Source of the DNA: Pelagibacterales bacterium SAG-MED28
GTDB taxonomy: Bacteria > Pseudomonadota > Alphaproteobacteria > Pelagibacterales > Pelagibacteraceae
Reading direction: 5' to 3'
Length of the DNA: 64,000 nt
NCBI GenBank assembly: GCA_014653835.1
Contig: JACWDY010000001.1
Span: 1-64,000, forward strand
Below, piece by piece: positions 1 through 64,000 of the stretch (its first letter is position 1; every line of letters begins with the position of its first letter). Under the pieces are notes generated by a model. That model did not search any database. It was given only the letters and a program-made list of their open reading frames with translations, and was not told where the DNA came from. The translations under genes and the position numbers were made by a program.

Positions 1-44
1 CTTATCACTCGATTTATTAGCATATTTTATGGTAAAATGATTTA

Positions 45-72
45 TTGCATTTATTGCGTAAATGCTTATAAA
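45..72 (+). promoter_or_regulatory. Candidate sigma70 promoter (TTGCAT-N16-TATAAA) for the tRNA-Tyr/tRNA-Gly/tuf unit
   Basis: TTGCAT at 45-50, TATAAA at 67-72, about 50 nt upstream of tRNA-Tyr; motif match by eye only. Confidence 0.4.
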
Positions 73-121
73 ACGCTTGTTGTTAAATGCTATTTAAGTT
101 AGTGGGTATCCCCTAGATTAA

Positions 122-207
122 GGAGGGGTACCAAAGCGGTCAAATGGGGCGGGCTGTAAACCCGTTGACTTCGGTCTTCGAAAGTTCGAATCTTTCCCCC
201 TCCACCA
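122..207 (+). tRNA. tRNA-Tyr (GTA), CCA encoded
   Basis: Acceptor GGAGGGG/CCCCTCC, anticodon loop ctGTAaa, long variable arm, AGTTCGAATCT T-arm, CCA end. Confidence 0.95.
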
Positions 208-251
208 AACTTAAAGGTTTAACAGTAAAGAGCGCGATAAGTTTGGATATT

Positions 252-325
252 GCGGGTGTAGTTCAATGGTAGAACGCTAGCCTTCCAAGCTGGATGTAAG
301 GGTTCGATTCCCTTTACCCGCTCCA
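252..325 (+). tRNA. tRNA-Gly (TCC), CCA encoded
   Basis: Acceptor GCGGGTG/TACCCGC, anticodon loop cTTCCAAg, GGTTCGATTCC T-arm, CCA end. Confidence 0.95.
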
Positions 326-362
326 AAATTAAAAATTAAAATATAAAGTGAGGAAAAAATAA

Positions 363-1562
363 ATGTCAAAAGAAAAGTTTCAACGTAATAAGCCACATTG
401 TAACATAGGCACAATTGGACATGTCGACCACGGTAAAACAACATTAACCGCTGCAATTACCAAAGTATTATCTGAAGCAGGCGGAACATCGAGTGCAAAC
501 TTTGTTGCTTACGATCAAATAGATAAAGCACCAGAAGAAAAAGAGAGAGGAATTACAATTTCAACCGCTCACGTTGAATATGAAACTGAAAAAAGACATT
601 ACGCCCATGTAGATTGTCCAGGTCACGCTGATTATGTAAAAAATATGATTACTGGTGCTGCACAAATGGATGGAGCGATTTTAGTAGTTAATGCTGCTGA
701 CGGTCCTATGCCTCAAACTAGAGAGCACATTCTTTTAGCTAGACAAGTAGGCGTTCCTGCAATTGTAGTTTTTTTAAATAAAATTGATACAGTAAAAGAT
801 AAAGAACTTGTTGATTTGGTTGAAGAAGAAATTCGAGAACTTCTAACATCTTATAAATTTCCAGGTGACAAAATTCCAATAGTGAAAGGCTCAGCTTTAA
901 ATGCCGTAGAAGGCAAAGACGAAGCAACAGGTAAAAATGCAATCATGGAATTGATGAAAGCAGTAGATGAAACTATTCCGCAACCTGATAGACCTAAAGA
1001 TAAACCGTTCTTAATGCCTGTAGAAGATGTATTCTCAATTTCTGGTAGAGGTACTGTTGTAACTGGAAGAGTAGAATCAGGAGTTATAAAAGTTGGTGAG
1101 GAAATTGAAATAGTTGGTATTAGAGAAACAAAAAAATCTGTTTGCACTGGTGTTGAAATGTTTAGAAAACTGTTAGACAGTGGTGAAGCGGGCGATAACA
1201 TTGGAGCTCTTTTAAGAGGTGTAGAGAGAACAGATGTTGAGAGAGGACAAGTACTCTGTAAACCAGGATCTATTACTCCGCACACAGAATTCGAGTGTCA
1301 AGCCTATATTCTAAAAAAAGAGGAGGGTGGAAGACACACTCCATTCTTTACTAAATATAGACCTCAATTTTATTTTAGAACCACGGACGTTACAGGTGAG
1401 GTAACACTTCCATCTGGAACAGAAATGGTTATGCCAGGTGATGATGGAAAATTCACAGTCAAGTTGATTACACCTATCGCTATGAACGAAAATCTAAATT
1501 TTGCGATCAGAGAAGGTGGTAAAACAGTTGGAGCTGGAGTAGTAACTAAAATAATTAAGTAA
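363..1562 (+). CDS. tuf: Elongation factor Tu
   Basis: [45 protein letters not shown] motifs; 399 aa. Confidence 0.98.
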
Positions 1563-1567
1563 CGCTT

Positions 1568-1643
1568 AGGAGCGTAGTTCAATTGGTAGAGCGCCGGTCT
1601 CCAAAACCGGAGGTTGTGGGTTCGAGTCCCTCCGCTCCTGCCA
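1568..1643 (+). tRNA. tRNA-Trp (CCA), CCA end encoded
   Basis: Acceptor AGGAGCG/CGCTCCT, anticodon loop ctCCAaa, GGTTCGAGTCC T-arm. Confidence 0.95.
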
Positions 1644-1658
1644 AACTGTGAGAGAGTT

Positions 1659-1850
1659 ATGAAAAATCCTTTAAAATTCATTCAAGAAGTTAAGCAAGAA
1701 ACTTTTAGAATTACATGGCCAACTAAGAAGGACACAATGATGGGAGCAGTCATGGTGTTTGCACTAGCCTCAATAGCTGCAATATTCTTTCTTATTTTAG
1801 ATCAAATCTTAAGGTTTTTATTAAACATAATTTTAACAATTAATTTTTAA
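1659..1850 (+). CDS. secE: Preprotein translocase subunit SecE
   Basis: Start moved from ORF-track 1614 (inside tRNA-Trp) to ATG 1659 after GAGAG; FIQEVKQETFRITWPTKKD plus one TM segment. Confidence 0.92.
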   Translation: MKNPLKFIQEVKQETFRITWPTKKDTMMGAVMVFALASIAAIFFLILDQILRFLLNIILTINF

Positions 1851-1853
1851 GAA

Positions 1854-2378
1854 ATGAATTGGTATATAGTACAAGCTTATTCTGGATTTGAAAAAAAAGT
1901 TGTTGAGTCAATAAGAGAGGAGCTAAAAAAACATAAACTAGAAGAAAATATTGGAGAGTTATTAGTTCCTACCCATCAAATTACTCAAGTTAAAAAAGGC
2001 AAAAGAACAAAAAAGGAAAGTAAATATTTTCCAGGATACGTATTGTTAAAAGTTGAGCTTACGAAACAAATTTACCATTTAATTAAAAATCTCTCAAAAG
2101 TAAGTGGTTTTTTAGGATCTGGAGACAAACCAACTCCTATAACTGATACAGAAATACAAAGAATACTTGGACAAGTTTCTGAAAGCGCGAATAGCCAAAA
2201 AACAGGTATCAGTTTTGAAATTGGTGAGAAAGTTAAAGTGTGTGATGGCCCTTTTGCCTCATTTAATGGATTAATTGAAGAAATTGATGAAGAAAAATCT
2301 AGACTTAAAGTCTCTGTTTCTATATTTGGTAGACCAACTCCTGTAGATTTAGAATTTAACCAAGTGGAGAAAAATTAG
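1854..2378 (+). CDS. nusG: Transcription antitermination protein NusG
   Basis: WYIVQAYSGFEKKV, KOW motif GEKVKVCDGPFASFNGLIEEID. Confidence 0.97.
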   Translation: MNWYIVQAYSGFEKKVVESIREELKKHKLEENIGELLVPTHQITQVKKGKRTKKESKYFPGYVLLKVELTKQIYHLIKNLSKVSGFLGSGDKPTPITDTEIQRILGQVSESANSQKTGISFEIGEKVKVCDGPFASFNGLIEEIDEEKSRLKVSVSIFGRPTPVDLEFNQVEKN

Positions 2379-2804
2379 ATGGCGAAAGAAATTACGGGTT
2401 ATGTAAAATTACAAATTAAAGGTGGACAAGCAAATCCAGCTCCACCTGTTGGTCCAGCTCTTGGTCAAAGAGGAATAAATATTATGGAATTTTGTAAAGC
2501 TTTTAACGAAAAAACAAAAGCTTTTATGGGAAAGCCTGTGCCAGTTGTAATTACAGTTTACAAAGATAAAAAATTTGATTTTATAATTAAATCGCCACCA
2601 GCTTCACATTTTATAAGAGAGGCTGCCAAATTAAAAAGTGGATCAAAAGAACCAGGAAGAGTTGTAGCTGGATCTATTACCATGAAACAAGCCGAAGCTA
2701 TAGCAAAAGAGAAAATGAAAGATTTAAATGCTTTTGATATTAAAGAAGCAACAAAAATAATTTGTGGTTCAGCAAGATCAATGGGTATTGAAGTAAAAGA
2801 ATAA
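2379..2804 (+). CDS. rplK: 50S ribosomal protein L11
   Basis: [34 protein letters not shown]. Confidence 0.98.
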
Positions 2805-2806
2805 TA

Positions 2807-3493
2807 ATGAATAAAAATTCAAAAAGATACAGAGAAATTTTAAAAAATTTTATTAAAGGAAAAAAAGTTGGTTCTAAAGAGGCAATTGAACTTGTCAAAA
2901 AAAACTCCACAGCTAAATTTGATGAGTCAATCGATGTATCTTTAAAGATAAATTTAAAACAATCAAAAGGTGGAGATCTTAGTTTAAGAACAGTTGTTAA
3001 TTTACCAAATGGTTCTGGAAAAAAAAATAAAGTAGCTGTTTTATGTGAACCGGATAAAATTGATGAAGCTAAAGGAGCTGGAGCTGATGTAGTTGGATCT
3101 GATGACCTCATAGAAAAAATCGGTGCAGGAAAATTTGATTTTACAAAACTAATTTGTACACCAGGTATGATGAGTAAAATTGGTAAATACGGAAAAATTT
3201 TAGGACCAAAAGGCTTAATGCCAAATCCTAAATTAGGAACCGTGGCAACTGATATCAAAAAAGCTATAAAAGACATTAAAACAGGTGCAGTTGAAATTCG
3301 AAACGATAAAGATGGAAATCTTGCTTCTACAATTGGAAGAAAAAGTTTTTCTACTGAAAAATTATTAGAAAATTACAATCATTTTATAGAAAGTGTAAAA
3401 AAAGAAAAACCTGATACTATCAAGGGTGAATTAATAAAAGGTACATTTTTAACTTCTACGATGGGTATATCTTATAAAATAGGAGCTAAATAA
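2807..3493 (+). CDS. rplA: 50S ribosomal protein L1
   Basis: L1 signature KIGKYGKILGPKGLMPNPKLGTV. Confidence 0.98.
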   Translation: MNKNSKRYREILKNFIKGKKVGSKEAIELVKKNSTAKFDESIDVSLKINLKQSKGGDLSLRTVVNLPNGSGKKNKVAVLCEPDKIDEAKGAGADVVGSDDLIEKIGAGKFDFTKLICTPGMMSKIGKYGKILGPKGLMPNPKLGTVATDIKKAIKDIKTGAVEIRNDKDGNLASTIGRKSFSTEKLLENYNHFIESVKKEKPDTIKGELIKGTFLTSTMGISYKIGAK

Positions 3494-3496
3494 GTT

Positions 3497-4009
3497 ATGA
3501 TGACTAAAGAAGCAAAGAAGAATTACATTGAGGAGATGAAAAGAAATTTCTCAGAGAATGAATCTGTAATGATAGCTCAATATCAAGGTCTTAACGTAAA
3601 TGAATTAGATGCATTAAGAAAAGAATTGCGAGATAAGGGAATTGTATTTAAAATTACAAAAAATAGAATTACTAAAATTGCACTAAAGGATACTCCAAAA
3701 AAAGATTTAGAAAAATATTTTATTGGACCAACCGCAGCAGCAATCTCATCTGACCCAATATCAACTGCAAAAATTTTAACTAAATTTTCTAAATCTAACG
3801 ATAAATTAAAAATTGTTGCTGGATTCATGGACGGTAAGGTTTTAGATGAAAAAGAGGTGTCTGTAATTGCCACACTACCTTCATTAGAGGAAGCAAGAGC
3901 CAATATAGTGGGAATTTTAGCCACTCCAGCTCAAAAATTAGTAAGTATTTTACTTGCACCTGGCTCAAAAATTGCTAATTTAGCGCGCGCAAAGAGTTTA
4001 AAAAATTAA
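3497..4009 (+). CDS. rplJ: 50S ribosomal protein L10
   Basis: L10 fold and position in rplKAJL. Confidence 0.96.
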   Translation: MMTKEAKKNYIEEMKRNFSENESVMIAQYQGLNVNELDALRKELRDKGIVFKITKNRITKIALKDTPKKDLEKYFIGPTAAAISSDPISTAKILTKFSKSNDKLKIVAGFMDGKVLDEKEVSVIATLPSLEEARANIVGILATPAQKLVSILLAPGSKIANLARAKSLKN

Positions 4010-4024
4010 TTCACAGGATCATAC

Positions 4025-4396
4025 ATGGCAGATTTAAATAAAATTATAGATGAACTTTCTACCTTAACAGTCGTTGAGGCAGCAGAACTTTCAAAACAAC
4101 TAGAGGAAAAATGGGGAGTTACAGCAGCGGCTCCAGTAGCTGCGGCACCAGCGGGTGGAGCAGCAACACCAGCAGGTGAAGAAAAATCGGAATTTTCTGT
4201 TTTTTTAGCTTCAGCTGGAGATAAAAAAATTAACGTAATTAAAGAAGTTAGAGCAATAACTGGTTTAGGTTTAAAAGAAGCAAAAGATTTAGTAGAGGCA
4301 GCACCAAAGGAAATTAAGGGTGGTGTGGCTAAAAAAGATGCTGATGAATTTAAGAAAAAACTTGAAGCAGCTGGAGCTAAAGTAGAATTAAAGTAA
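4025..4396 (+). CDS. rplL: 50S ribosomal protein L7/L12
   Basis: Ala/Gly/Pro hinge and [27 protein letters not shown]. Confidence 0.98.
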
Positions 4397-4418
4397 ACAA
4401 TTTTTAAGACTAAATTTT

Positions 4419-4451
4419 ATTGTAAAGTTAATCTTACAATAGGATTTTTTT
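4419..4451 (+). terminator. Candidate attenuator-like hairpin between rplL and rpoB
   Basis: ATTGTAA (4419-4425)-N8-TTACAAT (4434-4440), then AGGA and T7 (4445-4451). Confidence 0.4.
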
Positions 4452-4458
4452 ATATTTG

Positions 4459-7400
4459 ATGCAATTATCTTTTACTCAAAAGAAACATATAAGAAAAAAC
4501 TTTGGAAAATTAGCTGAAGGTTTATCTATACCCAACTTAATTGAAGTTCAAAAAAATTCATATAATGAATTTCTAGAGTCAAAGTCATTAAAAGAGCAAT
4601 TAAACGATCTATCTAAGGGTATAGATAAAGTATTTAAAAGTATTTTTCCAATTGAAGATGGAAATGATAAATCAACTTTAGAATATATTTCTTACAAGTT
4701 AGAAAAACCAAAATTTGACGTCATAGAATGTAAGCAAAGAAGTTTATCTTACTCTGCTGCATTGAAAGCAAATTTAAGATTAGTAGTTTATGATATTGAT
4801 TTAGAAAATAATACTAAACAGATTCTTTCCGCTAAAGAACAAGAAGTTTTTATCGGGGATCTTCCTTTAATGACTCCAAGTGCTACGTTTATTACAAACG
4901 GCGTTGAGAGAGTTGTAGTTAATCAAATGCATAGAAGTCCTGGAGTTTTTTTTGATCACGACAAAGGTAAAACACACGCGAGTGGTAAACTTTTGTTTAA
5001 TTGTCGTATAATTCCCGGTAGAGGTTCATGGTTAGATTTTGAATTCGATCCAAAAGATATCCTGTATTTTAGAATTGATAGAAAGAAAAAGCTACCAATA
5101 ACAACATTTTTATTTTCACTTGGTTTTTCCAAAGATAAAATAATTGAAACATTTTACTCTACTAATAAGTATAATTATAATAAAGAAATTAAATGTTGGA
5201 TTACAGATTTTGACCCAGAAAATTATAAAAGACCAATAAAACTATCTTACGATTTAATTGACGCTAAAAATAATAAAATAGTTTTAAGTAAAGGTGAAAA
5301 ATTAAACATAGTTATTTCAAAAAAACTTAAAGAAAAGGGCTTAAACTCTATAGCCATACCTAATGATCAGATTGTTGGAAAATATCTTGCAAAAGATATT
5401 CTAGATAAGAACGGCGAGCTATTGATAGGAGCTGGTTTTGATATTACAGAAGAACAATTAGAAAAAATTATTGCTCAAGAAGAAGAAGAACTAAATATTG
5501 TAAACATAGATCCAATTAATAAAGGACCTTATATCTTAGAGAGTCTAAAAATAGATAAAAACGTAAATAAGGTTGATGCTCTTAACGATATTTATAAAGT
5601 TTTAAGACCAGGCGAAGCACCCTCAATTGAAATAGCAGAAGAGATATTTAATAACTTATATTTTAAGAAAGAAAGGTACGATTTGTCTGAGGTAGGTAGA
5701 GTAAAACTGAATTCGAAACTAAATTTAGATACTAGCTCTAAGAAAACAATATTAGATACAACAGACATTGTGGCTATTATTAAATTTATGTTAGATTTAC
5801 GAGATGGAAAGGGTGATGTAGATGATATTGACCATTTAGGAAATAGAAGAGTTCGATCAGTAGGTGAACTTGTTGAAAATCAATTCAGAATTGGCCTTTT
5901 AAGAATGGAGAGAACTGTAAAAGAAAAAATGTCCACTTTTTTAGAAATTGAGTCTGCAATGCCACAAGATTTAATAAATGCAAAACCTATTACAACGTCT
6001 TTAAAAGATTTTTTTGCAACTTCTCAACTCTCCCAATTTATGGATCAAACTAACCCATTATCTGAAATCACTCATAAAAGAAGAGTTTCAGCTTTAGGTC
6101 CCGGAGGACTAACTAGAGAAAGAGCTGGTTTTGAAGTAAGAGACGTTCATCCAACTCATTATGGCAGAATTTGTCCGATTGAAACACCAGAAGGACCAAA
6201 CATTGGTTTAATAAATAGTTTAGCTACTTATTGTAGAGTAAATAAATTTGGGTACATTGAAAGTCCTTACAAAAAAGTTATTAATGGAAAAGTTACCACT
6301 GAAATAAAATATCTTTCAGCTATTGAAGAAGAAAAATACACAATTGCACAAGCCAACTCTGCGTTAAATAAAGATGGATCTTTTACGGAAGAATTAGTTG
6401 CTTGTAGAAAAAATCTAAACTTTGAATTATCATCAAGGGAAAATATTGATTACATAGATGTTTCACCTAAACAATTAGTGTCAGTTGCTGCAGCTTTAAT
6501 TCCTTTTTTAGAAAATGATGATGCAAATAGGGCGTTAATGGGATCGAATATGATGAGACAAGCTGTGCCGTTATTAAAACCGGAGTCACCTTTAGTAGGC
6601 ACAGGTATTGAGGCAGACGTAGCATTAGACTCTGGCGTTACAATTGTAGCAAGAAGAAATGGCATAGTTGACAAAATTGATGGAAAACGAATAGTAGTTA
6701 AGGCAACAGATGTAACTGATTTATCTCAGTCTGCTGTAGACATTTACAATTTATCTAAATTTCAAAGATCTAATCAAAATACATGTATTAATCAAAAACC
6801 TTTAGTTAAAGTGGGAGATAAAATTAAAAAGGGCGATATAATTGCTGATGGTCCCGCTACAAAATTAGGCGAATTAGCTCTAGGTAAAAATGTTACTGTA
6901 GCTTTCATGCCATGGCAAGGATATAATTTTGAAGACTCAATTTTAATTTCAGAGAGATGTGTAACCGATGATGTGTTTACTTCAGTTCATATCGAAGAGT
7001 ATGAGGCTATGGCAAGAGATACTAAGTTGGGTGCAGAGGAAATAACAAGAGATATTCCAAATGTTAGCGAAGAAAGTTTAAGAAATTTAGACGAGTCAGG
7101 CATTGTTTATGTCGGAGCAGAAGTAAAACCAAGTGATATTTTAGTTGGTAAAGTAACACCTAAAAGTGAAACTTCATCTAGCCCAGAAGAAAAATTATTA
7201 AGATCTATTTTTGGTGAAAAAGCTACGGATGTAAGAGACTCTTCTTTAAAATTACCCTCAGGAAGCACCGGTGTAGTTATAGATGTTAGAGTTTTTAACA
7301 GACATGGAATTGAAAAAGATGAAAGATCAATAGCTATTGAGAGAGCTGAGATTGAGTCAGTTCAAGAAGATAAAAAAGTAGAAGAAGAAATACTTAATAG

Positions 7401-8550
7401 AAATATAAAACAAAGAGTGACTGATTTGTTAAACGGCAAAACTATTAATAAACAGTTTAAAGATTTAAAACCCGAAACAACTTTAAATCAAAATGATTTT
7501 GTAAAATTAACACTTAAAGATCTTTGGAAAATTCCATTAGAAAACCAAGAATTGAATACTAATTTGGAAAAATTAAAAATCCAGTTTGACAATGCGTCTG
7601 AAGATATAAGATTAAGATTTGAAGATAAAGTTATTAAAATTCAACAAGGTGATGACTTATTACCAACGGTAATGAAAGTCGTTAAAGTTTTTGTTGCGGT
7701 GAAGAGAAGATTAATGCCAGGGGATAAAATGGCTGGTAGACATGGCAACAAAGGGGTTGTGAGTAAAATTGTTCCTGTTGAAGATATGCCATACATGGAA
7801 AATGGAAAGCCTGTAGATATCGTTTTAAATCCACTTGGTGTACCAAGTCGTATGAATGTTGGTCAAATTTTAGAAACTCATCTTGGCTGGTCTTGCTCAG
7901 AGTTAGGTGATCAAATAAAACATTATTTAAAAAATTTTGATAAACAAATTGAAAAGATAAGAGAAAAGTTAAAAGAAATTTATGGGAAATCTTATTATGA
8001 TGAAATTATTTCTAAATTATCAAATAAAGAAATTGCTGAATTAGTCCAAAATCTTTCTAATGGAGTGCCTATAGCAACACCAGTATTTGACGGAGCTAGT
8101 ACAGAAGATATTACAAAAATGTTGGATCTAGCTAAACTTCCAAATTCAGGTCAAACTCATTTATGGAATGGTCAAACGGGAGAGAGATTTGATAGACCTG
8201 TGACTGTAGGAATAATTTATATGCTTAAATTAAATCATTTAGTTGAAGATAAAATTCATGCTAGATCCACTGGGCCTTATAGTTTAGTTACACAACAACC
8301 ACTTGGAGGTAAAGCTCAACTAGGAGGGCAAAGATTTGGTGAAATGGAAGTATGGGCGCTAGAAGCATACGGAGCTTCTTATACGCTACAAGAAATATTA
8401 ACAGTAAAATCTGATGATGTTGCTGGAAGGACAAAAGTTTACGAAACAATTGTGAAGGGTAACAACAACTTCGAGTCAGGAGTGCCGGAATCTTTTAACG
8501 TTTTAGTAAAAGAAATAAGAGCACTTGGTTTAAATATAGAATTAAATTAG
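4459..8550 (+). CDS. rpoB: DNA-directed RNA polymerase subunit beta
   Basis: Full-length RpoB motifs ([29 protein letters not shown]-like); start ATG 4459 preferred over upstream TTG 4456. Confidence 0.98.
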
Positions 8551-8552
8551 AT

Positions 8553-11500
8553 ATGGAAAAAAATCTTACTAAAATTTTTGAAAATCAAAATATTACTCAA
8601 GAAAATAGCTTTGATAGTATTAAAATAACTCTCGCGAGTCCTGAAAAGATTAAATCTTGGTCTTATGGGGAAATTAAAAAACCAGAAACTATAAATTACA
8701 GAACTTTTAGACCTGAAAAAGATGGTTTATTTTGCTCTAGAATTTTTGGACCAGTTAAAGATTATGAATGTCTTTGTGGTAAGTACAAAAGAATGAAATT
8801 TAGAGGAATTATTTGTGAAAAATGTGGAGTTGAGGTTACAAAATCTAATGTGAGAAGAGAGAGAATGGGTCATATTGATCTTGCATGTTCAGTGGCTCAT
8901 ATTTGGTTTTTAAAATCATTACCAAGCAGAATTTCTCTGGCAATAGATATGAAGCTTAAAGAGGTTGAAAAAGTATTATATTTTGAAAGCTTTATAGTTG
9001 TAGAACCCGGTTTGACAACCTTAAAAAAAGGTCAACTAATATCTGAGGAAGCATTATTAAAAGCCCAAGAGGAATTTGGAGAAGATGCCTTTACAGCTGG
9101 TATTGGCGCAGAAGCGGTAAGAGAAATATTAGTAAATTTAGATCTTAAAAAAGAACAACTTAAATTACGAGAGGCACTTAAGGAAATTAAATCCAAGGTT
9201 ACAGAAGAGAGAACTATTAAAAGATTGAAACTCATCGAATCTTTTATTAATTCAGGAAACAAGCCTGAATGGATGATTTTAACATCTGTTCCGGTGATAC
9301 CTCCAGAATTGAGACCATTAGTTCCTCTTGATGGTGGTAGATTTGCTACGTCTGACTTAAATGATCTGTATAGAAGAGTAATAAATAGAAATAACAGATT
9401 AAAGAGACTTTTAGATCTTAAGGCGCCAGACATTATTGTTAGAAATGAAAAAAGAATGCTTCAAGAGTCAGTAGATGCATTGTTTGACAACGGAAGACGC
9501 GGTAGAGTTATAACGGGCACAGGTAAAAGACCTTTGAAATCTTTGGCAGAGATGCTTAAAGGAAAGCAAGGAAGATTTAGACAAAACTTATTAGGAAAAA
9601 GAGTAGATTATTCTGGAAGATCAGTAATTGTTGTAGGTCCAGAATTAAAATTACACCAGTGTGGCCTTCCTAAGAAAATGGCTTTAGAGTTATTTAAGCC
9701 GTTTCTTTATGCAAGATTAGATAAGTTAGGTTTAGCCACAACTATAAAACAAGCTAAAAGACTAGTTGAAAAAGAAAAGAGTGAAGTTTGGGACTCACTT
9801 GAACATATTATAAGAGAACATCCTATTTTATTAAACCGAGCTCCCACATTACATAGATTAGGAGTTCAAGCATTTGAAGCAAAATTGATTGAAGGAAATG
9901 CGATAGAATTACATCCATTAGTTTGTGCTGCTTTCAACGCTGATTTCGATGGCGATCAAATGGCAGTTCATATTCCTTTAAGTTTAGAAGCCCAATTAGA
10001 GGCAAGAGTATTAATGATGTCGACAAATAATATTCTGAGTCCATCTAATGGTAAACCAATCATCGTACCAAGTCAGGATATAGTTTTAGGAATTTATTAT
10101 CTTTCTCAAGCTGAAGAAAATGATAAAAAGCCTCGAGGTGTTTTTTCAAGTATTGAGGAAATTGAACAAGCATTAGAAAATAAATCAATTAGTTTGCACT
10201 CTAAAATAGTTTCAGTTTTTAAAACAATTGACCAGGATGGCAAATCAATTGTAGAAAAATATACTAGTACAGCAGGTAGATTTTTATTGGCCTATGTTTT
10301 ACCAAAAAATCACAATATCAAATTTGCTTTAGTTAATAAATTGTTAACTAAGAAAAACGTATCTGAAGTCATAGATACGATTTTTAGATATTGCGGCCAA
10401 AAAGAAACGGTAATTTTTTGTGATAGAATTAAAACTCTTGGTTTTAAACATGCTTTTAAAGCAGGAATATCCTTTGGTAAAGACGATTTAATAATTCCAA
10501 AAACAAAAGAGAATTTAATAGGCAGCACAAAAAAACAAATTGAAGAATATGAAAAACAATATGCAGACGGTTTAATTACTAGAGGAGAAAAATATAATAA
10601 AGTAGTTGATATTTGGTCAAAATGCACTGACACAGTTGCTAACGAAATGATGAAAGAAATTTCATCAGCTGAAAAAGTTTATGACGACGATAGAATTGAA
10701 ACAAATTCTGTTTATATGATGGCCGACTCTGGCGCTAGAGGATCACAGGCACAGATGAAACAATTAGCTGGAATGAGGGGATTAATCGCTAAACCATCTG
10801 GTGAAATTATTGAAACACCAATTATTGCAAATTTTAAAGAAGGTTTATCAGTATTAGAATATTTTAACTCTACGCATGGAGCTAGAAAAGGTTTAGCAGA
10901 TACAGCTTTAAAAACAGCTAATTCAGGCTATCTAACAAGAAGATTATGCGATGTAGCTCAAGATGTGCAAATTACAAAAGCAGAATGCGATCCAAAGAAA
11001 AGATCTTCTGTCACAATTTCCGAAATAATAGAAGGTGGAAATATTTTGGTGAGTCTATCAGAAAGAGTTCTAGGTAGAGTCATAGCAGAAAATATTAAAA
11101 ACCCAGTTACAGGAGAAGTTATAATAAAAAAAGATAAATTAATTGATGAGTTAGATTGTGAAAAAATTGATGCCGCTGGTGTTAAATCAGTTAATGTTTA
11201 CTCTGTAATTACATGTGCTTCTACAAAAGGTGTTTGTCAAGTATGTTACGGTAGAGACTTGGCCAGAGGTAAATTAGTTAGTGTAGGTGAAGCTGTTGGT
11301 ATGATCGCGGCCCAATCAATTGGTGAACCAGGAACTCAATTAACGATGAGAACATTTCACGTAGGAGGTACAGCTCAGATTAAAGAAGAGTCCCAAATTA
11401 TTTGTCAGTCTAAAGGAAAATTGAATATTATTAATAAAAATTTAATTGAAGACTCAAAGAAAAATATAATTGTTATGGGAAGAAACACTCAATTAAGCAT

Positions 11501-12740
11501 TGAAGATGATCAACAAAGACAGCTTGGAATTTATAAAGTTAATTACGGTTCAAAACTTTTCTTTAAAGATGGGGACATCATAGATAAAGGAAAAAAAATA
11601 GCTGAATGGGATCCTTATACACTTCCAGTAATCGCTGAAACTGGCGGTATTGTAAATTATATGGATTTAATGGAAGGTAGTTCTTTAACTGAAACTTTGG
11701 ATGATGCTACAGGTTTATCTTCTAAGTCTGTAACAGACTGGAAATCTTCGTCAAAAAATTCTGAACTGAAGCCTCGAATAACACTTAGAAATGACAAAGG
11801 GGAAATAATAAAAAAAGCTGATGGTAATGAGGCAAGATATTATTTAGTTCCAGATACAATTTTGTCAGTAAAAGACGGACAAAAAATTTCAGCCGGTGAT
11901 GTTTTAGCTAGATTACCGAAAGAAACTTCTAAAACAAAAGATATTACCGGAGGTTTGCCAAGAGTAGCTGAATTATTCGAAGCAAGAAAACCAAAAGATA
12001 GCGCAATTATAGCCGAGAATGACGGTATGATAGAATTCGGCAAAGAGGTAAGAGGGAAACAAAAAATTTCTATTGTTTCATCAAGTGGTGAAACCTCAAA
12101 CTACTTAATACCAAAGGGTAAACATGTTAATTTTAACCAAGGAGAGAAAATCAAGAAAGGTGAGTACTTACTTGATGGAGCACCTTTGCCACATGATATA
12201 TTAAGAATTTTAGGTGTTGAAAAATTAACTGAATATTTCATAACCGAAGTACAAGAAGTTTATAGATTACAAGGAGTTGTGATTAACGATAAGCATATAG
12301 AAACAATTGTTAGACAAATGTTAAAAAGAGTTGAAGTTAAAGACCCAGGGGACTCCGACTTACTTTCTGGTGAAATAATTGATTTATTAGATATAAATGT
12401 AATCAATGACAAATTAAGAGAAGAAAAGAAAAAACCAGCTGTTTTTGAAAGAGTATTATTAGGTATAACTAAAGCTTCTTTACAAACAAATTCATTTATA
12501 TCTGCTGCTTCATTTCAAGAAACAACTAGAGTATTAACGGACGCCTCAATCAGAGGAAAGGTTGATTCATTAGAAGGTCTAAAAGAGAACGTGATAGTCG
12601 GACGACTGGTTCCAGCAGGCACTGGTTTAACTAAAATTGCTTGGGACAAACAAGCAAGAGAGCAAGACAAAGCTAGATTGGAACAACTTAAAAAACAAGA
12701 GCTAGAATCCGCTCCAGAGGCCCCCGAAAAGACAGCTTAA
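8553..12740 (+). CDS. rpoC: DNA-directed RNA polymerase subunit beta'
   Basis: [12 protein letters not shown] catalytic motif, [21 protein letters not shown]; 1395 aa. Confidence 0.99.
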
Positions 12741-12765
12741 GCATCATTTTAAAACCGCCTAAATA

Positions 12766-12793
12766 TTGACTTTTATCAATTCAATGTTAGTTT
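12766..12793 (+). promoter_or_regulatory. Candidate sigma70 promoter with extended -10 upstream of rpsL (TTGACT-N16-TAGTTT, TGn at 12785)
   Basis: TTGACT 12766-12771, TGTTAGTTT 12785-12793, located in the 152 nt rpoC-rpsL gap. Confidence 0.5.
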
Positions 12794-12808
12794 ACGGCAC
12801 ATTTTGAA

Positions 12809-12847
12809 TGTTAGAAGTAAGGTGGATCAAAACCTTAAACACTAACA
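12809..12847 (+). promoter_or_regulatory. Candidate nested stem-loop in rpsL 5' leader
   Basis: TGTTAG (12809-12814)/CTAACA (12842-12847) enclosing AAGGT (12819-12823)/ACCTT (12832-12836). Confidence 0.45.
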
Positions 12848-12892
12848 ACATCATTTATAGGGTTTTCCTTGTTTTAACTTCAAAATAAAATT

Positions 12893-13264
12893 ATGCCAAC
12901 GATTAATCAACTGATTAAAAAAAGTAGAGTTAAACCTGTTGCTAGAAATAAAGTTCCGGCATTAGAAAGACAGCCTTTAAAAAGAGGTGTCTGCGTTAAA
13001 GTTTATACAACAACACCTAAAAAACCAAATTCAGCATTAAGAAAAGTTGCTAGAGTTAGACTGTCAAATGGTTTTGAAGTGACAGCTTATATTCCTGGAG
13101 AAGGACATAATTTACAAGAGCACTCTGTAGTTTTACTTCGTGGTGGACGTGTTAAAGATTTACCGGGAGTTCGATACCATATTTTAAGAGGAAACCTAGA
13201 CACGCAAGGTGTAGCTAATCGTAAACAAAGAAGATCTTTATACGGAACAAAAAAACCCAAATAA
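12893..13264 (+). CDS. rpsL: 30S ribosomal protein S12
   Basis: [42 protein letters not shown]. Confidence 0.99.
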
Positions 13265-13267
13265 TTT

Positions 13268-13738
13268 ATGTCTAGAAAACGAAAAGCACCAGTAAGAAAA
13301 GTATATCCTGACCCAAAGTTTCACTCAGAAGTAGTTTCAAAATTTATTAATTCTATTATGTATGACGGAAAAAGGTCTACCGCTGAAAAAATTCTTTATG
13401 ATGCACTAGATAAGATTAAATCAAAAAATAACGAAGACCCATTAAAAATTTTTAATACTGCAATCAGCAATGTTAAACCTAATCTTGAATGCAGATCTAG
13501 AAGAGTTGGTGGTGCCACATATCAGGTTCCAGTAGAGGTTAAAGCAAAAAGAGGCCAAGCATTAGCGTTAAGATGGTTAATGGATGCAACACGAAAGAGA
13601 AAAAACAAAACAATGGCAGAAAAACTATATGCAGAAATTTTAGATGCTTCACAAAATAAAGGATCAGCAATTAAAAAAAGAGAAGATACACATAAGATGG
13701 CGGAGTCTAATAAAGCTTTTGCTCACTTTAGGTGGTAA
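13268..13738 (+). CDS. rpsG: 30S ribosomal protein S7
   Basis: [35 protein letters not shown]. Confidence 0.99.
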
Positions 13739-13744
13739 AAAATT

Positions 13745-15817
13745 ATGGCTAAATATACTTTAGATAAATATAGAAATATTGGTATCATGGCGCACATAGA
13801 TGCAGGTAAGACAACCACTACAGAAAGAATTCTATATTATACAGGCAAAAGCCATAAAATTGGTGAAGTACATGATGGCGCTGCAACGATGGACTGGATG
13901 GAACAAGAACAGGAAAGAGGCATTACTATTACTTCTGCTGCAACGACTTGCTTTTGGAGAGATCACAGAATTAACATAATAGATACACCTGGCCACGTAG
14001 ACTTTACAATTGAGGTTGAAAGATCCTTAAAAGTTTTAGACGGAGCTGTCTGCGTTTTTGACGGTGTTGCAGGTGTTGAGCCTCAATCTGAAACAGTTTG
14101 GAGACAAGCAGATAAATATAAAGTACCAAGAATATGTTTTGTAAATAAGCTCGATCGTACCGGCGCAGATTTTTATCGCTGTGTAGATATGATTAAAGAT
14201 CGACTTGGCTGTAAACCTCTAGTTTTACAATTACCTGTAGGCGCTGAGGCAGATTTAAAAGGTGTTGTTGATCTAGTTAAAATGAAAGCTATTATTTGGC
14301 AGAACGAAGATTTAGGCGCGAAATTTGATATTGTTGATATACCCGAAGATTTAAAAGAAAAAGCAAATACCTATAGAAAAGAATTAGTTGAAGCTGCAGT
14401 CGAGGAAGATGAAAAGCTTATGGAGGATTATCTTGAAGGCAAAGAACCTACAGAAACGGATCTAATTAAATGTATAAGAAAAGGAACTCTTGGTTTTAGC
14501 TTTGTTCCAATAACTACAGGATCTGCTTTTAAAAACAAAGGTGTTCAACCATTATTAGATGCTGTTATAGATTACCTTCCTAGCCCAAAAGATATTGGAT
14601 CTATAGAAGCTACTAAACTTAATTCTGAGGATAAATTAGAGATGAAATTTGATGATAACGAACCATTTTCGGCTTTAGCCTTTAAAGTTGCTAATGACCC
14701 ATTTGTTGGATCTTTAACATTTATAAGAATTTATTCAGGTAAAATAAAAGCTGGTACATCAGTATATAATTCGTCAAAAGAAAAAACCGAAAGAGTTGGA
14801 AGAATGCTTTTAATGCACGCTAATAGCAGAGAAGATATTAAAGAGGCAACAACTGGGGACATAGTAGCATTAGCTGGATTAAAACACACTATCACTGGAC
14901 ATACTTTATGTAACGAAAATAAGCCAATTTTACTTGAACCAATGGAATTTCCTGATCCTGTAATAGAAATAGCAGTTGAACCCAAGACTAAAGCAGACCA
15001 AGAAAAAATGGGCGAAGCTCTGGCCAGATTAGCTAAAGAGGACCCATCATTTAGAGTGACTTCAGATGAAGAGTCAGGACAAACAATCATTAAAGGTATG
15101 GGTGAATTACACTTGGATATTATCGTTGATAGAATGAAAAGAGAATTCAAAGTGGAGGCTAATGTTGGAGCTCCACAAGTTGCATACAGAGAAACAATAT
15201 TGGGATCGACAGAAATAACATATATTCACAAAAAACAAAGTGGTGGTTCAGGACAATTTGCTAAAGTTACTTTAAGCGTTGAGCCACTTGAACCAGGGAA
15301 GGGTAGAGAAGTTGAAAATAAAATTAAAGGTGGAGCAATTCCAAAAGAATTTATTCCCGGAGTTGAAAAAGGAGTTTTAAGTGTAGCAGAGAGTGGAATA
15401 TTAGCTGGTTTTCCTGTAATCGATTACAAAGTTACTATTTTAGACGGCTTACATCATGATGTTGACTCAAGTGTTTTAGCCTTCGAAATTGCTTCAAGAA
15501 TGTGTTTCAGAGAAGCTTGCCAAAAAGCTACATTAAAACTTTTAGAGCCAATGATGAAGGTCGAGGTAGTTACGCCCGAAGATTTTATGGGTGATGTAAT
15601 TGGTGACTTAAATAGTAGGCGTGGTCAAGTAGCCTCAACAGAGGCAAGAGGTAATGCAACAGCTATTAACGCAACTGTTCCATTAGCTAATATGTTTGGT
15701 TACATAAACAATTTACGTTCTTCAACACAGGGTAGAGCTCAATATACAATGCAGTTTAGTCACTACGATAAAGTTCCGCAAAACGTTCAAGACGAAGTAA
15801 CAAAGAAATTAGCTTAA
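13745..15817 (+). CDS. fusA: Elongation factor G
   Basis: [24 protein letters not shown]; 690 aa. Confidence 0.99.
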
Positions 15818-15820
15818 TTT

Positions 15821-16129
15821 ATGGAAAATCAAAATATAAGAATACATTTAAAAGCTTATGATAATAAAATCCTTGATTTGTCTACTGAGGAAATTGTTAA
15901 TACAGCAAAAAGAACAGGCGCTCAAGTCAAAGGTCCAATACCATTACCAACAAGAATAGAAAGATATACAGTTTTAAGATCACCTCACATTGATAAGAAA
16001 AGTAGAGAACAGTTTGAGTCAAGAACCCACAAAAGATTAATAGATATTATAGAACCAACACCACAAACAGTCGAAGCGCTGATGAAATTAGATTTAGCCT
16101 CCGGTGTAGATATAGAGATAAAAATATAA
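15821..16129 (+). CDS. rpsJ: 30S ribosomal protein S10
   Basis: [40 protein letters not shown]. Confidence 0.98.
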
Positions 16130-16133
16130 ATTT

Positions 16134-16637
16134 ATGAGCATTGGATTGATAGGAACAAAAATAGGAATGACCAGAGAATTTATGGAAGGCGGTCAATCAG
16201 TTCCTGTAACAGTTATAAAAGTAGAAAAAGGAAGAGTTCTGGATGTAATATCTGAAGATAAAAGAGGTTATAGCGCAGTTAAACTCGGCTTTTTTAAACT
16301 TAAAAACTCAAAATTAACAAAACAAATGAAGGGATATTTTTCAAAGAAAAATACTGAGCCAAAAAAAATTCTTAAAGAATTTAGAGTTGAGAATAACGAT
16401 CAATATAAAGAGGGCAATGAATTAGGACTAGAGATTTTCAAAGATAAAAAATTTTTAGATGTAAGGTCAAAAACTATAGGAAAAGGATTTGCCGGTGTTA
16501 TGAAGAGATGGAATTTTGGTGGCTTGAGAGCGTCTCATGGTGTTTCTGTTTCGCACAGATCACATGGTTCAACTGGACAAAGACAAGATCCAGGAAAAGT
16601 ATTTAAAGGAAAAAAAAATGGCTGGTCATATGGGTGA
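16134..16637 (+). CDS. rplC: 50S ribosomal protein L3, N-terminal part; frame breaks at A9 run 16610-16618 and ends with out-of-frame tail NGWSYG
   Basis: [13 protein letters not shown] through [17 protein letters not shown], then non-homologous NGWSYG-stop. Confidence 0.93.
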   Translation: [167 protein letters not shown]

Positions 16638-16839
16638 TAAATTAAGAACTATGTTAAATTTAGAAATAGTTAAATCAGATTTAGAAAATAATTTATTATA
16701 TTTAAAAGGATCAATACCAGGCTCAAAGAATTCAACAGTACTTCTTAGAGAGTCTGTTAAAAAAGTAACTAGAAAAACTATTAAAGAAAAATATGAAGCA
16801 AAAGTTAAAGCAGTTGCTGCCAAGAAAGGAAAAAAATAA
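16618..16839 (+). CDS. rplC: 50S ribosomal protein L3, C-terminal part in the next frame ([39 protein letters not shown]...)
   Basis: Direct continuation of the conserved L3 motif KGKKMAGxMG; ATG at 16618 with AAAGGA upstream; ORF track lists this frame as 16537..16839. Confidence 0.9.
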   Translation: [73 protein letters not shown]

Positions 16840-17475
16840 ATGAAATTTCCTCTTTTGAGTATTGACGGGGCTAAATCAGAGTCAATAGAGATCTCTGATA
16901 AATTAGTTAAATTAAAAGTTAACTACAAATTAATTAAATTTGTTGTTGATTGGCAATTAAATCACGCAAAACCAAGAACAGCTAAAACAAAACAAAGAAA
17001 TGAGATAAAAGGTTCTACAAAAAAGATTGTTCCTCAAAAAGGGGGTGGTGGAGCTAGACACGCTAGTAAAAAAGCTCCATTATTTGTAGGGGGTGGTGTA
17101 GCGCATGGTCCTAAAGGCGCTGTATATAAGATAAAAAAGATAAATAAAAAAGTAAGAAAACTTGCTCTAGCTCAAACGTTATCTAAGAAAAATTTTGATA
17201 AAAATCTACACATCTTAGCTGATGTAAAAAAAGAGATTAAAAAAACAAAAGAATTTAATAAATTCTTAGAATTGAATAAACTAGCCAACGCATTAATAAT
17301 TTCTGATACAGACACAATGAAAAACATTAATAAGTCAGCTCGTAATATTAAAAATATAAAATTAATAAAAGATGAAGGAACTAATATTTATGATTTATTT
17401 AAATACAAAAATGTAATAATCACCTCTTCATCTGCAAAAAAAATACAAGAAAGAATTCTAAATGAAAAAAATTAA
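16840..17475 (+). CDS. rplD: 50S ribosomal protein L4
   Basis: KPRTAKTKQRNEIKGSTKK..QKGGGGARHASKKAPLFVGGGVAHGPK. Confidence 0.97.
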   Translation: MKFPLLSIDGAKSESIEISDKLVKLKVNYKLIKFVVDWQLNHAKPRTAKTKQRNEIKGSTKKIVPQKGGGGARHASKKAPLFVGGGVAHGPKGAVYKIKKINKKVRKLALAQTLSKKNFDKNLHILADVKKEIKKTKEFNKFLELNKLANALIISDTDTMKNINKSARNIKNIKLIKDEGTNIYDLFKYKNVIITSSSAKKIQERILNEKN

Positions 17476-17755
17476 CCATATAGACTCAATTAGAAATCCA
17501 ATTATTACTGAAAAGGCAACAATTTTATCAGATCAAAATAAGACTGTTTTTAAAGTTCACGAAAAAGCAAATAAAAAAACTATTAAAAAAAATATTGAAA
17601 AATTATTTAAAGTAGATGTAATAAAAGTGAATATCATAAATCAAAAATCAAAGCTTAAGATGAAACAGGGAAGAAAATCTATTAAAAGTGGATATAAAAA
17701 AGCAATAATAACTCTTAAAAAAGGTCAAAGTATAGATCTAACAACTGGAATTTAG
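17462..17755 (+). CDS. rplW: 50S ribosomal protein L23
   Basis: IRNPIITEKATIL, position after rplD. Confidence 0.95.
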   Translation: MKKINHIDSIRNPIITEKATILSDQNKTVFKVHEKANKKTIKKNIEKLFKVDVIKVNIINQKSKLKMKQGRKSIKSGYKKAIITLKKGQSIDLTTGI

Positions 17756-17756
17756 T

Positions 17757-18590
17757 ATGGCATTAAAATCATTTAAACCTTATACAAAAACTACTAGAGC
17801 CACAGTAATTGTAGACAAAAGTAGTTTATGGAAAGGTTCGTCTTACAAACCACTAACCAAAGGTCAACATATAACTGGCGGTAGAAATAATGCAGGGCGT
17901 ATCACTTCTAGACACATGGGAGGTGGTTCAAAACACAAATTTAGAATTATAGATTTTTTTAGAAAAAAGAAAAATATGAAGGCTGTTGTAGATAGGATTG
18001 AATATGATCCAAATAGAACAGCATACATTGCGTTAATTACATATGAAGATAAAGAAAAGGCCTACATCATTTCACCTCAAGGTCTAAAGATTGGAGATAC
18101 CATTGAGGCAGGAAAAAATGCAGAAATTAAAATTGGAAATTCATTAGAGCTAAAGGACATACCCCCAGGTACTTCTATTCACAACGTCGAGTTAATTCCA
18201 GGCAACGGTGGTAAACTTGCAAGGTCAGCTGGATCTTCAATAACTTTATCTGGTTACGATGGTGACTATGCTATATTAAAACTGTCATCAGGAGAGACAA
18301 GAAAAGTTAATAGTGCCTGCGTTGGAACAATTGGAATAGTTTCAAATCCTGATCAAAAAAATGTCAAAATTGGAAAAGCAGGAAGAAATAGATGGAGAGG
18401 AAAACGTCCTCAAACAAGAGGTGTTGCCATGAACCCCGTAGATCACCCTCATGGAGGGGGTGAAGGTAAAACTTCTGGCGGAAGAAGCCCAGTATCTCCG
18501 TGGGGACAGTCAGCGAAAGGTTTAAAGACAAGAAGACCTCAGAGAAGTGATAAACTTATTATAACTAGAAGAAAGAAAAGGAAAAAATAA
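17757..18590 (+). CDS. rplB: 50S ribosomal protein L2
   Basis: [45 protein letters not shown]. Confidence 0.99.
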
Positions 18591-18904
18591 TGGCTAGATC
18601 TGTTTGGAAAGGACCATTTGTTCACCCAAGTTTATTAAAAAAAATCGATAAACTTAAAAATGAACCTAACAAGAAACCAATAAAGACTTGGTCAAGACAC
18701 TCGACAATAATTCCTGATTTTATAGGTCATAGTTTTATGATCCATAATGGGAAATCGTTTATTCCAATTACAGTATCGGAAGAAATGGTCGGACATAAGC
18801 TAGGAGAATTTGCACCTACAAGAACTTTTAAAGGTCATACACCAGCAGATAAAAAAGCAGCTGCTGTACCAGCGGCTAAACCAGCAGCAGGAGACAAAAA
18901 ATAA
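18590..18904 (+). CDS. rpsS: 30S ribosomal protein S19 with Ala/Lys-rich C-terminal tail
   Basis: [38 protein letters not shown]; tail [15 protein letters not shown]. Confidence 0.98.
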
Positions 18905-19272
18905 TGGAAAAAAATACATCTTTTGTTAAAGCAATAAATAAAAACGTAAGAACTAGCCCTAGAAAATTAGCTTTGGTATGTAATTTTATAAAAGGAAAAA
19001 AAGCAGATGTCGCTCTAAGAGACTTAGAGTTTTCAAGAAAAAAGATTGCAAAAGACGTTAGTAAAACAGTGAAGTCTGCTATATCAAATGCTGAAAATAA
19101 TTATCAATTGGATATAGACAACTTATTTGTCAAAGAGGCTTATGCAGGTAAATCACTTATTATGAAAAGATTTAGACCTAGAGCTAAAGGAAGAGCAAGT
19201 CCAATAAAAAAACCATTTAGTAGAATTACTATTATTCTAGAAGAAAAAAAAGAAAAAAAGGTGAGTAAATAA
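18904..19272 (+). CDS. rplV: 50S ribosomal protein L22
   Basis: [45 protein letters not shown]. Confidence 0.98.
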
Positions 19273-19958
19273 TGGGGCAAAAAATAAATCCAATAGGTCT
19301 AAGACTTGGGATTAATAGAGGTTGGGACTCAACATGGTTCGCTAAAAAAAAAGATTTTGGCAAATATTTAATCGAGGATTTTAAAATTAGAAAATATATA
19401 AAAAAAAATATTATTAACTCAGGTGTTTCAGAAATTATTATTGAACGTTCGTCCAAAAAATGTACAGTTTCAATACACACATCAAGGCCAGGATTTGTTA
19501 TAGGAAAAAAAGGTGCAGATATAGAAAAAATTAAAAAGAATATTATGAAGATTACTCAAAGTGATGTGACCGTAAATATAAAAGAGATTAAAAAACCAGA
19601 ATTAAATTCAAATTTAGTTGCTGAAAATATAGCTCAACAACTTGTAAAACGAATTGCATACAGGAGAGCCATGAAAAGAGCAATGCAATCTGCTATGAGA
19701 TTAAATGCTAGAGGAATTAAAGTAATGTTAAGTGGTAGATTAGCTGGTAATGAAATTGCTAGAACTGAATGGTTAAGAGAAGGAAGTATTCCTTCACACA
19801 CACTCAGAGCTGAAATTGATTATGGATTTGCAGAAGCACTTACAACATACGGAATTATTGGTGTTAAGGTTTGGATTTATAAGGGTGAATTAATGGCTAA
19901 AGATGTTGAAAAAGAAAAAAAAGAAAGGGTAAAAAATGCTACAGCCAGTCAGAACTAA
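19272..19958 (+). CDS. rpsC: 30S ribosomal protein S3
   Basis: [26 protein letters not shown] domain [16 protein letters not shown]. Confidence 0.99.
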
Positions 19959-20340
19959 ATACAGGAAAGCATTTAAGGGAAGAATACACGGAAAAGCAGC
20001 TAGAGCTGTGAAACTAAATTATGGTCAGTTCGGTCTAAAAGCTGTTCAACCTGAGAGAATTATTGGTAAACAAATTGAAGCGGCGAGAGTAGCCTTAACA
20101 AGATATATGAAAAGAACAGGTAAAGTGTGGACAAGAATTTTTCCAAATATACCTGTATCAAAAAAACCTACAGAAGTGAGGATGGGAAAAGGAAAAGGAT
20201 CACCAGAGTATTACGCATGTCGTGTAAAACCAGGAAGAATTATTTTTGAGGTAGACGGTGTGAGTGAAGAAATAGCTAGAATAGCTTTATATAAAGCTTC
20301 TGCTAAATTACCAATAAAAACTAAATTTGTAAAAAGATAA
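19936..20340 (+). CDS. rplP: 50S ribosomal protein L16
   Basis: [19 protein letters not shown]; overlaps rpsC end by 23 nt. Confidence 0.98.
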
Positions 20341-20528
20341 TGGCTAAAAAAAAAGAAGATAAAAAATTAACTAAAGACCAAGCAGAAAAAAAAGTCTTAA
20401 CATTAAAAAAAGATTTATTTAATATAAGATTTAAAAAAGTAAATAATCAGATAAATAATCCTGCACAATATAATGAAATTAAAAAAAGTATAGCTAGGCT
20501 ATATACACAAATAAAAAATTCAAAATGA
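20340..20528 (+). CDS. rpmC: 50S ribosomal protein L29
   Basis: Short Lys-rich helical protein between rplP and rpsQ. Confidence 0.9.
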
Positions 20529-20752
20529 CAAAAAAAATACTAAAAGGAACTATAACGAGTGCAAAAAATGACAAGACAGTTGTTGTTGAAGTTACAAGAA
20601 AGTTTAAACACCCGTTCTATGAAAAAGTAATTAAAAGATCAAAAAAATATCACGCTCACGATGAAAAGAATAAATTTAAAGAAGGTGAAAAAGTTTCAAT
20701 AATTGAGTGTAAACCTTACTCAAAAAAGAAAACTTGGCAGGTTGTAGAATAA
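20525..20752 (+). CDS. rpsQ: 30S ribosomal protein S17
   Basis: [42 protein letters not shown]. Confidence 0.97.
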
Positions 20753-21120
20753 TGATTCAAATTCAAACAGAGCTTACCGTTGCTGATAATACTGGAGCTA
20801 AAAGAGTAGAATGTATTAAAGTATTAGGTGGTTCAAAAAGAAGATATGCCTCAGTAGGCGACATAATCGTAATAAGTGTCAAAGATGCAATACCCAAAGG
20901 TAAAGTTAAAAAAGGCGCTGTTCATAAAGCTGTTGTTGTTAGAACAAGAAAAGAAATCTTCAGAGATGACGGTTCCAAAGTACAATTTGATAAAAATGCA
21001 GTCGTACTAACTGATGACAAAGGCGAACCTATTGGAACAAGAATATTTGGTCCTGTTACAAGAGAATTACGTACAAGAGGCCATATAAAAATCATATCCT
21101 TAGCACCGGAGGTACTCTAA
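20752..21120 (+). CDS. rplN: 50S ribosomal protein L14
   Basis: [39 protein letters not shown]; start moved from 20734 to ATG 20752. Confidence 0.98.
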
Positions 21121-21121
21121 A

Positions 21122-21373
21122 ATGGATTTAAAAAAAGGCAATCAAGTAAAAATTATTACTGGTAAGGACAGAGGTAAAACAGGTGAAATATTAGAAATTG
21201 ATAGAAAATTAAATAAAATTAAAATTAAATCTATTAATATGATTAAAAGGCATACTAAACCTACAAAGGAAAATAAAGGTGGAATTATTTCCAAAGAAAG
21301 TTTTATTCATCAATCAAATGTGAAGAATATTGATTTAAAAAAAGATGAAAAAAAAGGAGCTAGTAAAAAATAA
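21122..21373 (+). CDS. rplX: 50S ribosomal protein L24
   Basis: KOW motif GNQVKIITGKDRGKTGEILEID. Confidence 0.95.
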   Translation: MDLKKGNQVKIITGKDRGKTGEILEIDRKLNKIKIKSINMIKRHTKPTKENKGGIISKESFIHQSNVKNIDLKKDEKKGASKK

Positions 21374-21921
21374 TGCCAAGATTGAAAAATACTTACGAAA
21401 AAGAAATAATTTCGAAACTTATGAGCAAACTTTCTTTAAAGAATAAACATGATGTACCAAAAATTGATAAAATTATATTAAATATGGGCTTAGGCGAAGA
21501 CGCATCTGATGGGAAAAAACTTAAATCATGCGTAGATGACATGGCATTAATAACTGGACAAAAGCCGATTATTACAAAGTTTAAAAAATCTATCTCGAAC
21601 TTTAAAACAAGAAAGGGATCTAATGCAGGTATCAAAGTTACTTTAAGAGCTCAAAAAATGTATGAATTCATAGATAGATTAATTAATATAGCTTTACCAA
21701 GAATTAAAGACTTTAGAGGTTTATCATCTAAAGGAATAGACAGCTCTTATAATTATTCTTTCGGTATTAAGGAGCACATTGTTTTTCCTGAGGTAAATTT
21801 TGATAAAGTAGATAAGATTAGAGGATTAGATGTGACTATAGTTACATCAAGTAAAAGTAAAGAAGGGACATTAGAATTACTAAAAGAATTTAATTTCCCA
21901 TTAAATGAAAAGAAAAACTAA
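21373..21921 (+). CDS. rplE: 50S ribosomal protein L5
   Basis: PKIDKIILNMGLGE, GLSSKGIDSSYNYSFGIKEHIVFPEV. Confidence 0.98.
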   Translation: MPRLKNTYEKEIISKLMSKLSLKNKHDVPKIDKIILNMGLGEDASDGKKLKSCVDDMALITGQKPIITKFKKSISNFKTRKGSNAGIKVTLRAQKMYEFIDRLINIALPRIKDFRGLSSKGIDSSYNYSFGIKEHIVFPEVNFDKVDKIRGLDVTIVTSSKSKEGTLELLKEFNFPLNEKKN

Positions 21922-21929
21922 GGAATAAA

Positions 21930-22235
21930 ATGGCTAAAACTAGTGCAGTACAGAAGAATTTAAAAAGAATAAAATTAGTAAAAAAGTACAGAAAAAAAAG
22001 AGCTGCTTTAAAAAAAATTATAAATAATAAAAAATTGGAATTAGCTGAAAGATTTGAAGCACAATTAAAATTAAATAAATTACCAAAAAATTCTGCAAAA
22101 ATTAGAATTAGAAATAGATGTGAGGTGTCTGGTAGACCTCATGGAGTTTATAGAAAATTAAAAATATCAAGAATTGCCCTAAGAGATATGGCTTCTGCAG
22201 GCAAAATTCCTGGTATAACTAAATCAAGTTGGTAG
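21930..22235 (+). CDS. rpsN: 30S ribosomal protein S14 (zinc-independent long form)
   Basis: RIRNRCEVSGRPHGVYRKLKISRIALRDMASAGKIPG. Confidence 0.98.
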   Translation: MAKTSAVQKNLKRIKLVKKYRKKRAALKKIINNKKLELAERFEAQLKLNKLPKNSAKIRIRNRCEVSGRPHGVYRKLKISRIALRDMASAGKIPGITKSSW

Positions 22236-22242
22236 GAGAAAA

Positions 22243-22641
22243 ATGACATTTACAGACCCAATAGGAGATATGTTTTCAAGAATAAGAAATGGCCAGATGA
22301 GATCGCTAAATTCAGTTGAAATACCCTCATCAAATTTTAGAAAAAATATTTTAGAAATACTCAAGAACGAAGGGTATATTAAAGATTATTTTATTGAAAA
22401 AACAGAAAATAACAAAACGAGTTTGAAAATTTCTCTCAAATATTATGAAGGTGATCCTGTCATAAAAGAGATTAAAAGAATATCTAAACCTGGAAGAAGA
22501 GTTTATTCTAGAGCAACAAGTATCCCAAGAGTAATGAATGGCTTGGGTCTAGCAATTTTATCTACACCAAAAGGTGTTATGAGTGACGTTGAAGCTAGGA
22601 AGAAAAATATAGGTGGCGAAATAATTTGTAGGGTATTTTAA
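22243..22641 (+). CDS. rpsH: 30S ribosomal protein S8
   Basis: TDPIGDMFSRIRNGQ, ISKPGRRVYSRATSIPRVMNGLGLAILSTPKGVM. Confidence 0.98.
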   Translation: MTFTDPIGDMFSRIRNGQMRSLNSVEIPSSNFRKNILEILKNEGYIKDYFIEKTENNKTSLKISLKYYEGDPVIKEIKRISKPGRRVYSRATSIPRVMNGLGLAILSTPKGVMSDVEARKKNIGGEIICRVF

Positions 22642-23183
22642 TGTCTAAAATAGGAAAAAAAAACATTGTGATTCCAAAAGATGCTTCAATAAAAATTGAG
22701 GGATCAAACTTAACTATTTCTGGTCCCAAGGGAACAAAAAAATTAACTATTAATGATAAAATTTTTTCATCAACACAAAATGAAAATGAATTTCAAATTA
22801 ACCCATTAGAAAAAAAAATAGATAAAGAAACATCTGTTATGTGGGGTACATACAGAAGTTTAGTTAATAACGCAGTTATGGGCGTTTCCACTGGTCATGA
22901 AAAAATACTAGAAATTAGCGGAGTAGGTTTTAGGGCTAATTTAAAAGGAGAAGTTTTGAATTTACAAATTGGATTTAGTCATGATGTAAATTTCAAAATT
23001 CCAAAGGAGATCAAAATAATAGTTGAAAAACAAACAATAATTAAGATCAACGGAGTTGATAAAGAGTTAGTATCTAAAGTCGCTGCAGATATTAAAAATT
23101 TGAAGCCAGTAGAACCTTATAAAGCAAAAGGTATAAAAGAAAGAGGTCAATTCATTTTAAGAAAAGAAGGTAAAAAAAAATAA
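22641..23183 (+). CDS. rplF: 50S ribosomal protein L6
   Basis: MSKIGKKNIVIPKD, EPYKAKGIKERGQFILRKEGKKK. Confidence 0.98.
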   Translation: MSKIGKKNIVIPKDASIKIEGSNLTISGPKGTKKLTINDKIFSSTQNENEFQINPLEKKIDKETSVMWGTYRSLVNNAVMGVSTGHEKILEISGVGFRANLKGEVLNLQIGFSHDVNFKIPKEIKIIVEKQTIIKINGVDKELVSKVAADIKNLKPVEPYKAKGIKERGQFILRKEGKKK

Positions 23184-23536
23184 TGAAAAAAATTAACAAT
23201 AAAATAAAAAGAAAATTAAGAAATAGGAAAAAATTAAAAAGTGTAAATGTTAATAGATACAGAATATCTGTAACCAAATCATTAAATAATCTATTTGCGC
23301 AAATAATTGATGATAAACAAAAAAAAACTTTAGTTTCTGCTTCATCAATTGAGAAGGAAATTAAATCAAAAAAAGTAAAAAAGATTGAAAAATCAAGTCT
23401 GATAGGGGAAATATTAGCTAAGAGAGCTAAGGACAAAAATATTAATGAAGTATATTTTGATAGAGGTGAATATAAATATCACGGTAGAGTTAAGATATTC
23501 GCAGAAACTCTAAGAAAGAATGGATTAAAATTTTAA
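23183..23536 (+). CDS. rplR: 50S ribosomal protein L18
   Basis: [47 protein letters not shown]. Confidence 0.97.
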
Positions 23537-23537
23537 T

Positions 23538-24056
23538 ATGGCTGAAAATAAAAAAATTGAAAGCGACATAAAAGAAAAATTAGTAGCAATTAATAGGATA
23601 ACGAAGGTTGTAAAAGGAGGAAGAAGATTTGGCTTCGCTGCGTTGGTTGTAGTTGGTAATCAAAAGGGATCAGTTGGTATAGGACAAGGTAAATCAAAAC
23701 AAGTACCAGATGCAATAAAAAAAGCTACAGAAGATGCTAAGAGAAATTTAATTAAAATTCCTTTAAAAGACGGAAGAACTCTTCACCATGATGTGAAAGG
23801 AAAAAACGGTTCAGGTAAAGTTTTTTTAAGATCAGCACCAGCTGGTACAGGAATAATTGCCGGTGGAGCAATACGTTCTGTATGTGAAGTTTTAGGTATC
23901 CAAGATGTTGTTGCAAAATCACTTGGATCAGCAAATCCACATAATGTGTTAAAAGCTTGCGTGAATGGTTTAAAATCTCAAAATTCTCCAAAAATTTTAT
24001 CAGCCATAAGAGGAAAAAAAATTTCAGATATTGTACTAAAAAGAGAGGTTAAATAA
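23538..24056 (+). CDS. rpsE: 30S ribosomal protein S5
   Basis: [46 protein letters not shown]. Confidence 0.98.
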
Positions 24057-24508
24057 TGCAACTAAATAATTTAACAAAAATTAACAAAAAAAAAATTAGA
24101 GTTGGTAGAGGTATAGGATCTGGTAAAGGAAAAACCTCCTCTAGGGGTCATAAAGGTCAGAAATCTAGATCAGGTGTAGCTATAAAAAGTTTTGAAGGTG
24201 GTCAAATGCCTTTATACAGAAGATTACCTAAAAGAGGATTTAAATCAATAAATAAAAATATAACTGCAATTTTAAACCTTTCTAAAATACAAAATATTTT
24301 AGATAAATCTAAAAACGATGTTAAGAATACTTTAGATTTAAAAATCTTAAAAGAAAAAAAATTAGTAAATAAAAAATTCAAAAAATTAAAGATTTTAGGA
24401 ACTGGTGAAATTAAAAAAAATTTGGAAATATCTGCCCATTTTGCTTCAAAACAAGCTTTATCAAAAATAGAGAAAGCAGGTGGTAAAATTAGCATAATTA
24501 AAAAATAA
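24056..24508 (+). CDS. rplO: 50S ribosomal protein L15
   Basis: RVGRGIGSGKGKTSSRGHKGQKSRSGV, GGQMPLYRRLPKRGF. Confidence 0.98.
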   Translation: MQLNNLTKINKKKIRVGRGIGSGKGKTSSRGHKGQKSRSGVAIKSFEGGQMPLYRRLPKRGFKSINKNITAILNLSKIQNILDKSKNDVKNTLDLKILKEKKLVNKKFKKLKILGTGEIKKNLEISAHFASKQALSKIEKAGGKISIIKK

Positions 24509-24514
24509 TAAATT

Positions 24515-25819
24515 ATGTCAAGTGAAACAATCAATACAGCCGGTGCTTTTAGTCAAGCTAAAGACTTAAGAAATAGAATATTATTTACAATTCTATTATT
24601 AATAGTTTATCGATTAGGCACTTATGTACCTCTATCAGGAATTGATCCTTCGGCATTAAAAGAAATTATGGCTTCAAGTCAAAAAGGTCTTTTAGGAATG
24701 TTTAATATGTTTTCGGGTGGAGCTGTTACTAGAATGGCAATTTTTGCTCTTGGTATAATGCCATATATCTCTTCATCAATAATAGTACAATTACTTACTG
24801 GCGTTTCCGACTATTTTAAAAGTCTTAAAGAGCAAGGTGAAATTGGACGAAAAAAAATTACTCAAATCACAAGGTATGGAACTGTCTTAATTGCTTGTCT
24901 TCAAGGATACGGTGTTTCAGTAGGTTTAGAAAACGCTGGAAATTTAGTAATTGAACCTGGAATGTCTTTTAGAATTATTACAACTATTTCACTTGTTGCT
25001 GGTACTACTTTTTTAATGTGGTTAGGAGAACAAATTACTTTAAGAGGAGTTGGAAATGGAATTTCTTTAATTATTTTTTCTGGTATTGTAGCTGAGATTC
25101 CTAGGGCTCTAGCATCAACTTTCGAACTTGGAAGAACTGGAGCACTATCTGCTGTTATGATAGTTGGAATATTTGTTTTAGTTATTTTAACAGTTTTATT
25201 TATAGTGTTTTTTGAAAGGGCAATGAGAAAAATATTAATTAATTATCCTAAAAGACAAGTGGGTAACAAAATGTACGGAGGCGAGTCATCACATCTGCCA
25301 TTAAAAATTAATACGGCAGGAGTAATTCCAGCAATATTTGCTTCTGCATTACTACTTTTACCTATTACAATTTCTAATTTTGGTTTTGCTGAGTCAGATA
25401 CATTTTTAAAAATTTCATCAATGTTTACTCAAGGACAGCCTCTTTATATGTTATTATACGCTTCAGGAATAATTTTCTTTTCATTTTTTTACACATCAAT
25501 TGTCTTTAATCCAAAGGAAACAGCTGAAAATCTACGAAAGTATGGAGGATATATTCCAGGCATTAGACCGGGAGAAAGAACTGCAGAGTATATAGATACA
25601 ATTTTAATGAGATTAACAACAGTTGGTGCCATGTATTTAACATTTGTTTGTTTAATGCCAGAATTCTTAATTGCCAAGTATCCCATCCCATTTTATTTAG
25701 GAGGTACGTCAATATTAATTGTAGTAGTAGTAGCTATGGATACTGTTACACAAGTTCAAACAAGATTAATGAGCTCACAATATGAGTCTTTAATTAAAAA
25801 AACTAAATTTGGTAAATAG
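24515..25819 (+). CDS. secY: Preprotein translocase subunit SecY
   Basis: RILFTILLLIVYRLGTYVPLSGID; multipass membrane protein. Confidence 0.98.
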   Translation: MSSETINTAGAFSQAKDLRNRILFTILLLIVYRLGTYVPLSGIDPSALKEIMASSQKGLLGMFNMFSGGAVTRMAIFALGIMPYISSSIIVQLLTGVSDYFKSLKEQGEIGRKKITQITRYGTVLIACLQGYGVSVGLENAGNLVIEPGMSFRIITTISLVAGTTFLMWLGEQITLRGVGNGISLIIFSGIVAEIPRALASTFELGRTGALSAVMIVGIFVLVILTVLFIVFFERAMRKILINYPKRQVGNKMYGGESSHLPLKINTAGVIPAIFASALLLLPITISNFGFAESDTFLKISSMFTQGQPLYMLLYASGIIFFSFFYTSIVFNPKETAENLRKYGGYIPGIRPGERTAEYIDTILMRLTTVGAMYLTFVCLMPEFLIAKYPIPFYLGGTSILIVVVVAMDTVTQVQTRLMSSQYESLIKKTKFGK

Positions 25820-25827
25820 TAAGATTA

Positions 25828-26400
25828 ATGAATATTGTAATCTTTGGACCACCTGGTGCTGGCAAAGGCACGCAATCAAATTTTATTGCGAACAAATTCC
25901 AATTACATCAGTTATCAACTGGTGATTTATTAAGAAAAGAGATCAAAGATAAAACTAAATTAGGTAATGAAATATCGTCAATAATAAATTCAGGAAATTT
26001 AGTTTCTAACCAAATTGTAAGCGATTTAATTGAAAAATATATATCTAATTCAATTTATAAAGATAGATTAATATTTGACGGGTATCCAAGAAATTTAAGT
26101 CAAGCTAAAAATTTAAATACTCTTTTGATTAAATATGATCAACAAATAGATATGGTTTTAAAGCTATCTGTAAGTTTAAAAACAATTGTCAAAAGAATAT
26201 CAGATAGAAAAAATTTGGAGAAAAGAGCTGATGACAATGAAGACATAGCAATAAAGAGATTTCAAATGTATGAAAAAAATATAGATCCAGTTATTAGTTT
26301 CTATAAAGAAACAAATTTGCTTAAAGTAGTCAATGGTGAGACATCTATATCTGAAATTAGCAATGAAATAAGCCGCTTAATTGAAGGTATCAAGGGTTGA
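25828..26400 (+). CDS. adk: Adenylate kinase (short form)
   Basis: MNIVIFGPPGAGKGTQSNFIANKF, LSTGDLLRKEI, FDGYPRNLSQA. Confidence 0.97.
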   Translation: MNIVIFGPPGAGKGTQSNFIANKFQLHQLSTGDLLRKEIKDKTKLGNEISSIINSGNLVSNQIVSDLIEKYISNSIYKDRLIFDGYPRNLSQAKNLNTLLIKYDQQIDMVLKLSVSLKTIVKRISDRKNLEKRADDNEDIAIKRFQMYEKNIDPVISFYKETNLLKVVNGETSISEISNEISRLIEGIKG

Positions 26401-26424
26401 CTTTGAGAGATTAGACAATATAAA
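26397..26424 (+). promoter_or_regulatory. Candidate sigma70 promoter TTGACT-N16-TATAAA for rpsM-rpsK-rpoA-rplQ
   Basis: TTGACT 26397-26402 overlapping the adk stop codon; TATAAA 26419-26424. Confidence 0.5.
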
Positions 26425-26451
26425 TACGCAGGATAAGAAATTCATTAAAAT

Positions 26452-26835
26452 ATGGCTCGTATAGCAGGGATAAACATTCCACAAAATAAAGTTGTTAGTA
26501 TAGCTTTAACATACATCCATGGTATTGGCCTGCATTCATCAAAGCAAATATGTAAACAATTACAAATACCCTCGTCGAAAAGAGTTAACGAATTATCAGA
26601 AGAACAGGTATTAAAAATTAGGGAATTTATTGATGCCAATCATAAAGTTGAGGGAGATTTAAGAAGGGAAATTTCAGTAAATATTAAAAGACTAGTTGAT
26701 TTAGCTTGTTACAGAGGATCGAGACATAAAAAAAAATTACCAGTAAGAGGTCAAAGAACACAATGTAATGCCAGAACTAGAAAAGGAAAAGCAATCGCAA
26801 TAGCTGGTAAAAAATTAACTCCTTTAAAAAAATAG
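26452..26835 (+). CDS. rpsM: 30S ribosomal protein S13
   Basis: [53 protein letters not shown]. Confidence 0.99.
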
Positions 26836-26842
26836 ATTTAAA

Positions 26843-27298
26843 ATGAATAAAAAAAACGAAAAGGTTGAAAAAAAGGTTGAAAATAAAGAATTAAAAAAAG
26901 CAGAGTCTAAAAAAATTAGCTCATTTAAAAAAAAGAAAAAAGTTGGAAAAAATATTACTTCTGGAATTGCTTATGTTTATTCTACATTTAACAACACAAT
27001 AATATCAATAGCAGATGAAAATGGTAATGTTGTATCATGGTCTTCAGCTGGTGCCAAAGGTTTTAAAGGTTCTAGAAAATCAACACCTTATGCAGCACAA
27101 GTAGCAGCTGACGATGCTGGGGCTAAAGCATTTGATCAAGGCCTAAGAACTTTAACTGTTCAAGTAAAAGGACCCGGGTCTGGAAGAGAAACTGCTTTAA
27201 GATCTTTACAATCTAGAGGTTTTAAAATTTTATCAATTAAAGACACTACACCTATGCCACATAATGGTGCGAGACCACCTAAAAGAAGGAGAGTATAA
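26843..27298 (+). CDS. rpsK: 30S ribosomal protein S11 with long Lys-rich N-terminal extension
   Basis: [46 protein letters not shown]. Confidence 0.98.
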
Positions 27299-28332
27299 TG
27301 CAAACAACGTCAAATATTATAGACAAAAATTGGAAAGCTTTAATTAAACCCAACAAGTTAGAAATTTCAAGTAATGAAGATAAAACTGTTGCCAAAGTTA
27401 TTGCAGAACCTTTAGAAAAAGGTTTTGGTCAAACAATTGGAAATTCTTTAAGAAGAATACTATTATCATCAATTCAAGGTGCCGCTGTTACAGCTATTCA
27501 AATTGATGGAGTTTTACATGAATTTTCGTCTATTAAGGGAGTAAGAGAAGATGTTACTGATATTGTTTTAAATGTTAAAAATTTAGCAATTAAATCATCA
27601 TCCTCAAGTTCAAAAAAAATTATTTTAGATATAAAAGGTCCTAAGGAAGTTAAAGCGAAAGATATAACTTTAGTTCCAGAAATTGAAATCTTAAATCCAG
27701 AACAAACCATATGTAATTTAGATGAAAAAACTAATTTTCATATGGAATTGATGGTTAGTAATGGAAAAGGCTACGTACAGTCACCAAAAAATAAAACAGA
27801 TGACAGTCCTCTTGGATTAATTTCAATAGATTCCTTATTTAGTCCTGTTAAAAAAGTTTCTTTTTCTGTAGAAAATACTAGAGCAGGAAGTGCTTTAGAT
27901 TACGATAAATTAATTATGATAGTTGAAACTAATGGCACAGTTGATGCCGAAGACGCTATTGCTTACTCAGCAAGAATTTTTCAAGATCAATTATCGATGT
28001 TTGTTAATTTTGAGGATCCTCAAGAAGTTGTAAAGGAAACTGCATCTAAAGAGCCAGAGTTTAATAGAAATTTATTGAAGAGAGTCGAAGAACTCGAATT
28101 ATCCGTTAGATCAATGAATTGTTTAAAAAATGACAATATTATCTACATAGGTGATTTAGTTCAAAAAACTGAACCGGAAATGTTAAGGACACCAAATTTC
28201 GGAAGAAAATCATTAAATGAAATAAAAGAGGTGCTAAATACTATGTCTCTATATTTAGGAATGGAAATTCCAAACTGGCCACCTGACAATATTGCTGAAT
28301 TATCAAAAAAATTAGAAGAAAATAATTATTAA
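27298..28332 (+). CDS. rpoA: DNA-directed RNA polymerase subunit alpha
   Basis: [42 protein letters not shown]. Confidence 0.99.
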
Positions 28333-28781
28333 TGAGACACGGATTAGGTTACAGAAAATTAAATAAAACAAGTGAACATCGCAAGGCTTTATTTAAGAAT
28401 ATGTTAAATTCTTTAATTAAATACGAACAAATTATAACCACTCTTCCTAAAGCAAAAGAGCTCAAACCCCAAATTGATAAAGTTATAACTATTGGAAAAA
28501 AAAATATTTTAAGTAATAAAAAAAAATTGTTTTCAAAACTGCAAGATAAAAAATCAGTTACTAAAGTTTTTGTTGAATTATCAAAAAGATATAGCTCAAG
28601 AAAAGGTGGCTATTCAAGAGTTTTAAAAGCAGGTTTTAGAACTGGGGATGACGCACCAATGGCAGTTATTGAATTAGTGGATCGAAATCCTGATGCCAAG
28701 AAAGTTGATAAACCTAAAAAAGTAGAAACAAAAAATAAAAAAACTGAGCCTCAAGCCGAAGCAAAAGTCGCAAGCAAATAA
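28332..28781 (+). CDS. rplQ: 50S ribosomal protein L17
   Basis: [34 protein letters not shown]. Confidence 0.98.
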
Positions 28782-28792
28782 TTTAAGTTTAC

Positions 28793-29692
28793 ATGCCCAA
28801 ATCTTTTACCGTGGATGACGAATATCACAACACACGATTGGATAAATGGTTCCACCAAAAAGTTATTAATTTACCACACTCTCTAATAGAAAAAATTATT
28901 AGGAAGAACAAAATCAAAGTAAACAAAAAAAAAACAAAAACATCGTACAGAGTACAAACAGGCGATTTAATTGATATTTATGATATTTCAAAATTTAAAC
29001 CTTTAAATAAAGAAAAAAAAATAAAATATAAACCAAAAAAAAAAGAACTAAATAAATATGAGGATTATGTAATTGAGGATAATCCAAATTTTATAGTTAT
29101 CAATAAACCATCAGGTATTGCAGTTCAGCCCGGAACAAGGTCCTTTAAAAATATTATTGATATTTTGAAAGACACTAAATATTTTGAGAATACAAAGCCC
29201 TACATTGTACACAGAATCGATAAAGATACATCTGGAATTTTAATAATAGCAAAAAATAGAAAGTTTGCTCAATTGTTTACTTCTTTATTTAGAATAAGAA
29301 AAATGCATAAAACTTACTTAGCTCTAGTATATGGAAAAGTTAATAATTCTATAAAGACTATGAGAGATGAATTAGTTTATTATGAAAATAATAATAAAAT
29401 AATTCAAAAAGCTATTTCGAATCTAAAGGTAATAAAATCTAATGAAGGATATTCTTATGTTGAATTGAATCCTATAACTGGACGAAAACATCAATTACGT
29501 AAACAACTTTTAAATATTGGTAATCCAATTATTGGCGATGATAAATATTTTGTAAATAATCGAAAAAAAATAAAAATTAAAAATCTTATGTTACATGCAT
29601 ATAAAATAAAGTTTATGATAAATAATATTCAGTATAATTTTAAAGCAAAATATAATAATTTTTTTGAAAGTTTTTTAAAAAATAATTTTTAA
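28793..29692 (+). CDS. RluA/RluC-family 23S rRNA pseudouridine synthase
   Basis: HRIDKDTSGILIIAKN catalytic motif with S4-like N-terminus. Confidence 0.93.
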   Translation: MPKSFTVDDEYHNTRLDKWFHQKVINLPHSLIEKIIRKNKIKVNKKKTKTSYRVQTGDLIDIYDISKFKPLNKEKKIKYKPKKKELNKYEDYVIEDNPNFIVINKPSGIAVQPGTRSFKNIIDILKDTKYFENTKPYIVHRIDKDTSGILIIAKNRKFAQLFTSLFRIRKMHKTYLALVYGKVNNSIKTMRDELVYYENNNKIIQKAISNLKVIKSNEGYSYVELNPITGRKHQLRKQLLNIGNPIIGDDKYFVNNRKKIKIKNLMLHAYKIKFMINNIQYNFKAKYNNFFESFLKNNF

Positions 29693-30300
29693 ATACTATT
29701 TATATTCTTTATGAAAATATTAGCTAGTTTTTGGTCAAAATTTTTTGGCTTAATTGATTTTTCTTTATTAATCGAAGTAATTTTTTTATTATCTAGACCA
29801 CATGGAATGATACTTAAATATTGATTTAAATTATTTGAAATATTTATTGAACAACCGTGGAATGCAATCCATCTAGAAACTCTAAGACCGATAGCAGCAA
29901 TTTTTTTATTTTTAACCCATATACCAATATTCTTTTTATCTTTTTTTGCATTGATCTTGTAAATTTTAAGAAATTGGATAATACTTTTTTCGATAGCATT
30001 TATTAACTTCCTTATATCTTTTTTTCTTGTGTTTAAATCTATAACAAAATAAATAATTTTTTGATTTGGGTTATGTAGTGTAATTTTACCACCTCTATTA
30101 GTTTTTATAATTTTGATTTTTTTGTCCAAAATTTCTTTTTTATTAAAACTTACTCCTGCTGTATAAGTTGTTGGATGTTCTAAAATCCATATAAACTCTT
30201 TATTTTTACCTGATTTTACTTCTTCAACTCTCTTATTCATAAAAAGCATTGCCTTTTTATAGGAAACTCTTTTTTTACTTATTATAATTTCTATACTCAT
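29689..30300 (-). CDS. lipB: Octanoyltransferase LipB
   Basis: EFIWILEHPTTYTAGVS, TNRGGKITLHNPNQKIIY, KIAAIGLRVSRWIAFHG. Confidence 0.93.
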   Translation of the reverse strand: MSIEIIISKKRVSYKKAMLFMNKRVEEVKSGKNKEFIWILEHPTTYTAGVSFNKKEILDKKIKIIKTNRGGKITLHNPNQKIIYFVIDLNTRKKDIRKLINAIEKSIIQFLKIYKINAKKDKKNIGIWVKNKKIAAIGLRVSRWIAFHGCSINISNNLNQYLSIIPCGLDNKKITSINKEKSIKPKNFDQKLANIFIKNINSI

Positions 30301-30361
30301 TTAAATTGAATTTTATCAGTTAATAGACTAATAGTCTCAAAAAAAACTTTAAGGGGTATTT

Positions 30362-31741
30362 ATGGCTTTACTAAAATCAACAGGTAGTAAAAAAGTTAAT
30401 TTAGATTTTAATAAAGAATTCATTAATACTTTTAGCGCCAATATTGAGAGCAAAAACGTAGATTTTATCAATCAAACCCTTAAAGACTTACATGAAGCAG
30501 ATATAGCTAATTTAATTGAGAATTTAAATTCAGATACTAGAACAAAGTTAATAGAAATCGAATCTTTTAATATAGAACCTGAAATATTCATAGAATTAAA
30601 TGAATCTATTCAAAGTGAAGTATTACAATTATTATCAATAGATTCGTTAATTAAAATAATTAAAAGATTAGAATCGGATAATGCCATAAAGATTCTTGAA
30701 AATTTATCTAAACAAATTAAGGAAAAAGTACTTGAGAAACTTCCACCTAAAGATAAATTTTTACTTCAAGAAGGTTTAAGCTATCCTGAGGATTCAGCTG
30801 CTAGAATAATGCAAAGAGAGTTTACTGCAGTACCAAGTAATTGGACTGTAGGACAAACTATAGATTATTTAAGAGAGGATAAAGAATTACCTGAAGAGTT
30901 TCTGGAAATTTTTATTGTAGACAATGATTTTAAGCCAATTGGTACTGTTCCATCCTCAAGGGTTTTAAGAACCTCAAGAGACTCAAAGATGAACTCTATA
31001 ATGTCTCAAATGCCGGTCTTGATTTCCGTCAACATGGATAAAGAAGAAGTAGGACATGCTTTTGAAAATTATAATTTGGTATCCGCAGGTGTAGTTAACA
31101 AAGAAAATAAACTAGTTGGAATGATTACAGCAGATGATGTTGTTACTGTTGTTCAAGAAGAAGCCGAAGAAGACACATTAAGATTAGCTGGGGTAGGAGA
31201 TGAGGAAATAACTGATAGCGTTATGTTAAAAACAAAACGAAGATTTAATTGGCTTTTATTAAATTTATTTACTGCTCTTTTAGCTACTTGGGTAATAAGC
31301 TTTTTTGGAGCATCTATTGAACAAATGGTTGCTTTAGCATTTCTTATGCCAATAGTTGCTTCAATGGGCGGGAATGCAGGTATGCAAACTTTAGCTGTGA
31401 CTATAAGAGCAATAGCAACAAAAGAACTTTCAAAAAGTAATTTTAATCGTGTAGTAGGTAAAGAATTTCTTATTGGAATTTTAAATGGAATAATATTTGC
31501 AATAATTACCGCAGTAATTGTTCAATTTTGGTTTAAAGATATTAATCTTTCAATATTAATTGGAATATCTATGATTTTAAATATGATTGTCGCCGGACTT
31601 TTTGGGATTTTGGTACCTGTCTCACTTAAAAAATTGAATATTGACCCAGCTTTAGCTTCAAGTGTTTTTGTTACAACAATAACTGACGTTATAGGATTCT
31701 TATCATTTCTAGGATTGGGATCTGTTTACTTTTTAAATTAA
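30362..31741 (+). CDS. mgtE: Magnesium transporter MgtE
   Basis: MgtE N domain, CBS pair, TM domain with MPIVASMGGNAGMQTLAVTIRAIA. Confidence 0.96.
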   Translation: MALLKSTGSKKVNLDFNKEFINTFSANIESKNVDFINQTLKDLHEADIANLIENLNSDTRTKLIEIESFNIEPEIFIELNESIQSEVLQLLSIDSLIKIIKRLESDNAIKILENLSKQIKEKVLEKLPPKDKFLLQEGLSYPEDSAARIMQREFTAVPSNWTVGQTIDYLREDKELPEEFLEIFIVDNDFKPIGTVPSSRVLRTSRDSKMNSIMSQMPVLISVNMDKEEVGHAFENYNLVSAGVVNKENKLVGMITADDVVTVVQEEAEEDTLRLAGVGDEEITDSVMLKTKRRFNWLLLNLFTALLATWVISFFGASIEQMVALAFLMPIVASMGGNAGMQTLAVTIRAIATKELSKSNFNRVVGKEFLIGILNGIIFAIITAVIVQFWFKDINLSILIGISMILNMIVAGLFGILVPVSLKKLNIDPALASSVFVTTITDVIGFLSFLGLGSVYFLN

Positions 31742-32553
31742 ATATTATCTATCAGTCTAACGTTATTTAAGTAGTAAGCTATAAAAATATTGAAGGACTC
31801 TTTTGGTTTCTTTGGTCTACTCAAACTTTTTAGATTAATAATCTCTAAATAATCAATCCTACTTACACCTAATTTAATCAAATGCTTTTTAAATAATAAA
31901 GGATTAAATAATTTAGAATTTTTTTTGATTTTTTTCTTAATCTTAATTAAATAATCATAAACATTTTTAGCTATTTTCATCTGGCTTTTATTTAGATTAA
32001 AATTTCTGCTTGAAAAAGCAACACCACTATCCTCCCGCACAGTTTTACAACTAATTATTTTAGTATCTATCTTATTTTTCAAAATATGTTTCTTTATTAA
32101 AGTAAGTTGTTGAAAATCTTTGAAACCTAAAAATAAGTACTTAGGGCGAATTATTTGTAAAAATCGATTAATTACATCTAAAACTCCTTTAAAATGATAT
32201 TTTCTATATTTACCACACAATATTTTTGAAAATTTATGTAAATAAATTTTATTTAAAGGTTTAAATCTGAATAAATCCTTGTATGTAGGAAGATATAAAT
32301 AATTTACTCTGAGTCTTTTTAAAATTTTTAAATCTTTTACTAAATTTCGAGGATACTTTTTATAGTCCTCCTCTTTGTTAAATTGTTTTGGATTAACATA
32401 AATTGAAACTAAAGTTTTATTTGTGTATTTTTTGGCTGTTTTTATTAACGAAATATGCCCCTTATGTAGACCACCCATAGTAGGAACAAAAGAAATTGAC
32501 TTTTTATTACCAATTTCACGTTTTAACTGTTCTTTGTTTTTAAATATTTTCAT
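31738..32553 (-). CDS. panC: Pantoate--beta-alanine ligase
   Basis: SFVPTMGGLHKGHISLIKTAKK, VREDSGVAFSSRNFNL. Confidence 0.94.
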   Translation of the reverse strand: MKIFKNKEQLKREIGNKKSISFVPTMGGLHKGHISLIKTAKKYTNKTLVSIYVNPKQFNKEEDYKKYPRNLVKDLKILKRLRVNYLYLPTYKDLFRFKPLNKIYLHKFSKILCGKYRKYHFKGVLDVINRFLQIIRPKYLFLGFKDFQQLTLIKKHILKNKIDTKIISCKTVREDSGVAFSSRNFNLNKSQMKIAKNVYDYLIKIKKKIKKNSKLFNPLLFKKHLIKLGVSRIDYLEIINLKSLSRPKKPKESFNIFIAYYLNNVRLIDNI

Positions 32554-32591
32554 TTATAAACTTCAATGATATCAACTATTATAAGAATCAT

Positions 32592-33410
32592 ATGATAAAA
32601 CAAGCAATTATTCCCTTAGCCGGACTTGGTACAAGATTGTTGCCTTTAACAAGTGTTATGCCGAAAGAATTACTGCCAATAAATGGTAAACCAAATCTTG
32701 AGTATATTTTGGAGGAGTGTTTAGATGCAGGTATTAAAGAATTTATATTTATCATTTCAAAAAATAAATCAAATATCAAAAAATACTTTTTTAATGATGC
32801 ATTTTACAAAAAAATAATCAAAAAAAAAAAGGACAAAAGAATAATTCAGGAGTTTAAGAAAATTAAAAAATATCAAAAAATGATTAAATTTGTTTACCAA
32901 AACAATCCTAAAGGTACCGGTGATGCTGTCCTAAAATGTAGAAAATATATTAAAGATAAATTTTTTTTAATGCTTTTGCCAGATGATCTAATAATAAATA
33001 AAAATTGCTCTAAAGAAATGATCAGCTTACATAAAAGAACCAAAGGTTCAATAATTGGCACAAAGCGTATAGACAAAAAAACTGTATCTAGATGGGGCAT
33101 TTTAGCTTTTGCAGAAAAGAGAAAAAATTATTTTAGAATAAAAGATGTTATTGAGAAACCAAGCTTCAAACAAGCACCATCAAACTATGCAATAATAGGA
33201 AGGTATATTTTACCATCAAAGATATTCTCTGAAATTACAAAATTAAAACCAGGGCAAGGTGGAGAAATTCATATTACAGATGCTATAAAAAACTTAGTTT
33301 ATAAAGGAGAAAAATTTTTTGGTAGTATTTTTATGGGAAAATATTTAGATTGCGGTACAATTGGTGGCTATATTCAATCAGGTATTAAAATATTTAAAGG
33401 ACAAAAATGA
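32592..33410 (+). CDS. galU: UTP--glucose-1-phosphate uridylyltransferase
   Basis: KQAIIPLAGLGTRLLPLTSVMPKELLPI, PKGTGDAVLKC. Confidence 0.95.
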   Translation: MIKQAIIPLAGLGTRLLPLTSVMPKELLPINGKPNLEYILEECLDAGIKEFIFIISKNKSNIKKYFFNDAFYKKIIKKKKDKRIIQEFKKIKKYQKMIKFVYQNNPKGTGDAVLKCRKYIKDKFFLMLLPDDLIINKNCSKEMISLHKRTKGSIIGTKRIDKKTVSRWGILAFAEKRKNYFRIKDVIEKPSFKQAPSNYAIIGRYILPSKIFSEITKLKPGQGGEIHITDAIKNLVYKGEKFFGSIFMGKYLDCGTIGGYIQSGIKIFKGQK

Positions 33411-34711
33411 AATTATGTATGATAGGTACTGGTTATGTCGGTTTAGTAAGTGGCACTTGTTTTGCTGATATTGGAAACCAGGTTTATTGTGTAGACAAAG
33501 ATAAAAGTAAAATTGATAAACTTAATTCAGGAGTTTCTCCAATTTATGAACCAGGTTTAGATGAATTAATCAAAAAAAACTATGATGCTAATCGTTTAAT
33601 TTTTACTACTAATACAAAAAAAGCTATCAACTCCTCTGATTTAATATTTATCTGTGTGGGAACTCCAACAAAGAAAGGATCATTAAAAGTTGATTTATCT
33701 TTTGTTTATAAATGTGCGAAAGAAATACTAAAACATACAAAAAAAAAGAAGATAATTATAACCAAATCTACTGTTCCAGTAGGAACCGGTGATGAAATTG
33801 AAAAAATTATAAAAAAAAAGAAAAAATTATTTAGCGTTATCTCAAATCCTGAATTCTTAAGAGAGGGTGAGGCTATTAGAGATTTTAGATTTCCAGATCG
33901 TATAGTCATAGGATCTAATAATAAAAATGAATTTAAAACGATGAGAAAATTATACTCCCCTTTGATCAGCAAAGGAGCAAAATTTTTCACAACATCAAGA
34001 AAAGGGGCTGAATTAATTAAATATGCTTCAAATGCTTTTCTAGCAACAAAAATTACTTTTATAAATGAACTTGCAAATTTATGTGAAAAAACCGGTATTA
34101 ATGTTGAAGATATATCTTTAGGAATAGGTACTGACACTAGAATTGGCAGTAGATTTTTGCGTGCAGGTCCTGCTTACGGCGGTTCTTGTTTTCCAAAGGA
34201 TACAAAAGGTTTAGTTTCAGCAGCTGAAAAATATAAAACAAATTTATCAATTGTTAAATCTGTAATTAATTCAAATCACAGAAGAGCAAGTTTATTAACT
34301 GAACGTGTTCATAATATTTTAGGGAAGAATTTAAAAAATAAGAAAATTAGTATTTTAGGCGTTACATTTAAACCAAATACAGATGATATGAGAGACTCGA
34401 CTAGTTTAAAAATGATTCCCTATTATTGTAAAAATGGAGCAAAGGTTTCCTACTATGATCCTTCTGGAGAAAAAAAAGAATTTAAAAAGATTAAAAATTG
34501 TACATATAAAAAAAATATTAGAGAAAATTGTGTTGATGCAGATCTTATTATACTTCTTACTGAATGGGATGAATTCAAATCTATTGACTTTAAGAAAATA
34601 AATAAAAAAAAGAATTTAAAGATTTACGATTTAAGAAATTTATATATTCCTGAAGAGATGAAAAAAAATAAACTCCAGTATTATTCAATTGGTAGATCTA
34701 ATCTAAATTAG
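33407..34711 (+). CDS. ugd: UDP-glucose 6-dehydrogenase
   Basis: MKLCMIGTGYVGLVSGTCFADIG, PAYGGSCFPKDTKGL, FKPNTDDMRDSTSL. Confidence 0.96.
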   Translation: MKLCMIGTGYVGLVSGTCFADIGNQVYCVDKDKSKIDKLNSGVSPIYEPGLDELIKKNYDANRLIFTTNTKKAINSSDLIFICVGTPTKKGSLKVDLSFVYKCAKEILKHTKKKKIIITKSTVPVGTGDEIEKIIKKKKKLFSVISNPEFLREGEAIRDFRFPDRIVIGSNNKNEFKTMRKLYSPLISKGAKFFTTSRKGAELIKYASNAFLATKITFINELANLCEKTGINVEDISLGIGTDTRIGSRFLRAGPAYGGSCFPKDTKGLVSAAEKYKTNLSIVKSVINSNHRRASLLTERVHNILGKNLKNKKISILGVTFKPNTDDMRDSTSLKMIPYYCKNGAKVSYYDPSGEKKEFKKIKNCTYKKNIRENCVDADLIILLTEWDEFKSIDFKKINKKKNLKIYDLRNLYIPEEMKKNKLQYYSIGRSNLN

Positions 34712-35168
34712 TTTCAAATATTCCATCTACTTCAACAGCTACACCAAGAGGAAGACTATTTACACTCACGGCCGCTCTTGTATGCTCACCAATCTTACCC
34801 AATATTTTCGCTATAATATCTGATGCACCATTGATAACTTTAGGTTGGTCCTTAAATTCATCAGTAGAATTAACGTAGCCGGTTAACTTAATACATGCTT
34901 TTATTTTGCTTAAATCTCCATTACACGCCTTTTTGGCATGAGCGAGAAGACTCAAACCACATCTTTGAGCAGCATTATAACCTTGATCAAGCGTCAAATC
35001 TTTTCCTATTTTACCTTTTATAAGATTTGTATTTTGATCAATTGAAATTTGCCCAGATATGAAAAGTAAATTACCAACACTTTTAGTAGCCACGTAAGCT
35101 CCAACTGGAGATTTTGGTTCTGGTAATTTAATATTTAATTCTTTAAGTTTACTCTCTATTAAACTCAT
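34698..35168 (-). CDS. RidA/YjgF-family protein
   Basis: LFISGQISID..., ARAAVSVNSLPLGVAVEVDGIFE. Confidence 0.88.
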   Translation of the reverse strand: MSLIESKLKELNIKLPEPKSPVGAYVATKSVGNLLFISGQISIDQNTNLIKGKIGKDLTLDQGYNAAQRCGLSLLAHAKKACNGDLSKIKACIKLTGYVNSTDEFKDQPKVINGASDIIAKILGKIGEHTRAAVSVNSLPLGVAVEVDGIFETNLD

Positions 35169-35377
35169 TTATTTAACTTTTTTTTAATCCAATCAGTTAA
35201 TTTTGAATCTGTGTTAAGCTTCAAAGACTTTTTACCTTTTTTGGCAACACATTTTGTATATTCAATAGAATCTTTACCAATCTTTTTGAACCCTGGTAAT
35301 TTTTTACATTCGACTTCAGCTGATAAATTTAATGAAGTGAACATTAATAATATTCCAATAAAGTATATTTGTTTCAT
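35165..35377 (-). CDS. Small predicted secreted protein of unknown function (70 aa)
   Basis: Signal-peptide-like N-terminus MKQIYFIGILLMFTSLNLSA; ATGA stop/start overlaps with topA and the RidA-family gene. Confidence 0.75.
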   Translation of the reverse strand: MKQIYFIGILLMFTSLNLSAEVECKKLPGFKKIGKDSIEYTKCVAKKGKKSLKLNTDSKLTDWIKKKLNK

Positions 35378-37947
35378 CTATTTTGTTTTTTTTTCCCTTT
35401 TTTTAATTTATCATATTCTCGTCTTTTCTCTATTAATATTAAAGCATCTTCCATTGTTAACTCAGTTGGATCTTTTTCCTCAGGAATTGTAGCATTCAGA
35501 GATTTATATTTTATATATGGTCCGTATTGACCTTTCATTATTCTAACAGGTTTTTTATCTTCAGGATGTTCACCTAAATCTTTAATTAATGATGATGAAA
35601 TTCTACCAGGTTTAGCATCTGCAATGAGAGTTATTGCTCTGTTTAGGCCTATTGAAAAAAGATCCTCGACGTTTTCGAGTCGAGCTGATTTATTTTCACA
35701 TTTTAAATAAGGACCAAACCTCCCCGAATTTAAAGTGATATCTTTTCCACTTTCAGGATGCTGACCTAAAACCTTAGGTAAAGAACAAAGAAATTTAGCT
35801 TTATCTAAGTCTACACTATCAACTTCAATACCCTTGGGAATTGAAACATTTTTTAAATGATCATTTTCATTTTTGTTCTTTTTCCTTTTTTTCTTTTTAA
35901 GCTCTAATTCCTCTTTTTCTTTTTCATATTGGAGATAAGGACCAAATCGTCCATTTTTTAAATATATATCTTTACCATTTAAATTTTGACCAAGTAATTT
36001 CGGTTCTGCCAAATTAAATTGAGCAGCTGCTTTGCTTTTTGATAGAGGTCTTGTAAATTTACATTCTGGATAATTCGAGCAACCAATGAATGCTCCACCT
36101 TTAAAACTATTTTTTAAACTTAACTCTCCATTAGAGCATAATTTACATTTTCTATCTATTCCATCTTTTTCATCACGATCAAATATTAAAGCTCCTAAAC
36201 TTTCATTAAGTAGATCTAAAACTTCCCTAGTTCTTTTCTCTTTAACTTCTCCAACATTTTGGTAAAAATCTTTCCAAAAATTATTAAGAACTTCAACCCA
36301 TTCTATTTTACCACTAGTTATTTCATCTAATTGATTTTCAAGATCTGCTGTAAAATTATAATCAACGTATTTAGAGAATAACTTTTCAAGAAAGGCTGAG
36401 ATTAATTTACCTCTATCAGTCGGATGAAATCGTTTACTCATCAGTTCAACGTAATTTCTAGTAGATAAAACTGTTATAATACTTGCATAAGTTGACGGTC
36501 TACCTATGCCTAATTCTTCCATTTTTTTTACCAAACTTGCCTCTGAAAATCGTGGTGGTGGGTCCGTAAAATGCTGTTCATCGATAAGTTTTAATACACT
36601 TATTTCCTCGCCTACTTTAACTTTTGGTAAAATATTTTTTGCGTCTTCATCTGTTTCTTGTGGCTGATAAACTTTTAAAAATCCATCAAACTTAATTATT
36701 GAACCACTCGCTCTAAAGTTAATCTTGTTATCCGCAGATGAAATAATTATTGTATTACGATCAAATTCAGCTGGGGTCATTTGAGATGAGAGTGCTCTAG
36801 ACCAAATTAATTCATAAAGTTTAAATTGATCGGCATTAACGTATTTTTTAATTTCGGTTGGTTTTCTTAAAATATTTGTAGGTCTAATTGCTTCGTGAGC
36901 CTCCTGAGCGTTTTTTGCTTTCTTTCCACTGTAATTATTTGCATTATCTGGTAAATATTTTTGACCATAATCATCAATTATAAATTTCCTAAAGTCATCA
37001 ATAGCTTCTTTTGAAATATTCGTACCATCTGTTCTCATATATGTAATTAAACCTGTGGTCTCACCCTCGATATCTATTCCTTGATATAGTCTCTGTGCAA
37101 TTTGCATAGTACGCGAAGCTCCAAATCCAAATCTGCCTGAAGCGGTTTGTTGTAAAGTTGATGTAGTAAAAGGAGCCAATGGATTTCTTCTGAATACTTT
37201 TGAACTTACATCCGAAATCTTAAATTTAGATTTGTTTATTGTATCTAATGCTTTATTTATTGTTTCTTTGTTTTTAAATGTAAATCTTTCAACTTTTTCT
37301 CCATTAAACAAACTTAATTTTGAAATAATATTTTTATTATCTTTATTCGTAAATTCAGATGCAAGAGTCCAGTATTCTTCAGGATTAAAAAGTTCAATTT
37401 CCTTCTCTCTTTCTGTGATTAATTTTAGTGCTACTGATTGAACTCTACCAGCAGATTTTGAACCAGGTAATTTAGTCCATAAAATTGGAGAAATATTAAA
37501 TCCAACAAGATAATCCAAAGCTCTTCTTGCTAAGTAAGCCTCTACTAAAGGAAGATGAATTTTTCTTGGGTTTTTTATTGCATCTAAAATTGCTTTTTTT
37601 GTAATTTCATTAAAAACAACTCTTTCTAAGTGTTTGTCTTTTAATAATTTCTTTTTTTCAAGAACTTCTTTAACATGCCAGGCTATAGCCTCTCCTTCTC
37701 GGTCTGGGTCAGTAGCAAGTATAATCTTTTTTGAGTCTTCAGCTGCATCAGTAATTTCTTTTAGATATTTTTTTGAAAAAGAATCTATTTCCCATAGCAT
37801 TTCAAATTTTTTTTCAGGATCTACAGATCCATTTTTTGAGGGAAGATCTCTAATGTGTCCGTAACTAGCTAAAACTAAATAATCTTTACCAAGATATTTA
37901 TTTATTGTTTTTGCTTTTGCAGGACTTTCAACAATTACTAAATTCAT
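35374..37947 (-). CDS. topA: DNA topoisomerase I
   Basis: NLVIVESPAKAKTINKYLG, TYMRTDGTNISKEAI, C-terminal Zn-finger-like repeats. Confidence 0.98.
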   Translation of the reverse strand: MNLVIVESPAKAKTINKYLGKDYLVLASYGHIRDLPSKNGSVDPEKKFEMLWEIDSFSKKYLKEITDAAEDSKKIILATDPDREGEAIAWHVKEVLEKKKLLKDKHLERVVFNEITKKAILDAIKNPRKIHLPLVEAYLARRALDYLVGFNISPILWTKLPGSKSAGRVQSVALKLITEREKEIELFNPEEYWTLASEFTNKDNKNIISKLSLFNGEKVERFTFKNKETINKALDTINKSKFKISDVSSKVFRRNPLAPFTTSTLQQTASGRFGFGASRTMQIAQRLYQGIDIEGETTGLITYMRTDGTNISKEAIDDFRKFIIDDYGQKYLPDNANNYSGKKAKNAQEAHEAIRPTNILRKPTEIKKYVNADQFKLYELIWSRALSSQMTPAEFDRNTIIISSADNKINFRASGSIIKFDGFLKVYQPQETDEDAKNILPKVKVGEEISVLKLIDEQHFTDPPPRFSEASLVKKMEELGIGRPSTYASIITVLSTRNYVELMSKRFHPTDRGKLISAFLEKLFSKYVDYNFTADLENQLDEITSGKIEWVEVLNNFWKDFYQNVGEVKEKRTREVLDLLNESLGALIFDRDEKDGIDRKCKLCSNGELSLKNSFKGGAFIGCSNYPECKFTRPLSKSKAAAQFNLAEPKLLGQNLNGKDIYLKNGRFGPYLQYEKEKEELELKKKKRKKNKNENDHLKNVSIPKGIEVDSVDLDKAKFLCSLPKVLGQHPESGKDITLNSGRFGPYLKCENKSARLENVEDLFSIGLNRAITLIADAKPGRISSSLIKDLGEHPEDKKPVRIMKGQYGPYIKYKSLNATIPEEKDPTELTMEDALILIEKRREYDKLKKGKKKQNR

Positions 37948-38021
37948 TATCTTATTTTATTTTCAAATAAAATAGATTTTGTCAATTTTTATATTTTAAA
38001 TGCAATATAGACGGGGATAAT

Positions 38022-38609
38022 TTAACGTTTAAAATTTATTTTACTCTCATTAGAGTTTTTAAGTCTAATTAAATTATCTTTGTGAGTATAAATAATAATT
38101 ATAAAAATAATAAATAAAAGATAAGTTTGTATTTCATTATCCATAAAAATTGAATAAATCCAAACTGACATGGATCCAATTATAGAAGACAAAGATGCGT
38201 ATCTAAAAATAACAGCAACTAGTAACCAAGTTAAACCAAAAATAATTCCTAGTGAAAAAGAAATTCCTAAAATAATACCAAGATAAGCTGCAACACCTTT
38301 TCCTCCTTTAAATTTTAACCACAACGGAAAAATATGTCCAATAAAACAAATCAGTGCAGATAAATAAATTAATTCACTAAAATATTTATGAGCAATAAAA
38401 ATAGCTATATATCCTTTGAGTACATCAAGAATTAATGTAGCAGCTGCTAATGATTTCTTTCCAGTTCTTAATACATTTGTAGTTCCAATATTACCAGAAC
38501 CAATATTTCTAATATCTTTTCCTAAAAAAAATTTTGTTATAATAAGTCCAAAAGGAACAGATCCTAATAAGTAAGAATAGATAAAAACATATGCAATATC
38601 TAAGTTCAT
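38022..38609 (-). CDS. plsY: Glycerol-3-phosphate acyltransferase PlsY
   Basis: YLLGSVPFGLIITK, IGSGNIGTTNVLRTG, KFKGGKGVAAYLG. Confidence 0.96.
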   Translation of the reverse strand: MNLDIAYVFIYSYLLGSVPFGLIITKFFLGKDIRNIGSGNIGTTNVLRTGKKSLAAATLILDVLKGYIAIFIAHKYFSELIYLSALICFIGHIFPLWLKFKGGKGVAAYLGIILGISFSLGIIFGLTWLLVAVIFRYASLSSIIGSMSVWIYSIFMDNEIQTYLLFIIFIIIIYTHKDNLIRLKNSNESKINFKR

Positions 38610-39898
38610 TATTGTTTGAACGCTAATTGACCATTCAAGTAAGTCATCAGAACTTTTCCTTGCAAATTTCTACCTTCAATAGCAGTGTTTTTAGATTTAG
38701 ATTTTAATTTACTTGCATCAACTTTCCAAGGAGCCTCTAGGTCGAAGATACAAATATCTCCATCTGAGCCTTTAGATAATGATCCTTTTTTAATTTTCAA
38801 AATTTTAGCAGGGTTTATGGTCAGCGCTTCGATGATTTTATTTATTGGTAGTGACTCATTGTGAAACATTTCTAAAGATAAAGGAAGTAATGTTTCAACA
38901 CCAATCGCTCCGGTTGCTGCCTGAGCAAAAGGTAACCTTTTACTTTCTTCATCTTCAGGCAAATGATCTGAAACTATCACGTCTATTAGTCCTTCTTTTA
39001 TACCCTTTACTAATGCCACTCTGTCTTCTTCTAATCTAAGTGGAGGAGATAGTTTTAAAAATGTTTTGAACTCACCTATATCATTTTCATTTAATGATAA
39101 ATTATTAATTGAAACTCCAACTGTAAATTTTTTTCCATTATTCTTATTTTTTTTTATTACCTCTAATGATTGTTTAGATGAAATTTGATTGATGTGGTAT
39201 CTGCAAGGGTATTCGCTTAATAATGTAAGATCTCTTTCAATAATAATCCTCTCTGCAATAGTCGACACACCTTCTAAACCTAGTCTCGTTGCTATCTCTC
39301 CATCATTTATACATGCATTTTTTGACAATTCGTAATCCTCAGCATGTTGCATGATTAAAACTCCTATGTCTGATGCGTAGTCCATTATTCTTGCCATTAA
39401 TTCTGTATTTTGAATGGTTTTATTAACATCACTAAATCCTATAATTCCTCTGCCAGATAACAAACCAAATTCAGTCATTAATTTACCCTCAGATTGCTTA
39501 GTTATTGAAGCACATGGAAATAGATTAACGCTCGCTTTATCTCTTCCTCTTCTAATAATAAAATCAACCATAGAGACGTTATCTATAAATGGTTTTGTAT
39601 TAGGCATAGTAACAATTGAAGTGACGCCTCCTGCTAATGCTGCATGACTTAAAGTTCGAAAATTTTCTTTGTATTCATAACCAGGCTCCCCAACAAAAGC
39701 CTTCATGTCTACTAAACCAGGAATTAAAATGTTTCCTTTAACGTCAATGATCTCTGCATCTGGACTTACATCTTTTTTTTTTGCGCTTTTACCTATAGCT
39801 TTTACTTTACCATTGTCATTTAAAATCAAAGATCCTTTTTCATCCATGTTTTGAGAGGGATCAATTATTCTTGCATTAATAAAAATTTTTTCTTTCAT
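38609..39898 (-). CDS. Dihydroorotase-family protein adjacent to pyrB; lacks HxH metal motif, possibly non-catalytic PyrC homologue
   Basis: Dihydroorotase-like architecture; ILIPGLVDMKAFVGEPG replaces the usual DxHxHxREPG-type motif. Confidence 0.9.
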   Translation of the reverse strand: MKEKIFINARIIDPSQNMDEKGSLILNDNGKVKAIGKSAKKKDVSPDAEIIDVKGNILIPGLVDMKAFVGEPGYEYKENFRTLSHAALAGGVTSIVTMPNTKPFIDNVSMVDFIIRRGRDKASVNLFPCASITKQSEGKLMTEFGLLSGRGIIGFSDVNKTIQNTELMARIMDYASDIGVLIMQHAEDYELSKNACINDGEIATRLGLEGVSTIAERIIIERDLTLLSEYPCRYHINQISSKQSLEVIKKNKNNGKKFTVGVSINNLSLNENDIGEFKTFLKLSPPLRLEEDRVALVKGIKEGLIDVIVSDHLPEDEESKRLPFAQAATGAIGVETLLPLSLEMFHNESLPINKIIEALTINPAKILKIKKGSLSKGSDGDICIFDLEAPWKVDASKLKSKSKNTAIEGRNLQGKVLMTYLNGQLAFKQ

Positions 39899-40852
39899 TT
39901 ATTTACAATATTTTTTTAAACATGCCATTCTTACAGCTACACCCAATTCAACTTGTTCCTTGACTAAACTTACATTTATATCGTCAGCTAATTTTGTATC
40001 TATTTCTACACCTCTATTCATTGGACCAGGATGCATAATTAATGCATCTTTTTTTGCATATTTTAATTTTTCAGGAGTCAAACCGTAAAACTCATAATAT
40101 TCTCTTCTTGAAGGCAAGAAAGATCCTTGCATCCTCTCATTTTGTAACCTTAACATCATAACGATATCACAACCATCAAGACCTTTTTTCATATCAGTAA
40201 AAGATTTTACACCCATTCTATTTATTGCTTTAGGCATCAAAGTTTTAGGAGCAATGACATTAACTTCAGCTCCCAACATATTCATTAAGTAAATATTAGA
40301 TCTTGCTACTCTTGAATGAAGTATGTCTCCACAGATAGCTATCTTTAAGCCTTCAATTTTTCCTATTCTATTAATTATTGTTAAAGCATCGAGTAGTGCT
40401 TGAGTAGGGTGTTCTCTTCTACCATCACCAGCATTAATAACTGCGCAATTTACTTTTTGAGATAATAAATTTGGCGCTCCTGAGTCTTGATGTCTAATTA
40501 CAATTAAGTCAGGGTGCATTGCATTTAGAGTCATCGCAGTGTCTATTAAAGTCTCGCCTTTTTTTAGTGCTGAATTGTCCATGTTCATAGACATTACGTC
40601 TGCACCCAATCTCTTTCCTGCTAAATCAAAAGAGCTTTGAGTTCTAGTCGATGGTTCAAAAAATAAATTTATTTGCGTTTTCCCTCTTAGAATATCTAAT
40701 TTTTTTGAGTCACTCCTATTTAATTTTATAAATTTTTTTGCTTCATCAAGAATTGATTTAGCTTCTAATATTGATAGATTTTGAATTCCAAGAAGGTGCT
40801 TAGGAGTGTTTCTAATAGCTGTATTGTTTTTCTTAACTGCCATTAAAATCAA
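39899..40852 (-). CDS. pyrB: Aspartate carbamoyltransferase catalytic subunit
   Basis: [37 protein letters not shown]. Confidence 0.97.
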
Positions 40853-40886
40853 CTCTATAGGCGTTTTATAGTATCAGATCAAGTAA

Positions 40887-41342
40887 TTATTTAGTTAAAT
40901 AGTCCAATACTCCTTGTAGTATAAATTGAGCAGAATTCTGATCTAATTTGTTCACTTTTTTAGTCGTATTTGATGCCAAATCATTAGATAAATTGAAAGC
41001 TCCCTGACTAGACAATCTTTCATCCCATAACACGACATTTTCGGTAACATCTTTTGATAGATTTATTGCTAAATCTTTAGCTGATTGTGAGGAGTTGCTT
41101 GATGTTCCATCCATGTTAATAGGATTGCCTACCACAATACCTTTAATTTGATTTTCTTTAAAAATCTCAATTATTTCTTTAACAAAATCTGAATATTTAT
41201 TTTTAATAATTGTAGTGTAAGGAGTAGCAATAATTTTATTTTCGTCTGAAATTGCTATACCAACTCGTTTTCTACCAGGATCAATTCCCATTAACCTGGA
41301 CTTTTTATCAAGTTTTTTCTTAAAATCTTCAATATCAAGCAT
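40887..41342 (-). CDS. ruvX: YqgF/RuvX Holliday junction resolvase-like protein
   Basis: LMGIDPGRKRVGIAISDE, VVGNPINMDGT, WDERLSSQGA; internal ATG 41342 preferred over 41387. Confidence 0.9.
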   Translation of the reverse strand: MLDIEDFKKKLDKKSRLMGIDPGRKRVGIAISDENKIIATPYTTIIKNKYSDFVKEIIEIFKENQIKGIVVGNPINMDGTSSNSSQSAKDLAINLSKDVTENVVLWDERLSSQGAFNLSNDLASNTTKKVNKLDQNSAQFILQGVLDYLTK

Positions 41343-41396
41343 GATTGTGTTATATTTTTCTATATTAATTTCCTGTAAAATTAACATAATTCACTA

Positions 41397-41684
41397 ATGT
41401 CCATAGATAAAGATAAAATTAAACATGTTAGCAAACTCGCAAGAATTTCGGTAGATGAGAAGAAAATTGATGATTTGACTAAAGATCTTTCTTCAATTTT
41501 TAAATTTATCGAACAACTTAATGAATTAAACACAGACAAAGTAGAACCTCTTTCTTCCATATTAAATGAACCTTTGCGATCTAGAAAAGACGAAATTAAT
41601 GATGGAAAAATTAGAGATAAGATTTTAGAAAACTCGCCCAAAAAGAATGAAGAATTTTTCGTTGTACCCAAGGTTATTGAATAA
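41397..41684 (+). CDS. gatC: Asp/Glu-tRNA(Asn/Gln) amidotransferase subunit C
   Basis: [16 protein letters not shown]; followed by gatA. Confidence 0.94.
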
Positions 41685-43144
41685 TGGCGGATTTAACAAA
41701 AAAAAGTTTAACTGAAATAGTAAGTTTAATTAAAAAAAAAGAAATTAAATCTGAAGAGGTTACAAATTTATTTATAAAAAATATTGAAAATGATAAAAAA
41801 TTAAATTCATTAATTACCAACTGTAATGAACATGCAGCAAAAAAAGCGAAAAATTTTGACAAAAATCCTAAATTTGACACTCTCTTACCAGGTATACCAA
41901 TAGCTGTTAAAGATTTATTTTGTACTAAAGGAGTGAAAACAACTGCTGGAAGCAAAATGTTAGATAATTTTATTCCTAACTATGAGTCTACAATCACAAA
42001 AAATTTATGGAATGAAGGAGCTTTTTTATTGGGAAAATTAAATTGTGATGAGTATGCAATGGGCTCATCTAATGAAACTAGTTTTTTTGGCAATGTAATG
42101 AATCCTGTTGCAGAAAATACTGTACCGGGAGGTTCCTCTGGAGGTTCAGCAAGTGCTTTAGCTGCCGATCTTACTCCAACTACTATTGGAACGGATACAG
42201 GGGGATCCATAAGACAACCAGCATCCTTTACTGGCACAGTAGGTTTAAAACCTACTTACGGGTTGTGCTCAAGATGGGGAATAGTAGCTTTTGCTTCATC
42301 ATTAGATCAGGCTGGTCCTATGACGAAAACTGTAGAAGATTGTGCATTGATGTTAGAAGCTATGGCTGGTTTTGATGAAAAAGATTCTACTTCTATTAAT
42401 AAAAAAAAAGAAAACTACTCAAAAAATTTAACAAGTAATATTAAAGGTTTAAAAATTGGAATACCAAAAGAATATAGGGTAGATGGCATGCCTAAGGAAA
42501 TAGATAAACTTTGGGAGAATGGAAAAAAAATATTAAAAGAGTCAGGTGCAGAAATTATTGATATTTCCTTGCCTAATACAAAATATGCATTGCCTACCTA
42601 TTATATAGTTGCACCAGCTGAGGCTTCTTCAAATTTAGCTAGGTACGACGGGGTCAAATATGGGTTTAGATCTAATAAAGGGACTAATTTGATAGAGATG
42701 TATGAAAACACTAGGTCTGAGGGTTTTGGAGATGAAGTAAAACGCAGAATTTTAATAGGCACATATGTTTTATCATCTGGTTATTATGACGCTTACTATA
42801 TTAAAGCTCAGAAAGTTAGACAATTAATAAAAGATGATTTTGATGATTCCTTTAAAAAAGTTGATGCCATTCTAACACCATCAACACCAAGTGCCGCTTT
42901 CAAAATAGGTGAAAAAAAAAATGATCCAATATCAATGTATTTAAATGATATATTTACTGTACCAGTAAATTTAGCAGGTATACCTGCAATATCAATCCCA
43001 GCAGGAACAGACAACAACAATTATCCACTTGGTTTACAGCTAATAGGCAAAACTTTAGATGAACAAAAACTTTTAAATATCGCTTTTGCAGCTGAAAAAA
43101 AAATAAATTTTAAACAAAATCTTAATAGATGGTGGGAAAAGTAA
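41684..43144 (+). CDS. gatA: Asp/Glu-tRNA(Asn/Gln) amidotransferase subunit A
   Basis: Amidase signature [36 protein letters not shown]. Confidence 0.98.
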
Positions 43145-44613
43145 TGACTAAAGAAAAAAGAAAATATTTAATTGAAGGAGAAAAAGGGAAATGGGAAGTA
43201 GTTATTGGGTTAGAGGTCCATGCACAAGTATCCTCTAATTCCAAACTTTTTTCAGGATCTTCTACAAAATTTGGAGCTGAACCGAATACTCAAGTTAGTC
43301 TTGTTGATTCTGCTTTTCCTGGAATGTTACCTGTTATAAATGAATTTTGTATTCAACAAGCAATTAAAACAGGGCTAGGCTTAAATGCAAAAATTAATTC
43401 GTATTCAGTTTTTGATAGAAAAAATTATTTTTACGCTGATTTACCTCAGGGATATCAAATTTCTCAGTATAAAAATCCTATAGTAGGTGAAGGCAAAATT
43501 ACTTTAGACTTACCAAATGGCACAAAGACCATAGGTATTGAGAGACTACATCTAGAACAAGATGCGGGTAAAAGTATTCATGATCTAGATCCGAGCAATA
43601 CATATGTTGATCTAAATAGATCAGGTGTAGCACTTATGGAGATTGTGAGTAAACCAGATTTAAGCTCTCCAGATGAGGTAAACGCTTATATCAAAAAATT
43701 AAGATCAATAATGAGATACTTAGGAACTTGCGATGGAAACATGCAAGAGGGTTCATTAAGAGCTGACGTAAATGTTTCTGTTAGAAAAGAAGGTAATAAG
43801 GAATTAGGAACCAGATGTGAGATTAAAAATGTTAATTCTATAAAGTTTATGCAGATGGCTATTATTTATGAAGCTCAAAGACAGGTAGAACTTTTAGAGT
43901 CTGGAAAATCTATTGATCAAGAAACAAGATTATTTGATACTAAAAAAAATGAAACAAGATCCATGAGATCAAAAGAAGATGCTCACGACTATAGATATTT
44001 TCCTGATCCTGATTTGTTACCTTTAAACTTAGATAAAGAGCTCATTGAAAATATAAAGAAAAATTTACCTGAATTACCAGATCAAAAAAAAGAGAGATTT
44101 ATAAAGGACTATTCCCTAACTGCATATGAAGCTAATGTTTTGGTATCAGAAAAAGAAATATCATATTATTTTGAAGAAGTAGTAAAAACTTCAGATATCA
44201 AATTAGCAAAAAACTGGATTATGGGGGATCTATTTGCCTCATTAAATGAAAAAAATATCTCAATTTCTCAATCACCAGTTACAGCAAAAAAAATGGCACA
44301 ATTAGTAGACTCAATAAGTTCTGGAATTGTATCCGGAAGAACAGCCAAGGAAGTTTTTGAAATAATGAAAGAATCTGGTGAAGAACCCAGCAAAATTATA
44401 GAGAGTAAGGGATTGCAACAAAAAAGCGATCCAAAAGAGTTAGAACAAATTATAGAAAAAATACTCACTGAAAATAAAGACAAAGTCGAGCAGTATAAAT
44501 CTGGCAAAGACAAACTATTTGGTTTTTTTGTAGGTCAGGTTATGAAAATTTCAGGTGGTAAAGCCAATCCACAATTAGCAAATCAAATACTTAAAGACAA
44601 ATTAAAGAAATAA
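43144..44613 (+). CDS. gatB: Asp/Glu-tRNA(Asn/Gln) amidotransferase subunit B
   Basis: [45 protein letters not shown] overlap with gatA. Confidence 0.98.
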
Positions 44614-45269
44614 TGGGTAAGGATATTGATATTAATTTTAAGATACAAGATTATATTAAAGACTTAAGTAAAAAACTTCATCCTGTTCAAAGTGAAATCA
44701 TTTCATACAATGAAAGTCTAGGTGACATTAAAAAAATGCAGATCGCCGTTTCTCAATGCTACTTTTTAGAATTAATAACAAAAATTTCAAAATCAAAAAA
44801 AATATTAGAAATTGGAACTTTTACTGGTTTAAGCACTCTCTCAATGGCTTTAGGATTACCTGAAGATGGCAGGATTATTGCTTTGGATAAAAATAGCGAA
44901 ACAAATATAAAAGCAAAAGAATTTTTTAAAAAAGCTGAACAAGATAAAAAGATTAAAACTATAATTAATCCAGCTTTAGATACACTAAATGAATTAAAAA
45001 AAGAAAATTCAATATTTGATATTATCTTTATTGATGCAGATAAAGAAAATTACAAAGATTATTACAATAGAAGTTTTGATTTACTCAAGAGAGGCGGTTT
45101 AATAATAATAGATAACGTTTTATGGCATGGTGAAGTTACTAATGAAAAAAATAATGAAAAATTTACTAATATAATGAGAAATTTTAACACCTTTGTTAAA
45201 AATGATGAAAGAGCAGAGCAAATTATTCTGCCACTAGGAGATGGGTTTACCATTTGTAATAAATTATAA
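44613..45269 (+). CDS. SAM-dependent O-methyltransferase, family 3 (CCoAOMT-like)
   Basis: ILEIGTFTGLSTLSMALGLPEDGRIIALDKN, DIIFIDADKENYKDYY. Confidence 0.88.
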   Translation: MGKDIDINFKIQDYIKDLSKKLHPVQSEIISYNESLGDIKKMQIAVSQCYFLELITKISKSKKILEIGTFTGLSTLSMALGLPEDGRIIALDKNSETNIKAKEFFKKAEQDKKIKTIINPALDTLNELKKENSIFDIIFIDADKENYKDYYNRSFDLLKRGGLIIIDNVLWHGEVTNEKNNEKFTNIMRNFNTFVKNDERAEQIILPLGDGFTICNKL

Positions 45270-46171
45270 TGTTTATTATTTTGGGTTTTTACAAATTTAA
45301 AAATTTAAAGTCCTTAAAAAGACAAAAAAAAAATCTTGAAAATCTTTTTTCTGAAAACGATATAAGAGGAACCCTTATTATTTCAAAAGAAGGTCTAAAT
45401 GGAACCCTATCTGGTAAATCAAAAAATATTTATAAAATTAGTAAGATAATAAAAAATTCATTTAAAATTAAAAATTTTGATAGTGAAAATTTATCAAAAA
45501 GTAAATTACAGCCATTTCACAAACCGAAGATTAAGATAAAAAAAGAAGTTGTGCCGATGGGTATTAAAATTAATCCAAATGATAAAAAAAACAACCATTT
45601 AGAACCATCTGAGTGGAATAATTTAATAAAAAATAAAAATACCCTTGTTCTTGATGCTAGAAAACCTTTTGAATATGAAATTGGAAGTTTTAAAAGTGCT
45701 GTCAATCCAAAAGTAAAAAACTTTAGAGAATTTCCTAAATATTTAAGTAAATTGGGTAAAAACAAAACTGTTGCAATGTTTTGCACTGGTGGAATTAGAT
45801 GTGAAAAAGCTTCTATTTATCTTAAGCAGAGAGGTTTTAAAAATGTTTTTCAACTTAAAGGGGGAATCTTGAATTATCTAAAGAAAATAAAAAAAGATGA
45901 AAGTAAGTGGAATGGTGAGTGTTTTGTTTTTGATAATAGAGTTTCGCTTAAACACAATTTACAAGAGGGGTCCTACATAGTTTGTAGTGGTTGTAGAATC
46001 CCAATTTCGAATAAACAGAAAAGATCAAAAAAGTATGAAGAAGGAGTTTCTTGTCCAAGATGTTATGACACATTAACAAAGTCACAAGTAAACAGATTTA
46101 GGATGAGGCAAAAGCAAATTCTTCTTGCTAAAAAAGCTGGAAAAAAGCATAAGTTCCAAAAAGAATATTAA
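45269..46171 (+). CDS. trhO: tRNA uridine-5-hydroxylase TrhO (YceA, rhodanese domain)
   Basis: MFCTGGIRCEKASIYLKQRGFKNVFQLKGGILNY rhodanese active site. Confidence 0.92.
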   Translation: MFIILGFYKFKNLKSLKRQKKNLENLFSENDIRGTLIISKEGLNGTLSGKSKNIYKISKIIKNSFKIKNFDSENLSKSKLQPFHKPKIKIKKEVVPMGIKINPNDKKNNHLEPSEWNNLIKNKNTLVLDARKPFEYEIGSFKSAVNPKVKNFREFPKYLSKLGKNKTVAMFCTGGIRCEKASIYLKQRGFKNVFQLKGGILNYLKKIKKDESKWNGECFVFDNRVSLKHNLQEGSYIVCSGCRIPISNKQKRSKKYEEGVSCPRCYDTLTKSQVNRFRMRQKQILLAKKAGKKHKFQKEY

Positions 46172-46180
46172 AATTATTAA

Positions 46181-47542
46181 ATGAATTTAACTAAAGATCC
46201 AATTTGGTCTCTTCTTAAAAAAGTAACAATACCAGCTAGTACAGGTTCACTTTTTATGACCTTCTATAATCTAGTAGATAGTTTTTTTGCAGGTAAAATT
46301 TCACCTGAAGCTTTAGCAGCTGTTGCCAAATCTTGGCCTATTACTTTCATTGCTCTAGCTATATCAATCGGTATTCAGGCTGGTACTCAGGCTTTAATAA
46401 GTAACTCTATAGGTGCTAAAGAAAATAAAACTGCATCATTATATGTTGCTCAATCTATTATATTTGCAATTATAACCTCTTTTTTCGTTACCTCATTTGG
46501 CTTAAACTTTTCGGATGAATTATTGAAAATAATGGGTTCCACTCAGGAAAGCATTATTTTAACTAGAGAATATTTAGATATAATATTTTATGGTTCAATA
46601 ATTATTCTTGTTCAACTTTCTCTGAATGGGACTTTATCTGCTCAAGGCGATACAAAAAGTTACAGAAATATATTAATATTTTCTTTTTTCATAAACATTT
46701 TTTTAAACCCTCTATTTATTTTTGGATATGGAATTATTCCCGGATTCGGTATAGCTGGATTAGCTATATCAACTTTAATTGCTCAATCCTTAGGAGTTTT
46801 TTATTTACTTTACAAAGTCTATTGCTGTGAATTAAAAAAATTTTTGTATTTTAAGTGTTTTATTCCAAAATTGGGTTTATTACTAAATATTTTAAAACAA
46901 TCAGTTCCCATCATGTTCACTATGCTCATGATAATGTTTGGAGTGTTTAATATTTTTTACTTCGTAGGACAATTTGGTGAATTAGCAACAGCTGGATATG
47001 GAACTGCTGTAAGGATAGAACAAGTATTATTGTTACCAGTAATTGGTTTAAATACAGCTGTATTGTCTATAGCAGGTCAAAACTTTGGAGCTAAATTTTA
47101 TAATCGTATTAAGGAAGTGTATTTTAAAGCGTTGGTGTTTGGTTCTGGTTTCATGATTTTTGCAGGAATAATTATTTATTTGTCCTCGAATTTAGTCATC
47201 TCCCTTTTTACTGATAATTTGGAGGTAATAAATAGTGGAGCTCTTTACTTGCAAGTTGCAGCTTTAATTGGACCTATTTATCCGGTTTTTTTTATAACTT
47301 CTGCTTTATTTCAATCCTTAAAATTACCAATCTTGAGCTTGTATATGACTATCTTAAGGTTAACCTTAATTCCTTTTTCATCACTATGGTATGTTATCAA
47401 TATTAGGGGAGGCGAATACCAAGATATTTTTTACACAATAATGGTTACTAATTGGTTAATGGGTTTTGTTGTTTTAGCGTTTGTGCCATTTTTCTTAAGA
47501 AAGAAATTGAGCATGAGTTTAAAAAAATTATTTGTATTTTAA
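46181..47542 (+). CDS. MATE-family efflux transporter
   Basis: 12-TM-like protein with MatE motifs (PASTGSLFMTFYNLVDSFFAG). Confidence 0.92.
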   Translation: MNLTKDPIWSLLKKVTIPASTGSLFMTFYNLVDSFFAGKISPEALAAVAKSWPITFIALAISIGIQAGTQALISNSIGAKENKTASLYVAQSIIFAIITSFFVTSFGLNFSDELLKIMGSTQESIILTREYLDIIFYGSIIILVQLSLNGTLSAQGDTKSYRNILIFSFFINIFLNPLFIFGYGIIPGFGIAGLAISTLIAQSLGVFYLLYKVYCCELKKFLYFKCFIPKLGLLLNILKQSVPIMFTMLMIMFGVFNIFYFVGQFGELATAGYGTAVRIEQVLLLPVIGLNTAVLSIAGQNFGAKFYNRIKEVYFKALVFGSGFMIFAGIIIYLSSNLVISLFTDNLEVINSGALYLQVAALIGPIYPVFFITSALFQSLKLPILSLYMTILRLTLIPFSSLWYVINIRGGEYQDIFYTIMVTNWLMGFVVLAFVPFFLRKKLSMSLKKLFVF

Positions 47543-48262
47543 TTTATTTTCTAGCTTTCTTACAAAATAAGATACAAATAATATTAAGACTAAGTATTCC
47601 AATATTAAAAAAGTATAAATTTCCAAGGGCCTATATGTTGTTGTTACAAGCTCGTTAGCTTTTCGGGTCAAATCAGCGATACCTATAATTGAAACTAATG
47701 AAGACATCTTTAATACATAAACAAATTGATTTCCCATAGCCGGTAAGACAACTTTTATGGCTTGAGGCAAAATAACAAATCTCATTTTTCTCCAAAAATT
47801 CATTCCAAGGGACTCCGATACTTCATGTTGACCTTTATGTATCGAATTAATTCCTGCTCTAAATATTTCAGCTTGGAAAGCACTTTCACTTATAGTTAAA
47901 GCTATTATACCTGATACAAAAGGGGAGAAACTAATACCTAGCATAATTGGAAGACCGTAATAAATCCAAAGTATTAATACTAATAATGGAATTGCCCTTA
48001 TAATTTCTACGTATCCAATATTGAAGTAACTCAGAAATTTATTATTTGATAGAGAAGGTAATGCAACAATTAGTCCTATGATCATTGCTAAAATTATTGA
48101 AATGACCGAAATATAAATTGTTGTTGTAATTCCACTTATTAAAAATTTTATATTAGTTAATCCCTCAACATTATCTGGACTAAGTATATACCAACCCCAT
48201 TCGTAATTTGAACTACATCCTTGTAGTAAAAATAGAATAGCGATAAATTTAAAAAACTTCAC
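47528..48262 (-). CDS. Amino-acid-type ABC transporter permease (HisM/GlnP family)
   Basis: GITTTIYISVISIILAMIIGLIVAL, EIIRAIPLLVLILWIYYGLP, ESLGMNFWRKMRFVILPQAIKVVLPAMGNQFV. Confidence 0.92.
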   Translation of the reverse strand: MKFFKFIAILFLLQGCSSNYEWGWYILSPDNVEGLTNIKFLISGITTTIYISVISIILAMIIGLIVALPSLSNNKFLSYFNIGYVEIIRAIPLLVLILWIYYGLPIMLGISFSPFVSGIIALTISESAFQAEIFRAGINSIHKGQHEVSESLGMNFWRKMRFVILPQAIKVVLPAMGNQFVYVLKMSSLVSIIGIADLTRKANELVTTTYRPLEIYTFLILEYLVLILFVSYFVRKLENKLKYK

Positions 48263-48303
48263 TAACTAACTATATTTGTTAATGAAAGGTATTGAAACTT
48301 AAA

Positions 48304-49074
48304 TTATAAGCTTTTTAGATTGTACTTTGCTAATAATTTCTTAAAAAATCCTGATGATTGTTTGTCTTGAATCCAATTGCTTACATAATCATTCCAAACT
48401 TTATCTCCTTTTGGAACCATCATAGCTAAAAATGCTGGATTTTTTCCTCCATCAGGAACTATGGCTAATTGAGGATATTTAATAACTAGTTTGTTTGCTT
48501 CTGTTGAACTTGTGATATTTCCATCAGCTCTTCCTGCCAAAACTTCTTGAAAATCTCTTGCAGGTGCCTCAACTGATTGAAGCTTTGATTTTGGAAAAAA
48601 TTCTTTTGCTTTTTCTTCTTGAGATGTTCCTAATGTTGTTGCTATTATAACACCATTTTTATTAAGAGAGTCCCATGTAGAAAACTTTTTTAAATTCTTT
48701 TTTAAAACAATTGGTACTGTCGCATATTTGTAATATGTTGCAGTAAAACCAGCTACCTTAGCTCTACTTGGAGTTTTAGTTACGCTTGTTGATATATCGT
48801 ACCTATCAGCTGTTATCCCTGCAACAATGGTTTTCCATTCAGCTGGTACAAATTTTACTTTAACTCCTAAATCTTTAGCTAACTCACTCATTACATCAAT
48901 ATCAAATCCTTTATACTTATTAGTTGCCGGGTCTTTCATTGACATTGGATCCCAGTCACCTGTTGTTCCAACTCTTAGTTCACCGTTTTTTTTGATTGCA
49001 TCTAATTTAGATGCTGCGTGAGCAGACGCTGCAAATAATGTTATGGCTAATATTGCTAAGATTTTTTTAATCAT
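48304..49074 (-). CDS. Periplasmic substrate-binding protein, solute-binding family 3 (PheC/PAAT-like)
   Basis: Signal peptide ending [44 protein letters not shown]. Confidence 0.9.
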
Positions 49075-49148
49075 TTATCTTTTTAACTAATCACTGTTCT
49101 TGTTACGAATTGCAATTTGACCCAGTTAATTGTCTAAAATTAAAAGGG

Positions 49149-49193
49149 TTGACTAAACAGTGTTTTATCGCCTATAAAGAACAAAATAAGAAC
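49149..49193 (+). promoter_or_regulatory. umuDC promoter (TTGACT-N18-TATAAA) with alphaproteobacterial-type SOS box GAAC-N7-GAAC at 49179-49193
   Basis: Read directly: TTGACTAAACAGTGTTTTATCGCCTATAAAGAACAAAATAAGAAC; umuD ATG at 49198. Confidence 0.7.
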
Positions 49194-49197
49194 ATTT

Positions 49198-49590
49198 ATG
49201 AAGTTAACAATACCATTTTATTTACACAAAGTAGGGGCTGGTTTCCCATCTCCGGCAACTGATTATATTGAAGACGATATAGATTTAAACTCACATTTAA
49301 TAACAAATGCTCCAGCTACATTTATTATAAGAGTCCAGGGGAAATCTATGACCAATGTCAGTATATATGATGGAGATCTATTGATAGTAGATAAAAGTTT
49401 GAATCCAAAAAATTTTTCAACAGTTATAGCAAATGTTAATGAAGAACTAGTAGTAAAAACTTTAATTAAGAGCAAAGAAGCTAATTACTTAACATCAGGA
49501 TCTAAAAATACATCAGACAGAATTAATTTAACAGACAATCCAGAAATAATAATTTGGGGGGTAGTGACATATGTCATTCACAAGCAATAA
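49198..49590 (+). CDS. umuD: UmuD-like S24 family translesion polymerase accessory protein
   Basis: [18 protein letters not shown] cleavage region, VQGKSMT Ser motif, VVKTL Lys motif; umuC follows. Confidence 0.93.
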
Positions 49591-50848
49591 TAAGAAAAAA
49601 ATTGCTTTAATTGATTGTAACTCATTTTATGTTTCATGTGAGAGGCTGTTCAATCCAAAGATTAAAAATGTACCTGTTGTGGTGTTATCAAATAATGACG
49701 GCTGCGTAATATCAAGATCTACAGAAGCAAAAAAACTTGGAATTAAAATGGGAGAGCCTTATTTTAAAGTTAAAGAATTAGTTAAAAAAAATAATGTCCA
49801 AATATTTTCATCAAATTATTCACTGTACGGAGATCTCTCAAGAAGAGTGATGAAAGTTTTAAAAGGATTTTCAGATAAAATTGAAATCTATTCGATAGAC
49901 GAAGCATTTATAGATTTGTCACACATTAAAGATGAAAATATTGAGGATTATGGAAAAAGAATAAGAGAAAGAGTTCTTAAGTGGACAGGAATTCCAACAA
50001 GTGTCGGCATTTCATGCACTAAAACTTTAAGCAAGGTCGCAAATCATGTGGCAAAAAAAAATAAGACTGGAGTTATTTTTCTAAAAGACAATATAGATGA
50101 TGTGCTAAAAAATTTTGATATTTCAGATATATGGGGAGTAGGCCGCCAGCTATCCAAACTTTATATAAAAAATGGAATTAATAATGCACACAAATTGAAG
50201 AATATTTCAAACAGTTGGGTAAAAAAAAGTACCAATGTATTGGGAGCTAAAACAGTAATGGAATTAAGAGGCATTCCTTGTATTAATTTAGAAACAGAAG
50301 AAACAAAAAGAAAAAGTTGTTGTGTATCGAGATCTTTTGGAAGAAAAGTTGAGAGTTTAGATAAATTAAAAGAGTCGATTACTACCCACTGTTTAAATGC
50401 AGCTGAAAAAATTAGAAATGATAATCAAACAACTAGATCTATAACTGTATTTATTAGAACAAGTCCATTTGATAAAAATAGAAAATATTATTCAAATTCG
50501 CTAACTATAGATTTGCCTGTTGCAACAAATAACAGTTTGGAATTAGTTAAAGTGGCTATAGAAGGGTTAAAAAAAATATACAAATATGGATATTTTTATC
50601 AAAAGGCCGGTGTAATTTTATCTAAGTTGAGTGAAGCTGGTGAAAAAAATTTAAATTTATTAACACCAATTTTAGAAAATAAGTCACAAACATTAATGAA
50701 AGCAATAGATGTGACAAATGCCAAGTACGGTAGAAACGTAATTAGCGTGGCTCAAGCTGGAATAAATAATAGTTGGAAAATGAGAAGAGAACACTCTTCA
50801 AAAATTGATACGGCTTCATTTGACTCTTTACCAAAAATTAGTGTATAA
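49571..50848 (+). CDS. umuC: DNA polymerase V catalytic subunit UmuC (Y-family)
   Basis: [50 protein letters not shown]. Confidence 0.97.
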
Positions 50849-50856
50849 AAAATAAA

Positions 50857-50919
50857 ACGGGGTGTCTAAAAGACTGAGATTATACCCGAAGAACCTGACC
50901 GGTAATTCAGTAAGGGAAA
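50857..50919 (+). ncRNA. TPP (thi-box) riboswitch aptamer, compact
   Basis: GGGGTGTCTAAAAGACTGAGATTATACCCGAAGAACCTGACCGGTAATTCAGTAAGGGAA matches the thi-box pattern GGGGUG..CUGAGA..ACCC..GAACCUGA..UAAU..GGGAA. Confidence 0.93.
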
Positions 50920-50920
50920 T

Positions 50921-52372
50921 ATGGAAAAAACATACTTATCAATACAGTCATCTTTAACCGTAATCATTCTTGTCGGTATATTCTTTATATTACTTGGATA
51001 TTTAAACTCGAAAAAATTCGTTAATAATAACAATTATATAGTTGGAGATAGAGACGAAAATACCTTTTCATTAACAGCTAGCTTGACAGCTTCAGCTTTA
51101 GGAGCTTGGATTTTGTTTGGACCTGCTTCTGCTGCCACATGGGGAGGTATCGGAGCTGTAATTGGCTATGCTTTAGGAACAGCGGCACCCATGCTCTTTT
51201 TATACAATTTTGGGCCCAAAATAAGAAAAGAATTTCCAAACGGTCTAACATTAACTGAATTTATAAAAAAGAGATTTGGCGCAGGCATACTTAGGATTTG
51301 TTTATTTTTAATACTTTTTTATTTAACGATATTTTTAATAGCAGAGGTCACAGCCATAGCAGCTCTTTTAAAATACACCTCTCAGGTTCCTTTATGGATT
51401 ACTGCAGCAATAACTTTGATTATTTGCTTATTATATATTTTAAGAGGTGGTTTTAAACTTTCAATTATAACAGATAAATATCAATTTAGTTTTATAGTAG
51501 TAGTTATTTTGTCATCACTTTTTTTAGTATTTGGAAAAATAGATTCACCAAGCTTTGAAATAATCAAACAAAATTCACCTAATTTAATTGATAAAAAATA
51601 TTTACCAAATTATACAGCTGGATTAACTTTTTTTATTGCAGTAGCAGCAACAAATTTGTTTCATCAAGGTAATTGGCAAAGAGTATTTTCAGCTAAAAAT
51701 AATAGGATACTTAAATCTAGTTTAATTTATTCTTCACTAATTACTTTTATAATTGTTTATTGGATGGGGTATACTGGCTTATTATCTTTATCTTTGAATT
51801 CAAAAGTAATACCGGATCTAGCATTCTTTGATTTACTATTAGATAAAAAAAATTCAGCAGTAGTAATTGCTTTATTAATTTTAGCAATGTCTTTAACTTT
51901 AAGTACTATAGATACATTAATTAACGCTATTTCTAGTTTAATTATTATTGATGGTAAATTTGTAAATAAATCTTTGAAAGGTAAAGAAGTAAAAAATAAA
52001 GCAAATATAATAATACTTTTACTTTCTGTTCTAGTTTTTATATTAGCTTCAAAAGGTTTTAGTATACTGTATTTATTCCTATTAGCAGATCTATTATGTT
52101 GTGCAGCTGTTATTACAATTTTTTATGGTTTTTTTAATAAAAAGATTAATACGAAATTAGCTTCTTATACAATATTTATTGGATTGTTTTCTGGATTATT
52201 ATTTTTTCCAAGTCAAAATTTTCAATCTAGTATTTTAGTAGGCAATCTTATATCTTTAGAATATTTTACTCCTTTAATAACTTCAAATTTACTTTTCTTT
52301 TCATTTGCAATTTCAATAATTATCCCACTTATAATTATTTCAATTTATTCTTTACGTAATTCATTCAAGTAA
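50921..52372 (+). CDS. thiV: Na+/solute symporter (SSSF) under a TPP riboswitch; ThiV-like, putative thiamin-pyrimidine (HMP) transporter
   Basis: SSS-family TM protein (SLTASALGAWILFGPASAATWGGIGAVIGYALGTAAPM) immediately downstream of a TPP aptamer. Confidence 0.82.
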   Translation: MEKTYLSIQSSLTVIILVGIFFILLGYLNSKKFVNNNNYIVGDRDENTFSLTASLTASALGAWILFGPASAATWGGIGAVIGYALGTAAPMLFLYNFGPKIRKEFPNGLTLTEFIKKRFGAGILRICLFLILFYLTIFLIAEVTAIAALLKYTSQVPLWITAAITLIICLLYILRGGFKLSIITDKYQFSFIVVVILSSLFLVFGKIDSPSFEIIKQNSPNLIDKKYLPNYTAGLTFFIAVAATNLFHQGNWQRVFSAKNNRILKSSLIYSSLITFIIVYWMGYTGLLSLSLNSKVIPDLAFFDLLLDKKNSAVVIALLILAMSLTLSTIDTLINAISSLIIIDGKFVNKSLKGKEVKNKANIIILLLSVLVFILASKGFSILYLFLLADLLCCAAVITIFYGFFNKKINTKLASYTIFIGLFSGLLFFPSQNFQSSILVGNLISLEYFTPLITSNLLFFSFAISIIIPLIIISIYSLRNSFK

Positions 52373-53217
52373 ATTATCACTGCAATCCAAATAAAAACAA
52401 ATGCTATTAGTTCGTCTAATATCAATGGTTCGCTAAAATAATATAAACCTAAGAGAAATTGAGCTGTCGGAGTAAGAAAAAAAATCATACTTGCTGGACC
52501 TATACCTATTAGTCCAAATCCTTTTGTGTACCAAAAAAGAGGGATTAAAGTCATAAGGCCGGCCCAGAATAAATAAAATGATAGAACTGGTTCATTTAAA
52601 GAAAAAACATTTAAATTATTTTGGACTAAAAAAACAAATAATAATAGAGCAATAGGAGTAAGTATTAAAGTTTCTATCAGCAATCCTATATCAGAGGATA
52701 CTTTGACTTTTTTCCTTATTAATCCATACAAACTAAATGTAAGAGCAACCGTGATTCCTATCCATGGTATTTGACCAAGTTTAATTAAAAAATAAAGTAA
52801 AGCTAAAATAACTAAGCAAACCGAAATAATTTTGTTTCTATTATATTTTTCATTTAAAAAAATTATTCCAAGAAATACGCTCAATATTGGAAAAATGTAA
52901 TAACCTAATGCTGGGTCTAATAAATTGTTAGTTTTAACTGCGTAAAGCCATGTAAACCAGTTTAGAGAAACAAGTAGTCCAGTTATAAGTAAAATCAGTA
53001 TATTTATTTTTCTTTTGATTACATTTTTAAATTCGCTCCATTTCGAATAATAAGACGTAGTAATTAATAATAGTAAGGCAGTCCAAATAGTTCTGTGAAT
53101 GGTTAATTCTATAGGAGAAGCAAAAGATACAAATTTAAAATAAATTACCCCAATAACTCCCCACCATACGGATGCGCCAACCGTGAATGAAATACCTTTA
53201 AATAAATTTTTCTTCAT
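52345..53217 (-). CDS. rarD: RarD/EamA-family transporter
   Basis: GASVWWGVIGVIYFKFVSFASPIELTIHRTIWTALLLL. Confidence 0.9.
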   Translation of the reverse strand: MKKNLFKGISFTVGASVWWGVIGVIYFKFVSFASPIELTIHRTIWTALLLLITTSYYSKWSEFKNVIKRKINILILLITGLLVSLNWFTWLYAVKTNNLLDPALGYYIFPILSVFLGIIFLNEKYNRNKIISVCLVILALLYFLIKLGQIPWIGITVALTFSLYGLIRKKVKVSSDIGLLIETLILTPIALLLFVFLVQNNLNVFSLNEPVLSFYLFWAGLMTLIPLFWYTKGFGLIGIGPASMIFFLTPTAQFLLGLYYFSEPLILDELIAFVFIWIAVIIYLNELRKE

Positions 53218-53242
53218 TTGACCATTTTTTTGATTGATTTAT

Positions 53243-53278
53243 AAGGTAATTAATTAATAATTAGTACTAAATTACCTT
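53243..53278. repeat. 9-bp perfect inverted repeat AAGGTAATT...AATTACCTT between rarD and tRNA-Ser
   Basis: AAGGTAATT 53243-53251 and AATTACCTT 53270-53278. Confidence 0.6.
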
Positions 53279-53286
53279 GGAAAAAA

Positions 53287-53378
53287 GGAAGAGTGGGTGA
53301 GCGGTTTAAACCAGTTGGTTGCTAACTAACCGTACGAGTAACATCGTACCGAGAGTTCGAATCTCTCCTCTTCCGCCA
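53287..53378 (+). tRNA. tRNA-Ser (GCT), CCA encoded
   Basis: Acceptor GGAAGAG/CTCTTCC, anticodon loop ttGCTaa, long variable arm, AGTTCGAATCT, CCA. Confidence 0.95.
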
Positions 53379-53382
53379 ATGT

Positions 53383-55626
53383 TTAATTAAAATAGCTATC
53401 GATTTGAACAGGCTCTTTACTCAAAATATATTTATAGACATTAATATTTTCTAAGACTCTTTGAACATAATTTCTTGTTTCTTTAAATCTAATTTGTTCT
53501 ATCCAGTTAACATATGATAATTGACCTTTTGACGGGTCACCATTTACTCTCCTCCATGTTTTAACTCTGTTGGGCCCTGCATTGTATGCAGCTATAGCGA
53601 AAGGATAAACTCCATTATAATCCTCAATTAAAGAATTAAAATAATATGAACCTAATTTAATATTATACTCTGGGTCACGAGTTAACCCACTAATGCTATA
53701 AGGTAGCTTAGCTTGTTTAGCTACAATTTTAGCAGTGTATTTCATTAACTGCATCATACCCCTAGCACCAGCCCAGCTGTTAGCGCTTTTGTCAAATTCG
53801 CTCTCTTGTCTAATAATTGCTAAAACAACTTCAGATTTTGGCATTACTTTATTATTAATTATTTTTGGTGTCGCTATGATTGGATAATTGAATTGATTGT
53901 AAAATCGTTTTTCGTATGATGCCTTTTTTGAAATCTGAATAGCAAAGTCATATCTTTCAACATTTGTTGCTAATTCAGCTGCTAATACTTCACTCCCTTT
54001 TTCAATATTTAGACTAGCTAAATGTTTAAAAATATCTTTTCCTAATTGAGTGGCGTTAAGTTCTTTTAGTAAGATAATGTGTCTTATAAGTTTATTTTTA
54101 TTGAAATCTTTTTCATAATCTTTATCAAAAAAACTCTCATCTTTAAGTTCAAAATTTCCACCTGGATTAATCTTATTAAAGGCAAGTTGACCATAATATG
54201 TCATTGGAAATTCAGCTGCTTGAGAGTAAAAATCATTAGATAGTTGTTTCTCATTTAATTTTTCGTATGCTGCACCTAACCAATATGCACCCCTTGCTAA
54301 ACTTATTGGATAACCAACATTATTATAAAAATTTTGAAAATGATTAACCGCGTATTCTGGTGAATTTAAAAAAGTTAATGCAATCCAACCGGATAACCAT
54401 TCTGCCTCAGCAAACGATGGACCTGCTGACAGAGCATGCTCACTAGAAATTTTGTATGCTGTTTTGTATCGTTTCTTATAAATTAAGCTTCTTACAACAC
54501 TTTCTCTTTGTTCCCACCACTTATCAGGTCTAACCATTTGTTGTTCGGTTTTTATAGAATTACGGTATAAAATTTCTAAGGAACCCTCTAATCTACCTCT
54601 GCGATTTCTCCATCTTAATCTATCAAACTCTAATCCTGGATCTTTTTTCAAATATTCTGGAACTTTAGAAATAGCATTGTCAACACCGTAAGAATTACTC
54701 ATTAATATCTGACGAGCGTTATATAATACCCTTTGGTCTTTAGGTAAATATTTTAACATTCTTTTCAGATCCCAATATTTTTTTTCCCAAGCTAAATAAT
54801 CAGCCCTTCTAATATGATCTTCAGAGTCAATAAATTTTTTAAATTTAGCACGATAATAACCCAAATCATTTTTACTTATTGTTGCAGTTTCCCAACCTTC
54901 TTTAATTAATTCTTGAACCTTTTCTGTTTGCCCTTTTTCAAGATAAGCCTCTGCTAATTTAATTTTTCCCATTCCTCCAAGCGGTGGATACTTATCAAAC
55001 CAATTTATTATTGAGGTCGGGGAGTTATTTCTTAAATAAATTTTTCCCTCTGCAAGAAATCTAATTCTATTAATTCGGGGGTACTCACTATTTTGTTCGA
55101 TAAAATTTTTATATTCACTAAATGATGCACCATTTCTTGTAGTTTTTAGATACATCCAATCGATAAGATTTCTAAATTCACGATCTTTAACTTTTGAAGC
55201 ACTCTTAAGTGCACTATTCCATTTTTTATCTTTAATAAAGTTTATAGTTTCCTTTGCACGAATGAAATCTTTCTGATTCAAAATTGACGATTTTTCTATT
55301 TCTTTAGTTGAAGCCTTGTAAATAGCAGGTTTTTTTTGAGGAAAAATAAATGCGTTTTTTTGTGAAATTATTTCTTTTTTTTTATTTTCTTTTTTCTCTT
55401 TTACCTCTTTTTGTTTTGCTATTTTTTCCTTTTCAATATTTTCTTCTTTTTGAATTACTGGTTTTTTTTGTGGTAAACCTTTATTTAAATCAGTTTTTTC
55501 AGTATTATCTGCGCTTTTAAATATTGAAGGTTTTTTTTTAGGAAATAGGAATTGATCCTCTGAATAACTCTGACCAGATAATAAAAAAAGTGTTATTATT
55601 ACTAGACTAATTAATTTAATGGTCAT
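53383..55626 (-). CDS. slt: Lytic murein transglycosylase (Slt70-like) with Lys-rich N-terminal linker
   Basis: VLAIIRQESEFDKSANSWAGARGMMQLM..., FAIAAYNAGPNRVKTW. Confidence 0.93.
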   Translation of the reverse strand: MTIKLISLVIITLFLLSGQSYSEDQFLFPKKKPSIFKSADNTEKTDLNKGLPQKKPVIQKEENIEKEKIAKQKEVKEKKENKKKEIISQKNAFIFPQKKPAIYKASTKEIEKSSILNQKDFIRAKETINFIKDKKWNSALKSASKVKDREFRNLIDWMYLKTTRNGASFSEYKNFIEQNSEYPRINRIRFLAEGKIYLRNNSPTSIINWFDKYPPLGGMGKIKLAEAYLEKGQTEKVQELIKEGWETATISKNDLGYYRAKFKKFIDSEDHIRRADYLAWEKKYWDLKRMLKYLPKDQRVLYNARQILMSNSYGVDNAISKVPEYLKKDPGLEFDRLRWRNRRGRLEGSLEILYRNSIKTEQQMVRPDKWWEQRESVVRSLIYKKRYKTAYKISSEHALSAGPSFAEAEWLSGWIALTFLNSPEYAVNHFQNFYNNVGYPISLARGAYWLGAAYEKLNEKQLSNDFYSQAAEFPMTYYGQLAFNKINPGGNFELKDESFFDKDYEKDFNKNKLIRHIILLKELNATQLGKDIFKHLASLNIEKGSEVLAAELATNVERYDFAIQISKKASYEKRFYNQFNYPIIATPKIINNKVMPKSEVVLAIIRQESEFDKSANSWAGARGMMQLMKYTAKIVAKQAKLPYSISGLTRDPEYNIKLGSYYFNSLIEDYNGVYPFAIAAYNAGPNRVKTWRRVNGDPSKGQLSYVNWIEQIRFKETRNYVQRVLENINVYKYILSKEPVQIDSYFN

Positions 55627-55657
55627 AAGTTAACACTTATTTATCTTATTTTGTTTT

Positions 55658-56527
55658 ATGCTTAAAGGATCAATTGTAGCTCTGATTACCCCATTCGATA
55701 ACGGTGATTTAAGTGAGATCGGTTATATAAAATTAATCAATTATCATTTAGAAAATGGCACTAATGGTGTTGTTCCAGGTGGAACTACCGGAGAGTCCCC
55801 AACTTTGTCTCATAATGAGCACAAAAAAATAATTGAAATTGCTGTTAAAGAATGTAGTGGAAAAATTCCTGTAATAGCTGGCACAGGATCTAACTCAACA
55901 GATGAAGCAGTAGAGTTATCTAAATTTGCTGAAAAAGCAGGATCAGATGCTTTGTTAGTTGTAACGCCATATTACAATAAACCAACTCAAGAGGGTTTAT
56001 ATCAACACTACAAAAAAATTAATGATAATGTTGGGATACCGATCATTATTTACAATATTCCCTCCAGATCTGTAATAGATATGAGTGTAAATACTATGTC
56101 TAAGTTGTTCGAATTAAAAAATATTGTTGGAGTAAAAGATGCAACTGGTGACTTGAGCAGAGTTGATCAACAATTAAAAGCGATGGGAAAAGATTTTATC
56201 CAATTGACTGGAAATGATGATAATTCTTTAGAATTTAATAAAAGAGGTGGTGTTGGGTCTATAAGTGTAACCGCAAATATAGCTGCAAAATACTGTTCAA
56301 ATTTTCAAATAGCTTGTGCTAATAATATTAATAAAGCTGTAGAATTAGATAAAATTTTACAACCAGTTCATAATGCTATGTTTATTGAAAGTAATCCATC
56401 GCCAGTCAAATATGCAGCCTCATTATTAGGAATGTGTAACCCATCTGTAAGATTACCGCTCGTTGAAGTAAAAGGCGAAACAAAAAAGAAAATCTCAGAG
56501 GCACTTAAAGTAGCTAAGTTACTTTAA
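55658..56527 (+). CDS. dapA: 4-hydroxy-tetrahydrodipicolinate synthase
   Basis: [45 protein letters not shown]. Confidence 0.97.
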
Positions 56528-57000
56528 TGAAACAAAAATTAGTACCCGGACAAAAAATAATTTTTTTAAATCGTAAAGCGAGCTTCAATTATTTTTTTTT
56601 AGAAATTTTAGAAGCAGGAATTTCTTTAAAAGGTTCAGAGGTAAAATCACTTAGAGATGGAAAAGGGAGTATCGCTGACTCTTATGCAGTTGATAATAAT
56701 GGAGAATTATTCTTAATTAATTCACATATACCATTATATAGACAATCTTCATATAACAATCACGATCCTAAAGGAGATAGAAAATTATTATTAAAAAAAA
56801 AAGAAATCAATAAACTTATTGGTCGTATCAATCAGGAAGGTCTAACATTAATACCTACTAAATTATATTTTATAAAAGGTAAAGTTAAAGTTGAAATAGC
56901 TGTAGCAAAAGGAAAAAAACTTTACGATAAAAGACAAGTAAAAAAAACTAGAGATTGGAATAGAGAAAAAGCTAGATTGTTAAGTAAGAATAATAAATGA
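56527..57000 (+). CDS. smpB: SsrA-binding protein SmpB
   Basis: [50 protein letters not shown]. Confidence 0.97.
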
Positions 57001-57512
57001 TACATCTAAATATTGGATCTAATTTGAATTCAAATTTTGGTAATAAATTTGATAATATATCAATTGCTATTAAACTTCTAATTGAAAATAAGTTTAATGT
57101 TAAAAGAATATCCAATTTTTATGAAACACCATCCTATCCAAATAAAAATTTACCAAATTTTTTAAATGTAGGTATTTTTGGAACATTTCGTAAAGAAGCT
57201 AGAGAACTCAGAAATATTATTTCTCTCATCGAAAAGAAAATTGGAAGAGTTAAAACTAAAAAAAATAATCCAAGAGTATGTGATATTGATATTATAGATT
57301 TTAATGGTGAAAATATAGATATGAATAATTTAACGATTCCTCATAAAAGATGCCATCAAAGGAATTTTGTTTTATTTCCAATAAGTCAGATAGACCCTTG
57401 CTGGGAACATCCAATTTTAAAGAAAAATGTAAATGTTTTAATAGGTCAATTGGACCTAAAATCCAGGATAGAGATTACAAGGCTGAATAAAAATGTTAAT
57501 ATAAAGACATGA
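56997..57512 (+). CDS. folK: 2-amino-4-hydroxy-6-hydroxymethyldihydropteridine pyrophosphokinase
   Basis: [53 protein letters not shown]. Confidence 0.93.
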
Positions 57513-59257
57513 TAGACAACAACGAATTAATTACTCAAATAAAATTGTACAATAGATTTTTAAACATAAATACTGTTAACAAAGCTTATAATTTTGCATT
57601 AGAGGCTCATCAAAATCAAAAAAGAGATGAAGGTGTACCCTATATTATACATCCGGTGGCTGTTGCAAAAATTTTGACAGATTTAAAGTTAGATAGCGCT
57701 ACAATTACAACAGGACTACTTCATGATACAATCGAAGATACAAATGTTACTTATGAGAGTGTAAAAAAAGAGTTTGGAGAAGAAGTAGCTAACTTAGTTG
57801 ATGGCGTAACTAAAATTTCTGCTCTAGAAGATAAGGCCTCTGACGACTCTAAAGCTGAAAATTTTAGAAAATTAATATTAGCAACTTCAAAGGATATACG
57901 TGTTCTCTTAGTGAAACTTGCCGACCGTTTACATAACATGAGAACAATACAATTTGTTAAAGATAAAGAAAAAAAAATTAGAAAAGCAAAAGAGACTATG
58001 GAAATCTACGCTCCATTAGCTGAAAGAATGGGAATGAATACTATAAGAGATGAGCTAGAAGATCTTTCTTTTTCAGTGCTAAACAGACCTGCAAGAGACT
58101 TAATTATCGAAAGACTTCAATTTATAAAAAATAATAAAGACGATACTTTCAAATCTATTTCCACAGAACTGATTGAACTTTTAAATAAGAATGGAGTAGA
58201 GGCGACTATTAATGGAAGAGAAAAAACTCCATTTTCTATTTGGAGAAAAATACAAAATAAAAAAGTTTCTTTGGAACAACTAACAGACATTATAGGTTTT
58301 AGAATAATAGTTAAAACAGTGGAAGATTGTTATAAAACACTAGGTATTTTTCATAGCAAATTTCCAACAATTCCTGGAAGATTTAAGGATTATATTTCTA
58401 CACCAAAAATAAATAAATACCAATCTATACATTCGGCAGTTATAGGACCGCAAAAAAATAGAATTGAAATTCAAATAAGAACCTTTGAAATGAATGAATT
58501 TGCCGAAAGAGGTATAGCATCACATTGGAAATATAAATCGTCTGAGAAATTTTCCGACTTATCATGGAAAGAATATGACTGGCTAAGAGATTTAGTTGAA
58601 ATAATTGAAGCTGGTAATAGTCCAGAGCATTACTATGAATTTACTAAATTACAAATGTTTCAGGAAAATGTTTTTTGTTTTACTCCAAAGGGATCTGTAA
58701 TTAAGTTACCAAAATTGGCTACGCCAATCGATTTTGCTTATGCCGTGCATACAAAAATTGGTGATAGTGCTATCGGTTGTTCTGTCAATGGTAGAGAAAC
58801 AACATTACAAAATATTTTAAACAATGGTGATATGATAAAAATTGAAACTTCTAAAAATGCATCACCGTCATTGCACTGGTTAAGTTCGGCAAAGACAGGG
58901 AAAGCAAGGGCAGCTATAAGAAGGTATTGGCAAGATAAATCGACAGAAACAGAAAAAAAAGTTGAAAAAAATTACAAAAGTACAATTGAAGTAGATTTAC
59001 CTCACAAACCTGGAGCTTTAGGGAATATTTGCTCATTAATCGGATTAAACAAAGGAAATATAATTAATGTTGAGTTGCTTGAAAGAAAAGAAAAATATTT
59101 AAAATTTGCTTTTGACTTACAAATTAAAGATTTGAAAAATTTCACAAACTTGATAAGTGAAATAAAGCAAAGCGATTTAAATTTTAAAATAATAAGACAT
59201 AAACAGAAAAAAAATGCTTTCATTAGAAGAATCTTTGAAAATTTTAAAAGAAACTAA
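57509..59257 (+). CDS. RelA/SpoT bifunctional (p)ppGpp synthetase/hydrolase
   Basis: HD domain HPVAVAKIL..GLLHDTIEDT, synthetase YQSIHSAVIGPQKNRIEIQIRT, TGS domain; 582 aa. Confidence 0.95.
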   Translation: MIDNNELITQIKLYNRFLNINTVNKAYNFALEAHQNQKRDEGVPYIIHPVAVAKILTDLKLDSATITTGLLHDTIEDTNVTYESVKKEFGEEVANLVDGVTKISALEDKASDDSKAENFRKLILATSKDIRVLLVKLADRLHNMRTIQFVKDKEKKIRKAKETMEIYAPLAERMGMNTIRDELEDLSFSVLNRPARDLIIERLQFIKNNKDDTFKSISTELIELLNKNGVEATINGREKTPFSIWRKIQNKKVSLEQLTDIIGFRIIVKTVEDCYKTLGIFHSKFPTIPGRFKDYISTPKINKYQSIHSAVIGPQKNRIEIQIRTFEMNEFAERGIASHWKYKSSEKFSDLSWKEYDWLRDLVEIIEAGNSPEHYYEFTKLQMFQENVFCFTPKGSVIKLPKLATPIDFAYAVHTKIGDSAIGCSVNGRETTLQNILNNGDMIKIETSKNASPSLHWLSSAKTGKARAAIRRYWQDKSTETEKKVEKNYKSTIEVDLPHKPGALGNICSLIGLNKGNIINVELLERKEKYLKFAFDLQIKDLKNFTNLISEIKQSDLNFKIIRHKQKKNAFIRRIFENFKRN

Positions 59258-59795
59258 AGCTTTAATCGAAGGGCATTTTATTCTCTCCTCTGGTTTACAT
59301 AGTCCAAAGTATGTTCAATGTGCTCAATTAATGAGCAAGCCCAGCCAAGCCACGCAAATCTGTCATTCATTAGTTAAAAAAATCAAAAGTGAGTTTGAAA
59401 ATATTGATTTAATACTGTCTCCAGCAATGGGAGGAATTGTTGTTGGATATGAAATAGGTAAACTTCTAGGTGTAGAAAGTATTTTTTCTGAGAGAGTTAA
59501 TGGAGAATTCCAATTACGAAGAGATTTTAAAATTAAACAAGATACTAATGTTTTGATTGTCGAAGACGTAATTACAACTGGAAAGTCTAGTATTGAATGC
59601 TCAAAATTAGTTACTGTAAATAAAGCTAATATAGTTGGTTATGCATGTATAATAGATAGATCTAATGGCAAATCAGAAATTAATGATAAAATTATATCGC
59701 AAATCGAATTAAACATTCCAACTTATAAAAAAGAAAATTTACCAAAAGAATTAATATCTATTGATCCAGTAAAACCAGGTAGCAGAAATCTTTAA
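59214..59795 (+). CDS. pyrE: Orotate phosphoribosyltransferase
   Basis: GHFILSSGLHSPKYVQCAQLM, VLIVEDVITTGKSSIE PRPP motif. Confidence 0.96.
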   Translation: MLSLEESLKILKETKALIEGHFILSSGLHSPKYVQCAQLMSKPSQATQICHSLVKKIKSEFENIDLILSPAMGGIVVGYEIGKLLGVESIFSERVNGEFQLRRDFKIKQDTNVLIVEDVITTGKSSIECSKLVTVNKANIVGYACIIDRSNGKSEINDKIISQIELNIPTYKKENLPKELISIDPVKPGSRNL

Positions 59796-60520
59796 TGAAA
59801 AGAATTAGACTTGGTGTAAATATTGACCATGTAGCAACTGTTAGAAACGCAAGAGGTGAAAACTATCCAAGTCCATTGACGGCAGCATTATTGGCTGAAA
59901 AAAATGGAGCTGACTCTGTTACAATACATTTAAGAGAAGATAGAAGACATATTAATGAGCAAGATCTTAAAAAAATTATAAAAAAAATAAAAATTCCACT
60001 TAATTTAGAAATAGCAGCCACTAAAGAAATGTTAAAAATTGCATCTAGAAGCAAACCTCCATTTATTTGTATAGTTCCAGAAAAAAGAAAAGAAATTACG
60101 ACTGAGGGAGGCCTTAATCTTAATTATAATAAAATGTTTTTAAAAACTCTAATTAACAAACTTAAAAAAAAGAAATTAAGAATAAGTTTATTTATTGAAC
60201 CAAGTTTAAAAGATATAAGAGAAGCAAAAAAATTAAATGTAGATTGCGTTGAAATTCATACTGGTAAATTGTGTAATTTAATAAATCAAAAAAAAAATTA
60301 TAAACATGAAATAAAAAAAATCGAAAAAGCAGTCAAAGTCGGAAACCTATTAGGCTTAGAGGTTCATGCAGGACATGGACTTACTTATGACTCCGCTAAA
60401 ATTTTATCTAGAATAAACGGTATCACAGAATTCAATATAGGTCATTTTTTAATAGGAGAGTCCATTTTTGTTGGAATTTCAAAGGTAATTAAAACATTTC
60501 AAAAGATTTTAAAATTATGA
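59795..60520 (+). CDS. pdxJ: Pyridoxine 5'-phosphate synthase
   Basis: RLGVNIDHVATVRNARGENYPSPLTAALLAEKNGADSVTIHLREDRRHI. Confidence 0.97.
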   Translation: MKRIRLGVNIDHVATVRNARGENYPSPLTAALLAEKNGADSVTIHLREDRRHINEQDLKKIIKKIKIPLNLEIAATKEMLKIASRSKPPFICIVPEKRKEITTEGGLNLNYNKMFLKTLINKLKKKKLRISLFIEPSLKDIREAKKLNVDCVEIHTGKLCNLINQKKNYKHEIKKIEKAVKVGNLLGLEVHAGHGLTYDSAKILSRINGITEFNIGHFLIGESIFVGISKVIKTFQKILKL

Positions 60521-60900
60521 TTATTTATGGAATTGGCACTGATATTGTGAGTATAAAAAGAATAAAATCATCTTTAAAAAAAAAAAAATTTATTAAACGC
60601 ATTTTTAATGAACAAGAAGTTCTAAAATGTAGCAAAGTTACCACTCATTATAATTGTTATGCGAAAAGGTTTGCGGCAAAAGAAGCTTTTTCTAAAGCGA
60701 TCGGTACAGGCATTTCAAAAGGAATTAATTTTAATGAAATTATAGTTTTAAATAATAGGTCAGGTAAGCCATATATAGATTTAATAGGTGAAACAAAAAA
60801 AAAAATTAAAAAAATACTTAAACAAAAAAAAATTAAAATTTCCTTATCCTTATCAGATGAAAGAGATTATGCGGTTGCTTTTGTAACCATTTCAGTATGA
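60517..60900 (+). CDS. acpS: Holo-[acyl-carrier-protein] synthase
   Basis: IYGIGTDIVSIKRIK, YAKRFAAKEAFSKAIGTG. Confidence 0.95.
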   Translation: MIIYGIGTDIVSIKRIKSSLKKKKFIKRIFNEQEVLKCSKVTTHYNCYAKRFAAKEAFSKAIGTGISKGINFNEIIVLNNRSGKPYIDLIGETKKKIKKILKQKKIKISLSLSDERDYAVAFVTISV

Positions 60901-61634
60901 AAAAAAAAATAATTGATATAATTTTTGATAATTTAAAGACTTTAATAGGAGCTTTAATAATAGCTATATTTATTAGATCGCTATTATTTCAGCCTTTTTA
61001 TATACCTTCATCTTCCATGGAGCCGACTTTGTTAGTTGGTGATCGTATTTTTGTATCTAAATATACTTATGGTTATAGCAAGCATTCATTTCCATTTAGT
61101 CCAAATTTTTCTAACAAGCGCTTTTTTTCAAAATTACCTGAAAGAGGTGATTTAGTAGTTTTTAAAACTCCAGCAGATAACAGAACAGATTATATTAAAA
61201 GATTAATAGGAATGCCTGGTGATACAATACAATTTGTAAATGGTAACTTATTTATCAATAATAATAAAATTTTAAGAGAAGAAGTAGAACCAAGTGAAAT
61301 AATTAGATGTGGTAAATTTATATTAGAAACCAAATCATTCATTGAAACTTTACCAAATGGTGCCAAATATTTAGCAGTATATAAAAAAAGGGGAACATTA
61401 CAAAATACCAAAAAATTTGAAGTACCACCTGATCATTTTTTTCTAATGGGAGATAATCGCGACTGCTCCAAAGATAGTAGATATTTAGATAGTGTTGGCT
61501 ATGTAAGCAATCTTAATTTAGTCGGAGAAGCACAACTAATATTTTTTTCAAATGATACTAATACAAGTAGTTTATTAAAATTTTGGAACCTAGGAAATTC
61601 ATTTAGATTTGAAAGGTTAATTAAAGTTTTATAA
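60897..61634 (+). CDS. lepB: Signal peptidase I
   Basis: IPSSSMEPTLLVGDRIFVSKYTYG, DYIKRLIGMPGDTI, LMGDNRDCSKDSR. Confidence 0.97.
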   Translation: MKKKIIDIIFDNLKTLIGALIIAIFIRSLLFQPFYIPSSSMEPTLLVGDRIFVSKYTYGYSKHSFPFSPNFSNKRFFSKLPERGDLVVFKTPADNRTDYIKRLIGMPGDTIQFVNGNLFINNNKILREEVEPSEIIRCGKFILETKSFIETLPNGAKYLAVYKKRGTLQNTKKFEVPPDHFFLMGDNRDCSKDSRYLDSVGYVSNLNLVGEAQLIFFSNDTNTSSLLKFWNLGNSFRFERLIKVL

Positions 61635-62296
61635 TGGAAAAGATAAGCAACCTTGAAAAAATTATAAAATATAATTTTAAACAAAAATCAATATTGGAGA
61701 AAGCGGTAACGCATAAAAGCTTTGATAATAATATTAATAACGAAAAATTAGAATTTTTAGGAGATAGAGTTTTGGGGTTAATCATTTCAGAGAGATTGTT
61801 AGAAAAATATCCGGAGGAAAAAGAAGGGGTTATTGATAAAAAATTTGCAAATTTAGTTAATAAAAAAACATGTTCTCTTATAGCAAAAAAAATTAATTTA
61901 AAAAAATTTATCTTTTTAGGTTCTTCACATAGGAAGCTTGACAGATCATCTGACAAAATTATAAGCGATTGTTTAGAGGCGATTGTAGGGGCTATTTACT
62001 TAGATGGAGGATTAAAATTTGCTAAAAAATTTATACATTATTTTTGGGAAGAATATTTGTTAAAATCAAATATTACACTAATTGACTCTAAAACGAAACT
62101 ACAAGAATTTAGTTTAAAAAAATTTAAAGTCCTTCCAAAGTATATATTTTCAAAAAAAACTGGCCCTCAACATAGACCGTTGTTTAAAACTGAAGTTCAA
62201 ATACCAAATTCTAAAAAAGTTATTGGAATTGGTTCATCCAAAAAAAATGCTCAACAGGACGCAGCATATAAACTTTTAAGACTTTTAGATATATGA
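61634..62296 (+). CDS. rnc: Ribonuclease III
   Basis: NEKLEFLGDRVLGLIISE, DCLEAIVGAIYLDGG, dsRBD. Confidence 0.97.
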   Translation: MEKISNLEKIIKYNFKQKSILEKAVTHKSFDNNINNEKLEFLGDRVLGLIISERLLEKYPEEKEGVIDKKFANLVNKKTCSLIAKKINLKKFIFLGSSHRKLDRSSDKIISDCLEAIVGAIYLDGGLKFAKKFIHYFWEEYLLKSNITLIDSKTKLQEFSLKKFKVLPKYIFSKKTGPQHRPLFKTEVQIPNSKKVIGIGSSKKNAQQDAAYKLLRLLDI

Positions 62297-62973
62297 TTTG
62301 GGAAGATGAATGTTATTTATTATCAAAAAGAAAGTTTAGGGAAAATGCAAATATAATAAACATTTTTACTCAAAAAAAAGGGAGAGTAGATGGCATTGTT
62401 TACGGAGGTAATTCTAGAAAAATAAGAAATTATTTGCAAATTTCAAATAAACTATTCGTCTCACACAATGCCAAAAGTGAAAATAAAATTGGATATTTAA
62501 AGACAGAATTAATCAAGCCTGTTTCACCTTTATATTTTAACGATAAAGAAAGAACCTCTGCATTAATTTCTATTTGTTCTCTTTTAAATGTTTTACTCCC
62601 TGAGTCTCAACCTAACAAAAATATTTACAACTCATTTGAAAAGCTAATTGTTTCACTAAATTTAGAAAATTGGATTTATTTATATATTTTTTTTGAATTA
62701 AATCTTATTAAAGAATTAGGTTACGATACTAATCTTAGTCAAAATAAATTCGAAAATATAAATATAAATGATTTCAATAAAATTAAAATCGATAGTTACA
62801 TTTACGAAGTTCCTAATTTTCTTATTTTAAAAAAAATACCTGATAAATTTTCAAATACATTAATTAAAAAATCGCTTAATTTTACAAGATATGTTATGCA
62901 AAATAAGTTTTTTATGCCAAATAATATTATATTTCCAAAATCTAGAGTAATTTTAGAAAATTATTTCAACTAA
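62293..62973 (+). CDS. recO: DNA repair protein RecO
   Basis: N-terminal OB-like MIWEDECYLLSKRKFRENANIINIFTQKKGRVDGIVYGG; position after rnc. Confidence 0.9.
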   Translation: MIWEDECYLLSKRKFRENANIINIFTQKKGRVDGIVYGGNSRKIRNYLQISNKLFVSHNAKSENKIGYLKTELIKPVSPLYFNDKERTSALISICSLLNVLLPESQPNKNIYNSFEKLIVSLNLENWIYLYIFFELNLIKELGYDTNLSQNKFENININDFNKIKIDSYIYEVPNFLILKKIPDKFSNTLIKKSLNFTRYVMQNKFFMPNNIIFPKSRVILENYFN

Positions 62974-63962
62974 TTGCTAAGTTTTCTTGCTATATCTATC
63001 GCAAAGTAAGAAACAATTGCTGATGCGCCAGCTCTTTTAAAACCCATTAAACTTTCAAAAATAGCATCTTCTTTAATAAGTTTATTTTTAATGCCATTTT
63101 TTATTAAACTATACTCTCCGGAAACTTGATAAGCCAGAACTGGTATTTTAAAACTATCTTTTACATTTCTAATAATATCCAAGTAGGGCATACCAGGTTT
63201 AACCATTACCATATCAGCACCTTCTTTAATATCGAGAGCAACTTCTCTCATCGACTCATTGTTATTTGCATAATCCATTTGGTAATTCTTCTTGTTACCT
63301 ACTAAAGATTTTTTTGATCCAATTGCATCTCTAAAAGGACCATAAAAATTAGATGCATATTTTACTGCGTAAGAAAGTAATTGTACGTCGTGGTAACTAT
63401 TTCTATCTAAAAATTTTCTTATTTTACCAATTCTTCCATCCATCATGTCTGATGGGGCTATAACATCACAGCCCATTTCAGCCTGTAGCAAAGATTGTTT
63501 TTTTAAAACTTCAATTGTTTTATCATTTAAAACATAATTTTTTTTTAACAATCCATCGTGACCATGAGATGTATATGGATCTAAGGCTACATCACACATG
63601 ATGCCAATATCATTTTTAAATCTTTTTTTTATATATCGAATAGCTCTACAAACTAAATTATTTTCATTTAATGCTTCATTGCCATTATAATCTTTTTTTT
63701 TATTTGGTGTGGAAGGAAAAAGAGCAATCATAGGTATTTTATTTTTTATAGCATTACTTACTAAGCCACCAAGCTTGTCTATAGTATGTCTATACACGCC
63801 AGGCATTGACTTAATAGACTGTTTGTTATTTTTTCCTTCTATTAAAAATATAGGGTAGATAAAATCGTTACTTGACAAGTTATTTTCCTGTATCAATCTT
63901 CTTGACCAGGTGTATTTTCTAGTTCTACGTAGTCTTAAGTTGGGATATTTACCGGTAATCAT
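62970..63962 (-). CDS. hemB: Delta-aminolevulinic acid dehydratase
   Basis: VMVKPGMPYLDIIR, DVALDPYTSHGHDGLL, APSDMMDGRIGKIR. Confidence 0.97.
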   Translation of the reverse strand: MITGKYPNLRLRRTRKYTWSRRLIQENNLSSNDFIYPIFLIEGKNNKQSIKSMPGVYRHTIDKLGGLVSNAIKNKIPMIALFPSTPNKKKDYNGNEALNENNLVCRAIRYIKKRFKNDIGIMCDVALDPYTSHGHDGLLKKNYVLNDKTIEVLKKQSLLQAEMGCDVIAPSDMMDGRIGKIRKFLDRNSYHDVQLLSYAVKYASNFYGPFRDAIGSKKSLVGNKKNYQMDYANNNESMREVALDIKEGADMVMVKPGMPYLDIIRNVKDSFKIPVLAYQVSGEYSLIKNGIKNKLIKEDAIFESLMGFKRAGASAIVSYFAIDIARKLSN

Positions 63963-64000
63963 GCTTTAATTTAATTTAAAATGCGACAAATGTATTATAC

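Follow-up and report, generated by a model that had tools for sequence, protein, structure and literature searches.

The one-base frame break in rplC of a Pelagibacter assembly is most likely an indel error

The rplC locus and its broken frame

The gene for ribosomal protein L3, rplC, occupies positions 16134-16839 of the window, by which we mean the whole 64,000-nucleotide stretch of DNA that was analysed. It stands at its S10-operon position with one flanking gene on each side, and its reading frame is interrupted at a run of nine A residues (A9) with GG on its 5' side and TGGCTGG on its 3' side. The features of the locus are as follows.

15821-16129: rpsJ, flanking gene.
16134-16637, plus strand: 5' part of rplC in frame 0, encoding L3 residues 1-161, then NGWSYG and a TGA stop; Pfam Ribosomal_L3, E = 4e-8.
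16610-16618, plus strand: A9 run, longer by one A than it would be in an open frame; unique among 169 genomes of the genus, with the in-frame form in 104.
16618-16839, plus strand: 3' part of rplC in the shifted frame, from MAGHMGDK to the stop before rplD; Pfam Ribosomal_L3, E = 2e-5; synonymous and nonsynonymous differences patterned as in intact relatives.
16840-17475: rplD, flanking gene.

Frame 0 ends at a stop codon at 16635-16637, 167 codons into the gene, and the remainder of L3 is shifted by one base; the shifted frame, part of a mechanically called open reading frame at 16537-16839, runs on to the end of the gene. At this operon position both pieces match the Pfam Ribosomal_L3 family. 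An earlier sequence-only reading had claimed that an extra A in the run breaks rplC, and the open reading frames, together with the Pfam matches to both pieces, confirm the break and its coordinates. Across the window, A9 or T9 matches number 57, against 49 expected. The A9 run as such is no commoner than chance; the only unusual thing about it is that it breaks the frame of an essential gene.

Over the 73 codons that follow the shift, comparison with the nearest relative shows 17 synonymous and 8 nonsynonymous changes, inside the range found for intact pairs in the same region (14-30 synonymous and 4-12 nonsynonymous). Thus the 3' part of rplC is not decaying, as the sequence-only reading had also held, and constraint on the gene is normal apart from the break. 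The indel is therefore either very recent or not real.

rplC in related genomes

The assembly amounts to 995 kb in 42 contigs, is about 89% complete, and, judged by its size, its fragmentation and its relatives, appears to be a single amplified genome. Its close relatives belong to Pelagibacter (SAR11) and are mostly single-cell genomes; the nearest is about 90% identical in DNA and has an intact rplC. A pattern search of 169 genomes of the genus found the extra A in this assembly only (1 of 169) and in no other species, and the in-frame pattern at the run in 104. Comparison with close relatives had been put forward earlier as a way to check the break, and all relatives aligned at the A-run site keep the frame (loci L003-L111, several of which are duplicates of one genome). 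A Pfam search detected L3 in 106 of the 169 genomes; among the matches listed, the L3 frame is open over about 223-261 amino acids except in this assembly and in one other (G046), where rplC runs into the contig end. A DNA search of the assembly, complete to the extent given above, found no second copy of rplC.

Stray one-base indels in this and sister assemblies

To look for comparable breaks elsewhere, nearly the whole assembly was searched by tblastn with the proteins encoded by three sister genomes. On inspection, four conserved genes held up as broken by a single base each: rplC, gpsA, lon and hflC. The last three are:

Contig C1, about 173,895, minus strand: gpsA (glycerol-3-phosphate dehydrogenase), AAA to AA; relatives intact.
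Contig C4, about 9,178, minus strand: lon protease, near the gene start, A7 to A6.
Contig C42, about 407, minus strand: hflC-like gene, near the contig end, T6 to T7.

The conserved coding DNA compared amounts to 570 kb, so the 4 breaks correspond to roughly 1 per 140 kb, a minimum count, as the queries came from three relatives only. Benchmarking of the GORG-Tropics single-cell workflow gave a higher published figure, 3.0 indels per 100 kb (PMC11247762). The runs broken in gpsA, lon and hflC are short in the open frame (A3, A7 and T6), and none is a long A run. Conversely, conserved coding DNA of the assembly holds 343 A/T runs of at least nine, and among these the scan found a frameshift only at rplC. 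Further candidates were discarded: one on contig C23 proved on inspection to be a natural gene boundary, and a glycosyltransferase-like split on contig C4 was put aside as too diverged (about 51% identity).

In the sister assembly G021, of which 591 kb was covered, no hit was accepted as a real frame break. Hits there were reciprocal effects of the broken ORFs of the present assembly or were rejected on inspection; two new hits, on its contigs C3 and C4, were judged to match spurious ORFs or gene boundaries, and another, on contig C4 (54.2 kb), fell in a short, poorly conserved ORF. In the S10 operon, 334 kb aligned from 80 sister loci contained two essential genes, rpsJ and rplW, broken once each, or about 1 per 167 kb. 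At 1 event per 140-170 kb, some 104 copies of a gene of 705 bases should contain about 0.4-0.5 events; the number observed was one.

Individual sister genomes carry lone indels of their own. In the single-cell genome AG-457-M20, rpsJ (S10) has one extra A, A7 to A8 (locus L107, about 1,860-1,870), a close parallel to rplC. In another, AG-916-D16, rplW (L23) has lost one base (locus L099, about 3,430-3,470), and on contig C1 of G055 glmS has gone from C5 to C6 near the contig end (locus L133, about 520-530).

Origin of the extra A

The extra A in rplC is very probably an error of one base that arose in amplification, sequencing or assembly, because more than 100 sister genomes have rplC intact and because the assembly carries other stray one-base indels. 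On this explanation, rplC of this Pelagibacter genome would be an ordinary single-frame gene, and the extra A would be a one-base insertion, introduced presumably during whole-genome amplification, sequencing or assembly. Three observations form its basis: the insertion is unique to the assembly, the gene is otherwise constrained, and further lone one-base breaks occur. Random indels of amplification or assembly would look the same, being unique to one assembly with similar, unrelated indels alongside. Two points count against an error: true mutations, too, would be likely in a homopolymer, and the run is not near a contig end, lying 16.6 kb into a 275-kb contig. The sequence-only reading had set out four explanations and chosen none. 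Its single-base error at a homopolymer gains support, since no relative has the extra A and comparable isolated indels are found, away from long A runs, at other places in this assembly and its sisters, but nothing positive was found for transcriptional slippage, +1 ribosomal frameshifting or a two-piece L3.

The A9 could instead be a real allele whose frame is restored in part of the mRNA by RNA polymerase slippage, as in insect endosymbionts. The AT-rich genome, the run of nine A and the otherwise intact gene would all fit, and slippage at runs of nine A/T is known in bacteria, with 12-50% of transcripts reportedly corrected in endosymbionts (PMC5009743; PMC3017870). However, rescue of rplC would require the loss of one A (or the gain of two), and loss is the rarer direction; among transcription errors of Buchnera, homopolymers held 151 of 157 insertions, as against only 16 of 57 deletions (PMC5574713). 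Frameshifts that slippage made tolerable would be expected to cluster in the longest runs, and this is not what is observed: gpsA, lon and hflC are broken at short runs, where slippage would not help, and rplC alone is broken out of the 343 long ones. Some of the rescued frameshifts known from insect endosymbionts are conserved from one population or species to another (PMC3017870). The rplC frameshift was found in no other genome of the genus and so shows no conservation without decay across strains or species, in a set of 169 that includes no same-species strains. We regard slippage rescue as very unlikely. Were the A9 nonetheless real, slippage-tolerated essential genes would occur also among the most abundant free-living bacteria in the ocean.

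A second possibility is that the one cell sorted carried a real mutation of recent origin, either deleterious or lethal. Homopolymers are mutation hot spots, and each single-cell genome samples one cell, yet on this account a doomed cell would have to be sampled, which is rare, and several unrelated housekeeping genes (gpsA, lon, hflC) would have to be broken in it as well; we consider it highly improbable. Slimmer still are the chances of a two-piece L3 restarted at the ATG at 16618, or of +1 ribosomal frameshifting. The ATG does have AAAGGA upstream, but AAAGG and the ATG are present in most relatives, whose L3 is in one piece; the motif is therefore coding-driven, following from the codons of F-K-G-K-K-M. 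This bears out an earlier caution that the resemblance to a Shine-Dalgarno sequence might be incidental. As for frameshifting, no prfB-type slow stop codon was seen at the shift site, the stop lying six codons past the run. Neither arrangement is helped by an extra A that is common to no relative.

The frame break in rplC is thus most likely not a real feature. A caution follows for genomes of this kind: when indels break the frame of conserved genes about once every 140-170 kb, that is enough to make some essential ribosomal genes appear broken.

Of known systems, the poly(A)-tract frameshifts of Blochmannia and Buchnera, which are rescued by transcriptional slippage (PMC3017870, citing Tamas et al. 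2008), share with rplC an AT-rich genome, an A run, a single frameshift and an otherwise intact gene. In contrast to them, the rplC frameshift is common to no relative, the other frameshifts of the assembly are at short runs, Pelagibacter is free-living with many intact long runs, and the direction needed is a deletion. The isolated indel errors of single amplified genomes offer the other comparison. The rplC case, seen here in assembled sequence, resembles them in its pattern: lone one-base indels, in genes otherwise intact, scattered over essential genes and confined to one assembly each.
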